A DNA stretch of 64,000 nt from an uncultured Isosphaeraceae bacterium (lineage in GTDB: Bacteria > Planctomycetota > Planctomycetia > Isosphaerales > Isosphaeraceae). The translations under genes were made by a program, and so were the position numbers. Positions 1-64,000 of this stretch are shown one piece after another. The DNA lies in assembly GCA_945957605.1 (NCBI GenBank), contig CAMFLR010000002.1, forward strand, positions 420,197 through 484,196, written 5' to 3'. The notes beneath the pieces were generated by a model. That model searched no databases. It worked only from the letters and a program-made list of their open reading frames with translations, and was not told the DNA's origin. Each line of letters opens with the position of its first letter. Within the stretch, counting starts at the first letter, position 1.

Positions 1-101
1 ATGCGTCGAAGTAAACCGATCATTTCCTGCTGATGCTCGGTCCTGCCTCTTTGAATTTTTGCGGTTCGATTTTCATTGAAGCGGCTTGCAATTTGATCGT
101 A

Positions 102-560
102 TCAGTTCAGCCAATAGTACAGCGTCTCCATTACCAAGAAATGCTTGCCAAATTGCTCAAGGACAAGGCGTGCTCCATCGCCCGCACAACCAAAGCCGGC
201 AGAGATCTCAACCGTATAACTCACGCCATTGACGGATATGATTTTGAGCACATGGCCGCCGAGTTCAAACGGAGCGACAATCTCCCAAAGCGGTGCGTTC
301 ATAAGGTCGTGGTCGCGCAGAAGTTCCGCAGCGGTAGGGTGATCAAGACGGCTCAGTGCGACGAGTATCGCGCGTACAACTGGTTCGGTATGGCTTCGAA
401 TCAAGCGCTCTGCGTAGCGTTTGTTCTTTTTCTCACGAAGTTCTCGAGGACCAAAATGTTTTGTCGCTAACGCTTCGAGTTCTTCTGAAACCGCTTCATC
501 CCATGCACGCCATTCTTCATCTGTCTCGGGCAATTTGCGATCTTCTTCGTTTTCATCCAT
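102..560 (-). CDS. hypothetical protein, acidic N-terminus
   Basis: A 152-residue protein of no family I recognise. The first 40 residues are very acidic (MDENEEDRKLPETDEEW...) and look helical; the second half is more beta-like and ends in YYWLN. There is no signal peptide or membrane segment, so it is probably cytosolic. The ATG is supported by a GAGG motif eight bases upstream, and the upstream DNA is AT-rich compared with the rest of the window, as expected for a promoter. It stands alone, pointing toward the left edge. The reading frame is more plausible than the overlapping plus-strand frames because of the ribosome site and the charged, low-cysteine composition. Confidence 0.6.
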   Translation of the reverse strand: MDENEEDRKLPETDEEWRAWDEAVSEELEALATKHFGPRELREKKNKRYAERLIRSHTEPVVRAILVALSRLDHPTAAELLRDHDLMNAPLWEIVAPFELGGHVLKIISVNGVSYTVEISAGFGCAGDGARLVLEQFGKHFLVMETLYYWLN

Positions 561-910
561 CGAATGCGCCTCGTCGATTATTCACTCGATCAATTTCAGT
601 ATATATATTACCAATATCTAATTCCGCTTGCATCGATCTAAGTTGGACATTCTAGATTAAGCATCCATTCCTTCCGGCGGGTGGCTGGGGCAGCATGCCC
701 CAGTTGGGAATGAGTGTCGATTTCACCGAGGACGAACGAGTCGCCGCTTCCCGCTGGATCGTATGTTACGATCGCCTTCAATTAACCTGGACGCGCACAC
801 GAGTTGACCTTCGCTACTATCGTTGATTTCCTTTCCGTCCCCTTGGCACTGGGGCATGCTGCCCCAGCCACCCTTCGTGATGATGAATATAGCTGGTGCA
901 CCTGAGCACA
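561..910. other. intergenic stretch holding a palindrome pair
   Basis: There is no convincing gene in these 350 bases. They hold the AT-rich upstream region of the gene ending at 102 (561-660) and two copies of a GC-rich palindrome in opposite orientation (679-704 and 848-873). The DNA between the palindromes shows nothing else. Confidence 0.6.
679..873. repeat. REP-like inverted palindrome pair
   Basis: A 26-base unit at 679-704 is repeated as its exact reverse complement at 848-873. Each unit contains CTGGGGCAGCATGCCCCAG, a perfect 8-base stem with a 3-base loop, so each copy can fold alone and the two can also pair with each other. This is the form of repetitive extragenic palindromes. 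The match was read directly from the sequence; whether the unit is dispersed in the genome cannot be seen here. Confidence 0.75.
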
Positions 911-1234
911 TCACTCCGCCCTCCATTCGTTAACCATTTCGGCCGCAACTTCAAACTCAGTCCGCCCCTCAACCGACTCCACTCCCCACGGCTGCGCCGT
1001 ATCAATCGAAACGACCTCACATCCAAACTCATCGACTCGACGGCTAACAACTTCACATGCGATGATTCCAGGCTGTGGATAATGAGTCGAGGACCAGAGA
1101 TCGTCACAACTCACAACGGGCACTTTTTCGATGAATTCCCAGCAGCGGCCGTGAACGTCGATCAACTCGCACGCGACGAATCCCGGAAAACAGGCGTCCA
1201 CCCAGCGCACGATCTGCACCTTCACCACGAACAT
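911..1234 (-). CDS. conserved hypothetical protein
   Basis: A 107-residue protein starting MFVVKVQIVRWVDACFPGFV. I chose this internal ATG over longer frames because GTGAGG lies eight to nine bases upstream and the residues before it are low quality. The pattern (KVQIVRWVD..PGFV.C.L.D..GR.W.FIEKVPVVS..DLW....YP.PG.IACEVV) resembles a small conserved bacterial protein family of unknown function that I have seen in planctomycetes and actinobacteria; no catalytic role can be assigned. It has no export signal. It lies between the palindrome pair and a 419-base empty region. Confidence 0.65.
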   Translation of the reverse strand: MFVVKVQIVRWVDACFPGFVACELIDVHGRCWEFIEKVPVVSCDDLWSSTHYPQPGIIACEVVSRRVDEFGCEVVSIDTAQPWGVESVEGRTEFEVAAEMVNEWRAE

Positions 1235-1653
1235 GAGAGCAACCTCACGAAAATCAGACGTTCCTGCGATTTGCAGCCTCTCTTGAGCTTGACACATTCC
1301 ACGCCTTCGATCCAAACACATAATTCCATGCGATTTCGCTTCGAACTGGCCTTGCCGGAAGCCCTTTCGTCTCCAAGTTTTGTAAATACTTCCGAAATCG
1401 CGTCGTCGGTTTTACAACCTTCTCGACTTGAGCGTTTTTCGGGTTGCGAAGAATTTCATGAGGGGATACAAGGTCCGTCGCAAGGGGTTGAGGCGAAAGG
1501 AATCGCTCCCGTCTCCTGTCGCAAAACGCGGCGAGTTTCGGGTACCCAAGGAACCAACACTACGATGAACACCGGGTGCGCTTGCCTTCCCTTCTGCCTT
1601 CTTCCTCATGTACAGACCGGGTTGATCAAACAACCTCACCGGATGTCAATCCG
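1235..1653. other. intergenic stretch, nothing recognised
   Basis: These 419 bases separate the divergently transcribed gene ending at 911 and ispE. Open frames exist on both strands but lack ribosome sites and protein-like composition. Promoters for both neighbours should lie here; I could not pick convincing -35/-10 pairs. Confidence 0.5.
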
Positions 1654-2532
1654 ATGATCGTTCGATCGACCGCCGATGGCGTGGAAGTTCACGCTCCGGC
1701 CAAGCTCAACCTTTATCTGGAGATCCTCGGGCGCCGCAGCGACGGCTATCACGACCTCGAGTCGCTGATGGTCACCGTCGACCTGTTCGATCGCTTGACG
1801 TTTGCCGACAACGATTCGGGAACCATCACGCTTACGTGTGATGATCCCACCTTGCCGACGGGTCCTGAAAACCTGGTCGTCAAGGCGGCGGAGGCACTCA
1901 GGCGGGCGACAGGCTGTCAGCGCGGAGCGACGATTCACCTGGAAAAAACCATTCCTGCTCAGGCGGGGTTGGCGGGTGGGTCGAGCGACGCGGCTGCGAC
2001 ACTGGTGGCACTCGATCGTCTCTGGAAGCTCGATACACGCCCTGGCGAGTTGGACGCCCTCGCCGGGACGGTTGGCAGTGATGTGGCGTTCTTTCGGCAT
2101 GGTCCTTCGGCAGTTTGCCGAGGACGAGGGGAAGAGGTGGAGCCCTTTCCTTTGTCAGGACCGCTGACGTTTGTGCTCGTGTGTCCCAAGTTCGGTGTCG
2201 GTACGGCCGACGTCTACCGTCGATTGACTCCGCCTGAGAAGCCCCGGCAGATCGGGCCGTTCCTGGAGGCACTCGCCAGTGGAAATACCGCGACGATCGG
2301 GAAACATCTGTTCAATCGTCTTCAGCCGATAGCGGAAACCTTGTGTCCGGCCTTGCAAGAGGTCGAGCACGCCTTGGCCTCCGTCGGGAGCATCCTCGAC
2401 GGGCACCTGATGAGCGGGAGCGGTTCGTCCTATTTTGGACTCGCTTCCTCCCCCGACGCGGCTCGCGATGCCGCGGCGATCCTTGAAACGCTCGAACTCG
2501 GACGGGTTCGAGTCGTTACCAGCAGTCCTTGA
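1654..2532 (+). CDS. ispE: 4-diphosphocytidyl-2-C-methyl-D-erythritol kinase
   Basis: IspE phosphorylates 4-diphosphocytidyl-2-C-methylerythritol with ATP in the MEP route to isoprenoids, in the cytosol. The 292-residue protein shows the GHMP kinase signature: PAKLNL near residue 15 with Lys17, the glycine-rich ATP loop PAQAGLAGGSSDAA at 101-114, and GSDVAFF with the catalytic Asp143. The C-terminal GSGSSYFGL loop is the third GHMP motif. The open frame extends 26 codons further upstream, but the ATG at 1654 begins right where homology to the family should begin. spoVG follows after 35 bases, so the two are likely cotranscribed. Confidence 0.93.
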   Translation: MIVRSTADGVEVHAPAKLNLYLEILGRRSDGYHDLESLMVTVDLFDRLTFADNDSGTITLTCDDPTLPTGPENLVVKAAEALRRATGCQRGATIHLEKTIPAQAGLAGGSSDAAATLVALDRLWKLDTRPGELDALAGTVGSDVAFFRHGPSAVCRGRGEEVEPFPLSGPLTFVLVCPKFGVGTADVYRRLTPPEKPRQIGPFLEALASGNTATIGKHLFNRLQPIAETLCPALQEVEHALASVGSILDGHLMSGSGSSYFGLASSPDAARDAAAILETLELGRVRVVTSSP

Positions 2533-2567
2533 GCAGTGAACGACACGCATCGTAAAGGAGTACGACT

Positions 2568-3218
2568 GTGGAGATCACCGAAGTCCGCATCAAGCTCATG
2601 GAAGACAATTCGGGCAGCAACGAACGTCTGCAAGCTTTTTGCAGCATCACGTTCGACGACATGTTCGTCATTCGCGACCTCAAGATCATTGAAGGGGCCA
2701 AGGGCTTCTTCGTGGCGATGCCGTCGCGAAAGCTGACCGACCGCTGCGGGCACTGCGGTACCAAGAACCACCTGCGCAGCCGGTTCTGCAACCAATGTGG
2801 CTGCCGACTTGACGAGAACCGCGCCATTCGCGACGCCGATGGCCGCGCCAAACTACACGCCGACATCGCCCACCCGATCAATTCGATGTGCCGCGAGAAG
2901 ATTCAAAGCGCCGTGCTGGCCTCGTACGCCGACGAGCTCGAACGCTCGAAGCTCCCCGGCTACGTCTCGCGGTACGACGACCTCGACGGCGATTACGACA
3001 CGATCGTCGAATCGACCACGACCATGCCGCTGGGCGCCGCAAGTGGCGAGCCGCCGCTTCGCCGCGGTCCCCTTCGCAGCCACACCCAGCACAACCGTGT
3101 TGGCGGCTCGGTCCTCCGCGGTCCCCACGTCCCGCCCCGCAAGGACGTCGAGAGCGAGTCGATTGCGTCGGAACACCACCGAGGCGAGTCGAACGGAAGC
3201 TTCGGCCGCGGCCTGTAA
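2568..3218 (+). CDS. spoVG: SpoVG-family protein with zinc ribbon
   Basis: SpoVG proteins are small RNA/DNA-binding regulators. Residues 1-56 match the family core ([10 protein letters not shown]...[35 protein letters not shown]). A four-cysteine knuckle then follows (CGHC at 60-63, CNQC at 74-77), and the family helix resumes with [13 protein letters not shown] near residue 99. The C-terminal 80 residues are low complexity. Total length 216 exceeds the usual 85-100. The start is GTG, set by AAAGGAG eight bases upstream. It sits 35 bases after ispE and ends in an intrinsic terminator. The zinc ribbon suggests a nucleic-acid role; that is inference. Confidence 0.88.
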
Positions 3219-3258
3219 GCGACGGGCAATCCCCGGTCCGAGTCCGAGATCGAACAAG

Positions 3259-3290
3259 CCCTCTCCGGCATCATCCGGGGAGGGTTTTTT
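3259..3290 (+). terminator. intrinsic terminator after spoVG
   Basis: A 10-base stem CCCTCTCCGG / CCGGGGAGGG with one G-T pair and a six-base loop is followed by TTTTTT. It lies 41 bases past the spoVG stop and closes the ispE-spoVG unit. Confidence 0.85.
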
Positions 3291-3479
3291 CATGCGCCCA
3301 ACTCAAATCGAAAAATTCAAAGCTTTTGTGGTCACACCCCCACCGGGTGGCGTACAATTTCTATACTTGCCTGCGTGGATGCCCGCCCTGCTCTGTTTGC
3401 GATTCGTTAGTCTGACCACCGCGGGCGACGGCAGGCTTGCGACTCAACCCTCTGCCTGGCAATTGTTTGGGGCTCACCC

Positions 3480-4313
3480 ATGGCTGCGATGCGACTCATC
3501 CTGGTCGGCCTGGTGGCGTTCGGAGTTTGCGCAGGGACGTTGACGGCCTCGGCCGATGACAAGAAACCATCGACCAGGCGCGCCAACGCGAAGTCCGCAG
3601 ACGAAAGTGAAGCTCCAGCCGAAAAGGCCGCATTGTCGAAATCCGAAGCGGCCGAAAAGGTTCTGACTGATAAGGGACTCAAGAAAGACGACCGCTTCTT
3701 CCTGCTCGACGAAGCCGCGGCCGTCGATAAGTTCAAGCAAATCAAGAACTTGTACGACGACTATCAAAAAGCAACGATGAAATCAGCCGCGATCGCCGGA
3801 TATGACGAAACGCTCGCCAACATGCAGATGCAGCAAAAGACGTTTCAGTCTCAGGCCCAAATGCTTCAGTCGCAAATCAATCAGGCGGGATCGGGCGTAC
3901 CGCGCCGGGCGCGAGGCATGGTCAGTCGCAACTTGAGTGGGTATCGCCAGGAAGAGAGCATGCTCAAAAACCAGGCGAACCAGATGAATCAGCAAATCAA
4001 CGCGATGAAGTCGAAGGCTCCGAGTTCGAACGACCGCAAAGTTGCCTCGCTCGAATATGAAAAATCGCGTCGCGCGTTGAGCGATGCCCTCAAGGAACTC
4101 GAACCGCTTGTCACTCCTTTAACAACGCAGTATCACGAGCTTGCGCTCGACAAATCGGTCGTTGAGGCCGTCGCGACACTCCGCCACGAATCTGGAACGA
4201 ACTACAAGCTCGGCCCATCCGACGATCTTCACGCCGCAGCGAAGGTCATCAAAGACCTGAAGCTCGCGCCCAAGCACAGCAAGTCGCATTCGACGGCGAA
4301 ATCCTCGAGCTGA
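3480..4313 (+). CDS. secreted coiled-coil protein, unknown function
   Basis: A 277-residue protein with an N-terminal signal peptide (MAAMRLILVGLVAFGVCAG..ASA, cleavage near residue 26). The mature part is rich in Lys, Ala, Gln and Glu and contains a long Gln-rich coiled coil around residues 95-180 (NMQMQQKTFQSQAQMLQSQ, later NQANQMNQQINAMKS). The C-terminus ends in Lys/Ser/His-rich low complexity. No enzymatic motif is visible. A GGGG motif lies eight bases before the ATG. The protein is probably periplasmic or envelope associated. The start could also be the ATG three codons later. No domain is recognised with certainty. Confidence 0.7.
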   Translation: MAAMRLILVGLVAFGVCAGTLTASADDKKPSTRRANAKSADESEAPAEKAALSKSEAAEKVLTDKGLKKDDRFFLLDEAAAVDKFKQIKNLYDDYQKATMKSAAIAGYDETLANMQMQQKTFQSQAQMLQSQINQAGSGVPRRARGMVSRNLSGYRQEESMLKNQANQMNQQINAMKSKAPSSNDRKVASLEYEKSRRALSDALKELEPLVTPLTTQYHELALDKSVVEAVATLRHESGTNYKLGPSDDLHAAAKVIKDLKLAPKHSKSHSTAKSSS

Positions 4314-4526
4314 CTGGCTTTACGTGCTGTTCTTCGCACCTGCGCACAGCGAGTCATAAACTCACGCGTTTGTCAATTGTAAACAAGTCGATTCTTATCA
4401 ACGTGCGCGCCGAGAAAATAGCCCACGCCAAGCACGTCAGACAAGGTTGCCCCTTGAATATTCCTATCCTAGGGTTCCTTCGCCCAGGCCGCGCTGTCTG
4501 CGGATTGGGGGCTAGGAGCTTGGACA

Positions 4527-6071
4527 ATGGCGTTCCCACCTCGCGTGATGTGTCCTCACTGTTTGATAAGTGTAGAGTCCACGACGCATGATGATTTTAA
4601 GACCGAAGCGTCGTCTGTTTGTCGTAACTGCTATAACCGCATGGATCAACCGATCCGTATTGGATCATCCGAAGATCGCACTGGCGACATGTCTTCAGCC
4701 ACCGGTTGGGGACCACCCGAACCGTCGGTGGCCGCTCTGCACCAGTCTTTGCCAACCGACCGCATCGGTCGCTTTCAGCTTCGCGAATGGATTGGCGGCG
4801 GCGGATACGGCGACGTCTACCGTGTTTACGACTCCCGCCTCGACCGCGAAATCGCTCTTAAGGTTTTGAAGGCGACCAAGCTCGATGCAAAAACACGTGA
4901 ACGTTTCATGCGTGAAGCGCAGGCGACTGCCCGGTTGCAACACCCGAATATTGTGACGCTTCACGACGTTGGCCAGGACGAAGGCCGGCTCTGGATCGCT
5001 TACCAGCTCGTGAAGGGAAAAACGCTCTCCCGACTGCGCGACTCTGGCACGCTGAATCATCGCCAGAGCGTCACGATCATTCGCGACCTTGCACTCGCAC
5101 TCCATCACGCTCATCAGCGTGAAATCACGCATCGCGACCTCAAGCCCGCGAATGTGATTGTCGACGACGAGATGCGTGCTCACCTCACCGACTTCGGCCT
5201 GGCGCGGCGGATCGACCTCGAATCCGAGCTGACCGGCGAAGGAACTGTGCTCGGCACCCCCGCCTACATGAGCCCCGAACAAGCCGCAGGCAACGGATCG
5301 ATCGCCGACGGCCGCTCTGACATTTACAGCCTTGGCGTCATGCTCTACGAGTTGCTCTGTGGCGCCCGACCCAGCGACCAGCCCAGCGCCACGCCGCTCT
5401 GGCGTGCCAAGCCGGCTGAGACACAGATGGTTACCCCTCGGAGCCGCGACGAACGCGTGCCCATCGCGCTCGACCAGATTTGCATGAAAGCGCTCTCGGC
5501 CAATCCCAACGACCGCTTCATCGACGGCAAGTCATTCGCAAACGAACTGGATGCATGGCTCGAAACAAAGTCTCAGCCCGTCCTCGGCCGCCTCGCAACG
5601 CCAGGCCGTCGAAAGCGGATTCTGGTCGCCGGGCTCGCCGCGATTGCCATTTTCGGCTTCGGCCTCGTTCTTCGCTCGCTGCCGTGGAAATCTGCCATGG
5701 CGCGAACAATCAGCTCGACACAAACCGCGAAGCGTGCGAACCCCAAGGCAAAAGTTGCCAACGCCAAAAACGTGAAAAAAGCGGTCGTCGCGAAGGCCAC
5801 GCAGAAGAAGTCGCCAGCGAAAACCGCAGGCAAGCCTACCGGCCTCTCGCTAGCATCGGGAATTGCCAGCGGCGCTGCGAAACGACAGCAGCAAGTCGCT
5901 TCGAGGGTGGGCGGTTTCAATGCCATCTTCAACGCAGCGACTCAAACGCTGCACTTGCCCTACAACTTGGCCGACGAACCGGCTTGCTCGGCCGATGAAA
6001 CTTCCGCCGATGCAGATGGAAATGCCCGTCTCTGTTCCGAGTGTATGCACCGGAAGAGGCCGGTTTACTGA
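4527..6071 (+). CDS. membrane Ser/Thr protein kinase with N-terminal zinc ribbon
   Basis: A 514-residue Hanks-type kinase. Residues 9-35 form a CPHC...CRNC zinc ribbon. The kinase domain (about 82-345) has the glycine loop GGGGYGDVY, Lys112, HRDLKPANV with Asp204, DFG at 222-224 and TPAYMSPEQ. A single transmembrane helix follows at about 365-384. The outside tail is Lys/Ala/Pro rich (NPKAKVANAKNVKKAVVAK) and ends with a CSEC pair. All catalytic residues are present, so it should be active on cytosolic substrates; the substrate is unknown. AGGAG lies nine bases before the ATG. It converges on the M16 gene across a long hairpin. Confidence 0.92.
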   Translation: MAFPPRVMCPHCLISVESTTHDDFKTEASSVCRNCYNRMDQPIRIGSSEDRTGDMSSATGWGPPEPSVAALHQSLPTDRIGRFQLREWIGGGGYGDVYRVYDSRLDREIALKVLKATKLDAKTRERFMREAQATARLQHPNIVTLHDVGQDEGRLWIAYQLVKGKTLSRLRDSGTLNHRQSVTIIRDLALALHHAHQREITHRDLKPANVIVDDEMRAHLTDFGLARRIDLESELTGEGTVLGTPAYMSPEQAAGNGSIADGRSDIYSLGVMLYELLCGARPSDQPSATPLWRAKPAETQMVTPRSRDERVPIALDQICMKALSANPNDRFIDGKSFANELDAWLETKSQPVLGRLATPGRRKRILVAGLAAIAIFGFGLVLRSLPWKSAMARTISSTQTAKRANPKAKVANAKNVKKAVVAKATQKKSPAKTAGKPTGLSLASGIASGAAKRQQQVASRVGGFNAIFNAATQTLHLPYNLADEPACSADETSADADGNARLCSECMHRKRPVY

Positions 6072-6117
6072 CGCTCGCGTGCGGGACCGTCCATCCCTCA
6101 CGCGAGCGCAGTAAACC
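6060..6117. terminator. long hairpin between convergent genes
   Basis: An outer stem GGTTTACTG (6062-6070) / CAGTAAACC (6109-6117) stacks, after one bulged A, on an inner perfect stem CGCTCGCGTG (6072-6081) / CACGCGAGCG (6099-6108). It overlaps the kinase stop codon and fills the 53-base gap before the M16 stop. There is no strong U tract on either strand, so it may be a bidirectional terminator or a REP-like palindrome. Confidence 0.6.
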
Positions 6118-6124
6118 CGGTTGT

Positions 6125-8884
6125 TTACTTCTTGAAGTCGCCGGCGCGAATAATCACCAGCTTCTTGGGATCGATATGCTTCCGGAACGCCGCCGCAACC
6201 TGGCTGGTCGTTAGCCCAAGAATTTGCTTCTCCTGCTCGGCCGTGAACGCGAACGTTCGCCCCAGGTTCAGGTTCGAGACAATCTGCCCTGCAATCGCCG
6301 CATCGCCCGTCCGCCCCACCTTCTGCGCCTCGACAAACGCCTGCTTGGCATCGGCGAGTTCGCTTTCGGTTGGACCATCGGAGAGGAACCGTTCCAACTC
6401 TTCCTTCACAGCGGCCGAAACCTTGTCGATATTCACCGGGTTCGTGCTGACGGTGATCGTCAGGCTTGCAAGCGGATCACGCGACGACGCTGAGAAACCC
6501 GATGATGCGCCGTACGACAGGCCGTCCTTTTGACGGATCCGGTCGCCAATGCGCGAAGCCAGCGTACTGCCGCCGAAGATGAAATTGCCGATCCGAAGCG
6601 CGACGAAATCGGGATCGCTATCGGTGAGCGGGAAACTCAGTCCGGCGAGGTATTCGGCGTTCGACTTGTCAGGCGTGACGATGTTTTCGATCAGCCCCGC
6701 AACGTCACTCGCCTTGCGATCGACCCGCTTGTAAGCGACTTTCGACTCCCACCCCTTGAGCATCTGCTTCACCTGCTTGAGCGTCGCGTCGGCATCAAAA
6801 TCGCCGACGACACCCAGCTCAGCGTGCGATCCGCCGAGTTGCGATTCATAAATCGCCTTGATCTGATCGAGCGTCACGCCCTTGTTGCGTTCAAGCGTCT
6901 CCTCGATCGTCGGCACGTAACGAATATCATCCTTGCCATAGGTTGAAAGCGCGCGACTGAGGCGATTCCCCGCGAGCGCAGCCGGCTCGGTCCGCCCGGC
7001 CGTCATCATGGTGAGCATGCGGGCCTTGGTCGTGTCGAATTCCGCCGCGGGGAACGCCGGTTCTCGTAGGATTTCTTCGAGCAACTTGAGCGCCTTGGGC
7101 AAAGTATCGCGCTTCGCCTCGACAGCGAATGTCAACTGACCAGCCGCTCCGCCACCACCGCCGCCGCGACCTCCACGGCCACCTCTTCCGCCACCGCCGA
7201 AGCCAGGACCGATGCGCACACCAAGCGCATCAAGTTCCTCGCGAAGCGCCTGGCGATCGTGCTTCTTCGTGCCCGCCATCATCAAACCTGGCAGCATGCT
7301 GGCTGCCGTTGTTTTGTCCTTGAGCGAATCCTCGTTGCCGTAATGCAGCGTGAGCACCAGCGACACCGTTTCGCCGCGATTTTTCTTCGCGAGCAAACCT
7401 GCCTTCAAGCCTGGTTCGTCGACGATCTTGATGCGTGCGTCAAGATTCGCGGGAGACGGATCGAACGCCTCACCCGCCTCGCCAACCTTTCCCCCCTTGT
7501 AATCCTTCACGATCGTTTCGATGGGAGGCGCGGCGGTGACTTCGAGTCGCGTCGATTCCTTCGTCGGGATGTAAACGCCGACGGTCCGATTCGGAGTCTT
7601 GAAATAGGCTTTCGCCACGCGATTCACGTCGGCGGCAGTGATGCCCGCAACTCGATCGCGCTGAATGAACAGCAACCGCCAGTCGCCGTGGCTCGATGCC
7701 GAACTCAAGGCCTGGGCCATCGCCGTGCTGTTGGATTGCAGCATCTCGGCATTGCGCTTGTTCCGCACCTTCGCCTTGCTCACTTCATCTTCGGTGAACG
7801 CCACAGTATCGAGCGATTCAAGCGATTTCACGAGCAAATCGCGTACGGAGTCGAGTGCTTCGGGTGTGCACGAGGCCGACGCGAAGAAGAGGCCGGGATC
7901 GTGCGAATTATCCGACCCAGCCGACGCGCTCGTGGCGATCTTCGACTCAACCAAAGCTTTGTAGAGCCGGCCGTTCGGCGATTGCGAGATGATTCCGCCC
8001 AGGATGCTGAGCGGAGCCCAATCGGCATGCGAAGCCGACGGCATGTGATAGGCCACGCCGACCGAGCCAACCGCCCCCACGCGCCGGAGCGTAACGGTGC
8101 GTTCACCGTCCTGCGCGGGTTCTTCGGTGTATGTTTTGTCGAGCTCGCGAGCCGGCTTGGGAATCGATCCCAAATACTTCTCGACCAGGGCCATTGCCTT
8201 GAGTTCGTCGAACTTGCCTGTGACGATCAGCACGACGTTATCGGGCTGATAATATTTCTTATAGAAAGCGCGAAGGTTATCGATGGGCACGCGTTCAATG
8301 TCGGAACGGCTGCCGATTGTCGACTTGCCGTAGTTGTGCCACTCGTAAGCCGTGGCATAGATTCGCTGGTTGAGAATCGACGCCGGGCTGTTTTCGCCGC
8401 GCTCGAATTCGTTGCGAACGACCGTCATTTCCGACTTGAGATCCTCACCGCGCACGTGGCTGTTCACAAGACGATCGCACTCGAGCGCAATGCCGAACTC
8501 GAGATTGTCGTCCGTTGCCGGCATCGTCTCAAAATAGTTCGTGCGATCGCTATTCGTGGTGCCGTTGAAGCTGGCCCCATGATCGCGAAGCGCCTTGGGC
8601 ACCTCGGGATGGGTGGGCGTTCCCTTGAAAACGAGATGCTCAAGTAGGTGAGCCATGCCCGACTCGCCGTATCCCTCGTGACGGCTACCCACCAGCACCG
8701 TCATGTTCACGGTGATGGTCGGCCGCGACGCTTCAGGGAACAAGAGCACCCGAGCCCCGTTATCGAGGCGATACTCGGTGACACCTTCAATTGTCGCGAC
8801 TTTTTCCGGCGGAGCCGCAATCGCAGGCCTTGCGACCAGCATTCCGCCCGCGATTACCCCAGCGATCACCAGCAACCGGCGCAT
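6125..8884 (-). CDS. secreted M16 family zinc metallopeptidase
   Basis: A 919-residue, two-half M16 (pitrilysin/processing-peptidase-like) protease. The signal peptide covers about residues 1-24. The first half carries the inverted zinc motif HLLEH at 79-83 with the third ligand Glu159 in VRNEFERGEN, so it is catalytically complete. The second half (from about residue 490) is an M16 fold without HxxEH, as usual for the non-catalytic half. A Gly/Arg-rich stretch of about 20 residues (RGGRGG type) separates the parts near residue 565. It should degrade peptides in the periplasm. AGGAGG lies eight bases before the ATG. It converges with the kinase gene. Confidence 0.9.
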   Translation of the reverse strand: MRRLLVIAGVIAGGMLVARPAIAAPPEKVATIEGVTEYRLDNGARVLLFPEASRPTITVNMTVLVGSRHEGYGESGMAHLLEHLVFKGTPTHPEVPKALRDHGASFNGTTNSDRTNYFETMPATDDNLEFGIALECDRLVNSHVRGEDLKSEMTVVRNEFERGENSPASILNQRIYATAYEWHNYGKSTIGSRSDIERVPIDNLRAFYKKYYQPDNVVLIVTGKFDELKAMALVEKYLGSIPKPARELDKTYTEEPAQDGERTVTLRRVGAVGSVGVAYHMPSASHADWAPLSILGGIISQSPNGRLYKALVESKIATSASAGSDNSHDPGLFFASASCTPEALDSVRDLLVKSLESLDTVAFTEDEVSKAKVRNKRNAEMLQSNSTAMAQALSSASSHGDWRLLFIQRDRVAGITAADVNRVAKAYFKTPNRTVGVYIPTKESTRLEVTAAPPIETIVKDYKGGKVGEAGEAFDPSPANLDARIKIVDEPGLKAGLLAKKNRGETVSLVLTLHYGNEDSLKDKTTAASMLPGLMMAGTKKHDRQALREELDALGVRIGPGFGGGGRGGRGGRGGGGGGAAGQLTFAVEAKRDTLPKALKLLEEILREPAFPAAEFDTTKARMLTMMTAGRTEPAALAGNRLSRALSTYGKDDIRYVPTIEETLERNKGVTLDQIKAIYESQLGGSHAELGVVGDFDADATLKQVKQMLKGWESKVAYKRVDRKASDVAGLIENIVTPDKSNAEYLAGLSFPLTDSDPDFVALRIGNFIFGGSTLASRIGDRIRQKDGLSYGASSGFSASSRDPLASLTITVSTNPVNIDKVSAAVKEELERFLSDGPTESELADAKQAFVEAQKVGRTGDAAIAGQIVSNLNLGRTFAFTAEQEKQILGLTTSQVAAAFRKHIDPKKLVIIRAGDFKK

Positions 8885-8998
8885 TGGCAGTTTCCTCCTG
8901 GATCGTTGACCTGGCGTTCGTCGGATTGTAATCCAACGATACGTCGGTCGAAAGTGCGCAGGAGCGAAACCGGCTCGGCGTGCATTCGTCGCGTCAGA

Positions 8999-10267
8999 TC
9001 AGGTGCGAGCTTCTAATCCCGTCAAAGTTCCCGTCGCACTGGCGAAGCGATCGACACCAATCCCCATTTTCTGAAGCATGCTGACATAAAGATTGCCCAA
9101 AGGCGGGTTCTTGTTTTCATCGAAAGCAAGATGCTGACCATGCTTGAAACCGCCGCCCGCCAGAATGATCGGCATGTTTTTCACGCTGTGCTTCGAGGCA
9201 TCCCCCAGGTTGCTGCTGAAGAAAACCGTCGTGCGATCGAGCAGCGTTTCGCCCCCTTCGCGCGACGTGCGAAGTTGCCGCAAGAATTCGGCGAGCGTCT
9301 TCATCTTGGCGATTTCGAGCGTTCTAAGCTGAGCAAGCTTCGCCGGATCTTGCCCGTGGTGTGAAAGATCATGATGCCCCTGGCTCACGCCGGCGATCGG
9401 CGGGATGTTGCTGGTCCCCAGTAATTGCAGCGTGATCAGCCGTGACGAATCAGTCTGAATCGCCAGGTGCATCAGGTCGAACCATACTCGCGTCTTGCCG
9501 ATAAGGTCCGCAGCATTCTGGATGTTTTGCGGCGGCTTGGCTGCGACCTTCGGCTTGGGCCGCTTCGACCACGATGCATCGAGCGCGAGTCGCTGTTCCA
9601 GCTCACGGATGCTCGTAAAGTATTCCTCGAGTTTCTCGCGATCCCCCGCCCCCAGAGTTTCGTTCACGCGTTTTGCCTGCGTGCGAAGCGAGTCGAGAAT
9701 GCTCTGACCATCCGCCAGCCGCCGCTTTTGTGCTTCGACTTCTTCGGGCCGGCCTTCCAGAAACAGCTTGGCGAACACGTTCGACGGCCAGTCTTCTGTC
9801 GGCACCGGTGCGCCGCTTTTGGTCCACGAGAGCCCCTGCCCTTCGCACGAAAGCGTGAGCGTGGGAAAGCGCGTTTGACCATAAATATGTTCGGCCGAGA
9901 ACTGGTCGACCGAGATGCTGTTTTTGAAACCGGCACGCCGTTCAGGATGAGGCGCCGCCGTGAGAAAGCTGAGGTTCGAGTCGTGGCTCGGCCCAACATC
10001 AGGATGCGAAAGCCCGGAAATCACGGTGAAATCGTTGCGAAATTCTTGGAGCACTTCAAGGTACGGTGAAGCCTTGTAATCACGCCCCGCCGTTGCAGGA
10101 AAGAAGTGCGCGGGATGCAAACCGAGCGGCGTGTTGATGCAAATCATCCGGCGCGGGATTGCCTCTGCGGCTCGCAGCTTGCGTGGTGCAAACGCGTCGA
10201 GCACCGGCAACGCAAGAGCCACACCGGCCGCGCGAAGCAGGGTTCGTCGGTGCAGCTTGGTCACCAT
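8999..10267 (-). CDS. DUF1552 protein, copy 1
   Basis: A 422-residue protein of the DUF1552 family, common in planctomycetes and always near cytochrome-like DUF1592 proteins; its reaction is not established. The N-terminus HRRTLLRAAGVALALPVLDAF has a twin-arginine followed by a hydrophobic stretch, so export by Tat is likely. Conserved blocks include MICINTPLGLHPAHFFP, SGLSHPDV, HHDLSHHG and an LAGGGFKHGQHLAFD motif near the end, consistent with a sulfatase/phosphatase-like metal-binding fold (inference). It starts nine bases after the stop of the upstream cytochrome gene, so the two form an operon. A paralogue lies at 18044-19387. Confidence 0.88.
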   Translation of the reverse strand: MVTKLHRRTLLRAAGVALALPVLDAFAPRKLRAAEAIPRRMICINTPLGLHPAHFFPATAGRDYKASPYLEVLQEFRNDFTVISGLSHPDVGPSHDSNLSFLTAAPHPERRAGFKNSISVDQFSAEHIYGQTRFPTLTLSCEGQGLSWTKSGAPVPTEDWPSNVFAKLFLEGRPEEVEAQKRRLADGQSILDSLRTQAKRVNETLGAGDREKLEEYFTSIRELEQRLALDASWSKRPKPKVAAKPPQNIQNAADLIGKTRVWFDLMHLAIQTDSSRLITLQLLGTSNIPPIAGVSQGHHDLSHHGQDPAKLAQLRTLEIAKMKTLAEFLRQLRTSREGGETLLDRTTVFFSSNLGDASKHSVKNMPIILAGGGFKHGQHLAFDENKNPPLGNLYVSMLQKMGIGVDRFASATGTLTGLEART

Positions 10268-10276
10268 CGTCGATCC

Positions 10277-12670
10277 TCACTTCGATTGGAAGAACTCGCT
10301 CTGCACGATCTCGTGAACCAGCGACCGCAGCCCGTAATCCCGTTCGGCAATCCGCGTCACAATCCGATCAACCGCCGTCCGATCACTTGCTTGCGGTGCT
10401 CGTCCGGTCGCGTATGCAATGAGTTTTGTCGTCAGAGCGTGAGCAAGCTTCGGCTTATCCTTGAGCAAAATGCGTTTCAAGTCATCGATATCGGCGAACT
10501 TCTCGCCATCTGCCGTCACGTCGGCCGGATCAACGGGTTTTCCTCGCAAATACTGCATCCTCCGGCCGTCGATCATCACCGATTCACCCATGCCAGTCGT
10601 CCGATAGCGATCGCGCCAGCCGCCGATGCAATCGAAGCTTTCGAGCGCAAATCCTGGCGGATCGATCTGACGATGACAGCTCGCGCAGGCTTCCGTTGCG
10701 CGATGTTTGGCAAGCTGTTCGCGAATCGTCTTGGCGCCGCGAATATCGGGATCGATGACTGAAACGTTATCCGGCGGCGGCGGAGGCGGCGTCCCCAGAA
10801 TTCGGTCCATCACCCACGCCCCACGCAGCACGGGCGATGTCGTAGTGCCGTTGGCCGTCACCTTCAGCACACTCGCCATCGTCAGCACACCGCCGCGATG
10901 GCTTCCTTTAGGCACTGGTTTTTTCTGAAACTCCCAGCCGTCCACGCCGACGATTCCATAATGTTTCGCAAGCCGACCATTGACCATGACGAAGTCGGAC
11001 GAGACGAAGTTCGTCAAACTAAGGTCATGCTTCAAAACTTCGTCGAAGAACAGCTCGGTCTCGCGAATCATTGAGACCTTGAGCAGATGATCATACTCGG
11101 GATAGAGAATATGGCTCGGCTCAGTGGCGTCGATTTGCCGCAAACCAAGCCATTGCCCGACGAGGTTCTCAGTGAATGCCGACGCCTTAGGACTGGCCAG
11201 CATCCGTTCAACCTGTCGCCGCAGTTCGTCGGGCTTCTTCAACTCACCACGTTCGGCGAGGGCCAGCAGCTCGTCGTCCGGCATCGTGCTCCAGAGGAAG
11301 TACGAAAGCCTGCTGGCTAATGCAAAATCATCGAGCTTGCCCGGACGTTCCGGCAGGAAGAGAAAGTCGGGCGCGATCATCACGCCCTTAAGCGCCGCAC
11401 GCATTGCCATCTCGAACGAATAGCTCGACGACAACTTGTGTTGGACGATCGCCAGATACGGCGCGACATCCTCGGTCGTCACATCGCGACGAAACGCCCG
11501 TCGCATGAACTTCTTGAGAATCATCTCCGCATCGGCCAGCGGATTGGTCGAAATGACTTCGGAGCGATCGCCGTAATTTGTGCGAAACGTGCGCTGGGGG
11601 AGATCGTCAAAAATTCGCGTATGACTCGCCGGCGGCCAGATCGGATTGAGCGGCCCTTCAACCTCGATATATTGAATTGCCAGCCCTGGGCCGTCCCACT
11701 TCTCCGCACCGACCTTATGCACAGTGCCCGAATTCACGAGACCGTAGGGCAACATCATCAGCGTCGAGTGCGGCTCCATGTACCGCTCGACGACAATCTC
11801 GCGAGGAGTGTTGGGCTGGGCATCATAATAGCCGACCAACCCGCTTTTGCCGGTCAGCTCGGTGCCGGTTGCGGTCACGCGAAACGTAACCGGCTTCCCC
11901 TTGCTTTGAACGGCCGACGCCGAGAATCGCCAGCGATAATTCCCGCCCTCATTGGGCCAAAACTGCGTCGCCCCTGCCCCTCGCCATTCCGACGAGCAAA
12001 AGCAAACAACCTCGCCATCCTTCAAAAAGCGATAGACATTTTCATCACTGCCTTTAACGGGATACCCCTCTTTGACGCTCCATCGCTTCTTCATCGAAGG
12101 TGGCGGCTTGGGACGATCGGCAATCGCCATGTTCAGCGCTTTTTCAGCCGCTTCGAGGTACTTCTCCATCAAAAACGACGACGTATGATTCGCCGCGCCG
12201 GCGTTATCAAACCCATCGGCCGAACCATCTTCGGGCAACTGTTCCTTGAGCTTGATGTTGATCCCGAGCAGGTCGCGCACGGTGTTTTCGTATTCGACGC
12301 GATTCAACCGCCGCAGCACCACGCGCCCTTGCGCTTCACGTGCCGAAGCTTCGGCCTCGGCAATCCGGGGCGATAGCCAATCGACGAGCGCGCGAACCTC
12401 TTTTTCAGCGGGACGCGGCTTCCCCTTGGGCGGCATCTCGCCTGATTTCAAACGCTCAACAACTTCAAGCCAATGGTCGCGCGTCGCCGAGTCGGCAAAG
12501 CTGCGTGGCAAGGTGTCGAGGCGGAGTTTTCCCTTCGGCTTTTCGCCGGAATGGCAGGAAATGCAATGTTTCGCGAGCAATGGCCGAACGGTGGCGTCGA
12601 AGTCGCCAACGCTCGGCTGATCCGCGGCAGGTGCCAAAACGACAAGAAGAACGCCGACCCAGCCCGCCAT
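10277..12670 (-). CDS. cytochrome-c/DUF1592-type secreted protein, copy 1
   Basis: A 797-residue exported protein with a short signal peptide (residues 1-16). The planctomycete cytochrome c domain has the heme motif CISCH at 36-40, followed by DUF1587 (RRLNRVEYENTVRDLLGI), DUF1595/DUF1592 (AFRRDVT.., LASRLSYFLWSTMPDDELL, NFVSSDFVMVNGRLAKHYG), DUF1588 (HRGGVLTMASVL..TSPVLRGAW, CASCHRQIDPPGFALE) and DUF1585 at the C-terminus. It may bind heme and act in periplasmic electron transfer or polysaccharide attack with its DUF1552 partner; this is inference. GGGGGCG lies seven bases before the ATG. It is paralogous to 15490-18012. Confidence 0.9.
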   Translation of the reverse strand: MAGWVGVLLVVLAPAADQPSVGDFDATVRPLLAKHCISCHSGEKPKGKLRLDTLPRSFADSATRDHWLEVVERLKSGEMPPKGKPRPAEKEVRALVDWLSPRIAEAEASAREAQGRVVLRRLNRVEYENTVRDLLGINIKLKEQLPEDGSADGFDNAGAANHTSSFLMEKYLEAAEKALNMAIADRPKPPPSMKKRWSVKEGYPVKGSDENVYRFLKDGEVVCFCSSEWRGAGATQFWPNEGGNYRWRFSASAVQSKGKPVTFRVTATGTELTGKSGLVGYYDAQPNTPREIVVERYMEPHSTLMMLPYGLVNSGTVHKVGAEKWDGPGLAIQYIEVEGPLNPIWPPASHTRIFDDLPQRTFRTNYGDRSEVISTNPLADAEMILKKFMRRAFRRDVTTEDVAPYLAIVQHKLSSSYSFEMAMRAALKGVMIAPDFLFLPERPGKLDDFALASRLSYFLWSTMPDDELLALAERGELKKPDELRRQVERMLASPKASAFTENLVGQWLGLRQIDATEPSHILYPEYDHLLKVSMIRETELFFDEVLKHDLSLTNFVSSDFVMVNGRLAKHYGIVGVDGWEFQKKPVPKGSHRGGVLTMASVLKVTANGTTTSPVLRGAWVMDRILGTPPPPPPDNVSVIDPDIRGAKTIREQLAKHRATEACASCHRQIDPPGFALESFDCIGGWRDRYRTTGMGESVMIDGRRMQYLRGKPVDPADVTADGEKFADIDDLKRILLKDKPKLAHALTTKLIAYATGRAPQASDRTAVDRIVTRIAERDYGLRSLVHEIVQSEFFQSK

Positions 12671-12783
12671 GAATCGCCCCCGTTTGATCGCACGACGCGA
12701 GAGTTAAACAATTGTCAGCGATACGGACGAATGGTGCAAGCGCGTTGAGATTCGACAGATGAGAGCGATTTACGAAGCGCCAT

Positions 12784-14121
12784 TCAGCCGGCGAGTGTTG
12801 CAACAGTACTCAACTTGACCGTGCCGCTGTCGAGAACTGTGACGAATTGCTTGGAGCTTGGGTGATAGCCCGCTGGGCAAAACGCCGGATCACAACCTAT
12901 TCGCTCGCCCGTGGCGACATCCCAAACCGACATTCCCTCTTCGGCGGAGAATGAGAAGAGAAAGGCGTCGAACGCAAGACTGCCGAGTGGTCCAGGAAAC
13001 CAGCTCTCCTGCGCCCCCGTCTCGACATGGAAAATCAAAGCAGCGGACAGTAACGACTTAGCGTCGACTCCATAACCCCAAACGATCAAACGGCTATCAT
13101 CCAGCCAGCAGATCGGACCATCCCAGTAAGCTTCGCGACCGCAGAAATCTCTGACCGATCCTCCGTCGTCCGATTCCCAAACATTTTCTCCCAACCAGCG
13201 ATCAACGCTCCAAGTCCGAATGACACCGAAGGGATGCCAAACCCAGCCATTGTCTGCGATGAAACGACCACTGGGTGAGACCAACAAGCCGCCGTGAAAG
13301 TAGTCGAGGTAATGTGCAGGAGAGGGTTCGCCAAGAAGATACGACGTTGGAATTCGATCCGTGAGCAAAGCATTAGTTTCAACGTCAGACACGTCGACCC
13401 GGTTCCACTCCGTCCCGTGGACCAAGAGAGTACGCCCGTTGTAATCGAGCCATGCCAGCGGAAATGCGGACACATCCTCGTGACCGTCATCCCGCTGCAC
13501 TCGCATGATTACCCGGCCTGTATCCAGGTCCAAAACAACTCCGCGCCGGCCATACGAGTTTGCAAAAACCGCCCTTCGGCCGTCAACGCTCACGCGGAAT
13601 GTGTAGGGCGATCCTTTGAGCCATCCCTCTTGATTCGACGCGAGGACGCCGGCCTCAAAGTCGACATCCTCAGATGAAAGCGAGGCCACGACCTGACTGG
13701 ACGCCAAATCTGTATTGATATGAACGATCGATCCGGTCGAGCTACACGCGAGCCACTCCCCACCAAGATTCTTAATCGGCTGAATATCGACGATTCCCAG
13801 ATTCGCGAGCCCAGGAATATTGATCTCGCGGTGCTCGAATCGCACGCGTTCTGTGCCGATGCGGATCTCGGGACGACCGAGAATTCCTTTCCACCAACCA
13901 TTGGTTTTGGCTCGGGCGAAACATTCGCAACACACTGTAGCTAGTCGAACTTCTCGCCCCGCTCGCAACTCCTGTTCGCAAGCAGAGCAAACCAAGTCGT
14001 ACGTCCAGCCTACTCCTTCAAACCGCTGAAAATGAGCGTGACTTGGCGCCTCGGAGATGTGCGTGCAAACCCGTCCTTCGCTGGCTTGATTCCCATGCCC
14101 GCAATTGCATGCGCCATTCAT
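12784..14121 (-). CDS. Cys-rich propeller-like protein, unknown function
   Basis: A 445-residue protein without signal peptide. The N-terminus is rich in Cys and His (CNCGH, CTH, CSACEQE, CCECFARA), suggesting one or two zinc sites. The rest consists of WD/propeller-like beta repeats (VVLDLDTGRVIMRVQ, DVSDVETNALL, IFHVETGAQESW, MSVWDVATGERIG). It resembles large families of cytosolic propeller proteins in planctomycetes and myxobacteria with no known role. No ribosome site is obvious before the ATG. It lies between the two inverted cytochrome/DUF1552 modules and is not clearly linked to them. Confidence 0.7.
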   Translation of the reverse strand: MNGACNCGHGNQASEGRVCTHISEAPSHAHFQRFEGVGWTYDLVCSACEQELRAGREVRLATVCCECFARAKTNGWWKGILGRPEIRIGTERVRFEHREINIPGLANLGIVDIQPIKNLGGEWLACSSTGSIVHINTDLASSQVVASLSSEDVDFEAGVLASNQEGWLKGSPYTFRVSVDGRRAVFANSYGRRGVVLDLDTGRVIMRVQRDDGHEDVSAFPLAWLDYNGRTLLVHGTEWNRVDVSDVETNALLTDRIPTSYLLGEPSPAHYLDYFHGGLLVSPSGRFIADNGWVWHPFGVIRTWSVDRWLGENVWESDDGGSVRDFCGREAYWDGPICWLDDSRLIVWGYGVDAKSLLSAALIFHVETGAQESWFPGPLGSLAFDAFLFSFSAEEGMSVWDVATGERIGCDPAFCPAGYHPSSKQFVTVLDSGTVKLSTVATLAG

Positions 14122-14252
14122 TGGGAATGAACCTCAACCAGCGAGCGTGACAAAACCGAGCAAGTCTCGCCGCAAACGGCCGCCTAACCGCGCTGGCGAG
14201 ACCACGTTCAGCCGAACGCGAAAGGTGCAAGAGTTTTTCAGCCTTCTATCAT

Positions 14253-15305
14253 TCAACGCGCACGCAAAAACTCAAACGGCTTCGCATCTTTGAAATCCTT
14301 CGACGCATTGCCACCATACGTCTTCCCGCTCACCAGATCCAACTTCTTAACAGCCGCTCCCTCCGAAAAATCAAGCTCGCCCAGCGGCACCCAGAACACA
14401 GTCGGCTGTGTGGCTGAATCAAAATAGCAAATCTTGCTCTTATGATCGTAGACCGTGCGCCAGATCGTGCTCGCAATATTGGGCTGGCCTGGCGTATTCA
14501 CTCCCAGCGGCACCGAGACTCCGCGAATCAGGCTGAAAACCGAGGCCACGGCGCGTTTAGAGTCATCGGTCTGCGGAATCGCTTTGAGGTAGAACGACGC
14601 CCGCACGAATCGATCGGCAGCGCGGCTCGTTCCTGGCAGCATTGCCTGTCCGCCCACGGTTTCCCAGTATGTGTTGAGCGCGAGTTGCTGATCAAACGGC
14701 GGCGAGTTCGTCATCACTTGGAACTCGCGGCCATGATGAATGACGAGCTTCCCTTTGACGTATTCAAAAATCGCCGAATCACCCGTTGGGTCGGAAACCG
14801 CCAGATGGCCGTGCGCGGGGCGATTGTTGGGAAGAACGGGAGCGACGATGACGAAAGGCTCCTTGCGAAGTTCCTTCACTACTTCATCGACGGTCGCGTA
14901 ATTGTCGAGCACATACTGCGCCCACGCGGCGATCGTCAGCGTCGGCTTGCTTCCATCGGGCTTGCCGTAATCCGATTCAACGAGATAAAGCGCGTTGGCT
15001 GCGAGCCCCTTTTCGTTCATCCCATCAACCGTACCGACCTCGTAGAACGAACAAATCAGACTGCCGAACTTGCTCGTCCATTTGATCGCATTCGCGCCGG
15101 TCGCGCCGTCGCGTTTCATCCCGCGTGGAAACACATACAGATTCGTACCCGGATCTTCGGCCCAGTCCATCGACCGCGCCACAATCACCGTATTGTCCGG
15201 CCCAAGGTAAACACAGCGCGTACAGGCTTCGACACAAGCGGGCACAACGAATACGGCAAGACCTATGGTAGAAATAGCGGTGAAAACCAGTCGCTTCAGA
15301 TCCAT
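14253..15305 (-). CDS. secreted choloylglycine hydrolase/penicillin V acylase family
   Basis: A 350-residue Ntn-hydrolase of the linear amide C-N hydrolase family. A signal peptide ends just before Cys28 in ACTRCVYLGPDNTVIVARSMDW, which should become the N-terminal nucleophile after processing. Further family motifs are NEKGLAANALYL, the Asn region MTNSPPFDQQLALNTYW, and RFVRASFYL. It hydrolyses an amide such as an acyl-homoserine lactone, bile amide or penicillin V; the substrate cannot be told from sequence. AGGGA lies about ten bases before the ATG. Its promoter region (15306-15489) is shared with the divergent cytochrome gene. Confidence 0.88.
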   Translation of the reverse strand: MDLKRLVFTAISTIGLAVFVVPACVEACTRCVYLGPDNTVIVARSMDWAEDPGTNLYVFPRGMKRDGATGANAIKWTSKFGSLICSFYEVGTVDGMNEKGLAANALYLVESDYGKPDGSKPTLTIAAWAQYVLDNYATVDEVVKELRKEPFVIVAPVLPNNRPAHGHLAVSDPTGDSAIFEYVKGKLVIHHGREFQVMTNSPPFDQQLALNTYWETVGGQAMLPGTSRAADRFVRASFYLKAIPQTDDSKRAVASVFSLIRGVSVPLGVNTPGQPNIASTIWRTVYDHKSKICYFDSATQPTVFWVPLGELDFSEGAAVKKLDLVSGKTYGGNASKDFKDAKPFEFLRAR

Positions 15306-15489
15306 CGTTCTGATCCCTTCAAAGCTGAACCTCGGCCAGACAAAGACTTCAGCAGAGTATAGGACAAATCTACGAGAATCGGCGTGCGGACGCTGTTCTT
15401 GAACGCGACTTCCAAAGGCGATACGCTAGAGCCACATGCAATCAACACGTCCTGTAAGCATGCGAGAATCTGCTCTGAAGGGTTGGCTC

Positions 15490-18012
15490 ATGCGTTTTTG
15501 CTTTGTGGTGGCGATGTTGCTAGCCACGACTTGCGTGGCTGCAGATCAGCCGGGGTACGACAAAACCGTTGCCCCGTTTTTCGCGCAGTATTGTCAGAAA
15601 TGCCACACCGGAGCGAAACCGAAGGGCGAATTCGGCATTGAAGCAAACCGCTTGAGCAATGATTTCGCCAATCCGGCCGCGCGGGCTAAGTGGCGCGAAG
15701 TCGTCAACGTGCTGAACTCGCACGAAATGCCGCCTGAGAAGGCGAAACAGCCAAACGCAGATGAAGTCGCTCGCGTCGTCGACTGGATCACCGAGCAAAC
15801 GGTCGCGGCCGAGCAACTCAAACGCGAACGGGCCGTCGTACTGCGACGGCTGAATCGCGAGGAATACAAAAACACGATTCGCGACCTGCTGGGCGTCGAC
15901 TTCGATCCCGCGAGCTTTCCGCAAGATCCGCCCGCCGGTGGCTTCGATAACAACGGCGGCGCCCTGACGATTTCGCCGCTTCACCTCGAAGTCTATCTGG
16001 CCGCTGCGCAGCAAATTCTCGATCGGGCGATCGTCAGCGGCGACCGTCCCAGCACTACACGCTGGCGGTTTGAGCCGAAAGCCGGGGCGATGGACGCCAA
16101 TCGACTTCGGCTCGACGCGAAGAATAACGCGATCGTTAACGCGGGCAATAACACGTATGAAGGAAAGTGGATCGTCGTGCACCACAACTCGTGGGACAAG
16201 ACGGTCAACGCACGCGACTTCCGCATGCCGGTCGCCGGAAACTACATCATCCGGGTTCACGCCGCCGGCCGAGTTCCGGGACGCGACAAGGTTGTTTCAA
16301 GTGCTGAAGTCTTCTTGCGAAAGCGCCGGGATGACGAAGACGCCAAGAATCCCTCGCGCAAGAAATATACGCAGATGTCGTACGAAACCGATCTGGAGCA
16401 CTTCAAAACCGATCGGATGTACGACTATGGCCCGCCACGCATCAAGCTGATTCAGCAACTCGGCCCACAACCGCGTGTCATTGCCGAGTTCGATGCCGAT
16501 GGTTCGCCGGAAAATCCCAAGACCCACGAAATCCTGGCTCGATTCACCACCGAATCGGCTGGGCTCACATTTGAATACGCGTACGACATCCCGAACGTGC
16601 TCGAAAACTTCTGGATGCAACGCAACGCTGGATTTGCACGCCCCGAACTATTGATCGACTGGTTTGAAATCGAAGGGCCGATTTACGACGCCTGGCCGCC
16701 GTCAAGTCACACCCATTTGCTGATTTCACAACCGCCAGAGACCGACGAATCCGCACATGCTAGGCGGGTCATCGAACGGTTCCTCACGCGAGCGTTTCGC
16801 CGTCCTGTTTCCAGTGACGAGGTCAACGCCAAGCTGGCACTTTTCAGCAACGCGCGGAAAGACAAGCCGTTCAACGAGGCGATCAAAGTACCGTTGCTCG
16901 CGGCCCTCGCGTCGCCGAACTTCCTGTTTCTCGTCGAACCGCGACTCGATTCGCCGGGCCAAAAACCATCGCCGCTTAATGATCACGAGTTGGCCGCGCG
17001 ACTATCGTATTTCCTCTGGTCGAGCATGCCCGACGACACGCTCAGGGCACTCGCGGATCGTGGCGATCTGAAGGAATCGCAAACGTTGGCTGCGCAGGTT
17101 GATCGCATGCTCGCGGACAGCAAGTCCGAAGCGTTCGTACGCAACTTCGCCGGCCAGTGGCTCGGCCTGCGTGAGGTGGGCAATAACCCGCCGGCCGCTG
17201 ATCTCTATCCGCAATACGATCGCCACCTGGAAACGTCGATCGTCAAGGAATCGGAAAACTACTTCGGCGAGTTCTTGCGACACGATGTCGATGTCCGCCA
17301 GATGATCAAATCCGACTTTGTGGTGATCAACGAGCGGCTCGCACGCTTCTATGGAATTCCCAACGTGCGGGGCGATCAATTCCGGCGTGTGTCCGTTCCG
17401 CAAGGTGTAACGCGAGGCGGAATCGTGACGCAAGCCTCGATTCTCACCACAGCCTCGAACGGCACGCGCACCTCGCCGGTGAAACGTGGGACATGGATCC
17501 TGAAAACGCTCCTGGGAATCGATCCCGGCCTGCCTGTGGCAAACGTTGGTGAGATCGCTCCCAAGGTTCCGGGAATTGACAAGGCGACAGTCCGTCAGCG
17601 GCTCGAAATTCACCGGACTTTGCCGCAATGCTCCCGCTGCCACAGCAAGATCGATCCGCTGGGCTTTGCGCTCGAAAACTATAACGCCGCGGGCGAATGG
17701 CGTGCACAAGAAGGATTCGGCTACAAGGGACGCATCGAAAAGAACGACCCGCGTATTGACGCATCATCCGCCATGCCCGACGGCACGAAGATCGATGGCG
17801 TCGCCGGTTTGCAGGCGGCGATGCTCGCGCAGGATGAACTGTTTCTCACGTGTCTCGCGTCCAAGATGATGACCTACGCCTACGGCCGCGAGCTTGGACT
17901 CGCCGATCAACCGACGGTAAAACAGGTCGTGGGCGAAATGAAGGCGAACCGATACACCTTGCGAAGCCTCGTAAAGGCGATCGTCGCTAGCGAGCCGTTC
18001 CGAACCAAGTAG
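15490..18012 (+). CDS. cytochrome-c/DUF1592-type secreted protein, copy 2
   Basis: An 840-residue paralogue of the protein at 10277-12670, with the same order: signal peptide MRFCFVVAMLLATTCVAA, heme motif CQKCH at 35-39, DUF1587 (RRLNREEYKNTIRDLLGV), DUF1595, DUF1592 (LAARLSYFLWSSMPDDTL), DUF1588 (TRGGIVTQASILTT, CSRCHSKIDPLGFALE) and DUF1585. The frame is open from 15436, but the ATG at 15490 has GAAGGG at a good distance and begins a clean signal peptide. Its DUF1552 partner starts 31 bases after the stop. It contains a large inserted region around residues 185-300 missing in copy 1 alignments by eye. Confidence 0.9.
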   Translation: MRFCFVVAMLLATTCVAADQPGYDKTVAPFFAQYCQKCHTGAKPKGEFGIEANRLSNDFANPAARAKWREVVNVLNSHEMPPEKAKQPNADEVARVVDWITEQTVAAEQLKRERAVVLRRLNREEYKNTIRDLLGVDFDPASFPQDPPAGGFDNNGGALTISPLHLEVYLAAAQQILDRAIVSGDRPSTTRWRFEPKAGAMDANRLRLDAKNNAIVNAGNNTYEGKWIVVHHNSWDKTVNARDFRMPVAGNYIIRVHAAGRVPGRDKVVSSAEVFLRKRRDDEDAKNPSRKKYTQMSYETDLEHFKTDRMYDYGPPRIKLIQQLGPQPRVIAEFDADGSPENPKTHEILARFTTESAGLTFEYAYDIPNVLENFWMQRNAGFARPELLIDWFEIEGPIYDAWPPSSHTHLLISQPPETDESAHARRVIERFLTRAFRRPVSSDEVNAKLALFSNARKDKPFNEAIKVPLLAALASPNFLFLVEPRLDSPGQKPSPLNDHELAARLSYFLWSSMPDDTLRALADRGDLKESQTLAAQVDRMLADSKSEAFVRNFAGQWLGLREVGNNPPAADLYPQYDRHLETSIVKESENYFGEFLRHDVDVRQMIKSDFVVINERLARFYGIPNVRGDQFRRVSVPQGVTRGGIVTQASILTTASNGTRTSPVKRGTWILKTLLGIDPGLPVANVGEIAPKVPGIDKATVRQRLEIHRTLPQCSRCHSKIDPLGFALENYNAAGEWRAQEGFGYKGRIEKNDPRIDASSAMPDGTKIDGVAGLQAAMLAQDELFLTCLASKMMTYAYGRELGLADQPTVKQVVGEMKANRYTLRSLVKAIVASEPFRTK

Positions 18013-18043
18013 CGCAACTTCCCTCCCAGGGGTGAGGCCCGCC

Positions 18044-19387
18044 ATGCCGTCTTTCGTCGATCGCCCGCTGTCTCGCCGCCACGTCCTCAAGGGGGCAGGC
18101 GTCGCGCTTGCGCTGCCGCTGCTCGAAGCGATGCTGCCGCGGACGAATGCTGCTCCGTCGACGTTTCAACCCTGGAAGCGGTCGACCAATCCGCAGCCTC
18201 GCATGATCTGCTGTTATGTCCCGAATGGCGTGAACATTCTCGAGTGGATGCCCGAGGGCGAGGGCGATCAGTACAAATCGTCGCGCACGCTCGAAGCATT
18301 GAAGGAACATCGCAGCGACTTTTCGGTGATTACGGGCCTCGGACATCCCGCGTCACAGGGCGGACACAGCGGCGCCGATACATGGCTGACGGCCGCGAAT
18401 TTGAAGGCCCGTCCCGGCGCGGATTACACCAATTCGATCTCAGTCGACCAGCTTGCGGCCGAGGTTCATGGCAAGCACACGCGGTTTCCCTCGTTGCAGC
18501 TTGGCGATATGTCGGGCACCGGCCAGGCGGGGCATAGCCACACGCTGTCTTTCGACGTCAACGGCACCCCGCTTCCGGCCGAGAATTCGCCACGACGATT
18601 GTTCGAGCGTCTGTTCGTTCCCGACTCAGCCGGTGACCAGGCCGCTGCCATCGCGCGTTTCACCGAGCGGAGGTCAATTCTCGATAACCTCGCGAATGAA
18701 ACGCGCGGCCTTGAGCGGCGGCTCGGTTCGCGCGATCGCGCCAAGCTCGACGAATATCTCAGCAGCGTTCGCCAGACCGAGAAGCAAATCGAGCGGATGC
18801 AATCGTGGGTCAACAAGCCGAAGGTCGCGGTTCCGGAAACTGGCCTGCAGCTCGTCAGCCAGCCGATGAACGGCCACGATCGGCCGATGTGGATCGACGT
18901 GATGCTCGAGCTCTCCTACCTCGCGTTCATCACCGACATGACGCGCGTAATCACGTTCGAGTGGTCGCGTGAGGCGGGCGGATACGGCGGAGGCGGCGAG
19001 AATCATCACGAATTGTCGCACCACGGCGGCGATCCTGGCATGCTTGCGAAGCTTGGTGTCATCGATCGCTTCCATCTCGAACGGCTGGGTCGATTCATCG
19101 GCATGCTCAAAGCGACGAGCGAAGCCGATGGCTCGATGCTCGATCGCACGATGATTCTCTATGGCAGTGGGATGAACTCGGGCAAGGGCGGCGAGCATTC
19201 GCCCAAGAACTTGCCGACGCTCGTCGCAGGCGGTAAAGGGCTTGGTTTGAAGCACGGCCGCCACTTCGCGTTCGACGCCGACAAGCACCCACCGCTCTCA
19301 AATGTTTTGCTCACGATCGCACAGAAAATGGGCGTTGAATCGCATCGTTTTGCCGACGCGACGGGCACAATCACCGGTCTGACTTGA
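18044..19387 (+). CDS. DUF1552 protein, copy 2
   Basis: A 447-residue DUF1552 protein paralogous to 8999-10267. The N-terminus SRRHVLKGAGVALALPLLEAM is a probable Tat signal. Conserved blocks match copy 1: MICCYVPNGVNILEWMP, TGLGHP, HHELSHHGGDP, LPTLVAGGKGLGLKHGRHFAFD. An earlier GTG at 18032 exists but lies inside the GGGGTGAGG ribosome site that serves the ATG at 18044. It is cotranscribed with the cytochrome-like gene. The role is presumed to be shared with that partner; biochemistry is unknown. Confidence 0.88.
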   Translation: MPSFVDRPLSRRHVLKGAGVALALPLLEAMLPRTNAAPSTFQPWKRSTNPQPRMICCYVPNGVNILEWMPEGEGDQYKSSRTLEALKEHRSDFSVITGLGHPASQGGHSGADTWLTAANLKARPGADYTNSISVDQLAAEVHGKHTRFPSLQLGDMSGTGQAGHSHTLSFDVNGTPLPAENSPRRLFERLFVPDSAGDQAAAIARFTERRSILDNLANETRGLERRLGSRDRAKLDEYLSSVRQTEKQIERMQSWVNKPKVAVPETGLQLVSQPMNGHDRPMWIDVMLELSYLAFITDMTRVITFEWSREAGGYGGGGENHHELSHHGGDPGMLAKLGVIDRFHLERLGRFIGMLKATSEADGSMLDRTMILYGSGMNSGKGGEHSPKNLPTLVAGGKGLGLKHGRHFAFDADKHPPLSNVLLTIAQKMGVESHRFADATGTITGLT

Positions 19388-19531
19388 TCCTCCCGCACCT
19401 TGTGGGCACTTTTTTTGCAAGCCAATGTGGTTGACCATTCTCGGCGCATGTCACCATACTGTCGCGCCAGGATGTTGACGCATTTTCAGCCGCACGTGGC
19501 TGTCGGCTGAAGCTTCGCCGGAGTGCTCTCG

Positions 19532-20857
19532 ATGCCAGGCTGGCTGGTTTCGTTGCTCGCGACGGTGGTTGTCGGTGCACTAGTCGTCGTCATTGCGCGA
19601 TCGCTGGCGACGATCAACACCCTCAAACGCCGCCTTGATGATATGGAAATGGGCCGTCGCGTCCGCCCGGTGCGAACTCGCGCCGTCGGGCCGCTCGGCC
19701 ACCTCACGCGCCGGTTCAACGAGGTCATTCCGATCATCGAAGGGCGCATCGCCAAGCTCGACCGCGAGGCGCAGCAGCTTCGAATCGTCCTCGGCGGCAT
19801 GACCGAGGCAGTTATCGCCATCGACATGCGGCGAAAACTTCTCTTCGCCAACTCCAGCGCCGACGCGTTGTTCGGGCTCGATGCCAACTCGGTCGGCAAG
19901 TTCCTCCTCGAAATCATCCGCAGCCCGCAACTGCACGAGATGGTCGAGCTTACGCTCGCGCGACAAGGCGAATACATCGGCGAGATCGCGCTTATCAGCC
20001 GCGAGCCCTTTCCACGCCCACACTCGAGAATCCTCGCCGTTCATGGCTCACCGCTGCCGGGAAGCCCGCCGGGCGGGGCGATTTTCGTGTTCCACGACGT
20101 CAGCGAACTGCGACGGCTCGAACGGATGCGGCAAGACTTCGTCGCGAACGTCTCGCACGAGTTGAAGACGCCGCTGGCGGCGATCAAGGCGTACACCGAG
20201 TCGTTGCTCGACTGGGCCCTCGATGACTCAGAAGTCAACATGCGGTTCTTGCACCGGATCGAGGAACAGGCCGAGCGGCTTAATCAGCTCATCATGGATT
20301 TGCTCAGCCTCGCGCGGCTCGATTCGGGCGAAGTTCCGTTCGATCACGAGCCGGTTACCATCGGCCCGCTGGTCAAAAAGTGCGCTGAGATTCTGCGCGA
20401 CCGAGCCGAGGCCAAGAACCTCAAACTTGATGTTCAGATGGGGCCGGTGAACGACTCGATCGTGATCGTCGCCGACGATGAGGCCGTCAGGCAGATTCTC
20501 GACAACCTCATCGACAACGCCATAAAATACACACCCGAAGGCGGTTGCGTCAGAATCACGTGCTCGCTCTCGCCGCAATCGGTGTCGATCGAAGTCGCCG
20601 ACACCGGCATCGGGATTCCCCGCGACGACCTCAATCGCATCTTCGAGCGGTTCTATCGCGTCGACAAGGCGCGCAGCCGCGAGCTGGGCGGGACCGGCCT
20701 GGGGCTGTCGATTGTCAAACACCTTGTTCACTCGATCGGCGGGTCGATCACCGTGAACAGCCGCCTGGGCGAAGGGACCCAGTTCTTCCTGCAACTCCCT
20801 CGCGAGCGAATTGCCGCGCTTCCCCAGTCTCCAAGCACGGCCACCACATCTTCCTGA
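19532..20857 (+). CDS. phoR: phosphate regulon sensor histidine kinase
   Basis: A 441-residue membrane sensor kinase. One N-terminal transmembrane helix (about 5-24) is followed by a HAMP/linker, a PAS domain (about 85-190, GGMTEAVIAIDMRRKLLFANSSA), the HisKA box FVANVSHELKTPLAAIKAY with His209, and a HATPase_c domain (N box NLIDNAIKYTPEGG, G boxes ADTGIGIP and GGTGLGLSIV). It should phosphorylate PhoB under phosphate starvation. The naming rests on architecture and on the adjacent pst/phoB genes. GGAG precedes the ATG by nine bases. It is unusual that the kinase opens the locus while its regulator closes it. Confidence 0.87.
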   Translation: MPGWLVSLLATVVVGALVVVIARSLATINTLKRRLDDMEMGRRVRPVRTRAVGPLGHLTRRFNEVIPIIEGRIAKLDREAQQLRIVLGGMTEAVIAIDMRRKLLFANSSADALFGLDANSVGKFLLEIIRSPQLHEMVELTLARQGEYIGEIALISREPFPRPHSRILAVHGSPLPGSPPGGAIFVFHDVSELRRLERMRQDFVANVSHELKTPLAAIKAYTESLLDWALDDSEVNMRFLHRIEEQAERLNQLIMDLLSLARLDSGEVPFDHEPVTIGPLVKKCAEILRDRAEAKNLKLDVQMGPVNDSIVIVADDEAVRQILDNLIDNAIKYTPEGGCVRITCSLSPQSVSIEVADTGIGIPRDDLNRIFERFYRVDKARSRELGGTGLGLSIVKHLVHSIGGSITVNSRLGEGTQFFLQLPRERIAALPQSPSTATTSS

Positions 20858-20957
20858 GCATTCCTCATCGCTTCTTCACATAATCTTCATAAAATTATGG
20901 TAGTCTGGTCCCGACCAGCCTGGGGTGGCTGATTCGGGGTTGTCGGAGCGAGTGTAG

Positions 20958-21992
20958 ATGTCCTGGTTTTGCCCGAGCTTGAGCCGTTCACGCCTTTTCG
21001 TGATCGCTGCTGGGCTGGGATTGCTCGCCCCCGCCGCTTTCGCCGCCGACCCGCCAGCGCCGACCGTTGCAAAGGTCGTCCAGATCGAGGATTTCGCCCC
21101 GCCGACCGAGTTCATTACGGCCGGTGGCGTCAAAACACACTACATCACGGCGGGTGAGCCGACCGGCCGGCCGGTGATTTTAATCCACGGTTTCGGGTCG
21201 TGCACGCACACCTGGCGCATGAACATCCCGGCGATGGCCAAGGCTGGCTATCGCGTTTATGCCCTTGATATCAAAGGCTTTGGGCTAACCGCCAAGCCCC
21301 GCAATACTGTCTACGACCTGCCCGCCTTTACGCAGCACGTCCTCGACTTCATGGACGCGATGAAGGTCGAGCGGGCGATTCTCGTCGGCAACTCGATGGG
21401 CGGGGCGATCAGCATGCGAGTCGCACTGACGCGTCCCGAACGTGTCGCGGGTGTGGTGCTCGTCGATGCTGCTCCTCCCGGCTTCGACATTAACTCCGCC
21501 CCCAGCCGCCTGCTCAAGAACGACAAGGGCGAGGCGAGCGAGAAGGCCAAGCCCGAAGCAATTGCCGCACTCAAGGGGCGCTTCGGAGTCGCCCTCGCGA
21601 AGTCGCTGATCACCCCCAAGACGATCGAGCGCGGGCTGAAGTCGGCCTATCACGACCCGAAACTGGTGACGCCCGAACTCGTCGAGATCTACTATCGACC
21701 GTTCACAATTGATGGGGCGGTCGAAGCGTTTCTCGCCATGACTTCAAAGAGCGACAAGGATTACGCCAAGCTCCCGCCAGTCAGCACGCTCAAGGCCCCC
21801 GCTCTGATCGTTTGGGGCCGCCACGACACTGTGATTCCCGTCTCGATGGCCGACTGGTTCGCGAAAGAACTGCCAAACGCCAAAAAAGTCATCCTTGAAA
21901 AGTCGGGCCACATGCCCCACGAGGAAGAGGCCGACGCATTCAACGCACTCTTTGCCGAGTTCGCGGCGTCGACCACCACTACCCCGAAATGA
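20958..21992 (+). CDS. secreted alpha/beta hydrolase
   Basis: A 344-residue alpha/beta-fold hydrolase with a signal peptide ending around AAFAAD (residue 30). The oxyanion motif HGFG (77-80), nucleophile elbow GNSMGG with Ser146, acid Asp in WGRHDTVIP and His in KSGHMPHEE complete the triad. Substrate is unknown; esters are most likely. The stop overlaps the pstS start by four bases (ATGA), so it is translationally coupled to the phosphate transporter and probably belongs to the Pho regulon. A phosphate-linked role such as release of phosphate from an ester is inference only. Confidence 0.85.
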   Translation: MSWFCPSLSRSRLFVIAAGLGLLAPAAFAADPPAPTVAKVVQIEDFAPPTEFITAGGVKTHYITAGEPTGRPVILIHGFGSCTHTWRMNIPAMAKAGYRVYALDIKGFGLTAKPRNTVYDLPAFTQHVLDFMDAMKVERAILVGNSMGGAISMRVALTRPERVAGVVLVDAAPPGFDINSAPSRLLKNDKGEASEKAKPEAIAALKGRFGVALAKSLITPKTIERGLKSAYHDPKLVTPELVEIYYRPFTIDGAVEAFLAMTSKSDKDYAKLPPVSTLKAPALIVWGRHDTVIPVSMADWFAKELPNAKKVILEKSGHMPHEEEADAFNALFAEFAASTTTTPK

Positions 21993-23011
21993 GAACTCTC
22001 CGCATGAACGTGCTCCGATTCTCCCACCGCGCCCTTCTTGGGCTCGGCCTGTCCGTCCTCTCTCTCGCCACGTTTAGCTTCACCGGTTGCGGCGGAGATG
22101 AAGACGAAAAGGGCAAGTCCGCTCCCACCGCCAATTCCGCCGGCGGCGAGTCAAAGCCGTCGAGCACGGTGGTTGTCGACGGTTCGAGCACCGTTTACCG
22201 TATCAGCGAAAATGCTCGCGAGACGTTTGAAAAGGTCGACTCGACCGTGAACGTCGTCGTCGACAAGCACGGCACCGGCGGCGGCTTCGGACGCTACCTC
22301 AAGGGCGAAGTCGACATCATCGACGCCTCGCGCAAGGCTAAAGCCGAAGAAGCCGAAAAGGCCAAGGCACAGGGAATCGACTGGACCGAGTTCAAGGTCG
22401 GTTACGACGGCATCACGGTCGTCGTGAACAAGAAGAACACGTTTGTGAACGAGCTGTCGGTCGACGATCTCAAGAAGATCTTCGCCGCTGAGTCGAAGAT
22501 CAAAACCTGGAAAGATCTGAACCCCGCCTGGCCCGACAAGAAGCTCGTCATCTACACACCCGACAAGGATTCGGGCACGTTTGAGTTCTTCGTCGATGAA
22601 GTTCTCGGCAAGGGCTCGAAGCAGCGTGACGACATCCAGGCCAGCGCCGACGACAACGTTCTGGTGCTCGGCGTCTCGGGCGATGCCGACGCGATCGGCT
22701 ACTTCGGCTACGCCTACTTCGTCTCGAACAACGAGAAGCTCCGCGCTGTGCCGATCAAGGCCAAGGCCGACGCCAAGGCCGTTGAGCCCAACCCGGAAAC
22801 CATTTTGAAGGGGACGTACGCCCCGCTCGCCCGCCCGCTCTTCATCTACGTGAAGAACTCGGCGATGAGCCGGCCGGCCGTGGCTTCGTTCGTCAAGTAT
22901 TATCTTGAGAATATCGACACGCTAGTGAAGAAGGCCCTCTACGTTCCGCCGACGGACGAAGATAAGGCCAAGAACAAAGCTGGGCTCGAAGCCCTCGGCC
23001 CCAAGAAGTAA
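21989..23011 (+). CDS. pstS: phosphate ABC transporter substrate-binding lipoprotein
   Basis: A 340-residue PstS. A lipobox at SFTGC follows the signal sequence, so the protein is membrane anchored. The phosphate-binding fold is clear: VDGSSTVYRISENA, GTGGGFGRYLKGEVDIIDASRK, TVVVNKKN, YTPDKDSGTFEFF and GYFGYAYF. It captures phosphate for PstCA-B. The first ATG overlaps the hydrolase stop by four bases; the ATG five codons later (22004) is an alternative start. pstC follows after 85 bases. Confidence 0.93.
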   Translation: MRTLRMNVLRFSHRALLGLGLSVLSLATFSFTGCGGDEDEKGKSAPTANSAGGESKPSSTVVVDGSSTVYRISENARETFEKVDSTVNVVVDKHGTGGGFGRYLKGEVDIIDASRKAKAEEAEKAKAQGIDWTEFKVGYDGITVVVNKKNTFVNELSVDDLKKIFAAESKIKTWKDLNPAWPDKKLVIYTPDKDSGTFEFFVDEVLGKGSKQRDDIQASADDNVLVLGVSGDADAIGYFGYAYFVSNNEKLRAVPIKAKADAKAVEPNPETILKGTYAPLARPLFIYVKNSAMSRPAVASFVKYYLENIDTLVKKALYVPPTDEDKAKNKAGLEALGPKK

Positions 23012-23096
23012 CGCACCCGCGTTTTGATCGACACCGGAGCCAGGCTCGTGACCTGTTCGCGAGCTTGGCCTCCCGCTCACTTTTCAGGAATTTCCC

Positions 23097-24071
23097 TTGG
23101 TACCCGCCTCCGCGACGATCGCCGAGCCCGAAAGTACCGACTCCCGCGAATCGCACTGGTCCCGGAAGTCGCGCTTGGTATCAGCTCAAGAATTGATCGT
23201 AAGACCGATCCTTTTCTTTTGCACACTTGTCACCATTGTCACCACGATTGGCATCATTCTCGTGCTCGGTATGGAAGCGCTCGCGTTCTTCCGCCGCCCC
23301 GATGTCTCTGCGCTTGATTTCTTCTTTGGCACCAAGCTCGACCCCGACGGCACACCTCCTCGCTTCGGACTGCTCCCGCTCCTCTGGGGCACATTCGTCA
23401 TCGCATTCGGCTCGTCACTCATCGCGCTGCCGATTGGCCTCCTGAGTGCGATTTACCTCAGCGAGTATGCTCCGCGATCGGTTCGCGCGATCCTCAAACC
23501 CGCGCTCGAACTCCTCGCCGGCGTGCCGACGATCGTTTACGGCTTCCTTGCACTCTTGCTCGTCACCCCTTTGCTCAAGCGTCTGTTCGAGCCGCTCGGC
23601 CTGAGCGTCGAGATGTTCAACGCCCTCAGCGCCTGCATCGTCGTCGGCATCATGGTCATCCCGATGGTCTCGTCGCTCAGCGAAGACGTGCTTTCGGCCG
23701 TCCCGCGTGGCCTTCGTGAAGCAGCTTATGGCCTGGGGGCGACCAAGTTCGAGGTCTCGACCCGCGTCGTTCTCCCCGCCGCGCTTTCAGGCGTGACGGC
23801 GTCGTTTATCCTGGCGATCAGTCGTGCCGTCGGCGAAACGATGGCCGTCGTACTCGCTGCGGGCAGTCGGGCTCAAATCACACTCAACCCACTGACATCG
23901 GTCGAAACGATGACGGCGTATATCGTCGCCGTGACGAACGGTGAGGCGTCGGAAGGGTCGAGCGAATCACTTTCGCTGTTCGCCGTCGCGCTCTCGCTGT
24001 TTGCGATCACTTTATTGCTTAACCTGATTTCGGGTTTGGTGTTGCGTCGCTATCGCGAGGTGTACAACTAA
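23097..24071 (+). CDS. pstC: phosphate ABC transporter permease PstC
   Basis: A 324-residue inner-membrane permease with six predicted helices and the EAA-like loop LREAAYGLGATKFEVSTRVVLPAALSG. The ending LVLRRYREVYN is typical for PstC. The start is TTG at 23097, chosen because CAGGAA lies seven bases upstream and no closer ATG/GTG keeps the first helix. It forms the channel with PstA; the PstA start overlaps its stop by one base (TAATG). Confidence 0.9.
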   Translation: MVPASATIAEPESTDSRESHWSRKSRLVSAQELIVRPILFFCTLVTIVTTIGIILVLGMEALAFFRRPDVSALDFFFGTKLDPDGTPPRFGLLPLLWGTFVIAFGSSLIALPIGLLSAIYLSEYAPRSVRAILKPALELLAGVPTIVYGFLALLLVTPLLKRLFEPLGLSVEMFNALSACIVVGIMVIPMVSSLSEDVLSAVPRGLREAAYGLGATKFEVSTRVVLPAALSGVTASFILAISRAVGETMAVVLAAGSRAQITLNPLTSVETMTAYIVAVTNGEASEGSSESLSLFAVALSLFAITLLLNLISGLVLRRYREVYN

Positions 24072-24982
24072 TGAGCCCCTCCGACGCACATTTCGCTCCC
24101 CGGCCAATTCGGCGGGTGTTGGGACCGGTTTTCGGTATCGCCTGCCTATTGGCGACGCTCACCGGCGTCATCGTTCTGGCAATTCTCCTCGGCGCGGTGT
24201 TTTCGACCGTCTCGAAGGACGCTGGACTCGGCGAGGTACTCTCGTTCCTCGGCCGACTCGCACGATCGAGCCGCTCGACCGACCCCGATCTCGCGGGCTT
24301 CAAGGCGGGTATTGCCGGAAGCCTCTGGCTCCTTGCGATCGTCTTCGTGCTGGCGATTCCCGTTGGCTCGGGCGCAGCGGTTTTCCTCGAAGAATACATG
24401 CCAGACGGCCGGCTCAAACGCATCATTCAAATGAACATCGCCAACCTTGCGGCGGTGCCGTCGATCGTCTACGGCATCCTTGGCCTGGCGGTTTTCAATC
24501 GCGGCATGGGCGTGAAAGGGCTGGCGATGGGGCCGATGCTCATCGCCGGCGGACTCACGCTCGCGTTGCTCGTGCTGCCGGTGGTGGTTATCGCCACGCA
24601 GGAAGCGCTTCGCACGGTTCCGACTTCGCTTCGCCAGGCAGCACTCGCACTCGGGGCGACGAAATGGCAGGTGATTCGTGACCACGTGTTGCCGTCATCG
24701 TTGCCAGGCGTCCTTACCGGTGCGATTCTCGCGCTCTCGCGAGCCATCGGCGAAACTGCCCCGCTCCTGATGATCGGCGCGGCCGCGACCAAGGTTCCCA
24801 CAGGCATTCGCAGCCGATTCACCGTGCTGCCGGTCGAGATTTACAACTTCGCCAAAGAGCCCAACCCCAAGTTCGCTGTGGTGGCGGCTGGGGGCATCCT
24901 TATCCTTCTGGCCATGCTGCTGAGCATGAACGCCACGGCCATTATCATCCGGAACAGGTTCGCCCGTTCCGCACGAGGTTAA
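24071..24982 (+). CDS. pstA: phosphate ABC transporter permease PstA
   Basis: A 303-residue permease with six hydrophobic helices and the loop [27 protein letters not shown] that contacts PstB. The N-terminal periplasmic region is short. Translation is coupled to PstC by a TAATG overlap, and PstB follows after five bases. Together these genes form the high-affinity phosphate uptake system in the inner membrane. Confidence 0.92.
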
Positions 24983-24987
24983 TCCTC

Positions 24988-25848
24988 ATGAGCCCGATCA
25001 TGTCTGAGGACAAAACCACGCCGATGCCGCCCACCCAGGCCGAATCCACGTCGCCAGTGCCTGCCGCGCCAAGTGCGGTGCTCAGCGCACGCAATCTTTC
25101 GGTGTGGTACGGAACCTCGCTCGCGCTCAAGGATATCTCAATCGAGATTCCGCGCAACAAAATCACCGCGCTCATCGGACCGTCCGGTTGCGGCAAGAGC
25201 ACGCTGCTCCGCTGCTTCAACCGCATGAACGACCTGATTCAAGGCGCGCGGATGGAAGGCCAGCTCGACTTCGAGGGGCTCGATCTCAACAGCAAAGACA
25301 CCGACCCGGTCGCCCTGAGGCGCCGGATCGGCATGGTGTTCCAGAAGCCGAATCCGTTCCCCAAGAGCATTTATCAAAACGTCGCGTGGGGCGCGCGGAT
25401 CAACGGCTATCGCGGTGACATGGACGAACTCGTCGAGCGCTCACTTCGTCGCGCTGCTCTTTGGGACGAGGTTAAAAACAAGCTGCACAAGTCGGGACTC
25501 GACCTCTCGGGCGGTCAGCAGCAGCGGCTCTGCATCGCTCGCACACTCGCCGTTGAGCCCGAAGTGATCCTGATGGACGAGCCCTGCTCCGCACTCGACC
25601 CCATCTCGACCGCTCGCGTCGAAGACCTGATGGACGACCTCAAGTCCGAGTACACCATAGTCATCGTGACCCACAACATGCAGCAGGCCCGCCGCACCAG
25701 CGACATGACCGCCTGCCTCATGCTCGACGACGCCGTCCAGAACGGCCACCGCACCGGCATCATCGCCGAGTTTTCCCCCACCGACCGGCTCTTTACGATT
25801 CCCAAAGATCCCAGAACCGAGGCGTATATCACCGGTCGCATTGGCTGA
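24988..25848 (+). CDS. pstB: phosphate ABC transporter ATP-binding protein
   Basis: A 286-residue ATPase with Walker [10 protein letters not shown] (64-72), Q loop [11 protein letters not shown], signature LSGGQQQR (173-180), Walker B ILMDEP (194-199) and the H loop VTHNMQQA. The 30-residue Pro/Ser/Thr-rich N-terminal extension is longer than usual. It energises PstCA. No phoU follows; the next gene is phoB after 136 bases. Confidence 0.94.
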
Positions 25849-25984
25849 TCGCAACACGGAAGTTCTCCCTGGCTGTGGACAACCGTACAACGCCCCGACA
25901 TTCGGTCAAGACGTTACGCTCCTATTCATCGGCAGAAACCCCGCGAAACCGCGCCCATTCCGCCACCAAAAACGAGGCCCATCG

Positions 25985-26692
25985 ATGGCAAAGCCCAAGA
26001 TCTTGGTGATCGAGGACGAGCGGTCACTCGTCGAAGTCCTCACCTACAACCTCAACCGCGAAGGTTTTGAGGTCCTTACTGCTTACGACGGACAGGACGG
26101 GTTGAGACAAGCCCAGGTCAAACTTCCCGATTTAATCGTTCTCGACCTGATGCTTCCGGTGAAAAACGGCCTCGACGTTTGCCGAGAGCTACGTCAAGGA
26201 ACACGCACCCGCGAAATTCCCATCATCATGCTCACGGCCAAGGCTGAAGAATCCGACCAATTGATCGGCTTCGCCACCGGCGCAGATGATTATGTGACGA
26301 AGCCCTACAGCCTGAAGGTGCTCATCCAGCGCATCAAGCGCGAACTACGCCGCCGCGCGGGGGCCGAAGAGCCCTCGTCGTCTGCGGTGTATTCGTGCCA
26401 GGGCGTGGTGGTTGACCGCAACCGCCATCGCGCTCTTCACAACAATGAAGAGCTCATTTTAACGCCGACCGAGTTTCGCCTGCTCGAAACCCTGCTGCGC
26501 CAGCCCGGCCGCGCCTTCAACCGCAATGAGTTGATGGACGCGGCGATTGGTGAAGACGCCGTCGTGCTCGAACGGACGATCGACGTCCACGTCAAAAGCT
26601 TACGCAAGAAGCTCGGCGAAGCTCACGAACTTATCGAGACGGTCCGCGGAGTCGGTTACCGATTCCGGGAACCCCGGCTGATCGAGGCGTAA
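25985..26692 (+). CDS. phoB: phosphate response regulator, OmpR/PhoB family
   Basis: A 235-residue response regulator. The receiver domain has the acidic pocket EDE (10-12), phosphoacceptor Asp54 in VLDLMLP, Thr/Lys switch residues in MLTAKAEE and DDYVTKPY. The winged-helix DNA-binding domain covers about 140-230 (LTPTEFRLLETLLRQPGRAFNRNELM...TIDVHVKSLRKKLG..IETVRGVGYRF). GAGG precedes this ATG by nine bases; a longer open frame upstream is ignored. Partner kinase should be the PhoR-like protein at 19532. The last 62 bases overlap the convergent csrA frame. Confidence 0.92.
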   Translation: MAKPKILVIEDERSLVEVLTYNLNREGFEVLTAYDGQDGLRQAQVKLPDLIVLDLMLPVKNGLDVCRELRQGTRTREIPIIMLTAKAEESDQLIGFATGADDYVTKPYSLKVLIQRIKRELRRRAGAEEPSSSAVYSCQGVVVDRNRHRALHNNEELILTPTEFRLLETLLRQPGRAFNRNELMDAAIGEDAVVLERTIDVHVKSLRKKLGEAHELIETVRGVGYRFREPRLIEA

Positions 26693-26969
26693 CGCCCGCA
26701 CCAACCATTTCGTTCGACTTTGCGGGCCTTTCGCTAGCGGCGAAGCCCGCTTTTCTTTGCGCACCGGCCGTATCAGGCTGCTCTTTGTGGCCGGCGGCTT
26801 CCTGAAGCGCCCGGCCGCCATCCGGCAGCAATTCGGCCCGCACCACGGCGACGCTCCGAGGCGCTTCGATTCCGAGACGTACCTGGCCACCTTCGAGACG
26901 GACGACCGTCACGCAGATATCTTCGCCGATGTACAGCCTCTCCATGAGTTTACGCGTCAAGACCAACAT
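26631..26969 (-). CDS. csrA: carbon storage regulator CsrA with long C-terminal tail
   Basis: CsrA is a dimeric RNA-binding protein that recognises GGA motifs near ribosome sites. Residues 1-47 are a full CsrA core (MLVLTRKLMERLYIGEDI, VRLGIEAPRSVAVVRAEL), including the conserved Arg near residue 44. The remaining 65 residues (to 112) match nothing I know and are written by the antisense strand of the phoB terminator and the last 20 phoB codons. An ATG three codons earlier is possible; this one has GAGGA at eight bases and gives the canonical MLVLTRK start. Confidence 0.87.
   Translation of the reverse strand: MLVLTRKLMERLYIGEDICVTVVRLEGGQVRLGIEAPRSVAVVRAELLPDGGRALQEAAGHKEQPDTAGAQRKAGFAASERPAKSNEMVGAGVTPRSAGVPGIGNRLRGPSR
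26722..26758 (+). terminator. intrinsic terminator after phoB
   Basis: Stem GCGGGC...GCCCGC stacked on TTCGC...GCGAA with a two-base bulge and loop TAGCG, followed by TTTTCTTT. It starts 30 bases past the phoB stop. It lies wholly inside the csrA frame on the other strand. Confidence 0.8.
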
Positions 26970-27338
26970 GGGTGTCATCCTCGAGTTGCGGTTCGCGTCC
27001 GCTGCTTTTTGCCCTGCTTCGCCGAACCATTCGGCTCCCGCCCGGCACTACCCAGAGCTTAGGTCAGATTTCTCGCATCCGTAGCAAATACGGTCTCAAC
27101 TGAAGTGTGTTACGTCTCTCAATGCGCCGTGTGGCGCTCTTTTTTCTCGATGTCTTCGCAAAAATATTTCGCGTCACAGAATTCATTTCCGCTTGTTTCC
27201 GCCTCGATTGACACAAACCAAAACAGGCTGTGTTCTGGGCGCACGTAAACGTTCGGAACGCAAAAATGCCCTCCGAACGCTGCTTTCGCACTAAAAATGG
27301 CGGGGAGATTGGATACCCCTCGCCGTGTTTCGGGGGCT
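26970..27338. other. intergenic stretch with small hairpins
   Basis: Between the csrA start and the end of the SBBP gene no protein gene is convincing. A short perfect hairpin GCCGAA/TTCGGC lies at 27021-27035 and a second, terminator-like one at 27124-27145. The csrA promoter should lie in its left part. Confidence 0.5.
27124..27145 (+). terminator. possible terminator, plus strand
   Basis: GCGCC-GTGT-GGCGC followed by TCTTTTTT. No plus-strand gene precedes it closely; it could end a small RNA or a read-through transcript antisense to csrA. The function is uncertain. Confidence 0.4.
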
Positions 27339-30266
27339 TTAACCCTTGCGCGACTGCGCATGACGAACCGCAGCCGGTCCGCGAGGATGATTCGCGTGCT
27401 GCGCCGCCGGTTTCGAGATCGGCGGCGATGATTTGGCGAAAATCACGTGGTAATTCGTCCCAGGATGTCCCTTACCCGTGCCGTCGAGCCGTGTCCCTGC
27501 AAGGCTTTTCACGCCGTTGGGAGGCGTACCTTTCACAGTCAGCCGGTAGTTGTAGTGACTGTTGAGACGATGGGCGAGCGTCAACGTCACGGATTGCGCG
27601 GCGGCATCGTACTGAATCGAGCGAATGCCGATCGTGTGACCATGAAAATCGGTAATCAAGTAGTTACGGCGTCGCTGCGCACTCGCAACGTCGAGCGGTT
27701 GCGAGAAAACGAGTTGCACCATCGGCGTCGGGCCGACGAATCCAGACTGTTGCACGCTAACAACAGTCGGTGCCGCAAGTGAAAGAACTGTCTCGGTTAC
27801 GCTCGCCGTGCTCGAGGTAAACGAGAGATCGCCACTGTAAACGGCCGTGATGGTCTGTGTACCAACAGCGAGGGTGTCAGTCGTGTAAACGGCCTGACCG
27901 TTGACCAGAGGAATCGTCGCCAGCGGGATGTTGCCGTTGAGAAACGTGACACTTCCCGACGGCGCGCCCGGCAAACCAGGGGCTTGTGCCACGGTTGCCG
28001 TGAACGTCACGGGAGCGCCAGCGACCGAAGGATTTGGAGCTGCGTTCAGAGTCGTTGTCGTTTGAGTGGTCAGATCGAACTTGGTGACGAAGGCAAGAGT
28101 ATTGCCCGGAGGATTGGTTGTTTGTAGCGCGGCTGGAGTCGTCGGAAAATTGGTCGAGTTGGTGAGCCCAGTGACATAGAGGTGTCCCGCTGAATCGAGC
28201 GCGACACCACCGACCGAGTTGAGATCACCTTCGCCGCCCAGGTAAGTCGAGTAGTACAGGAACGAACCAGTCGAGTCGATTTTTGTTACAAACCCTAACT
28301 GAAGATCGCCCAACTGGTTGTCGAGTGCTCCGGCGATGACGGGAAAAGCAGTCGAAGTCGTGGTTCCAACGATGCCGACGGTTCCCCCCACATAAACGTT
28401 GCCCGATTGGTCGACCGCAAGGCCTGTCACCGCCGAATCACCGCTCCCCCCGAGAAAGGTTGAAAAGACCAATTGCGACCCTGAGGGATTGAGCTTGGAA
28501 ATGACTCCGTTCGACCCGGGATTCAAATTCTTGTTCGGGTTAAGGTTCACGCGTTGAAACGCGCCCGGCGTTGTCGGATAGTCGGCTTGTGGGACGGGCA
28601 CTCCGTTAACGACGGTGCTTCCGATGAAAGACGGAGAAGCCGAGCTGCCTCCAACGTAGACATTTCCAGACGCGTCGACTGCGATCGATCTGCCACTGTC
28701 ATACCCTTCGCCACCGATGAAGGTTGAAAACACCAGCGCAGAACCGGTCGAGTTGAACTCGGTCACGAAGACGTCAGATTTGCCGGAGAGCGTCGTCTGG
28801 TATGCTCCAACCGTCGTCGGGAAGATCGGCGACTGCGTAGAGCCCGTCACGTACGCTTCGCCGGTTGCATTGACAGCAATCGCAGTCGCAATCGTTGTGG
28901 AGTCTTTTGGACCACCGTCCAGCAGTGTGGAGTAAACCAACCCCGATCCTGCAGGATTGAACTTCGCGACAAACGCGGATGAGGACTGACCTCCGGTTGC
29001 CGAAGCAAACGCACCTGGAGTTGTTGGAAAATCAGCCGATGAGGTCGTGCCCGTGACATACGCGCTGCCGGCACCATCGAGTGCAATGCCGTAGCTTATA
29101 TCCTGCAGGCTACCCCCGAGAAAGGTCGAGTAAATCAGTTGCGAGCCGGTGGGATTCAGCTTGGTAACGAATATCGTCCCGTCGGTATTGGGAATGGTGG
29201 TCTGAAAGGCGCCAGGAGTCGTGGGGAAATTCGATGAATCGGTTTGACCTGTAATATAAGCGTTGCCCAGGTTGTCGACAGCAATGTCAGTTCCCGCATC
29301 AATAAAGCCGCTTCCTCCGAGATAAGTCGCGTAAACCAGAGCCGTGCCGGCCGCATTCAACTTCGCCACGAATGCATCGTTCACACCAACAAGGTTTGGC
29401 TGAAACGCGCCCGGCGTGGTTGGGAACGCTGCCGACGCAACATCACCGACGACGTAGGCATTGCCCGTAGCGTCGACCGTGATTTTGTTCCCTGAAACGC
29501 CGCCCGTCCCACCAAGGTATGTCGAATAATCCAGCGTCGGATCAATCACCAACGCCCGCGTCGTGTCATAAGCCCCAACCGCAAATCCAACCTGCCCGTC
29601 TGCCTCAATAACAAAATGCCCCGAAACCGACTCTCGCTGACCATTCGATGACACCTGATAAAGCACCGGCGCATGCTCGACCACGCTGCTGCCGTTGATC
29701 TGCAATACCAGATTTCCCTGCGAGTCGATCGAGGTCGATTGTGCCCCCTGGAATGACATGCGAATCGCATTGGGATCGGCACCAGGCGAAACGTTGAAGT
29801 CATACTCCAACTGCTGATGATTGCCGTAATAGGTCAGATCAATCCCAGGATAAACGCCCTGCTCTTCCACACGACCATAGTTGGCAATATTCGTCTGCCA
29901 CTTGCTGGGATCATTGCCGACGAAGTTGTTCGTCACGCTCGAAAGCTTGTCCAAGCCAACAATGTTCGAATTGGGGTTCGCTCCACCAAGGCTCATATAA
30001 AGCGCAGCATCCGAACCATTACCTGCAAGCGATAGAACCGTTGCACCCGGCGTGAAGAAGACCGTCCCATTCGTACCGCGCGCAAGAAACTTCACCTGAG
30101 CATCCGTCTGACCCTGATTCACCTCGAAACTGAGAGGAATTTGGCCAAACGCTTCAGCGGCAGTCGGAGTACCGCTGAGCAGATTTCGCGATTCAAGGAT
30201 GTCCAAAAACGCCGGCCTAAGAGATCCGCGGTAGTTCGAGCGACGATTCGTTCGGATACGCTTCAT
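27339..30266 (-). CDS. SBBP-repeat surface protein, copy 1
   Basis: A 975-residue protein. Residues 21-31 (LDILESRNLLS) are a degenerate LEPR-XLL motif, a planctomycete N-terminal tag of large exported proteins. A conserved domain (about 40-245: FGQIPLSFEVNQGQTDAQVKFLARG..., YPGIDLTYYGNHQQLEYDF) is followed by seven SBBP beta-propeller repeats (pattern YSTYLGG..D...A(I/V)D..GNAYVTG.T.S..FPTTPGAFQ), then an Ig-like domain (TFTATV..., TITAVYSGDLSFTSS) and a C-terminal beta domain. It is probably secreted or cell-wall bound; no enzyme motif. It lies 65 bases downstream of its paralogue, likely in one operon. Confidence 0.88.
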   Translation of the reverse strand: MKRIRTNRRSNYRGSLRPAFLDILESRNLLSGTPTAAEAFGQIPLSFEVNQGQTDAQVKFLARGTNGTVFFTPGATVLSLAGNGSDAALYMSLGGANPNSNIVGLDKLSSVTNNFVGNDPSKWQTNIANYGRVEEQGVYPGIDLTYYGNHQQLEYDFNVSPGADPNAIRMSFQGAQSTSIDSQGNLVLQINGSSVVEHAPVLYQVSSNGQRESVSGHFVIEADGQVGFAVGAYDTTRALVIDPTLDYSTYLGGTGGVSGNKITVDATGNAYVVGDVASAAFPTTPGAFQPNLVGVNDAFVAKLNAAGTALVYATYLGGSGFIDAGTDIAVDNLGNAYITGQTDSSNFPTTPGAFQTTIPNTDGTIFVTKLNPTGSQLIYSTFLGGSLQDISYGIALDGAGSAYVTGTTSSADFPTTPGAFASATGGQSSSAFVAKFNPAGSGLVYSTLLDGGPKDSTTIATAIAVNATGEAYVTGSTQSPIFPTTVGAYQTTLSGKSDVFVTEFNSTGSALVFSTFIGGEGYDSGRSIAVDASGNVYVGGSSASPSFIGSTVVNGVPVPQADYPTTPGAFQRVNLNPNKNLNPGSNGVISKLNPSGSQLVFSTFLGGSGDSAVTGLAVDQSGNVYVGGTVGIVGTTTSTAFPVIAGALDNQLGDLQLGFVTKIDSTGSFLYYSTYLGGEGDLNSVGGVALDSAGHLYVTGLTNSTNFPTTPAALQTTNPPGNTLAFVTKFDLTTQTTTTLNAAPNPSVAGAPVTFTATVAQAPGLPGAPSGSVTFLNGNIPLATIPLVNGQAVYTTDTLAVGTQTITAVYSGDLSFTSSTASVTETVLSLAAPTVVSVQQSGFVGPTPMVQLVFSQPLDVASAQRRRNYLITDFHGHTIGIRSIQYDAAAQSVTLTLAHRLNSHYNYRLTVKGTPPNGVKSLAGTRLDGTGKGHPGTNYHVIFAKSSPPISKPAAQHANHPRGPAAVRHAQSRKG
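29608..30044. repeat. 437-base perfect repeat, first copy
   Basis: This stretch is identical by eye, base for base, to 32442-32878. It encodes the conserved N-terminal domain of the two SBBP proteins. Flanking sequence on both sides differs at synonymous and non-synonymous sites. Confidence 0.85.
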
Positions 30267-30331
30267 GAGAATGATTCCGCAAATGCCAGAGTTGGCGGAG
30301 GAGATTGATCGATTGCGCCGAGTTCGCTTTC

Positions 30332-33100
30332 TTAGCTTTTCCTCGACGAATGGCCGGCACGATGTGTGACCGGACCGCGAGGGTGATTCGCGTGCTGCGC
30401 CGCCAGTTTCGAGATTGGCGGCGAAGACTTGGCGAAAATCACGTGATAGTTCGTTCCGGGATGTCCCTTACCTGTGCCATCGAGGCGAGTCCCTGCAAGG
30501 CTTTTCACGCCGTTGGGAGGCGTCCCTTTCACAGTCAGCCGGTAGTTATAGTGACTGTTGAGACGATGCGCGAGCGTGAGAGTTATAGTCCGCGCGACCG
30601 CATCATACTGGATCGAGCGAATGCCGATCGTATGTCCATGAAAATCAGTGATGAGATAGTTACGGCGTCTTTGTGCGCTCACAATGTCGAGCGGCTGCGA
30701 GAAGGCCAGTTGCACCATCGGCGTCGGGCCGACGAATCCAGACTGTTGCACACTTTTGACTGCAGGGGCCGCCTGCGAGAGAACCGTTTGCTGCGCGCTG
30801 GCACTGCTTGTGGCGAAGGATAGATCACCGCTATAGACAGCCGTAATCGTTTGGTCACCGACGGCCAACGATGTGGTTGTGAAGGCGGCCTGGCCATTGA
30901 TAAGCGGCACCGTCCCCAACACGACATCACCGGTGCGGAACGTGATACTTCCCGTCGGCGTGCCCACCGCCCCGGCAATCTTTGTTACCGTAGCAGTAAA
31001 TGTGACGGGACTGCCGGCGATCGACGGATTTGGAACAACATCAAGGCTGGTCGTGGTTGAACTGGTCGTATCGATCTTGGTTACAAACGCGATCTGGCTG
31101 CCAGCCGGCAGTATCGTCTGAAGCGCGCCCGGTGTTGTCGGGAAATTGGCAGAACCCGTCTCGCCAGTCGCATACACATGCCCGCTGGAATCAACTGCCA
31201 CGTCCTGCACGCTATCGAAATGACCGTTGCCACCGAGATAGGTTGAATAGAGCAACAATGAACCGGTAGAGTCGAGCTTGGTGACGAACCCTCTTGGATT
31301 TGGCCCCAATTGAACGTTGATCGCCCCCGGCGTTGTCGGGAAGTCATTCGACTCTGTATAACCGCCGACGTACGCATTGCCCGCCGAATCGACTGCGATT
31401 CCTTCGCCGATGCCGTCACCGAAATGCGTCGAGTACACCAGTCGAGATCCCGTCGAATCAAGCTTCGTCACATACACGCCAGATCCGGTCACGTATGCAT
31501 TGCCAACGGAATCGATCGCGATGGCATTCGCATCAACAGCTCCCGCGTTGCCAAGAAGAGTCGAATAGACGAGGCCCGATCCTGTGGGGTTCAGCTTGGT
31601 TACGAAGCCGTCCGAGTTACCACTGAAAATTGTCTGAAACGCCCCCGGAGTCGTGGGGAATGACTTCGATAGAGTGTAACCGGCAACATACGCGTTACCC
31701 GTCGTATCGACAGCGATTCCTTGCCCGAGAGTCGTCGCGTTGAACGTGTTGCCGTCGAGGAACGTTGAATAGGACAGCGCCGAGCCGGCCGGATTCAGCT
31801 TGGCGACAAACGCCGCACTGCCGCTCCCCTTAGAAGGCTGAAACGCACCCGAGGTGGTTGGAAAATCGCTTGAATTCGCTAAGCCGGTAACATACGCGCT
31901 TCCTGACGAGTCGACCGCAATTCCGTAACCTCGGTCGTCTCCGCTTCCCCCTAAATATGTTGAATAAACCAGATGAGATCCATCTGCGCTGAGTTTCGTC
32001 ACGAAAGGACTCGAAACCGGAGCGTGATGCACCGTCTGAAACGCTCCTGGAGTTGTAGGAAAATCATCGGAAAAGGTTTGGCCGGTCACATAAGCGTTGC
32101 CCTGGTCGTCCACCGCAATCGCATTACAGAAATCCGCAGGACCGCTGCCACCGATGTAAGTTGCATAGACAAGCGCTGTTCCAGTGGGATTGAGCTTGGC
32201 GATGAACGTATGCGTCCCAGCGGCGATATTTGTTTGAAACGCTCCAGGAGTCGTTGGGAAAGTCGTCGATTCCGTGTTACCGGCTATATACGCATTGCCC
32301 TCTGCGTCGACCGCGATACTGCGTCCCGAACTTGTGCCGCTTCCACCAAGAAACGTCGAATAATCCAGTGTCGGATCAATCACCAAGGCCCGCGACGCAT
32401 CATAAGCCCCAACCGCAAACCCCACCTGCCCGTCAGCCTCGATAACAAAATGCCCCGAAACCGACTCTCGCTGACCATTCGATGACACCTGATAAAGCAC
32501 CGGCGCATGCTCGACCACGCTGCTGCCGTTGATCTGCAATACCAGATTTCCCTGCGAGTCGATCGAGGTCGATTGTGCCCCCTGGAATGACATGCGAATC
32601 GCATTGGGATCGGCACCAGGCGAAACGTTGAAGTCATACTCCAACTGCTGATGATTGCCGTAATAGGTCAGATCAATCCCAGGATAAACGCCCTGCTCTT
32701 CCACACGACCATAGTTGGCAATATTCGTCTGCCACTTGCTGGGATCATTGCCGACGAAGTTGTTCGTCACGCTCGAAAGCTTGTCCAAGCCAACAATGTT
32801 CGAATTGGGGTTCGCTCCACCAAGGCTCATATAAAGCGCAGCATCCGAACCATTACCTGCAAGCGATAGAACCGTTGCGCCCGGTGTGAAGAAAACCGTT
32901 CCATTCGCGCCGCGCGCAAGAAACTTCACCTGAGCATCCGTCTGGCCCTGGTTCACCTCGAAACTCAGCGGAATCTGACCAAACGCGTCGACTGCAGTCG
33001 GAGTACCGCTGAGCAAATTCCGCGGCTCAAGGATATCCAAAAACGCCAGCTTGAGAGACCCGCGGTGGTTCCAGCGACGATTCGTTCGGATACGCTTCAT
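30332..33100 (-). CDS. SBBP-repeat surface protein, copy 2
   Basis: A 922-residue paralogue of the protein at 27339-30266, upstream in the same direction. The tag is an exact LEPRNLL at residues 24-30. It has the same N-terminal domain, seven SBBP repeats with different sequence, the Ig-like domain and the same C-terminal domain (QSGFVGPTPMVQLAFSQPLD...). The frame is open to 33175, but MKRIRTNRR at 33100 matches the start of copy 1, and GGAATTATTGTC upstream resembles the copy 1 leader. The N- and C-terminal domains are nearly identical to copy 1, while the repeats have diverged. Confidence 0.88.
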   Translation of the reverse strand: MKRIRTNRRWNHRGSLKLAFLDILEPRNLLSGTPTAVDAFGQIPLSFEVNQGQTDAQVKFLARGANGTVFFTPGATVLSLAGNGSDAALYMSLGGANPNSNIVGLDKLSSVTNNFVGNDPSKWQTNIANYGRVEEQGVYPGIDLTYYGNHQQLEYDFNVSPGADPNAIRMSFQGAQSTSIDSQGNLVLQINGSSVVEHAPVLYQVSSNGQRESVSGHFVIEADGQVGFAVGAYDASRALVIDPTLDYSTFLGGSGTSSGRSIAVDAEGNAYIAGNTESTTFPTTPGAFQTNIAAGTHTFIAKLNPTGTALVYATYIGGSGPADFCNAIAVDDQGNAYVTGQTFSDDFPTTPGAFQTVHHAPVSSPFVTKLSADGSHLVYSTYLGGSGDDRGYGIAVDSSGSAYVTGLANSSDFPTTSGAFQPSKGSGSAAFVAKLNPAGSALSYSTFLDGNTFNATTLGQGIAVDTTGNAYVAGYTLSKSFPTTPGAFQTIFSGNSDGFVTKLNPTGSGLVYSTLLGNAGAVDANAIAIDSVGNAYVTGSGVYVTKLDSTGSRLVYSTHFGDGIGEGIAVDSAGNAYVGGYTESNDFPTTPGAINVQLGPNPRGFVTKLDSTGSLLLYSTYLGGNGHFDSVQDVAVDSSGHVYATGETGSANFPTTPGALQTILPAGSQIAFVTKIDTTSSTTTSLDVVPNPSIAGSPVTFTATVTKIAGAVGTPTGSITFRTGDVVLGTVPLINGQAAFTTTSLAVGDQTITAVYSGDLSFATSSASAQQTVLSQAAPAVKSVQQSGFVGPTPMVQLAFSQPLDIVSAQRRRNYLITDFHGHTIGIRSIQYDAVARTITLTLAHRLNSHYNYRLTVKGTPPNGVKSLAGTRLDGTGKGHPGTNYHVIFAKSSPPISKLAAQHANHPRGPVTHRAGHSSRKS
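32442..32878. repeat. 437-base perfect repeat, second copy
   Basis: This is the partner of 29608-30044, in the same orientation 2834 bases away. See that entry for the comparison. Confidence 0.85.
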
Positions 33101-33574
33101 GACAATAATTCCACAGATACCGGATAAGACCGGTACAACGCACGACGAACCCCAATTCTTGCCGACGCTGTTCACGACACCTCAAGCGATAAGCATAGCA
33201 TCGTGCAAATCAGAGTGAGCCGAACATCGGTGCAAGTCGTCGCCAAATGATCTGCCAAACCGGTACCGGCGAGACAATCGGCCGTCTTTCGCAGTAACAA
33301 AGACTCATACTCGCGATTCAACATAAAGTGACACGCTCATTTACTTAGCGCACTTACGACCGACGTGTTTAGATCAGCGCGATCCATGAATTCCTCAGCG
33401 TCCCAAACGTCCGATTGCGGCCCTGACGATTGCCACATATGCGACACCGTAGTTCTGGCCTCCCATTTTCTGAAGCTTGATGCTTTCTTACGCCGATTTT
33501 CCTTGACACTCATTTGCATGCAGGCAATGATGCAGCCAGATGTCTCCTTCCCCCTTAGTGCGGAGGCAGTTGCG
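33101..33574. other. divergent promoter region
   Basis: These 474 bases separate the SBBP operon (leftward) from the Hint-protein array (rightward). A strong plus-strand promoter is visible at 33503-33531. No further gene is supported; the open plus-strand frame that begins at 33365 lacks a ribosome site at its start. Confidence 0.6.
33503..33531 (+). promoter_or_regulatory. sigma-70-like promoter of the Hint array
   Basis: A perfect -35 TTGACA (33503-33508) is followed after 17 bases by AATGAT (33526-33531), four of six matches to the -10. The start of transcription would be near 33538, about 37 bases before the ATG at 33575. Confidence 0.55.
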
Positions 33575-35863
33575 ATGTTTGGTCTCACGTCGCTGATCGT
33601 CGCGGGTGTGCTGGCTGCTAATCCTGAGGAACCAGCCGCAGCCAATCTGAAACCTGCTCCAACAATCGCATCCGAGTATGAGTCGCGAAAGGCACAGACC
33701 AGCCGCGACGCCGATGCACAGATCAAACTCGCACTCTGGTGCGAACAGCACGGACTCGAGCAAGAGAGACTCAAACATCTCGGCGCCGTCGTACTGCGCG
33801 ACCCAACCAATGCCCTCGCCCGCGGCTTGCTGGGACTCGTCGAATACAAGGGAACTTGGAAACGCCCCGAAGCAGTCGCCGACGCGATCAAAACGGACGT
33901 TGCTCACGCCGATCTACTCGTCGAATACAACGCGCGACGAGTGAAAACGCCCGTCGCCGCGGGGCCGCAATATAAGCTTGGTCTTTGGTGCGAAGAGAAA
34001 GGATTAACCGACGAAGCCCGTGCTCACTTTGCGACCGCACTTCGGCTCGAGCCCACGAACGTCGACGCACTGAAGAAGCTTGGATATAAAAAAGTCGGTA
34101 ATCGCTGGACGACCGACGCTCAGGCTGAGCGTGAAAAGGCAGAAAAAGAAGTTCAATCCGAAGCTGACAAGAAGTGGAAAGCACAACTCGAACAGCTTCG
34201 AGCTCACCTGAAGGATCGAAACAAGCGTACCCAAGCCGAGAATGCTTTAGCCCAAATCTCAGATCCAAGAGCAGTGCCTTCGATCATGAGGGTCTTCGCG
34301 ACGTCGAGCGAACCTGATCAGCGGATCAGCGTACAGCTTCTAGGGCAAATCGACGCGATTGATAGTTCCAGAAACCTTGCGAAAATCGCACTTCTTTCCA
34401 ATTCTCCCGAAATACGTCGGCGAGCGACAGAGACACTGAAACGACGCGACGCACGCGAATGGGTTGATCTTGCAATTCGACTCTTGCAATCGAAAATCGT
34501 TTACAAAATCAAAGCTATCGGCGGCCCGAACGACCCTGGTGTGCTGGATATTCAAACTCCATCCGTCAAATACAAGCGGATCTATCGGCCTGGCGTTGCC
34601 TATCAACCACAGCCCGGTGATCGCGTGGGAACCGACGCAACTGGACAATTGATAGTTTCTCGAATGGGCGAGGTTCAGGAATCGGGCTGGGTTCGTCCCG
34701 ACGGCCTATTAGCAGGTATGGCTGCGTATGACGTGGGGCTTTCTAATGTCAACCCTTGGACAAATCCCCAAGATGCCTCGTTCATCGGCCAGTCGACAAT
34801 TGCTGCACTCTACGGCGCCATAAGATCAGGCCAGAACTCATCGGTCGTGGTTGGAGATCTTAACCGCGCACTTCAAAACACGCCATTCTTTGGCCAAGGC
34901 CAAGGGCTGGCAACTGCCTATCTCACAAACGCTCGAGTGGCGCAACAACTACCCTTTGAAATGGCATATCGAGCGAATACGCCAACTGTCGCTGGTTTGG
35001 TAAACCAATCCTTCGCTAGCCCCGCCGTACGTGGAGCAGGCGGTCAAATCGATTTCACTTATTCTCGGACCCAAAACCTATCTGTCGCCCAACTTCAGCG
35101 TGAAGCTCTTAATTCACAAGCCGCCGCTGCGGATCAGTTGAATGGAGACAAGTCGATCCTTGATCGAATGAACGAGGCAATCACACGAGCAAACGCTCCG
35201 TTGCTCGCGCTCTTGACGGCAGCAACTGGCCAATCATTTGGCGACGATCGAATCGCCTGGGAAAAGTGGTGTGCGCGCGTTACAGGCTATTCGATCACAA
35301 CGGCAACGGACTTGCCCACGGTCGTTGAAGATGTACCGGTCAACTACACCCCTCAACTCGTTGTGACAAGCGGTGCTCAGGTTTTTGGAGTTCTCAGCAA
35401 CTACCATAGTTGTTTCGGTAAAGGCACAATGGTTCAAACCTCATCCGGCCCGAAGCCGATCGAGGAGTTGAAATTGGGCGATATCGTTCTTAGCCAACAT
35501 CTCGCATCCGGAAAGTTGCGTTACCGTCCCGTAATTGCAGTGCATCACAACCCACCTGCTCCAACATACAAAGTCGAACTCGACGGCCAACCAATCATTT
35601 CCAGCCACATCCATCGATTCTGGAAAGCCGGATTTGGTTGGGTCATGGCACGCGACCTCAAGCAAGGCGACACGATTCGAGTCATTGGCGGAGTGGCTAA
35701 GGTGACCGCGATTGAAGACGCGCAGGTGCAGCACGTGTTCAACCTGACGGTAGCCGATGATGCGAATTTCTTCGTAGGAACGGCGTCGGCATTGGTTCAC
35801 GACGTCACGTTGCCCGACCTCAAGCTACTTCCCTTCGACGCGGTCGCCGCCCAAACGAAGTGA
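33575..35863 (+). CDS. TPR/HEAT protein with C-terminal Hint domain, copy A
   Basis: A 762-residue exported protein. A short hydrophobic signal-like start (MFGLTSLIVAGVLAAN) precedes TPR-like repeats (about 35-185: ADAQIKLALWCEQHGLEQERLKHL, QYKLGLWCEEKGLTDEARAHF), a HEAT-like segment (about 225-310), a variable middle and a Hint domain from Cys613 (CFGKGTMVQTSSGPKPIEELKLGDIVLSQ) with HRFWKAGFGWVMARDL and NFFVGTASALVHD. Hint domains cut or splice at their first Cys. Exactly 150 residues run from this Cys to the end. The chosen ATG has GGAGG eight bases upstream, as in copies B and C. The role is unknown. Confidence 0.85.
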   Translation: MFGLTSLIVAGVLAANPEEPAAANLKPAPTIASEYESRKAQTSRDADAQIKLALWCEQHGLEQERLKHLGAVVLRDPTNALARGLLGLVEYKGTWKRPEAVADAIKTDVAHADLLVEYNARRVKTPVAAGPQYKLGLWCEEKGLTDEARAHFATALRLEPTNVDALKKLGYKKVGNRWTTDAQAEREKAEKEVQSEADKKWKAQLEQLRAHLKDRNKRTQAENALAQISDPRAVPSIMRVFATSSEPDQRISVQLLGQIDAIDSSRNLAKIALLSNSPEIRRRATETLKRRDAREWVDLAIRLLQSKIVYKIKAIGGPNDPGVLDIQTPSVKYKRIYRPGVAYQPQPGDRVGTDATGQLIVSRMGEVQESGWVRPDGLLAGMAAYDVGLSNVNPWTNPQDASFIGQSTIAALYGAIRSGQNSSVVVGDLNRALQNTPFFGQGQGLATAYLTNARVAQQLPFEMAYRANTPTVAGLVNQSFASPAVRGAGGQIDFTYSRTQNLSVAQLQREALNSQAAAADQLNGDKSILDRMNEAITRANAPLLALLTAATGQSFGDDRIAWEKWCARVTGYSITTATDLPTVVEDVPVNYTPQLVVTSGAQVFGVLSNYHSCFGKGTMVQTSSGPKPIEELKLGDIVLSQHLASGKLRYRPVIAVHHNPPAPTYKVELDGQPIISSHIHRFWKAGFGWVMARDLKQGDTIRVIGGVAKVTAIEDAQVQHVFNLTVADDANFFVGTASALVHDVTLPDLKLLPFDAVAAQTK
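33650..34053. repeat. 404-base perfect repeat, copy A
   Basis: This stretch is identical by eye to 38527-38930 in copy C. The same region of the middle gene, copy B, differs at many synonymous positions. It encodes the TPR-like part of the protein. Confidence 0.85.
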
Positions 35864-36008
35864 CATGCTCATAGCGTTGGACGGCCCGGCTTCAGTCAAG
35901 TGGTCAATTCGATGCGGCTGAGTTTCCTCTTTTTTCGAGAAACTTAGCCGTAGGCACTCCAAGCTTTACACGAGCATCCTCTTCCGGCGTTACGTGGAGG
36001 CGTTTTCG

Positions 36009-38306
36009 ATGTTTTGTCTCACGTCGCTGATCGTCGCGAGTGTGCTGGCTGCTAATCCCGAGGAACCAGCCGCAGCCAATCTGAAACCCGCTCCAACAAT
36101 CGCATCCGAGTATGAGTCGCGAAAGGCACAGACCGGCCGCGACGCCGATGCCCAGATCAAACTCGCACTCTGGTGCGAACAGCACGGACTCGAGCAAGAG
36201 AGACTCAAACATCTCGGCGCCGTCGTACTCCGCGACCCAACCAATGCCCTCGCACGCGGCTTGCTTGGGCTCGTCGAATACAAGGGAACCTGGAAACGCC
36301 CCGAAGCAGTCGCCGACGCGATCAAGACCGACGTCGCTCACGCCGATTTGCTCGTCGAATACAACGCGCGACGAGTGAAAACGCCCGTCGCCGCCGGACC
36401 GCAATACAAGCTTGGCCTTTGGTGCGAAGAGAAAGGATTAACCGATGAAGCTCGCGCTCACTTCGCGACCGCGCTCCGGCTCGAGCCCACGAACGTCGAC
36501 TCGCTGAAGAAGCTTGGATATAAGAAAGTCGGTAATCGTTGGATCACCGAGAGGCAAGCCGCGTTCGAAAAAGCGGAACGCGAGGCGCAAACGGCGGCCG
36601 ATCGTGAATGGAAGCCGCGTTTCGAGGCTTTGCACTCGCAGTTTAAGAGTAAGACGAAGCGAGCCGACGCCGAGAGGATGCTCGCCGAGATCAGCCATGT
36701 CCGCGCTGTGCCGATGTTGTTGAAAACTTTTGTGGGCGGAGACGTCGACCAGCAGCAAATGACCGTTCAAGTGTTGGGACAAATTGATGCGATCGAATCA
36801 TCGCGTGCCTTGGCAAAATATGCGATGTTTGCCGAATCGGCCGACATTCGCGCCCGCGCCACCGCCACGCTGCGTCGTCGCGACCCTCGCGAATGGGCCG
36901 ATCTACCGCTCGTTCTTCTGCGTTCCAGGATCAATTACAAGATGAAACCTGTCGGCGGTCCGACCGACCCAGGTTTTCTTGAAATCACCACAAAAACGAC
37001 AAACTACAAGAGAATCTATCGCCCCGGCGCCGCATATCAAATTCAACCCGGCGATCGGATCTTTACCGACGCGTCAGGTCAACAAATCGTATCTCGTCTC
37101 AATGGAATCTTTGAGACAGGTCAGGCAAATATCATCTCCTCGGCAAGTTGGCAAGGAGCACGTGATACAGCAAATGCGTTAGGTTTGCCACCTGGGATCG
37201 GTCCCAACATCGTCTATGCCTACGCCACTCAGAATGCACTTGTGTTGGACCAGCCAGTGATCTTGGGGCCAAACGCCAACGCCGTGACGGGACAACTCAA
37301 TCACGCGTTGCAAGGCTCATCTTTCGCCGGCCAGGGCGAGCGTCTGGCCAGTGCAGCCGTTGCCACGGAGCAGAACTTCCAACGCAATCTTCTCACCTAT
37401 TCCGTGCTTGGGCCGGAAATGGCTGCCAAGCAATGGGTGCAGCGCGGCGCCAATTCGTACGGCTTCTTAGGTTCGAATGGGCTCCTTTTTGAGGTCGCAA
37501 GCACAACCAACGTGCCCCTGGCCCAACTTCAGCGCGACGCACTAAACTCGCAGTCGGCCGCGGTCGACAGCCTCAACGCGGATAAGTCTCTTCTGGATGA
37601 TTACAACCGGAACGTTTCCAAGACGAATTCGCGTTCGCTAGACCTTCTAACAACCACAACAGGACTTGCGTTCGGCGACGATCGCGAAGCTTGGGATAAG
37701 TGGTTCACCACGCAAATCGGATATGCGTACGTAACACCCCAGCAAGCGCCGACGGTTGTGGAAGAGGTCCCAACAACGTTTCAATCTCAAGTCACAGCGA
37801 CAGCCAGCCTCGACATGCTCAACGCCAGAATTCCCCCTCCTCCAAGCCACAATTGTTTTGGAAAAGGAACTCTCGTAAGGACACCATCGGGTGCACGAGC
37901 GATCGAAGATCTCAAGATCGGCGATCTCGTGTTAAGCCAGGAAATGGCCTCGGGCAAGCTTCATTACAAGCCAATTGTCGCAGTTCATCATAACCCTCCG
38001 AGCCCGACCCATAAAATCATGCTCAATGGCGAGGCTCTCGTCTCGAGCCACTTCCACCGCTTCTGGAAAGTTGGCCAAGGATGGGTCATGGCGCGTGATC
38101 TCAAGGTTGACGACAAGATCCGCGTTCTCGGAAGCGTCGCCACAATTTCGTCGATCGAGCCGTCTCCCGTTCAGCCCGTATTCAATCTGAACGTCGCCGA
38201 TGACTCGAATTTCTTCGTCGGCTCAATCGCGGCATTGGTCTACGACGCGAGCATCCCCGATCTCAAACTCGTTCCGTTCGACGCAGTCGCCACCCAGACG
38301 AAATGA
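36009..38306 (+). CDS. TPR/HEAT protein with C-terminal Hint domain, copy B
   Basis: A 765-residue paralogue of copy A, 145 bases downstream. The N-terminal signal-like stretch, TPR-like repeats and HEAT-like segment (AVPMLLKTFVGGDVDQQQMTVQVLGQIDAIESSRALAKY) are shared; the middle third (about 350-500) is different. The Hint domain starts at Cys616 (CFGKGTLVRTPSGARAIEDLKIGDLVLSQEMASGKLHYKP) and again has 150 residues to the end, including FHRFWKVGQGWVMARDL and the tail SIPDLKLVPFDAVATQTK. A GTG at 35994 lies in the ribosome-site region, so the ATG at 36009 is preferred. Confidence 0.85.
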   Translation: MFCLTSLIVASVLAANPEEPAAANLKPAPTIASEYESRKAQTGRDADAQIKLALWCEQHGLEQERLKHLGAVVLRDPTNALARGLLGLVEYKGTWKRPEAVADAIKTDVAHADLLVEYNARRVKTPVAAGPQYKLGLWCEEKGLTDEARAHFATALRLEPTNVDSLKKLGYKKVGNRWITERQAAFEKAEREAQTAADREWKPRFEALHSQFKSKTKRADAERMLAEISHVRAVPMLLKTFVGGDVDQQQMTVQVLGQIDAIESSRALAKYAMFAESADIRARATATLRRRDPREWADLPLVLLRSRINYKMKPVGGPTDPGFLEITTKTTNYKRIYRPGAAYQIQPGDRIFTDASGQQIVSRLNGIFETGQANIISSASWQGARDTANALGLPPGIGPNIVYAYATQNALVLDQPVILGPNANAVTGQLNHALQGSSFAGQGERLASAAVATEQNFQRNLLTYSVLGPEMAAKQWVQRGANSYGFLGSNGLLFEVASTTNVPLAQLQRDALNSQSAAVDSLNADKSLLDDYNRNVSKTNSRSLDLLTTTTGLAFGDDREAWDKWFTTQIGYAYVTPQQAPTVVEEVPTTFQSQVTATASLDMLNARIPPPPSHNCFGKGTLVRTPSGARAIEDLKIGDLVLSQEMASGKLHYKPIVAVHHNPPSPTHKIMLNGEALVSSHFHRFWKVGQGWVMARDLKVDDKIRVLGSVATISSIEPSPVQPVFNLNVADDSNFFVGSIAALVYDASIPDLKLVPFDAVATQTK

Positions 38307-38451
38307 CGCGTCCGCACCGTTGGATGGCTCGGCTTCAGTCCAGTCATCACCAAGACGCAACCAAGAATTCTCGACCTCAAGAAGTTCAGCCGCAGACATC
38401 CCAAAAAGTTCACGAGCGTTCCTCTTCCGGCGTTACGTGGAGGCGTTTGCA

Positions 38452-40701
38452 ATGCTTGGTCTCGCGCCACTCGTTATTGCGGGCTTGCTCGTCGCGACTC
38501 CTGATGAACCCGCGATCGCAAACCTAAAACCTGCTCCAACAATCGCATCCGAGTATGAGTCGCGAAAGGCACAGACCAGCCGCGACGCCGATGCACAGAT
38601 CAAACTCGCACTCTGGTGCGAACAGCACGGACTCGAGCAAGAGAGACTCAAACATCTCGGCGCCGTCGTACTGCGCGACCCAACCAATGCCCTCGCCCGC
38701 GGCTTGCTGGGACTCGTCGAATACAAGGGAACTTGGAAACGCCCCGAAGCAGTCGCCGACGCGATCAAAACGGACGTTGCTCACGCCGATCTACTCGTCG
38801 AATACAACGCGCGACGAGTGAAAACGCCCGTCGCCGCGGGGCCGCAATATAAGCTTGGTCTTTGGTGCGAAGAGAAAGGATTAACCGACGAAGCCCGTGC
38901 TCACTTTGCGACCGCACTTCGGCTCGAGCCTACGAACGCCGAGGCATTAAAGAAGCTCGGATATAAGAAAGTCGGTAATCGTTGGATCACTGAGAGGCAG
39001 GCTGCGTTCGAAAAAGCTGAGCGTGAGACGCAAATCGCGGCAGATCGCGAATGGAGGCCAAGATTCGAGACGCTTCGAGATCAGTTGAAAAGCAAGGCCA
39101 AGCGTGCCGACGCAGAGAAGGCTCTCGCTGAGATCAGCCATGTCCGCGCAGTGCCGATGCTGCTGAAAACGTTCGCTGGTGGAGATTTCAACCACCAGCG
39201 CATTGCCCTGCAGGTGCTGGGCCAAATCGATGCGATCGAATCTTCTCGTGCACTTGCCCGTTTCGCTCTGCTGGCTGAATCGGATGACATCCGCGCTCGC
39301 GCGATCGACACGCTTCGCCGACGAGATCCACGCGAATGGGCCGATCTTCCTATCACCTTGCTACGCTCCAAAATCGTTTACACCATGAAGCCTGTTGGCG
39401 GTCCCGATGATCCGGGCATTCTCGATATCAAAACCAAAACAGGCAATTACAAGCGGATTTATCGTCCTGGTGTTGCCTACCAACCGCAGCCGGGCGACCG
39501 GATTGTTGCCGGTCCCAACGGTGAACCCGTGGTATCGCGAATCGCGGAAGTCGTCACAACGCCCTTGATGCCAGCATCCCAGCTAGCCCGTGCTCTGGGC
39601 GGTTACGAGGCGGGGCTAACCTCAGTTTCTCCTTTTGACAACGCTTACCTGTCATCGGTAGCGGCGAACCAAGCGTTAGACCAATCTACCACTCCTGGAC
39701 CCAACACTAACCGAGCGATAGGGAACCTCAACCATGCGCTCCAAGGAACAAGCTTGGCCGGACAGGGCGCGTATCTTGCAACGACAGAGTTGAACGCGGC
39801 TCGAGCGTACCAACGAAACCTCGAACTCTTTTATGAGCAAAGCTTGCCGCAGAGGCTCGGCACGTTCGCGTTCAAACCCGATACTTATCTGACGATCACG
39901 GCGGGCAAAACCATTAACGTCCCGCTCGCACAACTTCAACGCGACGCAATCAATTCGCAAAACGCGTCGATCGATCAGTTAAACGGCGATAAGGGCATTC
40001 TTGATGACGCCAACAGCAAAATCGCTCGGGACAACATACGTTCGATTGCTCTCTTGACTGCGGGAACTGGCAAAACGCTAGGCGACGATAGAGAAGCATG
40101 GGAAAAATGGCTTTCGAACCAGATAGGTTACGCATACACGACTCCCGACCAAACCCCGACCATTGTTGAAGAAGTTCCCATAAATTACACGCCGCAGGCA
40201 GTCGCCACACCTGGCTTACAAGCGCTTAGCTTCTCGCGCATCAGTTGCTTCGGCAAAGGCACGCCGGTCCAAACACCATCGGGCACGCGGCCAATCGAAG
40301 ACCTCAAAGTCGGCGACCTCGTCCTCAGTCAGGAAATGGCCACCGGTAAGCTCCGCTACAAGCCAGTCACCGTCCTCCACCACAACCTGCCAAGTCCAAC
40401 CTACAAGGTCGTGCTCAACGGTGATTCCATCATCTCCAGCTATTTCCACCGCTTCTGGAAAGTCGGCCAGGGGTGGGTGATGGCGCGTGACCTCAAAGTC
40501 GGCGATACGCTTCGAGTGCTCGGAAGCGTCACCAGCGTGACCGCGATTGAATCGGCACCAGTGCAACCGGTCTTTAACCTCGACGTCGCCGACGATGCCG
40601 ATTTCTTCGTTGGCTCGATCGGCGCACTTGTGCATGACAATTCGCTGCCCAACCTCAAACTCGTTCCGTTCGATCGCGTCGCCGAAAAAACGAGCAAGTA
40701 A
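38452..40701 (+). CDS. TPR/HEAT protein with C-terminal Hint domain, copy C
   Basis: A 749-residue paralogue, again 145 bases after the previous copy. Its TPR coding region is identical to that of copy A over 404 bases, while its HEAT-like part resembles copy B. The Hint domain starts at Cys599 (CFGKGTPVQTPSGTRPIEDLKVGDLVLSQEMATGKLRYKP) and ends ALVHDNSLPNLKLVPFDRVAEKTSK, one residue longer than the others. The frame is open from 38200, overlapping copy B, but the ATG at 38452 has GGAGG and matches the starts of A and B. Confidence 0.85.
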   Translation: MLGLAPLVIAGLLVATPDEPAIANLKPAPTIASEYESRKAQTSRDADAQIKLALWCEQHGLEQERLKHLGAVVLRDPTNALARGLLGLVEYKGTWKRPEAVADAIKTDVAHADLLVEYNARRVKTPVAAGPQYKLGLWCEEKGLTDEARAHFATALRLEPTNAEALKKLGYKKVGNRWITERQAAFEKAERETQIAADREWRPRFETLRDQLKSKAKRADAEKALAEISHVRAVPMLLKTFAGGDFNHQRIALQVLGQIDAIESSRALARFALLAESDDIRARAIDTLRRRDPREWADLPITLLRSKIVYTMKPVGGPDDPGILDIKTKTGNYKRIYRPGVAYQPQPGDRIVAGPNGEPVVSRIAEVVTTPLMPASQLARALGGYEAGLTSVSPFDNAYLSSVAANQALDQSTTPGPNTNRAIGNLNHALQGTSLAGQGAYLATTELNAARAYQRNLELFYEQSLPQRLGTFAFKPDTYLTITAGKTINVPLAQLQRDAINSQNASIDQLNGDKGILDDANSKIARDNIRSIALLTAGTGKTLGDDREAWEKWLSNQIGYAYTTPDQTPTIVEEVPINYTPQAVATPGLQALSFSRISCFGKGTPVQTPSGTRPIEDLKVGDLVLSQEMATGKLRYKPVTVLHHNLPSPTYKVVLNGDSIISSYFHRFWKVGQGWVMARDLKVGDTLRVLGSVTSVTAIESAPVQPVFNLDVADDADFFVGSIGALVHDNSLPNLKLVPFDRVAEKTSK
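38527..38930. repeat. 404-base perfect repeat, copy C
   Basis: This is the partner of 33650-34053, in the same orientation 4877 bases away. Confidence 0.85.
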
Positions 40702-40715
40702 CCAACCCCTAAACG

Positions 40716-40751
40716 GCTGACGGCCATCACCTTCCCTAAATTGCCGTCAGC
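40716..40751. terminator. hairpin between convergent genes
   Basis: A perfect nine-base stem GCTGACGGC / GCCGTCAGC with an 18-base loop, in the 45-base gap after copy C and reaching into the stop of the convergent HEAT gene. It has no U tract, so it is a probable bidirectional transcription stop only. Confidence 0.5.
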
Positions 40752-43700
40752 TTGTTGCAACCTGTTCCTCTTCGATTTGTGCAATCACCCCTTGCGCTGT
40801 CTTGCGTACGCGAGCATCCGGATCTTCCAACGCTCGTGTCAGCACGGCACGCGCCTCGGCGTTTTCTGGTTCACTCGCAAGTAACGCCTCGGCCGCGATC
40901 AGCGACACGCGCGAATTTGGGTCGGCAAGCAAGCGCCGCATCAAGTCGGTCACGGGCTTTCCCGTTTCCTCAACGAGTGCGAGCGCAGAATTCATTCGCA
41001 AACCGTCGGAGGGATCGCTGGCACATTCAATCAGCAGCGGCACTGCGGAGGCGGGCAGTGTTTCGACTCTTGCAAGCGCGTGCGACGCGTTGGCTCGCAC
41101 CTGCACTTCCGGATCGCGAAGCGCGTCGATGAGCGTCGGAATCGCTTCTTCGGGAATCACTTCGGCTTTCATCCAACCCGCCGAGGCAATCTTCCGCACA
41201 TCGCCGCTCGGGTCTTTCAGGCCGCTCACAAACGCCGGCGTTGCCTCCTCGGGTTGAATCAATACAAGTGCACGCATCGCTTGCTCGCGAACGGTTACAT
41301 CACCCGTTCGCGCTGCTTCCAGCAACACCGGGCCAGCGGCAGTCGCTTCTGTGCCCAGTCGTCCCAACGCTCGCGCGGCGTGCACTTGCACCCACGTGCT
41401 CACATCTTCGCGCAATCGCCGGCACAACGCTTCAATCACATCGTCCGTCGCACCCGCCAGATGCGGCAATACCTCGGCGACTCGCGCTTTCACCTCTTCG
41501 TTAGGATCGTCAAGCTTGGTCAAAAGCGCCGAGACAATTGCATCGCTCGACTTCTCCCAGTTTCCAAGCGTTTCCACAGCGGCCACTCGCACGAAGGAGT
41601 CAGAATCGTCGAGCGCTTCGAGCACAATTCGCAACGAGCTATTATCGGCCGGGCCAATCAATCCCAGCGCCCGGATCACCTGGCTTCGAACCCCGGCGTC
41701 CTCGTCGCTGCTCCTCCGTTCGAGCGCGATTCGAGCCATTTTCGCTGCCTCGCCCATGCGTCCAAGCGCCTCAGCCGAATTGGCGCGAACCCATGAATTC
41801 ACATGCCCAAGCGATTGAACCAACGCTTCAATCGTATGCTCGCTCGATTCGCCCATTTGCCCAAGCGCCTCGGCGGCCAGTGCGCTCACCCAGTTGTCGC
41901 GATCGCGCAACGCACGCAACAATCCGGGCACAGCAGCCGGTGCGGCCGCCTCACCGATCATACCAAGCGCCTGCACAGCCTTCGCACGCACACGATCGTT
42001 GTCGTCGTCAATCGCTTCAACAAGCGCGGGTGCGGCCTCGCCAACCGGCGCACCAATCGCGCCCAAAGCTTCGGCCGTGCGAGCACGGACCACGGTATCT
42101 TCACTTTCCAATCCTTCGACGAGCGACTCGATCGCTTCTTCATCAAGCGGCCCAAGTCGTGCGAGCGTTGCTGCCGCGGCTTCACGCACAGCCTCATCGC
42201 GATCTTGCAAGAGACGCACGATCGTAGGAACCGCTGGAGCGGCCGCTTCTCCCATCTCGCCCAGCGTCTGGATCGCCGTCGTTTTGACGATGGGTGAAGC
42301 GTCCTCGAGCAAGCGCGTCACTGCTTCCACGACCACGTCGGGATCGCCACCAAGCTTGCCCAGCGCTTCGGCCGCACGACAGCGTACGAGATCATCGGCC
42401 TCATTGAGCAGGCCGATCAGCGAAGGAGCCACGCGAGCTGCCGCAGGGCCGATGACACCGACCGCCACGGCTGCAGCAGCGCGGACTGCTGGAATTGAAT
42501 CGGCGAGAGCCTTTTCGAGCGTCGCCACAGACGCCTGCACGGGATCGACGAAGCGCACGTGCCGGAATTTCTCTTGCTTTTGGAGCCATTTCACAGCCTT
42601 GCGAAGCCGCGGATGCACGCGTTTTCTCTTGCGAAGCCACGCGACAGCCAACTGAATCCGCGAACGCCTGCCTAGCGGAAGTCCTCGTGTTTCATTGGGA
42701 AATTCCACGGCCGCAGCACCGATGCTTCCGAGCGCCTCGGCCACATTCTGGCGGATCATGTCGCTGGGATCCTTTGCCATCGCAACGAGAAGCGGTGTGG
42801 CGTCCTGCACTCGCAGTAGACCAAGGGCCGCAACTGCAATCGCCCTCACGTGCTCGTGCGGATCGTTAAGGTGTCGCAAGAGCGTGGGCGTAACGCTTGG
42901 TCCAACCGTCGCCAGCACGACCGGAAGCTCATCACGCAGTTCTTTTGTGAGTGACGAGAAAGCTCGTAGCGAGGAAAGCAAGGGACGGATCGCCATCACA
43001 CCATATTGCGGCAAGGCGTCGCGAGCGCGGTCGTGAATCGGCTCGTGCGGACTCCAGAAGTCGTTGATCGTCTCGCCCAGATTTCGGCGTTGCCGTAGCG
43101 ACGACGAGATCTGCTGCACGAGCACGACGGTGAAAAACGTCTTGAACGCAACCAACATCGCGGTGGCAGGCCATTTCACCGGCCTGACGTCAAGCTCCCC
43201 CACAAGGTGGTGCGAGCGAGCGACATCAAGCACGTCGAGCAACCCAAGCAGTTTGACGATCGCGTAAACCAGGAAATCAACATAAATCGGCCCGTCGGAT
43301 TTCTCCGCGATTTCGTACCAACTCGACCCACCCGACTCGAACACTCCTTGATTCAGCAACGCAAAACCACCGACCGTCGCAGCGCTCGCCGTGATGAGGT
43401 AAGGAACGTGAAGCAGATCGCCATAGAGCGCCAGATGCCGCGCGATTGCCTGCCCCTTGAGCGGTTTGAATACCGCCTTGTGTCCTCGCTTCACCTCCGA
43501 ACGCTCGGAGTCAACATACATATAAGCGAAACATGCGACGACGCCGATAAACAAAAGCGCCAGCCCGCAAAGCACGCGAACGACTGGAATCCATCGGCCG
43601 AGGATCAATCCCCCGAACCACAATCCGGCGGACATGCCAAGCACGGCCGTCCAGGGCGCCCAGGAAAGGCTCCTTTCCCAGAGCAAGAAGCCATTGCGGA

Positions 43701-43875
43701 TCGTCCGGCGGATAAGAGTGCTCGCCGCCTGGAGCAACCAGCTAATAAAACCGACGCGAAACAGGATCGCAGCAATCAGCCCGACCAACCCCAGCACAAC
43801 CAAAAGGAAATACGACGTATCAAATTCTTCGAGCTTCGCCGTCCATTCCGATAGCCCCATTGATCGATGCCCCAC
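40747..43875 (-). CDS. large membrane HEAT-repeat protein
   Basis: A 1042-residue protein. The first 270 residues hold about six hydrophobic helices (YFLLVVLGLVGLIAAILF, AVLGMSAGLWFGGLILG, VLCGLALLFIGVVACFAYMYV, others). The rest, about 290-1035, is an unbroken solenoid of more than twenty HEAT/PBS-lyase-like repeats of 31 residues (VRAIAVAALGLLR..., VRCRAAEALGKLG, VREAAAATLARLG). Such solenoids bind protein partners. The role is unknown; it should sit in the inner membrane with the solenoid on one face. It converges on the Hint array and is not cotranscribed with it. A second ATG five codons in is possible. Confidence 0.85.
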   Translation of the reverse strand: MGHRSMGLSEWTAKLEEFDTSYFLLVVLGLVGLIAAILFRVGFISWLLQAASTLIRRTIRNGFLLWERSLSWAPWTAVLGMSAGLWFGGLILGRWIPVVRVLCGLALLFIGVVACFAYMYVDSERSEVKRGHKAVFKPLKGQAIARHLALYGDLLHVPYLITASAATVGGFALLNQGVFESGGSSWYEIAEKSDGPIYVDFLVYAIVKLLGLLDVLDVARSHHLVGELDVRPVKWPATAMLVAFKTFFTVVLVQQISSSLRQRRNLGETINDFWSPHEPIHDRARDALPQYGVMAIRPLLSSLRAFSSLTKELRDELPVVLATVGPSVTPTLLRHLNDPHEHVRAIAVAALGLLRVQDATPLLVAMAKDPSDMIRQNVAEALGSIGAAAVEFPNETRGLPLGRRSRIQLAVAWLRKRKRVHPRLRKAVKWLQKQEKFRHVRFVDPVQASVATLEKALADSIPAVRAAAAVAVGVIGPAAARVAPSLIGLLNEADDLVRCRAAEALGKLGGDPDVVVEAVTRLLEDASPIVKTTAIQTLGEMGEAAAPAVPTIVRLLQDRDEAVREAAAATLARLGPLDEEAIESLVEGLESEDTVVRARTAEALGAIGAPVGEAAPALVEAIDDDNDRVRAKAVQALGMIGEAAAPAAVPGLLRALRDRDNWVSALAAEALGQMGESSEHTIEALVQSLGHVNSWVRANSAEALGRMGEAAKMARIALERRSSDEDAGVRSQVIRALGLIGPADNSSLRIVLEALDDSDSFVRVAAVETLGNWEKSSDAIVSALLTKLDDPNEEVKARVAEVLPHLAGATDDVIEALCRRLREDVSTWVQVHAARALGRLGTEATAAGPVLLEAARTGDVTVREQAMRALVLIQPEEATPAFVSGLKDPSGDVRKIASAGWMKAEVIPEEAIPTLIDALRDPEVQVRANASHALARVETLPASAVPLLIECASDPSDGLRMNSALALVEETGKPVTDLMRRLLADPNSRVSLIAAEALLASEPENAEARAVLTRALEDPDARVRKTAQGVIAQIEEEQVATS

Positions 43876-44262
43876 AAATGAACTGGCCGCGCGTTCCCCC
43901 AGCGCAGGCGTGCTGATAGCCGCCGCGGCCTAACCGTCGTTCGCTTTCCAGATGCGGCCCCCACGCCGACACCATCACACTGGTCCGTTATGCAAAGGCC
44001 GCGCCAATTTCTGGCGTGACGCTTGATGACCCACACGTCATCACCGTGAAATCCATCCAGCGAATCTTTCCCACGGTGTGGTGGGTTCTTGGAGATTCCG
44101 CCGTTTTGTGCGAAAGTCTTTGCCTGGCGAGGCGCAACCCGCGCTAACGTCGGTCGGATCCGTTCAGCAACTGGACGGCTCTGGTACGATCGTAAATAGT
44201 CGACGATCGTGGTTCGTTTCCACGTGCTCTTGGGTCGAGATCGCGCGAGAGGTCAGGTCAGA
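43876..44262. other. divergent intergenic region upstream of trxB
   Basis: These 387 bases separate the leftward HEAT gene and trxB. No gene is supported. Two copies of the 8-base palindrome ACGATCGT (44186-44193 and 44203-44210, centres 17 bases apart) lie just before trxB, next to a promoter-like element. Confidence 0.55.
44163..44190 (+). promoter_or_regulatory. possible extended -10 promoter of trxB
   Basis: TTCAGC at 44163-44168, a 16-base spacer and TACGAT at 44185-44190 preceded by TGG, an extended -10 pattern. The -35 is weak. The -10 overlaps the first ACGATCGT palindrome, which would suit a repressor site. Confidence 0.35.
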
Positions 44263-45294
44263 ATGTCGCACCATAAAGTGATTATTATTGGATCCGGTTC
44301 GGCCGGACTCACCGCCGCGCTTTACACAGCGCGGGCGAACCTCGCGCCGCTCGTCTTCGAAGGGAAGGAACCTGGCGGTCAGCTTACCTGGACGACGGTC
44401 GTTGAGAATTTTCCCGGCTGGCCCGAAGGGATCATGGGGCCGGAGCTGATGGATAACATCCGCAAGCAGGCCAAGAAGTTCGGTGCCGACTGCCGGAACG
44501 AGGCGACCGTGAAGGTCGACTTCTCGCGCCGTCCTTTCAAGGTGACGACCATCGTCGACCCGATCGATCCCGATTCCGCCCGCGCAGAATACACGGCCGA
44601 CGCAATCATCATCGCGACTGGCGCATCCGCGAAGACGCTCGGCATCGCTGACGAAATGCGGTTCATGGGCTACGGTCTGAGCACCTGCGCCACCTGCGAT
44701 GGCGCGCTCTACCGCAACAAGGTAGTGGCGATCGTCGGTGGTGGCGACTCGGCAGTTGAGGAAGCAACCTTCCTCACTCGCTACGCCCGCAAGGTGATCA
44801 TGATCCACCGCCGCGACAAGCTTCGCGCCTCAAAAATCATGCAAGATCGTGCGCTCGCGAATCCCAAGATCGAGTACGAATGGAATTCGGCGATTGACGC
44901 CTATCTTGGCGAAAAGGAACCACACCCGTTCTTCCAGGCCGTACGCCTGAAGTCGACGGTTGATGGTTCGACGAAAGAGCTTCCGCTCGATGGTCTCTTC
45001 CTGGCAATCGGCCACTCGCCGAACACATCGGTTTTCGAAGGCCAGGTGGCGATGACCCCCGAAGGGTATATCCTCAATCGCACCGCGCTGGCGTGGGGCG
45101 GAATCGAGGTACCGGCGGGTTTGGACATCAACAAGCTGCCCAATTACGGCACGACAACCACCGTTGAAGGCGTTTTTGCCGCCGGCGATGTGGTCGACAC
45201 CCATTACCGTCAGGCGATCACTGCGGCTGGCGCGGGATGTGCGGCGGCTATTGATTGCGAAAAATGGCTGGAATCGGTTGAGCCGGGCCACTAG
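44263..45294 (+). CDS. trxB: thioredoxin-disulfide reductase
   Basis: A 343-residue flavoprotein that reduces thioredoxin with NADPH in the cytosol. It shows the FAD site GSGSAGLTAALYTARA near residue 10, the redox pair CATC at 142-145, the NADPH site GGGDSAVEEA and the FAD-closing motif GVFAAGDVVDTHYRQAITAAGAGC. The inserted segment around residues 93-110 is slightly longer than in E. coli. The frame opens 18 codons earlier with GTG, but the ATG at 44263 is exactly where the family begins. ftsH follows after 152 bases. Confidence 0.94.
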   Translation: MSHHKVIIIGSGSAGLTAALYTARANLAPLVFEGKEPGGQLTWTTVVENFPGWPEGIMGPELMDNIRKQAKKFGADCRNEATVKVDFSRRPFKVTTIVDPIDPDSARAEYTADAIIIATGASAKTLGIADEMRFMGYGLSTCATCDGALYRNKVVAIVGGGDSAVEEATFLTRYARKVIMIHRRDKLRASKIMQDRALANPKIEYEWNSAIDAYLGEKEPHPFFQAVRLKSTVDGSTKELPLDGLFLAIGHSPNTSVFEGQVAMTPEGYILNRTALAWGGIEVPAGLDINKLPNYGTTTTVEGVFAAGDVVDTHYRQAITAAGAGCAAAIDCEKWLESVEPGH

Positions 45295-45446
45295 GCTGGC
45301 GGCCGCAGACCCGCCGGTCGGTAGCGGCTGACTTTTCGTTTCGTCTGGTCTACAATGACGTAACGAAGTAACCTCGACGGCTGATCCCACCCGACCGTCC
45401 GAACTCGTTCGGACGGCCGCTGATCTTTTCGGGAATTGAGTAGGAT

Positions 45447-47489
<2,043 letters not shown>

Positions 47490-47534
47490 CCGGTTTCCTC
47501 TCCCGTTTCGCCTGACCGAACCGTCTCTGGAGCG

Positions 47535-48530
47535 ATGCCGCCCGTGTCGTCCTCTTCCTCCGCCTCCTCGTCGGATATCCCCGTCGTCTGTGTCGGCGTG
47601 CTCGTGGCCGATCACCTGAGCACGCCGATCGACCACCTCCCCGCCGCGGGCGAGCTGGTCATGGCGAGCGACCTGGTGCTCAACATCGGCGGCAACGCCT
47701 CCAACGCCGGCATGGCGCTCTCGAAGCTCGGCATCCGGGCGACCGTCTGCGGCAAGGTTGGGAACGATGTTTTCGGCAAGTTCGTCGCCGAAACTCTTTC
47801 TCGCGCCGGCGTCGACGTCTCGCGTCTTGGCACCGACCCCAACCGCGCCACGAGTCAGAGTTTGATCGTGAATGTGCGCGGCGAAGACCGTCGCTTCATT
47901 CACTCGTTCGGCTCGAACCAAGGGGTCGTCGCGGCCGATCTCGACCCGCTCATCGCACTTCGTCCCAAGGTGCTGTACGTTGGCGGCCTGTTCATTCTGC
48001 CCAACCTGAACACGACCGAGCTGGCCGAGCGATTCAAGACCGCCCGCGCCAACGGCACGACGACCCTGCTCGACGTCGCCATTCCCGGCCCGGCCGACTA
48101 CATCCGCCAGCTCGAACCTGTGCTCCCCTACACCGACGTCTTCCTGCCCAACACCGACGAAGCGGCCGTTATGCTCGGCGAGAACGACCCGATGCGTCAG
48201 GCCGAAACGTTCTACAAAATGGGCGCGAAGCGAGTGGTGATCACCTGCGGCTCGAAAGGCTCGGTCGTCGTCTCCGACACCCTTCGCGCTCGCCTGGGCA
48301 CCTACCCGGTCGAGTTTGTCGACGGTACCGGCGGCGGCGATGCGTTCGACGCCGGCTACATCGCCGGCCTGCTCGACGGGCTCGACGAAATCGCCTGCCT
48401 CAAGCTCGCCAGCGCAATCGGTGCGAGTTGCGTTCGAGCGGTCGGCACCACCGCCGGCATCTTCACCCGTGCAGAAGCCGACGCCTTTATCGCCGCGCAC
48501 GAACTGAAGATCGAACGCGTCGGCAATTGA
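47535..48530 (+). CDS. PfkB-family carbohydrate kinase
   Basis: A 331-residue ribokinase-like sugar kinase. Motifs: the N-terminal substrate site NIGGNASNAGMALSKLG, and the C-terminal ATP/anion-hole motif DGTGGGDAFDAGY, in which Asp of GGDAF is the catalytic base. The substrate cannot be told; fructose, ribose and adenosine-type kinases all share these motifs. The 12-residue Ser-rich N-terminal extension could be removed if translation starts at the GTG at 47544, which has a better distance to GGAG. It probably shares a transcript with ftsH. Confidence 0.88.
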   Translation: MPPVSSSSSASSSDIPVVCVGVLVADHLSTPIDHLPAAGELVMASDLVLNIGGNASNAGMALSKLGIRATVCGKVGNDVFGKFVAETLSRAGVDVSRLGTDPNRATSQSLIVNVRGEDRRFIHSFGSNQGVVAADLDPLIALRPKVLYVGGLFILPNLNTTELAERFKTARANGTTTLLDVAIPGPADYIRQLEPVLPYTDVFLPNTDEAAVMLGENDPMRQAETFYKMGAKRVVITCGSKGSVVVSDTLRARLGTYPVEFVDGTGGGDAFDAGYIAGLLDGLDEIACLKLASAIGASCVRAVGTTAGIFTRAEADAFIAAHELKIERVGN

Positions 48531-48542
48531 GCCAAAGCGTTC

Positions 48543-48965
48543 TCAAATATCGAGAATCATCTCCGCCTGCCAGCCTTCGCCGTCACGTTCCAGCACCAAA
48601 CCATGGCGCGTGACGGCCTTAACTTCGTGATCGAGAATATGCCGCTCGGCATCGATCCGTTCGCCCCACGCCGTCGCGTCGAGCCTCAACATATCCTCAT
48701 CGACGCAAACCTCGAAGCGACCAAACACGAGGTGATGAATCTCGGACCGGAAGATTAACTCGCCCAACCATGCGGCGAGCAATTCGGCAAGAGATTCAGC
48801 GTGCAGCGAGAATTTTTCGACGTCGGTGTCGCGAATTTCATTGCGATTGGCGACGACATAATCAAATAGTCCCTCGGCCGCGGTGACAAACAGGTCGTTC
48901 AAGTTCTCCGCGCGCACACGCAGGCCGACGTCGGCGGTGTGATCAAAGGTTTCAATGGTGCCCAT
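48543..48965 (-). CDS. archease
   Basis: A 140-residue archease (formerly DUF101), the cofactor that helps the RNA ligase RtcB in tRNA splicing or RNA repair by promoting guanylylation. The family signature is clear: FDHTADVGLRVRAENLNDLFVTAAEGLFDYV at the N-terminus, LLAAWLGELIF in the middle and the C-terminal VKAVTRHGL with an Asp-Ile end. The calcium/metal ligands of the family are acidic residues at HTAD and the terminal Asp, both present. GGGAG lies 11 bases before the ATG. No rtcB is in the window. Confidence 0.92.
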   Translation of the reverse strand: MGTIETFDHTADVGLRVRAENLNDLFVTAAEGLFDYVVANRNEIRDTDVEKFSLHAESLAELLAAWLGELIFRSEIHHLVFGRFEVCVDEDMLRLDATAWGERIDAERHILDHEVKAVTRHGLVLERDGEGWQAEMILDI

Positions 48966-49191
48966 GAGCGATGATTCTCCCGTCGTGCGGCGTCAGTTGT
49001 GATTCTTGAATGATACCGTGTCACTCGGCCGACACCGAAGTCTGTTCCCGCTTGCAACTGCGCGCGGGCTCGATTCCAATGAAATTTATCCAACCGCGGC
49101 TGGACGCTGGCGTCCAAATTCACTCGACGCGACTCCGCGCCACGAGGTTCGCCGCGACCAACCGCACATCTCCGTAGTGGTGGCTCCGACC

Positions 49192-50094
49192 ATGATCGAC
49201 TCGGACATCATCGACAAACTGCGTGTCACCCCCGGCAAGCAAGTGAAGCTCAAGGAATGGGCCACAGGTTGGGCGTTTGCCGACGAAGTTGAAAAGGCCG
49301 GCAAAGCCGCAGTAAAAGCTCGTGCGAGCGAGATTCTGAACCAAAGCCTCGAACACCTTGCATCCGCCCAGCAGGTGCTCTACGCGGATAACCGCTACGC
49401 ACTGCTCGTGGTTCTTCAGGCCATGGACGCCGCCGGCAAAGACGGCACGATCAAACACGTGATGTCGGGCGTGAATCCGCAAGGCTGCGAGGTCCACTCG
49501 TTCAAGAAACCGTCGACCGAAGAACTTGAGCACAACTTCCTCTGGCGCTACTCGCGATGTCTTCCCGAGCGAGGACGCATCGGAATTTTCAATCGATCCT
49601 ATTATGAAGAAGTGCTCGTCGTTCGAGTCCACCCCGAATTGCTCGCCAACCAGGTATGCGCAACTGAGAAGCCCAAGAAGAAGCAGTGGGAGCATCGCTT
49701 CGAAGATATCAACGCATTCGAACACCATCTCAGCCGGAATGGCACGAAGATCGTGAAGTTTTTCCTGCATCTCTCCAAGGGCGAGCAAAAGAAGCGGTTC
49801 CTCGAACGGCTCGACCGCCCCGAGAAGAACTGGAAGTTCTCCTCCTCCGACCTCGCCGAACGCGCCCACTGGAACGACTACACCGAAGCTTTTGAAGACG
49901 CAATCACCGAAACGAGCACGAAATGGGCCCCCTGGCACATCATCCCCGCCGACGACAAATGGGCAACCAGAGCCCTCGTCGCCGACATTCTCGCCACGAC
50001 AATCGATTCGCTTGACCTGCGCTACCCCAAACTCTCCGAGACCGAGCAAGCTGCGCTCGCCTCGGCGCGTGAGCAACTCGAAAACGAAAAGTAA
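49192..50094 (+). CDS. polyphosphate kinase 2 family protein
   Basis: A 300-residue PPK2, which moves phosphate between polyphosphate and nucleotides. Walker A AMDAAGKDGT lies at 77-86, the Walker B-like GIFNRSYYEEVLVVRVHPE at 131-149, and the lid region KFFLHLSKGEQKKRFLERLDRPEKNWKFS follows, then DYTEAFEDAITETST..WHIIPADDKW. The pattern with GIFNRSYYEEVL resembles the class that can phosphorylate AMP and ADP; this is inference. The frame opens 62 codons earlier with poor sequence; the ATG at 49192 fits the family start. It is functionally close to the Pho block. Confidence 0.92.
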   Translation: MIDSDIIDKLRVTPGKQVKLKEWATGWAFADEVEKAGKAAVKARASEILNQSLEHLASAQQVLYADNRYALLVVLQAMDAAGKDGTIKHVMSGVNPQGCEVHSFKKPSTEELEHNFLWRYSRCLPERGRIGIFNRSYYEEVLVVRVHPELLANQVCATEKPKKKQWEHRFEDINAFEHHLSRNGTKIVKFFLHLSKGEQKKRFLERLDRPEKNWKFSSSDLAERAHWNDYTEAFEDAITETSTKWAPWHIIPADDKWATRALVADILATTIDSLDLRYPKLSETEQAALASAREQLENEK

Positions 50095-50239
50095 ACCACT
50101 CGATTCGTCCGCACGCCGAATCACATCAGGATATACTTTGAATTACGCAATAACCTTTGACATCCGTCATAGACTATGAAACGATGGAATCCAAGGAGAT
50201 TTGCGAAACCTGCCGATCTCCGTTCGATGAGGCCCCGCA

Positions 50240-50758
50240 ATGTCTCTCACCGACGAGATCGTGAATTCGCGCGGTATGAAGCTCTACAGTCGTACAATTG
50301 GCGGCATTCTGATTCTTTTCGCTGCGTTCTTTGCGTGGCTCGCATTCCCATGCCTGAGGTGGAGCGTTGATCAAGTAATTCGTATGGCCCAAAATGACTT
50401 TAGCTTCCAGGGACACACGTTCAAAGGCACGTACTTTCCCGCTCTCGACCTGCAAAATCTCGCAGAAGGCACTATCCTCGCCCTGCTCTCGCTCTCCTGC
50501 CTGATCGGCGGTTGCGGACTCGTCCGACTTCGACCATGGGCACGTCGGTGGGGCATCGCCTACATGATCGTGATCGCCATTTACTCATCCTGGGTGATCG
50601 CCACCGAAGTCCACAAAGGCCGCGACTTCGAATACATCTTCCTTTTTCTGATCGTCCTGATTCTCCCACTAATGCCACTGCTCCTCGCTTCAGCGCCGCA
50701 GCAACAAATCGCTCCGTTGAATGAACGGCCAGAAGGTCCACGAATCGCAAAAGCTTGA
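50240..50758 (+). CDS. small membrane protein, unknown function
   Basis: A 172-residue protein with four hydrophobic helices (about 17-38, 73-94, 99-118 and 132-150). A loop between helices 1 and 2 carries the moderately polar segment RMAQNDFSFQGHTFKG. The C-terminal 20 residues are polar (PQQQIAPLNERPEGPRIAKA). No family is recognised. GAGG lies eight bases before the ATG. It stands between PPK2 and a convergent SDR gene, with a hairpin at its end. Confidence 0.65.
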   Translation: MSLTDEIVNSRGMKLYSRTIGGILILFAAFFAWLAFPCLRWSVDQVIRMAQNDFSFQGHTFKGTYFPALDLQNLAEGTILALLSLSCLIGGCGLVRLRPWARRWGIAYMIVIAIYSSWVIATEVHKGRDFEYIFLFLIVLILPLMPLLLASAPQQQIAPLNERPEGPRIAKA

Positions 50759-50803
50759 TCATTATTTCGTATGGAACATCGATCGTTCCGACAGCCCGAG
50801 CAA

Positions 50804-50829
50804 AAGCGAGGCCACAAAAAGCCTCGCTT
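50804..50829. terminator. bidirectional hairpin between convergent genes
   Basis: A perfect nine-base stem AAGCGAGGC / GCCTCGCTT with an eight-base loop, in the 88-base gap between two convergent genes. On the minus strand it ends in TTTT, so it may stop the SDR transcript; the plus-strand U tract is absent. Confidence 0.55.
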
Positions 50830-50846
50830 CCGCCCTCGGGCGGCGA

Positions 50847-51821
50847 TCAGAATTTCTCGCCAACCAACTCTTCACTCTTCGCCCAAAGCGCTTTCGCATG
50901 CTCGGGATCGAGTGCGTAGGCCCGTACCCCTTCGCTGATCGCACTGATCTTGCGATCGTCGGGCACGATCTCGCCGACGTGGCAGTTCTCGCAATAGCGT
51001 CCGCCCACGTCTTCAGCATTGGCGACCAAACCCGCCCAAACCGAAGTCGCTGCGCCTTGTGGTACCGTCTTGAATTGGAACGGGGGCTTGCCTTCTTCTG
51101 CAAGATCCTTGTTCATCTGGTCAATCACCGCCGGAATCCAACTAGGATCGAGGTGTCGGCTCAGCTCGGTCATGATTCCACCCGGATGCACAGCCGCCGC
51201 ACGAATCCCGCGCGACCGATGCCTGCGATCGAACTCGACCGCAAATAGAATATTCGCCGTCTTCGACCGACCGTACGACACAAACGGATCATACGTCGTG
51301 CGTCCAAAGTTTGGATCACCAAGGTCGACGTCGCTAAAGCGATGCCCCGACGAAGCCAGACTCACGAACCGCCCGCCCGGTTTGATCAGCGAAGCAATTC
51401 GGTTGACGAACACAAAGTGGCCGAGATGATTCGTACCGAATTGCGTTTCGAAACCGTCGGCCGTATGACCAAACGGCGTCGCCATCACTCCCGCGTTAGC
51501 GATGATCACATCAAAAGGCTCGTTACGCTTCAGCAGTGCATCAGCGCAGGCACGAACGCTCGCCAGCGAGGCAAGATCGAGCTCGATCAGTTCGAGCGAT
51601 CCGCCCGACTTCGCATCCGCGCGAACCTGGGCCGTCGCCTTCTCCGCCTTCGCAAGGTCTCGCGCCGCCCCGACAACATGAGCCCCATGCGCAGCCAGAG
51701 CGCGAGCCGTTTCAACTCCCAACCCAGCCGATACGCCGGTCACCAACACGCGCATTCCGCTCAAATCTTTGCCTTCAAGTACCTCTTCCGTCGTGGACGT
51801 CGCACCGAATTGCTGGGTCAT
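50847..51821 (-). CDS. short-chain dehydrogenase/reductase
   Basis: A 324-residue SDR, related to the oxidoreductases of the retinol-dehydrogenase-like group. It has the cofactor loop TGVSAGLG (28-35), NAG in IIANAGVMATPFG, the Ser in VSLASSGHRF and the catalytic YGRSK. It should oxidise or reduce a hydroxyl or carbonyl group with NAD(P); the substrate is unknown. The ATG at 51821 has GAGG five to nine bases upstream; ten residues of the longer open frame are discarded. It diverges from the TetR gene, which probably controls it. Confidence 0.88.
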   Translation of the reverse strand: MTQQFGATSTTEEVLEGKDLSGMRVLVTGVSAGLGVETARALAAHGAHVVGAARDLAKAEKATAQVRADAKSGGSLELIELDLASLASVRACADALLKRNEPFDVIIANAGVMATPFGHTADGFETQFGTNHLGHFVFVNRIASLIKPGGRFVSLASSGHRFSDVDLGDPNFGRTTYDPFVSYGRSKTANILFAVEFDRRHRSRGIRAAAVHPGGIMTELSRHLDPSWIPAVIDQMNKDLAEEGKPPFQFKTVPQGAATSVWAGLVANAEDVGGRYCENCHVGEIVPDDRKISAISEGVRAYALDPEHAKALWAKSEELVGEKF

Positions 51822-51879
51822 CTTCGCCTCGCTTCCTTCGTACGAGATCACCGCATTGCGCCCGCACCGAGCCGACCTA

Positions 51880-51909
51880 TTGCCGTCACCTGCTCGACCG
51901 GCCTAACAT
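51880..51909 (+). promoter_or_regulatory. possible promoter of the TetR gene
   Basis: TTGCCG (51880-51885) and TAACAT (51904-51909) with an 18-base spacer, 14 bases before the palindromic operator. Transcription would start near 51916, inside reach of a bound repressor. Confidence 0.4.
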
Positions 51910-51922
51910 ACAAGTGGAGGAC

Positions 51923-51955
51923 GCCTCCGGATCAATATACGGAGGCAACCTCCGT
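51923..51955. promoter_or_regulatory. TetR operator, overlapping dyads
   Basis: Two overlapping dyads share one arm: GCCTCCG (51923-51929) / CGGAGGC (51940-51946) with a ten-base spacer, and ACGGAGG (51939-51945) / CCTCCGT (51949-51955) with a three-base spacer. The motif CAAGTGGAG also occurs as a direct repeat on each side (51911 and 51960). This layout between a divergent SDR and TetR gene is the usual autoregulatory operator. Confidence 0.65.
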
Positions 51956-51974
51956 TTATCAAGTGGAGTCGATG

Positions 51975-52562
51975 ATGGGGGAGGAAATTCGCTCGGATTC
52001 GCCGCGGCCCCTTCGCGCCGACGCCGCGAAGAATCGCACGCGGCTGATCGAGACGGCCAAGGCGATGTTCAGCGAGCACGGGGCCGAAGTTGGCCTGGAA
52101 GCGATCGCCAAATCGGCGGGCGTGGGCATCGGCACGCTCTACCGCCACTTCCCGACGCGCGACAAGTTGATCGAGGCGGTCTATCGGACCGAGACTCAGA
52201 ATCTGTCCGAAGCAGCGTCGCGGTTGGGCGAGACTTTACCCCCGGTCGAAGCGCTTCGTGCCTGGCTCCAGTTATTCGTCGACCTCATCGCCACCAAACA
52301 AGCGATTTCCGCCGCGCTCGCCTCGATGGGCGGCACGACCGAACTCTACGCTGAATCAACAGCGATGATCACAGCGGCAATCGGCTCGCTCGTGAATCGT
52401 GCGGTCGCCAGCGGTGAAATCCGCCTCGACATCGAACCACTCGACCTCTTGCGTGCCCTGGCTGGCGTCGCCGGCACCAGTTCGCTTCCAGGCTGGAAAG
52501 AAAGTGCGAAACGTTTGATCGACATCCTGATCGCCGGCGTGCAAGTTCGGCCGAAAGTCTGA
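51975..52562 (+). CDS. TetR/AcrR family transcriptional regulator
   Basis: A 195-residue repressor. The N-terminal HTH (about 18-65) reads RTRLIETAKAMFSEHGAEVGLEAIAKSAGVGIGTLYRHFPTRDKLIEAVY, a full TetR signature. The C-terminal ligand domain (about 75-190) resembles the AcrR-type SbtR domain. It probably represses its own gene and the divergent SDR through the operator at 51923-51955. TGGAG lies six bases before this ATG; the ATG one codon earlier is possible. A much longer open frame upstream is antisense to the SDR and is ignored. Confidence 0.9.
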   Translation: MGEEIRSDSPRPLRADAAKNRTRLIETAKAMFSEHGAEVGLEAIAKSAGVGIGTLYRHFPTRDKLIEAVYRTETQNLSEAASRLGETLPPVEALRAWLQLFVDLIATKQAISAALASMGGTTELYAESTAMITAAIGSLVNRAVASGEIRLDIEPLDLLRALAGVAGTSSLPGWKESAKRLIDILIAGVQVRPKV

Positions 52563-52766
52563 TCAGCTATTTAATAAATTCTTTGATATCTAGATCAATA
52601 GAATTGAGTGATCCGGACAACTTGTTGTCCTGGTGACGCAGCCACAAGAGGCCAAAGCGAAGAAGCTTGCGATCACTTCTTGTCGTTTGGCGACCGAGAA
52701 AACAATTTTGTCCCAGCGAGTCGAACCCACATCAATCAGGATCGCTGCCTGGTGTTTCCTCAAACT

Positions 52767-54059
52767 CTAACGATCCCGAGGCTCCGCATTTTCGCCTCTG
52801 TCAGAAGACTCTCGCGGGCTCGTCGGCTCCTTAACCGCCGGCACCAGAAACGCCCCAAGAACCAGCCCCAACGTCAGGCCAGCAATCACAAGGCACGATT
52901 GCGTCGCGCTCAGCAGAATCGCCGCCACGGTCTCGGTCGTTCCGTTGTCCGAGTGGCGGGCAAATCGCAAAGCGCCGCCGAGCGCTTGATAGAGCAACAA
53001 TCCGGGCATCATAGGCACTGCGCCGGCAAACGCGATCACAGCAAACGGCGTCTTTCCCGACCGAGCAATCCAGCCCGCCACCGCTCCCACTGCAATCCCG
53101 CCGAGAAACGTCGCTCCTTCGAGCCGAAATCCCGCTTCAAGCCCCAAATAACGGCAACCGTGGCCGATCATCCCCACCAGTGCCGCCATCCCCACCTGCT
53201 TCCACGGCGAGTTGAACACCACAGCGAACCCGCACGTGACGATTGCCGCTAGAATCAAATCGGCGACCAGACCGATGTGTTCTGCATCCCCCTTAACTCC
53301 CGGCGGCAGCCCATCCGGTAATATGAGCTCAACCCCCGCGACAACCCCAAGCGCATTCGCAATCAATATGCCGCTTGCGAGTCCGAGTCGTGCGAGACTC
53401 ATTGGTATATAATTTTCAACAAGATCCAGAACTCCGTTGATCAAATGCGGGCCAGGGACCAGCATCAGCGCAGGAACGATCAGCGCGAGTTCAGGCGTGC
53501 GGAGCCAGCCGAGCCGAAACGCCAATCCACCGAAAATCGCCCCCAGAAATGATGCAGCGAGTGGCGGCAAAAAAAGACTGTCGACACGTCTTGAAATCTC
53601 CTGGCGAACCAAAAGCCCCAAACCCGCGGCGAATCCAGCAACCAATGCGGCCCCGACGCCCGCCCCTAGCACCCCCGCCAGTCCCGCGGCGGCAAGCGCG
53701 ATCATGAGCACGGCAACCCAGCGGGAATGCCTCGGTGTATCGACCTCGGATCGCTCGAGCAACGCGAGGGCTGAGGCCGTATCAAGATCGGCACGACGCA
53801 CTCGATCGAGAATCGAATGGACGCGAGCCAGCAGCGCGGTGTTGGGATGAACCTGACGAAACTCCTTGATCCGCGGGACATCTCCTCCCAGCGACACCGC
53901 GATCGCGCCATACGACACCACGACGTCGCACCGCTCGTCGCTTATCGCCCGCGCAGTGTCGGCAAGCGTTCGGCGCGTGGCGCCGGTCGATTCGCTATGT
54001 CCCAGAAGCAGTCGCCCCGCTTCTGCCAACAACTCGATTTTCAGCCTTTGCGCATCCAT
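52767..54059 (-). CDS. threonine/serine exporter family protein
   Basis: A 430-residue ThrE-type exporter combining the two halves, ThrE (residues about 10-250) and ThrE_2 (about 285-400), in one chain. The soluble N-terminal part contains the family pattern AGRLLLGHSESTGATRRTLADTARAI and the glycine-rich helices GVLGAGVGAALVAGFAAGLG. About ten transmembrane helices follow, with the motif PALMLVPGPHLINGVLDLVENYI and PMMPGLLLYQ in the second half. It should move small amino acids out of the cell. The ATG at 54059 is preferred over a GTG five codons upstream. It lies 34 bases before the phosphofructokinase stop. Confidence 0.85.
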   Translation of the reverse strand: MDAQRLKIELLAEAGRLLLGHSESTGATRRTLADTARAISDERCDVVVSYGAIAVSLGGDVPRIKEFRQVHPNTALLARVHSILDRVRRADLDTASALALLERSEVDTPRHSRWVAVLMIALAAAGLAGVLGAGVGAALVAGFAAGLGLLVRQEISRRVDSLFLPPLAASFLGAIFGGLAFRLGWLRTPELALIVPALMLVPGPHLINGVLDLVENYIPMSLARLGLASGILIANALGVVAGVELILPDGLPPGVKGDAEHIGLVADLILAAIVTCGFAVVFNSPWKQVGMAALVGMIGHGCRYLGLEAGFRLEGATFLGGIAVGAVAGWIARSGKTPFAVIAFAGAVPMMPGLLLYQALGGALRFARHSDNGTTETVAAILLSATQSCLVIAGLTLGLVLGAFLVPAVKEPTSPRESSDRGENAEPRDR

Positions 54060-54092
54060 CGCATGTCTCAACACTCAGAACGTCGACACCGC

Positions 54093-55403
54093 TCACTCAA
54101 ACCGCGCCGGCTGACCTGTCACCGCGAGAACAGCCGCCCACAACTCGCTCGCCGGGTCAACCTGCCGCTTCTGCTCGACCGCCATCTCGATCGGCACGTG
54201 CGCAAACGACCCATTGAGGCCGACGACCACAAGATCCGTCCTCCCCGACATCGCCGCATGCACCGCGCGCCTGGCGAGTTGATCGCAAAGGAAACTATCT
54301 TCGGTGTTGGCCGGACTACTTCGAATGATGTAGCTCGGATCGATGTATTTCACATCCACCGGATTGCCGATCGTCTTGAAGTGCTCGACGATTTGTTCCT
54401 TGAGATACGGGCCAATGTCATGGTAGCGACGATTGCCCGACGCGTCGGCCCCTTCCGCCTGATCGTCGAATAGATGCTGCCCTGCCCCTTCGGAAACAAC
54501 GACGACGGCATGATCGCGCTCGTCCAACCGACGTGCCAACGCGGCAAACAAACCACGCTCGCCTTGGAGTCGGAACGGAACTTCAGGGATGAGCGTGAAG
54601 TTCGCTTCCTGAGAGGCAAGCGTCGCGCCACAGGCGATGAACCCCGCATCGCGCCCCATCACCTTCACCAACCCAATTCCGCGAGGCGCGCCCGCTGCCT
54701 CTGTGTGCGCGAGGTTGATCACCCCTTGGGCCTGCTCGACTGCGGTGGTAAAGCCAAAGGTTCGCGTGCAGTAATTCAGGTCGTTGTCGATCGTTTTGGG
54801 AATGCCCACGACCGCAACCTTCATTCCTCTTTGACGAATCTCTGTGGCAATCGAGTGTGCCCCGCGCTGGGTGCCGTCGCCGCCGATGCAAAAGAGTAGG
54901 TTGATCCGTTCCCGCTCGAGGAACTCGGCCATCCGCCCCATATCCTGCCGCCCTCGCGACGAGCCCAGGATACTTCCGCCTTCCTTGTGAATCGTCGAAA
55001 CGAGTTCGGTCGTCAGCCGAATCGGCGGCCGGCCAACCGATGGATCCAACCCCATGTATCCATTGCGAATGCCCAGAACTTCGGCCACGCCATAGCCGAA
55101 ATGCAGCTCGAGAAAGAGCGAGCGAATGACGTTATTGAGCCCAGGACAAAGCCCACCGCACGTAACAATCGCAGCTCGGGTATCGGCTGGGTCGAAGGCA
55201 AGTTGCTCGCGTGCTCCGGCCTTCTCGAAGAGGAGATCGTCCCCCTCGTCTGTGTGCGAAAATTCCACACGATTCCGAACCCAGGCATCGTCGGATACGA
55301 ATCTCGGGAGCGCGGCCTGATGCTCGGTCGAGCGACAGAGCGGAGAGCGAAATTGCGGAGGCCCGATCAATTCCGCGCGAACCATCCGTTCGGATATGCT
55401 CAT
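54093..55403 (-). CDS. 6-phosphofructokinase, plant/trypanosome-like group
   Basis: A 436-residue phosphofructokinase with a 70-residue N-terminal extension. It has the Gly-rich start TCGGLCPGLNNVIR, GGDGT at 174-178, PKTIDND at 202-208, and VKVMGRDAGFIA in the F6P site. GGDGT with Gly points to ATP as donor, whereas Lys in PKTIDND is the residue found in PPi-dependent enzymes; this mix is typical of the long plant/trypanosome-like ATP group. It phosphorylates fructose 6-phosphate in glycolysis. GGGAGG lies nine bases before the ATG. It is divergent from the G1P dehydrogenase gene. Confidence 0.9.
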   Translation of the reverse strand: MSISERMVRAELIGPPQFRSPLCRSTEHQAALPRFVSDDAWVRNRVEFSHTDEGDDLLFEKAGAREQLAFDPADTRAAIVTCGGLCPGLNNVIRSLFLELHFGYGVAEVLGIRNGYMGLDPSVGRPPIRLTTELVSTIHKEGGSILGSSRGRQDMGRMAEFLERERINLLFCIGGDGTQRGAHSIATEIRQRGMKVAVVGIPKTIDNDLNYCTRTFGFTTAVEQAQGVINLAHTEAAGAPRGIGLVKVMGRDAGFIACGATLASQEANFTLIPEVPFRLQGERGLFAALARRLDERDHAVVVVSEGAGQHLFDDQAEGADASGNRRYHDIGPYLKEQIVEHFKTIGNPVDVKYIDPSYIIRSSPANTEDSFLCDQLARRAVHAAMSGRTDLVVVGLNGSFAHVPIEMAVEQKRQVDPASELWAAVLAVTGQPARFE

Positions 55404-55706
55404 TGCTCTAAACCTCCCGCGATTCGACAGGAATGTTACAATTCCAGCCTGTTTCCGATTGCGCCCCAGCCGCGCTCGCCTTCGAGTTCACTTACGGCTG
55501 CGGACTCCGACAAGCCGCCGCGGAGCCGCGCCTTCAAGGACGATGATTTCGTCCGAATCAACAAGATGTGTCGTGAAATCGGACCGCCTGATAGTATCTG
55601 GCCTGCCAGCGCCACGATATAACGGCGAGGATAACACGTCGTGCGTCAAGACACATGAAGTCTTCGTGAATCTCTCTCCATTCTGTCACTTCAAGGAGAG
55701 TGCGGT
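55404..55706. other. divergent promoter region, nothing else seen
   Basis: These 303 bases hold the upstream regions of phosphofructokinase (leftward) and the glycerol-1-phosphate dehydrogenase homologue (rightward). I see no gene, repeat or operator; AAGGAGAG at 55693-55700 is the ribosome site of the right-hand gene. Confidence 0.5.
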
Positions 55707-56759
55707 ATGTCGCCCAGGACGGAAATCGGCATCCCCACCATCGTGCGCATGAAGCCAGGCGCACTCGATCGCCTGGGAATTTATCTCGCGCGACAGGCCT
55801 ACCATCGAGTCGTCCTCGTCGTCAGTCAGGGAATGGGTGCCGACCTGATCGAACGGGCCGAAGAAAGCCTCGCGCAGAACCGAGTCGAATCGGTCAACCG
55901 AGTTGAGGTTCCCGACGCGAGTTTTGAGGCTGTCACGAACCTGCTGACGAAACTCGGCGGCGATCGCCAGGCCATCATCGGCCTCGGCGGCGGCAAGGCG
56001 CTCGACGTCGCCAAGTACCTCGCCCATCTCGCAAAACGGCCGTTCTACGCGGTCCCAACCTCGCTTTCTAACGACGGCTTTTGCTCGCCGCAATCGAGCC
56101 TCACACTGGCCGGCCGCCGCCGTTCGCTCGCCGCCACACTGCCGTTCGCGGTGATCGTCGACACGGAAGTTTGCCTGGGAGCTCCGCAGCCGCTCTGGTG
56201 GTCCGGCGTGGGCGATCTCGTCGCCAAGGTCACCGCCGTTTTCGATTGGAAGCTCGCGTTCCACACCCATGGAGAGCCTGTCAACGACTTCGCAGCGCTA
56301 CTGTCCGACGCGAGCGTCTTCCAGTTCGTCTCGAACCCCGACCGAAGTGCCGAAGGTGCCCGACGGCTGGCCCTGGCCCTCATGCTCAACGGCATCTCGA
56401 TGGAGGTCTGCGGCTCATCCCGTCCGGCGAGTGGCTCAGAACACCTGATTTCGCACTCGCTCGACGCAACGAGCGCCCGCCCTCGATTGCACGGTCTTCA
56501 AGTCGGCGTCGCCACCTATATTTGCAGCCGATTGCAAGGTCAAGGAACGGAGTTGATCGCCACCGCCCTCGATCGCACCAATTTCTGGGACGGAATTCGC
56601 GCCGACCCATTTTCACGGAGTGAGTGGCTGGAAGCCGTGAAAAAAGCCCCGGAAATCAACCCCGAACGTTTCACCGTTCTCTCGACCCGAGACGTCGTTC
56701 CTGAAGTAGCCGCGATGATCGATCAGGATCCCAGGCTCCAGGGATGTTTCATCGCGTAG
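55707..56759 (+). CDS. sn-glycerol-1-phosphate dehydrogenase family protein
   Basis: A 350-residue member of the iron-containing/AraM-like glycerol-1-phosphate dehydrogenase family, which reduces dihydroxyacetone phosphate to sn-glycerol 1-phosphate, the backbone enantiomer of archaeal lipids. The NAD(P) site is GLGGGKALDVAKYLA (92-106), the substrate loop VPTSLSNDGFCSP (116-128), and the metal ligands are Asp170, His246 and His262 with GSEHLISH. All three are present, so it should be active. AGGAG lies eight bases before the ATG. A glycosyltransferase-like gene follows after 72 bases. Confidence 0.85.
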   Translation: MSPRTEIGIPTIVRMKPGALDRLGIYLARQAYHRVVLVVSQGMGADLIERAEESLAQNRVESVNRVEVPDASFEAVTNLLTKLGGDRQAIIGLGGGKALDVAKYLAHLAKRPFYAVPTSLSNDGFCSPQSSLTLAGRRRSLAATLPFAVIVDTEVCLGAPQPLWWSGVGDLVAKVTAVFDWKLAFHTHGEPVNDFAALLSDASVFQFVSNPDRSAEGARRLALALMLNGISMEVCGSSRPASGSEHLISHSLDATSARPRLHGLQVGVATYICSRLQGQGTELIATALDRTNFWDGIRADPFSRSEWLEAVKKAPEINPERFTVLSTRDVVPEVAAMIDQDPRLQGCFIA

Positions 56760-56831
56760 AAGATGAGTGGAGCGGGCATTTGCTCACGTCCACAGTAATC
56801 GAATTCAAATCTCAGTATTGAGGTCTACGCG

Positions 56832-58148
56832 ATGAGCCAGGCGTGGGTAGTTGCGGTCGACATGGGTTACGGGCATCAACGCGCCGCGTATCCCTTCCGA
56901 GACATTGGCTACGAAGGAATTATCACCGCCAATACCGGCGCGATGGTCGACCCAAACGAACGGAAACGCTGGATCACATTTCAATACCTCTACGAAGGTA
57001 TTTCACGCGTTAACAAGATTCCCGTCATCGGTCCATGGCTCTGGCGAACTTACGACCGTTTGCAGGCCATTAACCCACATTACCCATTTCGGGATCTGTC
57101 GCAGCCAACTATCGGATCGATGCGTCTGGATCGCCTCATGAGTCGTGGTTTTGGCCGCAGCATCGTCGAACACACTCGCACGCGCGAGGATCTCCCGCTT
57201 CTCACAACGTTCTTCGCCGTCGCCCTGGCCGCAGACCGCCTGGGACGAAAGGATGCCTTCTGCGTAGTGACCGACACCGACGTCAACCGAATCTGGGCGG
57301 CGAAGGTGCCGTCCGAAGGTCGCATTAACTACCTTGTGCCGACACCGCTAACACGCCAGCGCCTGATGCAATATGGCGTGCCCGCCGAGCGTATCTTCTT
57401 CACCGGCTTCCCGCTGCCTCAGGCCAACGTCGATTCGGCCGCCGAAGACCTGCGCAATCGCCTCCCCGTGCTCGATGCACGCGGAGCTTTTCGGCGCGGC
57501 TATGGCAGAATGCTCGATGCCGAACTCGGTCCCATTCCGTCCACCATTGAGCGGCCGCTGTCGATCACCTACGCGGTCGGAGGCGCCGGCGCCCAGGCCG
57601 AGCTTGCTCACGACGTTCTTACTGGCCTCGCGGCTCATCTGCGCGACGGTCGCATGCGACTCAACCTCGTCTCGGGAGTTCGTGCGGAAGTCGACCAGTA
57701 CTTTCGTCGAACGATCGCCGAACTTCGGCTCGAATCCGAGATCGGGCAAAGCATCCGCCTTCTGCACGCGCCCACCAAAGACGAGTATTTCGCCCAATTC
57801 AACCAACTGCTCAGAGAGACCGACATCCTTTGGACGAAACCAAGCGAGCTTTGCTTTTACCCTGCCCTTGGCATTCCGCTAATCATGTCTGCGCCGCTGG
57901 GGGCGCACGAGGAACGCAACCTCGAAACCGTGTTGCGCATTGGTGCGGGGCAGAGACAAGAAGACCCTCGCGCCGCGGGTGAATGGCTAACCGACTGGCA
58001 GAATAACGGCCTGCTCGCGCTCAACGCCTTCCAGGGCTATTTTCATATGCCGAGACAGGGTACAGAGAACATCAAGCGACTGCTCTTCGCACCGGACCGA
58101 TCGCAAGTCGCCATGGACCTGGGCGCTGTGCTGCCCGAGCGATTCTAA
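56832..58148 (+). CDS. glycosyltransferase-like protein (GT-B type)
   Basis: A 438-residue protein without signal peptide. The N-terminal MSQAWVVAVDMGYGHQRAAYPFRDIG resembles the GGHxxAA start of MGDG-synthase/MurG-type (GT28-like) GT-B enzymes, and the C-terminal half holds the donor-site-like TKPSELCFYPALGIPLIMSAPLGAHEERN. The middle VTDTDVNRIWA and FTGFPLP also fit that fold. No exact family is recognised. GAGG lies eight bases before the ATG. Following the G1P dehydrogenase, it could act on a lipid headgroup; this is inference. Confidence 0.65.
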   Translation: MSQAWVVAVDMGYGHQRAAYPFRDIGYEGIITANTGAMVDPNERKRWITFQYLYEGISRVNKIPVIGPWLWRTYDRLQAINPHYPFRDLSQPTIGSMRLDRLMSRGFGRSIVEHTRTREDLPLLTTFFAVALAADRLGRKDAFCVVTDTDVNRIWAAKVPSEGRINYLVPTPLTRQRLMQYGVPAERIFFTGFPLPQANVDSAAEDLRNRLPVLDARGAFRRGYGRMLDAELGPIPSTIERPLSITYAVGGAGAQAELAHDVLTGLAAHLRDGRMRLNLVSGVRAEVDQYFRRTIAELRLESEIGQSIRLLHAPTKDEYFAQFNQLLRETDILWTKPSELCFYPALGIPLIMSAPLGAHEERNLETVLRIGAGQRQEDPRAAGEWLTDWQNNGLLALNAFQGYFHMPRQGTENIKRLLFAPDRSQVAMDLGAVLPERF

Positions 58149-58336
58149 ATCGAAGACGTGATTACTTCATAGGCACAATGCAGCTAAATGAGGGGCGTTT
58201 TGCCGTTATTCGCAGAAATCATCACTTCTCGCCGCGTCGCCAATCTTCCCCGGTGATTCGAACAGACATACCTGTTATTCTGGACACCTCGTCCGTGGTC
58301 GACTTCGCCCTCCAACGCAGGCGGGAACGGTAGTTC

Positions 58337-59872
58337 ATGCTCGCGAAACTCGCGTCGTACACGCTCGTCGGCATTGAGGCCGCTCCGGTTGAAGTCGAGG
58401 TTGACGTCTCAACCGCCACCATGCCCAAGACCGTTCTCGTCGGCCTCGCCGAAGCCTCGGTGCGCGAGAGCACGCACCGCGTCGAACGCGCCCTCGTGAA
58501 CTCTGGCTACCGACGCCCCATCGATCGAGTCATCATCAACCTTGCACCTGCCGACCTCAAGAAAGACGCCGGCGGATTCGACTTGCCGATCGCTCTGGGC
58601 CTCCTCTTCGGCTCTGGCCAGGCGGCGATGGAGCGTCCCGGGAATTATGCGATCGTCGGCGAGCTAGGTCTCGACGGCGAGACTCGCCCGATCAAGGGAA
58701 TTCTCGCGATGGCGCTGGCCGCCGCGGCGGAAGGGAAGGATGGTCTCCTCGTCCCCGCCGCCAACGCCGCCGAAGCCGCAGTCGTCGAGAATCTGGCCGT
58801 CTATCCCATCAGTTCGCTTTCCGAAGCCGTCGGCTTTCTTTCCGGCTCGCTCGACCTCGAACCCGCCAGCATCGACCTCGAGCAGGTCTTCACCCAACTC
58901 GCCCGCACCGAAGACGACTTCGTCGACGTCAAGGGTCAGGATTACGCCAAACGTGCGCTTCTCATCGCAGCATCAGGCGCTCATAACGTACTTATGATCG
59001 GCCCTCCGGGCACAGGCAAAACCTTGCTGGCAAAGCGGCTAGGCACGATCATGCCGCCGCTTACCCCTTCGGAAAGCCTGGAAACCACGCGTATTTACAG
59101 CGCGATGGGACTGCTCAAAGCAGGCGAGCCGCTCATGGCGGTGCGTCCCTTCCGTTCGCCGCATCACTCGGTTTCCGACGCCGGTCTCGTCGGCGGCGGC
59201 ACAATTCCGCAGCCAGGAGAAATCTCGCTCGCACACAAGGGGGTTTTGTTTCTCGACGAGCTTCCCGAATTTAATCGCAAAACACTCGAAGTCTTGCGCC
59301 AACCGCTCGAAGACGGCCGCGTGACGATCAGCCGGGCCCTTCGCGCCACGACATTTCCTGCCGAGTTCGTGCTTGTCGCCGCGATGAACCCCTGCCCTTG
59401 CGGCTATCGCAGCGATCCCAGACGTTCGTGCGGTTGCTCCGCGCCCCAGATCGAAAAATACCTCAGCAAGATTTCCGGCCCCCTGCTCGACCGCATCGAT
59501 CTCCACGTCGAAGTCCCCGCAGTCCCCTTCACGCAACTCGCCGAAGCGCCACCAGGTCCCACGTCCGCCGAATTCCGGGCCATCGTTCTCAACGCCCGCG
59601 CTCGCCAGCACGAGCGTTTCGGCGGCAAAGGCCCCGACGTCAACGGTCGCATGACACCGCGTCAGGTACGAAAATTCTGCGCGCTCAAGCCCGAGCCTGC
59701 TGGAATGCTCAAGGCCGCAATGGAAGAACTCGGCCTCTCCGCGCGAGCGCACGACAAGGTGCTACGAGTCGCTCGCACAATGGCCGACCTTGAAGGAGTC
59801 GACGCCATCTCAGCCCATCACATTGCCGAGGCTGTTGGCTATCGTGCGCTTGACCGCGGTGTTTGGGCGTAG
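58337..59872 (+). CDS. comM: YifB/ComM family Mg chelatase-like ATPase
   Basis: A 511-residue AAA+ protein. The N-terminal Lon-like domain (1-180: VGLAEASVRESTHRVERALVNSGYRRP..IINLAPADLKKDAGGFDLPIALGLL) precedes the ATPase with Walker A GPPGTGKT (222-229), the sensor-type FLDELPEF and the zinc-like NPCPCGYRSDPRRSCGC insertion. The C-terminal Mg_chelatase domain follows. In bacteria studied, ComM is a branch-migration helicase used in natural transformation. Competence of this organism cannot be judged from the window. Confidence 0.93.
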   Translation: MLAKLASYTLVGIEAAPVEVEVDVSTATMPKTVLVGLAEASVRESTHRVERALVNSGYRRPIDRVIINLAPADLKKDAGGFDLPIALGLLFGSGQAAMERPGNYAIVGELGLDGETRPIKGILAMALAAAAEGKDGLLVPAANAAEAAVVENLAVYPISSLSEAVGFLSGSLDLEPASIDLEQVFTQLARTEDDFVDVKGQDYAKRALLIAASGAHNVLMIGPPGTGKTLLAKRLGTIMPPLTPSESLETTRIYSAMGLLKAGEPLMAVRPFRSPHHSVSDAGLVGGGTIPQPGEISLAHKGVLFLDELPEFNRKTLEVLRQPLEDGRVTISRALRATTFPAEFVLVAAMNPCPCGYRSDPRRSCGCSAPQIEKYLSKISGPLLDRIDLHVEVPAVPFTQLAEAPPGPTSAEFRAIVLNARARQHERFGGKGPDVNGRMTPRQVRKFCALKPEPAGMLKAAMEELGLSARAHDKVLRVARTMADLEGVDAISAHHIAEAVGYRALDRGVWA

Positions 59873-59961
59873 CTGAAGTTCGTTTTTCCGACGGCGATTG
59901 CAAACTTAGCTAAGTGCGGATTTGAATATAATCTTATATCGCGAACCGCCGGGAAATAGTG

Positions 59962-61182
59962 ATGCACTACCTCTCTCGCCGTCCTCGTGCTGTCATTCTC
60001 CTTATTTTCCTTGCGGCAGTCGCGTCTGGCTGTGGCCCCCAAAAGACCGCCGCGGGTCCGCGCGTCATTCTGCACGATGTCGGTGCGAAGACGACCAACG
60101 AAGAATGCCTCGCCATCGCCGAAACTCTTGTCCGAGCGTTGAATACGAGAGATGTCGACCTATTTAATACTGCGATGGATTGGGAAGGTTTCATTGAGCA
60201 AGTGACGTCGGGGCTCGCCGTCGATCCCGCATTTCGCGAGGGCTTCGTCGGAAGGTTCAAAAAATCTCTCAGAGAACCAACCAGCTTTTTCGGCGATCTG
60301 GTCCGGTCCGTGGAAAAAGGCGGATCGTTTCGTGTGCTTCGCGTCCGCGATGAGGCCGATGGAAAAGCCGTTCTTGTTCGCCAACTGCACAAGGAAGGCG
60401 GTCTCAACTATTACAGTTTCCGAGTCGTGCGTCGGCCGGACGGCAAACCGCGCGCGGTCGATATTTACGTCTATCTCTCCGCGCAGATGACTTCCGACCT
60501 GTTTCGTCAGATCTATCAAACCGGATCCGACGGCGCCAGTTCGTCCGCCACGCCCGAAGAGCGTGCACGTACCGACGCGATGAAGAAGTCATTCAAACTT
60601 CTCGCCGACATCAGGGCGGCGATCCGCGCGGAGGACCCGAAACATGCGTGGGAACTCTACAAACAACTCGATCCACTTCTTTACGCACAAAAGTCGTATC
60701 AAATTGTCAAAATCAATATCGCACAGCAGCTTAACGACAACGACATCTACCTCGCCGCACTCGACGAATACCGCTCGAGGTTTCCCAACGACCCCTCACT
60801 CGACCTGATTCTCCTCGACGCGTACATGGTCAAACAGGACTTCGCATCTGCCAAATCCGCGATTGCTCGCTTCTCAGCTTCAATCGGCGGCGATCCCTTT
60901 CTCGACGTGCTTCGTGGCGAATGTGAATTGGCCGAAGGCAAACCCGATATCGCCGCCGCCAGCGCGCAGGCAGCGCTTGATGCCGACGAAACGCTCGTGG
61001 CCGCGCTCGACCTGAGCGTCCGATGCTCCATCGCCCTGAAGAAATTCGACGAAACTGTCCGCCTCTTGGAACTTGGAAAGAAGCGCTTCTCGCGTAACGA
61101 CAACGACCTCGAAGGGAAGCCTGAATTCGCCGATTTCGTCAAATCACCGCAATATAAAACATGGTCGCAAAAGAAGCCGTAA
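59962..61182 (+). CDS. lipoprotein with TPR-like repeats
   Basis: A 406-residue lipoprotein. The signal sequence ends in the lipobox AVASGC, so the mature protein starts at Cys and should be anchored in a membrane. The N-terminal half (about 40-175) is a mixed alpha/beta region of unknown type; the C-terminal half consists of TPR-like helices (AWELYKQLDPLLYAQKSYQIVKINIAQQL, LILLDAYMVKQDFASAKSAIARF, ALDLSVRCSIALKKFDETVRLLELGK). No enzyme motif is visible. The frame starts one codon earlier with GTG; the ATG is preferred. Confidence 0.8.
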   Translation: MHYLSRRPRAVILLIFLAAVASGCGPQKTAAGPRVILHDVGAKTTNEECLAIAETLVRALNTRDVDLFNTAMDWEGFIEQVTSGLAVDPAFREGFVGRFKKSLREPTSFFGDLVRSVEKGGSFRVLRVRDEADGKAVLVRQLHKEGGLNYYSFRVVRRPDGKPRAVDIYVYLSAQMTSDLFRQIYQTGSDGASSSATPEERARTDAMKKSFKLLADIRAAIRAEDPKHAWELYKQLDPLLYAQKSYQIVKINIAQQLNDNDIYLAALDEYRSRFPNDPSLDLILLDAYMVKQDFASAKSAIARFSASIGGDPFLDVLRGECELAEGKPDIAAASAQAALDADETLVAALDLSVRCSIALKKFDETVRLLELGKKRFSRNDNDLEGKPEFADFVKSPQYKTWSQKKP

Positions 61183-61368
61183 ACCGACCAAAACTGCGGC
61201 GGCGGTCGTCATCTTATGCGAGGGCTTTCTTCTCGAGGACTATGAGCGCATTCTCGTCACAATCCCCCAAAGCTCACGAGACCGCCTCGTCTTGCCCATC
61301 GCTCGTTTCTTGGGCTTGAAATCCGCGCAAGGGGTTGCAAGAATAGGGCCATCGATCGCCACCACCTG

Positions 61369-61893
61369 GTGGGCTTTGCCTGTTTCACTGAGGAACGAGG
61401 TCGAGCCATCGACAACGCATCCCACGCGGCCGACCTTGCCGCGATGGAAGCCGCCCTGGAAGAAGCCCGCAAGGCTTTCAACCTCGGTGAGGTGCCTGTC
61501 GGGGCCGTTATCGTACTTGATGGACAGATCATTGCTCGGGCTTTCAACTTACGTGAAGCCCTCCACGATCCCACTGCTCACGCCGAGCGCCTTGCGCTTA
61601 CCGAAGCAGGGAAAGTGCTAGGAACGTGGCGTCTCGACGGTTGCTCGCTCTACGTGACGCTTGAACCCTGCCCGATGTGTGCAGGAGCGATCGTCCAGGC
61701 CCGAATCGCCCGCGTCATTTATGGCGCGACCGACATCAAGGCCGGAGCATGCGACAGCCTCTATCGGATCACAACCGATCGCAGGCTGAACCATCGAGCC
61801 GAAGTGATCGGCGGAATACTAGGTGAACCAAGTCGCGAGCTTTTGAGTCGATTTTTCCAGGCTCGCCGACCGAAGATAGAGAAGTTCGAGTAA
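61369..61893 (+). CDS. tadA: tRNA-specific adenosine deaminase
   Basis: TadA converts adenosine 34 to inosine in tRNA-Arg(ACG). The protein has the zinc/catalytic motif HAE at 71-73 and PCPMC at 100-104, with the family lead EVPVGAVIVLDGQIIARAFN and the ending LYRITTDRRLNHRAEVIGGIL. At 174 residues it is slightly long; the GTG start at 61369 is uncertain, and an ATG at 61444 (MEAALEEAR) fits the family start better but has no clear ribosome site. The gene lies 21 bases before the tRNA-Ser gene. Confidence 0.92.
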   Translation: MGFACFTEERGRAIDNASHAADLAAMEAALEEARKAFNLGEVPVGAVIVLDGQIIARAFNLREALHDPTAHAERLALTEAGKVLGTWRLDGCSLYVTLEPCPMCAGAIVQARIARVIYGATDIKAGACDSLYRITTDRRLNHRAEVIGGILGEPSRELLSRFFQARRPKIEKFE

Positions 61894-63332
61894 GTTGCAG
61901 AGTATGCCACCCTCGGAGGGGTGCCTGAGTGGTTGAAAGGGCCGGTCTCGAAAACCGGTGTGCCCGCAAGGGTACCGTGGGTTCGAATCCCACCTCCTCC
62001 GCTAACGACAGTATCCGACTGTACCCCACAAGAGGCGTCTAACGCCTCTTTTTTCATGGACTTAAGGCGAATCGTCAGCGAGCGAAACGAGCCTTTCTTC
62101 GGAGGCTCAGCTTCGCCAGTTTCCGTCGCTGCCTGACGGCTTCCGTCCCCTCCGTAGGGGAATACTAGGGGAGGACGCATACTTACGCGTCGGATAGGTT
62201 CGCCCGTGGGCGATGATTCGGCGATCGCCTTCGGCGGATTCGCTCCCGCTCTCGGTATGCCGTTGAGCGCGGTCGTCTGGTCGGCGAATCCTACGTGCGC
62301 ATACGTCCCGAGCGTCAGCGTTGGCGTCGAATGTCGGGCGAGGGTCTGGACCACTTTTACGGGGGCTTGGGTCATCGCCAACGCTGTAATGTAGGAGTGC
62401 CGGAGCGCGTGGAAGTCCACCACGCGATTCGATGAATCCCTGTACACGATGCCCGCCGTTTCGAGGTCGTGCCGGATCAGTTCGGCGGTGTGTTTCGTCA
62501 GCTTGCCGAATACCGGCTGTCCCGCTGGCTTCGACGCGAGCCAGGGCCGAAGCGCGTTGGCCAAATCGGAACGAATGGGTTGCACGTCGTCACGACGGCG
62601 CTTCGAGTAACCCGCCTTGACCGTTACGGTCGGCGGTTCGCCGTCGAGATTGAAGACCTCGGGCGTCAGCGTTCGCAATTCGTTGGCGCGAAAGCCCGTT
62701 CCAGCCGCGAGCCGATAAAGTGCGGCACGATCGATCCCGGTCGCACTTTTGTACACTCCACCCTTCTCAGCAGCGCAGAACAACCGGTCGAGTTCTTCTG
62801 CACTCAAAGCGCGGCGCTCGTGACGGCGGTCGGGATCAGGGTTCGGCGGGACGACGTGTGCGAGTGGATTTTCGCGAGTCCGCCCGTCCTTGAACAGCCA
62901 TTGCGAAAAGCCTTTGAACTGCCGGACGTAGTGATGAATCGTCCGAAGCGACGCTCCCTCGTCACGCACCGCCTTCAGCGCGGATTGTAAACGCGACGGC
63001 GAGAAGTCGGAAAGCCGCTTGAATCGAGCCAACGCGATGACGCGAGCACAACGGGCTTTGACAAGGTCGGCGTGGTCCTTCGTCCCGCGTGAAGCCAGGT
63101 ACGCGTAATAGTCTTCAAGATGATCCGTCGGAGACTTGTTCTCCTGCGCAACAAAACCGACGGTCTTCCGGTCAATCAAGCCCGCCTTCAGCTTGATCAC
63201 TTCCATCTCGACGCCTGCCGCAATCCGCTCGGTCTCGCGGCGATCCGGGCATCCCTTCCGCTCGCGCTGGATGCCGTTCTCATCAACGAATCGGTAATAC
63301 CAGTTCTTGCCAACCTTGCGAAACGACGCCAT
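61761..63332 (-). CDS. tyrosine recombinase/integrase
   Basis: A 523-residue phage-type integrase. An Arm/SAM-like N-terminal part precedes the catalytic domain with Arg215 (GFRANELRTL), H-A-L-R-H at 308-312, His334 (LARHS) and nucleophile Tyr344 (LGTYAHV). All are present. Residues 1-443 are element-encoded; about 444-473 are the antisense of the tRNA-Ser gene and 474-523 come from host DNA, including the antisense tadA end, because no stop occurs earlier. The GTG three codons upstream is less likely. Its ribosome site lies in the end of the XRE gene. Confidence 0.9.
   Translation of the reverse strand: MASFRKVGKNWYYRFVDENGIQRERKGCPDRRETERIAAGVEMEVIKLKAGLIDRKTVGFVAQENKSPTDHLEDYYAYLASRGTKDHADLVKARCARVIALARFKRLSDFSPSRLQSALKAVRDEGASLRTIHHYVRQFKGFSQWLFKDGRTRENPLAHVVPPNPDPDRRHERRALSAEELDRLFCAAEKGGVYKSATGIDRAALYRLAAGTGFRANELRTLTPEVFNLDGEPPTVTVKAGYSKRRRDDVQPIRSDLANALRPWLASKPAGQPVFGKLTKHTAELIRHDLETAGIVYRDSSNRVVDFHALRHSYITALAMTQAPVKVVQTLARHSTPTLTLGTYAHVGFADQTTALNGIPRAGANPPKAIAESSPTGEPIRRVSMRPPLVFPYGGDGSRQAATETGEAEPPKKGSFRSLTIRLKSMKKEALDASCGVQSDTVVSGGGGIRTHGTLAGTPVFETGPFNHSGTPPRVAYSATYSNFSIFGRRAWKNRLKSSRLGSPSIPPITSARWFSLRSVVIR
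61915..62001 (+). tRNA. tRNA-Ser (anticodon CGA)
   Basis: An 87-base class II tRNA. The acceptor stem GGAGGGG pairs with CTCCTCC (one G-U), the anticodon loop is CTCGAAA with CGA, a variable arm of class II length follows, and the T arm is GTGGG-TTCGAAT-CCCAC. Discriminator G; CCA is not encoded. It reads the Ser codon UCG. It is the likely integration site of the element that follows. Confidence 0.95.
62030..62054 (+). terminator. intrinsic terminator after tRNA-Ser
   Basis: AAGAGGCGT-CTA-ACGCCTCTT, a perfect nine-base stem with a three-base loop, continuing into a T run. It ends the tRNA transcript and is copied in antisense inside the integrase frame. Confidence 0.85.
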
Positions 63333-63337
63333 TTCTC

Positions 63338-63556
63338 TCACTTCCCTTCTTTGGGTGGGATCGTCTTGGTTCTCGCGACTTCAAAGCCGATCACTTCGGC
63401 GAGGCGGTCGAGCACTTCGAGCGAAAGCCCACCCTTCCCGCTCATGAATCGAGAGAAGCTGCCCTGATCAAAGCCGATCGCTTTACAAATCGCGTAGCGA
63501 CTCAACTCGGATTCGTTCACAGCGTCTCGAATCTGGTCGGAAAAAGGTTTGCCCAT
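63338..63556 (-). CDS. XRE-family HTH regulator
   Basis: A 72-residue protein with a clear helix-turn-helix: LSRYAICKAIGFDQGSFSRFMSGKGGLSLEVLDRLAEVIGFEV. Such proteins control element genes as repressors or act as excision factors. The stop lies five bases before the integrase ATG, so the integrase is probably translated from the same transcript. Its own promoter places the start of the mRNA only about two bases before the ATG, so the message may be leaderless. A palindrome in the promoter is the likely binding site. Confidence 0.88.
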   Translation of the reverse strand: MGKPFSDQIRDAVNESELSRYAICKAIGFDQGSFSRFMSGKGGLSLEVLDRLAEVIGFEVARTKTIPPKEGK

Positions 63557-63564
63557 GCTCGACC

Positions 63565-63593
63565 ATACTAACCACTACTTGCCATTACGGCAA
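63565..63593 (-). promoter_or_regulatory. promoter of the XRE-integrase unit
   Basis: On the minus strand, TTGCCG (63593-63588), a 17-base spacer and TAGTAT (63570-63565). The expected start is near 63558, so the XRE ATG at 63556 would be almost at the 5' end. Confidence 0.6.
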
Positions 63594-63595
63594 GT
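63577..63595. promoter_or_regulatory. operator palindrome
   Basis: ACTTGCC-ATTAC-GGCAAGT, a perfect seven-base dyad that covers the -35 element of the XRE promoter. It suits autorepression by the XRE protein. Confidence 0.6.
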
Positions 63596-63616
63596 TAATT
63601 CTTTCGACGATTCGCA

Positions 63617-63660
63617 AGGTCAAGGTTAGAGTTCCCTATAGGGGTCCTTAACCTTGACCT
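63617..63660. repeat. 44-base nested dyad
   Basis: AGGTCAAGGTTA (63617-63628) and its exact reverse complement (63649-63660) enclose a central ten-base palindrome CCCTATAGGG (63634-63643), with equal five-base arms between. It lies between the XRE promoter and the end of the neighbouring gene. It could be an origin, operator or resolution site; no U tract follows, so a terminator is less likely. Confidence 0.7.
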
Positions 63661-63678
63661 CGCCGCCCTGCCCTTCGC

Positions 63679-64000
63679 TCAAGCCGCACACGTTGACGAC
63701 TCGTCGGCCACGAGATGCCAGAGTTGCGGACGACTCGATTCATCGACAACGAGCTTGCCCTCGGTAACAAGGTCATCCTTCGCGTTGAAGATCGTCGACT
63801 TCGTACCGCCGGAATCTGTCCACCGATTGATCAGCGCCGCCGCTTTCTGGTCGTTGCGTTCGCTCAATTCGGCGATGAGAAACTCCTTCGCGTTGCGTCG
63901 TGCGGATTGGTTCGGGCCGGGTTTCGGCGCGCCAGTTCCCGACCCGCTCGCCTTGATGTCGGGCGCTTCGGCCGAGTAGTCGACTCCCGATTCCGTGATC
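63679..64000 (-). CDS. C-terminal part of a protein cut by the window edge
   Basis: The frame is open from the window edge to the stop at 63679 and gives at least 107 residues. After a Gly/Pro-rich linker, the last 70 residues (NAKEFLIAELSERNDQKAAALINRWTDSGGTKSTIFNAKDDLVTEGKLVVDESSRPQLWHLV) look like a small winged helix. In integrated planctomycete elements such a tail often ends a RepA-like AAA ATPase or primase-helicase; that identity is inference. Internal TTG at 63867 is not a start. Confidence 0.6.
   Translation of the reverse strand, partial: ITESGVDYSAEAPDIKASGSGTGAPKPGPNQSARRNAKEFLIAELSERNDQKAAALINRWTDSGGTKSTIFNAKDDLVTEGKLVVDESSRPQLWHLVADESSTCAA

What the first reader, a model, noticed from the sequence alone, without database searches (positions are those of the whole stretch)
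33575..40701. Three tandem TPR/HEAT proteins ending in Hint domains
Three exported paralogues lie head to tail with identical 145-base spacers. Each has a Hint domain beginning at a Cys 150 or 151 residues from the end, and each ends with a conserved 18-20 residue tail (S/T-L/I-P-D/N-LKL-V/L-PFD) that is better conserved than the middle of the protein. In polymorphic toxin systems a toxin follows the Hint domain; here only a short constant tail follows, and the last block reads VHD or VYD instead of the usual VHN. This suggests a self-cleaving protein that releases or anchors the TPR/HEAT part, a system I do not recognise as described.
Basis: partly seen in the sequence, partly recalled or inferred. 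Interest (0 to 1): 0.75.

Follow-up and report, generated by a model that had tools for sequence, protein, structure and literature searches.

The report
Planctomycete self-cleaving-type proteins lacking toxins
Three neighbouring genes encode probably exported planctomycete proteins that end in a protein-cutting 'Hint' domain normally used by bacteria to release a toxin, but here the residue that would cut off the toxin has been replaced and no toxin follows, so the domain most likely cuts (or chemically tags) the front part of its own protein instead.

Summary
Three head-to-tail genes (33575-35863, 36009-38306, 38452-40701, +) with 145-bp spacers encode TPR-HEAT proteins ending in a genuine Hint domain. 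PF07591 matches at E 1e-13 to 1e-16. An AlphaFold model superposes on inteins and the C. thermocellum BIL domain (Z 20-21), with Cys613 at intein residue 1 and Asp743 at the terminal Asn.

They belong to a planctomycete family (36 of 45 Isosphaerales genomes, 1-9 genes each, often tandem; scattered in Pirellulales-type planctomycetes). Cys1 is 70/70, block-B His 69/70 and terminal Asp 69/69. Across 137 related Hint domains the last residue separates two kinds: 99 end in Asp, with only a 14-93-residue tail; 38 end in Asn, 37 of them with a downstream domain of at least 79 residues. The tail is locked in register (Asp-x9-P-[FY]-D), as if part of the Hint fold.

Best reading, inferred and not shown: a Hint kept for N-terminal thioester cleavage but disabled for Asn-driven C-terminal cleavage. 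It would release the TPR/HEAT/variable part or transfer it to a nucleophile, as Hedgehog's Hog domain does. This is a new variant of a known kind. No paper in the library describes it. Cleavage itself is untested.

The parts
33575..35863 (+). Gene 1: TPR-HEAT-variable-Hint protein, 762 aa
   Evidence: ORF with GGAGG upstream; Pfam; AlphaFold model
33653..34483 (+). Gene 1 TPR and HEAT-like helical repeats (aa 27-303)
33650..34053 (+). 404-bp tract identical to 38527-38930 in gene 3 (recent gene conversion or exchange)
   Evidence: identity falls to 50-65% beyond it
34682..35056 (+). Gene 1 hypervariable middle (aa 370-494), low model confidence; nearly absent in the Adhaeretor homologue
   Evidence: 16% mean pairwise identity
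35300..35410 (+). Gene 1 linker just before Cys1 (aa 576-612), disordered at 594-610
   Evidence: pLDDT 35-42 at 591-610
35411..35803 (+). Gene 1 Hint domain, Cys613 to terminal Asp743
35804..35860 (+). Gene 1 C-terminal tail, 19 aa, VTLPDLKLLPFDAVAAQTK
35864..36008 (+). 145-bp spacer 1, with GGAGG before gene 2
36009..38306 (+). Gene 2: same architecture, 765 aa
37854..38246 (+). Gene 2 Hint domain, Cys616 to Asp746 (block G reads VYD)
38247..38303 (+). Gene 2 tail, 19 aa
38307..38451 (+). 145-bp spacer 2, with GGAGG before gene 3
38452..40701 (+). Gene 3: same architecture, 749 aa
40246..40638 (+). Gene 3 Hint domain, Cys599 to Asp729 (VHD followed by NS)
40639..40698 (+). Gene 3 tail, 20 aa

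Best explanation
A planctomycete family of probably exported TPR-HEAT proteins whose C-terminal Hint domain is retained for the N-terminal half-reaction only. Cys1, helped by the block-B [ST]xxH, moves the preceding peptide bond onto its thiol through the flexible linker. The resulting thioester is resolved by water or another nucleophile, so the TPR-HEAT-variable part is separated from the Hint. The C-terminal Asn that frees a toxin in polymorphic-toxin Hints is replaced by an invariant Asp, so the tail normally stays on the Hint, where it packs in a fixed register. Shown here: the fold, residue equivalences, conservation and the Asp/Asn split. Inferred: that cleavage occurs, what resolves the thioester, and what the freed part does.
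For: The Hint fold matches inteins and BIL at Z 20-21, with 613 at intein residue 1 and 743 at its last residue; the Adhaeretor homologue gives the same register, 433..563. Cys1 is 70/70, block-B His 69/70, [ST] 66/70 and block-F Asn 69/70, across members down to about 22-28% full-length identity, so catalysis appears selected. The last residue is Asp in 69/69. 99 Asp-ended Hints all carry a tail of 93 aa or less; 37 of 38 Asn-ended Hints carry 79 aa or more (the latter corrected by eye for four rows). A disordered linker precedes Cys1 in both models. Tail: P-[FY]-D starts 10 residues after Asp in 51 of 55 and 11 in 4; tail pLDDT is 87 then 77. Literature: Hog uses only the N-S shift (PMC7664689); B-type BILs cleave without splicing (PMC4031507).
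Against: No cleavage data. Asp can replace Asn in some active inteins (PMC4031507), so C-terminal cleavage is not excluded. The Asp+1 residue is Asn in 50 of 69 and Asp+2 is Ser/Thr in 57 of 69, which resembles an intein C-junction shifted by one. The Asp/short-tail link may be a single evolutionary event: one clade is not rejected (p-AU 0.26) but not shown. Atypical N-termini leave export uncertain.
Confidence: 0.55

Rival explanations
1. Splicing or double cleavage: Asp743, or the Asn usually at Asp+1, also breaks the C-terminal junction, so the Hint leaves and the TPR-HEAT part is joined to, or released from, the 14-50-residue tail, as in A-type BIL domains.
For: Inteins ending in Asp can splice (PMC4031507); HDN[ST] is common; the tail is conserved.
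Against: Asn at Asp+1 is missing in about a quarter of members and in two of the three window copies; Gly stands at Asp+2 in 8 members; the fixed Asp-to-PFD spacing and tail pLDDT suggest the tail belongs to the Hint fold.
Confidence: 0.15
2. Hog-like conjugation: the thioester is resolved by a specific small molecule or cell-surface amine or alcohol, anchoring the TPR-HEAT part covalently; Asp743 acts as the base that activates the nucleophile and the tail as an adduct-recognition element.
For: Same layout as Hog proteins (N-domain, Hint, short C-terminal element); Hint superposes on Hedgehog Hint at Z 18.2; an invariant Asp lies where the intein Asn lies near Cys1.
Against: BIL and inteins are structurally closer than Hog; no adduct is known; the tail is far shorter than the Hog sterol-recognition region.
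Confidence: 0.15
3. The Hint is a non-catalytic structural module, for example for binding or multimerisation.
For: The terminal Asn is lost in the whole family; no activity is shown.
Against: Cys1, [ST]xxH and block-F Asn stay nearly invariant while other regions diverge.
Confidence: 0.1
4. A polymorphic toxin system in which the toxin was lost, or in which the hypervariable middle is the toxin.
For: PF07591 is the pretoxin HINT family; tandem paralogues with gene conversion and a variable segment.
Against: No toxin or immunity domain was found by Pfam, NCBIfam, PADLOC or PHROGs scans; no recurrent partner gene; the Asp-ended state is conserved across planctomycetes.
Confidence: 0.05

Closest known systems
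Bacterial intein-like (BIL) domains, A and B type (C. thermocellum BIL, 2LWY)
   Same: Best sequence match (E 3e-29) and Z 21.1 fold match; Cys1, block B and block F alike
   Different: A type ends in His-Asn; here the Asn is always Asp. B type lacks block G; here block G is recognisable
Pretoxin HINT (PF07591) of polymorphic toxins
   Same: All three score above the family cut-off; secreted multi-domain context
   Different: No toxin domain after the Hint; Asp replaces the Asn that frees the toxin; no immunity gene recognised
Hedgehog/Hog autoprocessing proteins
   Same: Hint at the C-terminus of a probably exported protein, followed only by a short element; fold Z 18.2 to 1AT0
   Different: No Hedge domain; tail of about 14-50 aa instead of a sterol-recognition region; adduct unknown
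Bacterial proteins with a C-terminal Hint-like domain (Myxococcus, Photorhabdus and others) noted in PMC2362128
   Same: Hint-like domain at the end of probably secreted bacterial proteins
   Different: That group is described as divergent from BIL, with two conserved upstream cysteines; not compared directly here

Membership tests
PT-HINT (PF07591) | Score above Pfam's gathering cut-off | tested here: met
   58.8, 56.6 and 50.4 bits against 27.7
Polymorphic toxin system | Toxin domain C-terminal to the Hint | tested here: not met
   19-20 aa tails here; 14-93 aa in 99 relatives
Polymorphic toxin system | Adjacent immunity gene | tested here: inconclusive
   No recurrent neighbour family beyond general planctomycete genes; individual neighbours were not exhaustively annotated
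Hint superfamily | Hint fold with N-terminal Cys and block B [ST]xxH | tested here: met
BIL type A | C-terminal His-Asn | tested here: not met
   Asp in 69/69 family members
BIL type B | No similarity to intein block G | tested here: not met
   Block G recognisable as [VAS]HD at canonical spacing
Intein (class 1) | Terminal Asn and Cys/Ser/Thr at +1 | tested here: not met
   Asp, then mostly Asn at +1
Hedgehog/Hog | Only the N-S acyl shift is used, with transfer to an adduct | not testable with these tools
   Needs biochemistry
Hedgehog/Hog | Hedge domain | tested here: not met
   N-part gives TPR and HEAT matches only

The most novel reading that the evidence does not exclude
Planctomycetes carry a bacterial Hog-like system: a large, tandemly amplified family of exported proteins in which an Asp-ended Hint covalently attaches the C-terminus of a TPR-HEAT-variable domain to a lipid or cell-surface nucleophile, with the conserved tail recognising the adduct.
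Probability: 0.15. Interest if true: 0.85.

Novelty: new variant of a known kind. Interest (0 to 1): 0.55.

Why it matters
Hint domains in bacteria are mostly read as toxin-release or splicing modules. Here an expanded gene family keeps the first half of the chemistry, has replaced the residue needed for the second, and has nothing to release at the C-terminus. If confirmed it gives a bacterial counterpart of Hog-type, N-terminal-only autoprocessing, a sequence rule (terminal Asp versus Asn) that predicts which junction a Hint cuts, and a new way for planctomycetes to process or anchor exported proteins. The rule is directly testable with two point changes. It also warns against annotating such proteins as polymorphic toxins.

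Tried and rejected
Looked for a toxin, defence or phage assignment: none in NCBIfam above cut-off, PADLOC or named PHROGs. Looked for a conserved partner gene in 16-kb neighbourhoods: only general genes recur in a few loci. Tried to settle single origin of Asp-ended Hints: trees place three Asn-ended rows (L100 twice, L132) beside the Isosphaerales clade on long branches, and one clade is neither rejected nor shown. Considered the Asn after Asp as the true intein terminus: rejected as the general rule because it is variable whereas Asp is invariant and sits at the intein-Asn position in fold alignments. A lookup of Singulisphaera by accession failed. Automatic calls of the last Hint residue misread four rows (L057, L076, L084, L091), corrected by eye. 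Literature searches for planctomycete Hint or PT-HINT proteins found nothing specific.

Full report
What is there. Three genes of 762, 765 and 749 codons lie head to tail on the + strand at 33575-35863, 36009-38306 and 38452-40701, with two 145-bp spacers of related but not identical sequence and a GGAGG before each start. All three score above the Pfam cut-off for PT-HINT at their C-terminus, and weakly for TPR and HEAT repeats in the first 300 residues.

Family. The host is an Isosphaeraceae planctomycete: named relatives include Singulisphaera, Paludisphaera, Tautonia and Aquisphaera. The window's genome has eight such genes in four places, and every TPR-HEAT part of this type there carries a Hint. 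In the order, 36 of 45 genomes have 1-9 Hint copies at E <= 1e-25; of 120 places checked, 49 lie in tandem arrays of 2-4, in 18 of 34 genomes. More distant members with the same TPR-HEAT-Hint layout occur in Lacipirellulaceae, Pirellulaceae, Planctomycetaceae and Gemmataceae records.

Fold. AlphaFold2 on gene 1 with 70 family sequences gives mean pLDDT 82.6. It shows helical repeats to about residue 303, a beta segment (309-369), a low-confidence middle (about 370-499), a helical bundle (504-570), a disordered stretch (594-610), and the Hint at pLDDT about 90 or more. Foldseek's first hit is the C. thermocellum BIL domain 2LWY (E 1e-8, TM on target 0.90). VIA-align gives Z 21.1 to 2LWY (rmsd 1.5, 134 aligned), 20-21 to several inteins and 18.2 to Hedgehog 1AT0; for Mtu RecA intein the aligned range is 613..743 to 1..440, so Cys613 falls on the first and Asp743 on the terminal intein residue. 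The Adhaeretor mobilis homologue, at 25% identity, gives the same picture (433..563, Z 19.5 to 2LWY). The sequence profile also matches 2LWY first, E 3e-29, up to its penultimate His.

Residues. Over 70 full-length members Cys1 is invariant, block-B His 69/70, Thr or Ser 66/70 and block-F Asn 69/70; the terminal position is Asp in 69 of 69 readable members. The next residue is Asn in 50 and the one after is Ser or Thr in 57. I corrected four rows of the automatic table by eye (L057, L076, L084 and L091 all read Asp). Then 99 Hint domains end in Asp and none has more than 93 residues after it (98 have 52 or fewer); 38 end in Asn, and 37 have 79 or more. The one Asn exception is L141 (VHNKMRKK). 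Two family members, L117 and L118, have Gly instead of Asp. This contrast may reflect a single origin: a constrained one-clade tree is not rejected (p-AU 0.26), but neither is it shown.

Tail. The first 14 tail residues average 46% pairwise identity in Isosphaerales, against 55% for the Hint and 16% for the middle. P-[FY]-D begins exactly 10 residues after the Asp in 51 of 55 members, 11 in four; in the other planctomycetes a PG motif begins 12 residues after it in 11 of 11 that have it. Model confidence over the tail is 87 then 77. I infer that the tail is an extension of the Hint rather than a flexible cargo.

Diversification. Genes 1 and 3 share an exact 404-bp tract in the TPR region, flanked by 50-75% identity: recent gene conversion or exchange. 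The middle segment is hypervariable in Isosphaerales and almost absent in the Adhaeretor homologue. A conserved scaffold thus carries a variable insert; what it binds is unknown.

Mechanism. In inteins and BIL domains Cys1 drives N-terminal thioester formation and the terminal Asn drives C-terminal cleavage; Hog uses only the first step, and B-type BILs cleave without splicing (PMC7664689, PMC4031507). In this family selection has kept the first set of residues and excluded Asn. The simplest reading is N-terminal autocleavage that frees the TPR-HEAT-variable part, with the Hint and tail left together. Whether water or a specific acceptor takes the thioester cannot be told from sequence. Because Asp-ended inteins can splice, double cleavage or splicing remains a rival.

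Comparison. It belongs to the Hint superfamily and scores as PT-HINT, but fails the defining features of polymorphic toxins (no C-terminal toxin), A-type BILs (no His-Asn), B-type BILs (block G is recognisable) and class 1 inteins (no Asn, no +1 nucleophile as a rule). It works most like a B-type BIL or a Hog domain, without being shown to be either. C-type BILs of predatory bacteria are mentioned in PMC9185962 but were not compared. The review of polymorphic toxins places HINT before a toxin (PMC3482391). I found no paper on this planctomycete family.

Noticed in passing
window 27339-30266 (-) and 30332-33175 (-): Two adjacent repeat proteins with an LESRNLLSG/LEPRNLLSG N-terminal motif share about 450 bp that is 99-100% identical near the 5' end, while the middle is mostly about 57-62% identical: the same mosaic pattern as the Hint genes.
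   Followed up: partly
window 40747-43875 (-): A 1042-aa protein made of HEAT-like repeats, read from its translation, is convergent with the third Hint gene.
   Followed up: no
window 33650-34053 and 38527-38930: Exact 404-bp identity between genes 1 and 3, which points to recent gene conversion.
   Followed up: yes
L117:52-1971, L118:1450-3384: Two family members have Gly in place of the terminal Asp (ILTHGLGERRPTDMVYPG): natural variants for testing the role of the Asp.
   Followed up: no
L105: A Clostridia contig carries several Hint-bearing ORFs with repeated sequence, ending in HN with 92-115 residues after it.
   Followed up: no
L100, L132: Asn-ended, toxin-length Hint proteins (Acidobacteria MAG and one same-phylum genome) branch beside the Isosphaerales Asp-ended clade on long branches.
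   Followed up: partly
L141:1492-2313: A 274-aa protein ends VHNKMRKK: an Asn-ended Hint with no downstream domain, the one exception to the Asn-with-toxin rule.
   Followed up: no
L080, aa 331-345: The hypervariable insert of Isosphaerales (about 125 aa in gene 1) is reduced to about 15 aa in the Adhaeretor homologue.
   Followed up: partly

Follow-up and report, generated by a model that had tools for sequence, protein, structure and literature searches.

The window, by which we mean the whole 64,000-nucleotide stretch of DNA that was analysed, belongs to the genome of an uncultured Isosphaeraceae bacterium (8.8 Mb in 33 contigs, 95% complete). Its forward strand carries a gene of the glycerol-1-phosphate dehydrogenase (G1PDH) type (Fe-ADH_2 family; 55707..56759, 350 amino acids), followed after a gap of 72 bases by a gene of the same orientation for a DUF6938 protein that remotely resembles the GT-B glycosyltransferases of the UgtP/MGDG-synthase kind (56832..58148, 438 amino acids). 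Both open reading frames start with ATG, and their GC3 values (0.72 and 0.67, respectively) are like those of other genes in the window; a scan for promoters and terminators gave nothing above chance. Divergent to the dehydrogenase, on the reverse strand, lies a gene for 6-phosphofructokinase of the PRK06830 type (54093..55403); a ThrE-type exporter is encoded on the same reverse strand (52767..54074) and a PPK2 polyphosphate kinase on the forward strand (49006..50094).

The metal ligands Asp170, His246 and His262, which the sequence-only reading had listed for the dehydrogenase, are found exactly at these positions and are present in 100% of the 104 dehydrogenase rows that we aligned, some of which come from the same genomes. 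Another conserved element is the segment SSRPASGSEH at residues 237-246. Within its SRPxSGxEH part (residues 238-246) S238, R239, P240, S242, G243, E245 and H246 are invariant over the same 104 rows; these residues also occur in the solved G1PDHs 5fb3, 4rgq and 9h4x, while the GldA row lacks most of the segment. Among family models the closest is the G1PDH model PRK00843/EgsA (225.6 bits, E 8.5e-67). The GldA subfamily model PRK09423 gives 63.3 bits, against its cut-off of 336, and the NCBIfam model for haloarchaeal glycolaldehyde reductase gives 45 bits, far below the G1PDH score. The best match in the PDB is 3ce9 (236 bits), in which Ser replaces the Arg of the signature, followed by the solved G1PDHs 5fb3, 4rgq, 4rfl and 9h4x. 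The nearest named dehydrogenase, that of Tautonia sociabilis, is 70% identical to the window protein. The same reading called the enzyme an archaeal-type G1PDH. Since the protein retains the whole signature that EgsA has in common with the AraM-like entry, an enzyme that forms sn-glycerol-1-phosphate (G1P) is plausible on sequence grounds, but the score falls well short of the 413-bit equivalog cut-off of PRK00843.

The second gene is indeed glycosyltransferase-like, as had been noticed from the letters alone. Its product scores 49.6 bits on Pfam PF22053 (DUF6938), where the gathering score is 27, and all nine of its nine homologues match the same family; the alignment of these nine homologues in turn matches 9wde, a processive diacylglycerol beta-glucosyltransferase, with E 1.2e-11. 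On PRK13609 the protein itself reaches 23.4 bits, against a curated cut-off of 500, and a single-sequence AlphaFold model (mean pLDDT 36.8) is too poor for a reading of the fold. What did not hold is the conservation of the gene pair. Among 118 relatives the full-length gene exists in one, the window's genome itself, with weak partial matches in four others. Across 246 genomes of the phylum, close homologues (38-44% identity) occur in nine other genomes, one of them as a fragment at a contig end; the dehydrogenase has some match in 41 genomes of that set, and the nine are all outside these 41. Nor does any locus that we fetched, apart from the window's own, contain both genes. The glycosyltransferase-like gene is probably a chance neighbour. 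A distant paralogue of it is present elsewhere in the same genome (L031:9105-10346, contig G000:C19), and four relatives of the family have similar weak matches.

The real partner of the dehydrogenase across many bacteria is a different gene, one for a phosphatase of the HAD superfamily. A scan of contigs of GTDB genomes returned 80 dehydrogenase loci at 53-70% identity, from Planctomycetota, Verrucomicrobiota, Omnitrophota, Desulfovibrionaceae, Acidobacteriota and Myxococcota. When all open reading frames around the dehydrogenase were clustered, one strongly conserved neighbour emerged, an MtnX-like HAD-IB phosphatase roughly 225 amino acids long, whose gene immediately precedes that of the dehydrogenase, in the same orientation, in 63 of the 80 loci (the genes were called mechanically, and the caller misses some in GC-rich loci). 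Two of the 17 loci without an adjacent HAD gene (L109 and L173) are contig edges, which leaves 15 informative exceptions, two Myxococcaceae among them. The same upstream arrangement is seen in 19 of the 22 dehydrogenase loci of the relatives, some of whose genomes are shared with the 80. Irrespective of adjacency, the two genes also tend to occur together: among the 118 relatives 23 have the dehydrogenase and 31 the HAD gene, and 20 have both; three genomes have only the dehydrogenase and 11 only the HAD gene. In other words, the HAD gene is present in 20/23 genomes with the dehydrogenase and in 11/95 without it (Fisher p 5e-12, a value uncorrected for kinship).

The two proteins have diverged together as well. 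Over the 63 loci the identity matrices of HAD and dehydrogenase correlate with r = 0.83, a value reached in none of 1000 permutations, and r is 0.50 among pairs with less than 65% dehydrogenase identity. The trees of the two proteins group the loci in similar ways, and that of the dehydrogenase requires the HAD gene to have switched at least 11 times from adjacent to non-adjacent or back; both are quick trees with SH-aLRT support only and long outgroup branches, so that deep placement is unsure. The catalytic motifs of the HAD protein (DxDGT, Ser, Lys and GD..D) are preserved, with D9, D11, S95, K146 and D169 at 100% and D165 at 97% in 83 rows, and we infer that conserved segments of the dehydrogenase and of the phosphatase bind the phosphate.

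On a plasmid of D. vulgaris DP4 (L202:7658-11050, NC_008741.1), which is outside the set of 80, an orthologue of the dehydrogenase with 60% identity follows a gene for a SpoIIE-type phosphatase, has type III secretion genes nearby and lacks an adjacent HAD gene. Five genomes of one genus (G281, G285, G260, G287 and G289) have a second G1PDH-like gene, of 30-35% identity, at 5-9 kb from the HAD-dehydrogenase pair; the genes in between look unrelated, judging by names read by eye at L179. A Shinella plasmid (L203:5713-9399) encodes a distant "sn-glycerol-1-phosphate dehydrogenase", behind which come a HAD-IIB hydrolase gene and glpD; this is possibly an independent pairing with a HAD protein.

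The window's own genome does contain the phosphatase gene, but unlinked, on another contig (G000:C9:23323-23958); its product is 54% identical to the Tautonia HAD. No decayed copy was found upstream of the dehydrogenase: over the whole window, tblastn gave nothing better than a match with an E value of 5.3. In the dehydrogenase tree the window protein groups with five family members (SH-aLRT 99), all five of which have an adjacent HAD gene. In the HAD tree the copy of this genome groups with G246 and G247 (88), and this group with G270 and G275 (91); the dehydrogenase is present in G247 alone among these four genomes. Most simply, the operon would have been broken up in the lineage of the window, but the two genes may instead have had separate histories. 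Where the HAD gene is present without the dehydrogenase, an acetate kinase gene is directly upstream of it in two genomes (L188 of G300, assigned by Pfam, and L187 of G290, read by eye) and nearby in a third (L184 of G270, read by eye), and in a relative of the same family (G257, L201:1492-2908) it directly adjoins the gene of a MIP channel on the same strand.

The explanation that we find best is a short route to glycerol. The dehydrogenase would reduce dihydroxyacetone phosphate (DHAP) with NAD(P)H to G1P, and the MtnX-like HAD-IB phosphatase, as a dedicated partner, would then dephosphorylate G1P to glycerol, the pair of genes acting as a self-contained, horizontally spread two-gene unit. 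The case for it consists of the families of the two proteins, their intact catalytic residues, the conserved adjacency, the co-occurrence and the co-divergence; substrate, direction, stereochemistry and end product are inferred, and we give the route an even chance of being right. The glycerol may be an osmolyte, or its formation may serve as a sink for reducing power; the data choose neither. The use of the G1P enantiomer would keep the flow towards glycerol apart from the sn-glycerol-3-phosphate of the membrane lipids, which in this genome would be made by an ordinary GpsA-type dehydrogenase that is encoded in it. The broader claim, that a mobile two-gene unit in many phyla, with a G1P-specific dehydrogenase and its own phosphatase, turns DHAP into glycerol via G1P, insulated from the glycerol 3-phosphate of phospholipids and in a role unrelated to archaeal-type lipids, we hold more tentatively, with somewhat less than even confidence.

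Several observations count against the glycerol route. The equivalog score is not reached, and the nearest solved relative, 3ce9, is named a glycerol dehydrogenase and lacks the Arg of the signature. The phosphatase gene is unlinked in the window's genome, and three of the nearest relatives of its product (G246, G270 and G275) come from genomes without the dehydrogenase. To these must be added the 11 HAD-only genomes, the 15 informative loci and the D. vulgaris DP4 plasmid copy without an adjacent HAD gene, and the small number of loci with glycogen or phosphofructokinase genes nearby (2 to 5 of 88). The main reason for caution is a haloarchaeal enzyme, VNG_6270G, whose annotation as G1PDH did not hold (PMC9700705).

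Of the alternatives, the most serious one reverses the order of the two enzymes. The substrate of the dehydrogenase would be an unphosphorylated or some other carbonyl compound, and the HAD protein would act first, for instance converting DHAP to dihydroxyacetone, which the dehydrogenase would reduce to glycerol, or acting on another sugar phosphate, the product of which is then reduced. The HAD gene is the first one in the operon, the substrates of HAD-IB phosphatases of the MtnX kind are varied, and the name of 3ce9 fits a dehydrogenase of this sort. The haloarchaeal protein VNG_6270G, although annotated as G1PDH, is in fact a glycolaldehyde reductase and has no notable activity on G1P (PMC9700705). 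We nevertheless regard this order as unlikely, given that the window protein keeps the SRPxSGxEH segment, which EgsA and the AraM-like entry share and which is mostly missing in the GldA row, and that it scores 225.6 bits as a G1PDH against 63 as GldA and 45 as glycolaldehyde reductase.

It is less probable still that the dehydrogenase works in the oxidative direction, salvaging G1P, for example from surrounding archaeal lipids, into DHAP. At one locus without an adjacent HAD gene (L128:6631-9041) the gene directly upstream of the dehydrogenase encodes a transporter of the MFS family, which by eye is similar to organophosphate antiporters and could possibly carry glycerol phosphate. This transporter is present in just one of 88 loci, however, and a phosphatase, the commonest neighbour of the dehydrogenase, would waste the G1P. 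Comparably improbable, in our opinion, is that in this particular genome G1P feeds some other product, for instance nucleotide-activated glycerol from which a surface polymer is built, and that the HAD protein is unrelated to the matter here. The unlinked phosphatase gene and the glycosyltransferase-like gene after the dehydrogenase would agree with it, but no nucleotidyltransferase was seen among the scanned neighbours in the window or among the 25 commonest neighbour families of each of two scans. When the sequence-only reading spoke of "another G1P-derived compound" it may have been correct, with the qualification that the evidence favours plain glycerol, formed with the help of a HAD phosphatase, over a lipid or glycolipid.

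The weakest explanation, that the dehydrogenase and the glycosyltransferase-like gene jointly make a G1P-based lipid or glycolipid, was the first one proposed for this locus and can point to two co-oriented genes 72 bases apart and to a distant resemblance of the second product to a diacylglycerol glucosyltransferase, but we consider it very improbable and reject it as the main reading, since none of the other genomes searched has the pairing, GpsA is present, and a search for geranylgeranylglyceryl phosphate synthase (GGGPS/PcrB) found none in the window's genome and none above the cut-off in the 118 relatives, with two weak matches below it.

Returning to the glycerol route, the wider gene neighbourhood adds a little. 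Families of neighbours were assigned for 125 of the 153 upstream and 115 of the 141 downstream open reading frames, short and some doubtful ones having been dropped and long ones cut to 330 amino acids, and the 25 commonest families of each scan were considered. Beyond HAD there is no common neighbour family, PPK2 (6 of 115 scanned neighbours) and queuosine synthesis (4 of 125) being the most frequent; hence two enzymes seem to be enough. Within 88 loci, phosphorylase is found near the dehydrogenase in five, a debranching-type gene in four, acetate kinase in three, phosphofructokinase in two (L134 and L155), PPK2 in nine and the ThrE-type exporter in one (L155). At L134 the genes for phosphorylase, a CBM48/alpha-amylase protein, phosphofructokinase, HAD and the dehydrogenase are all co-directional, and L155, with a debranching-type gene, ThrE, phosphofructokinase and PPK2 near the dehydrogenase, matches the PPK2, ThrE and phosphofructokinase genes of the window. 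A tie of the unit to glycogen use and glycolysis in these few loci is suggestive only; where a metabolic context is present, it is upstream of DHAP. Two MIP channels are encoded in the window's genome and might pass glycerol.

A G1PDH in bacteria is in itself not new. AraM of Bacillus subtilis is known as one (PMC4244643), and bacterial homologues form a deep clan in published trees (PMC6431249) and are drawn on in debates over the lipid divide and LUCA (PMC6431249 and PMC5059525). In the open-licence literature we found no paper that describes the HAD-dehydrogenase unit or assigns glycerol synthesis to it. If our reading is true, it would provide a bacterial route to glycerol that can be tested with two purified enzymes, and a role for bacterial G1PDH unconnected to archaeal-type lipids. 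Should G1P in a large bacterial clade be made just for glycerol, it would further follow that a G1PDH-like gene alone is no pointer to such lipids.

With archaeal EgsA (5fb3, 4rgq/4rgv and 4rfl) the window protein shares the fold family, the metal ligands, SRPxSGxEH and the GGG dinucleotide-binding motif; it differs in that its family is a separate clade in the tree, scores below the curated cut-off and occurs without GGGPS. The nearest solved sequence, 3ce9, which we take to be from Clostridium acetobutylicum, joins the window family in the tree with SH-aLRT support of 95, its Ser at the signature Arg being the difference. The HAD partner resembles the MtnX-like HAD-IB phosphatases (TIGR01489) in catalytic motifs and overall match, and two of its homologues, neither being the copy from the window's genome, score 72.1 and 74.8 bits, just below the cut-off of 81.55; the equivalog cut-offs of MtnX itself are far from reached by these homologues. 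The logic of the proposed route is that of eukaryotic Gpd1 and Gpp1, where DHAP is converted to glycerol phosphate and then to glycerol by a dehydrogenase and a HAD phosphatase; there the enantiomer is the opposite one and the dehydrogenase family is unrelated, and the window protein is not a member of it. VNG_6270G has in common with our protein its annotation as G1PDH and a pathway that, too, includes a HAD phosphatase (PMC9700705), whereas the window protein scores far lower on the glycolaldehyde reductase model than on that of G1PDH. In Bacillus subtilis the HAD gene araL precedes araM in araABDLMNPQ, and its product is of the NagD type and inactive on glycerol 3-phosphate (PMC3207120), whereas the partner in the window family is MtnX-like. 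B. subtilis also has PcrB and makes heptaprenylglyceryl phosphate (PMC4244643), in contrast to the window's genome, where our search found no PcrB. By analogy, araL-araM suggests that the partnering of a G1PDH with a HAD protein may recur with an unrelated type of HAD.
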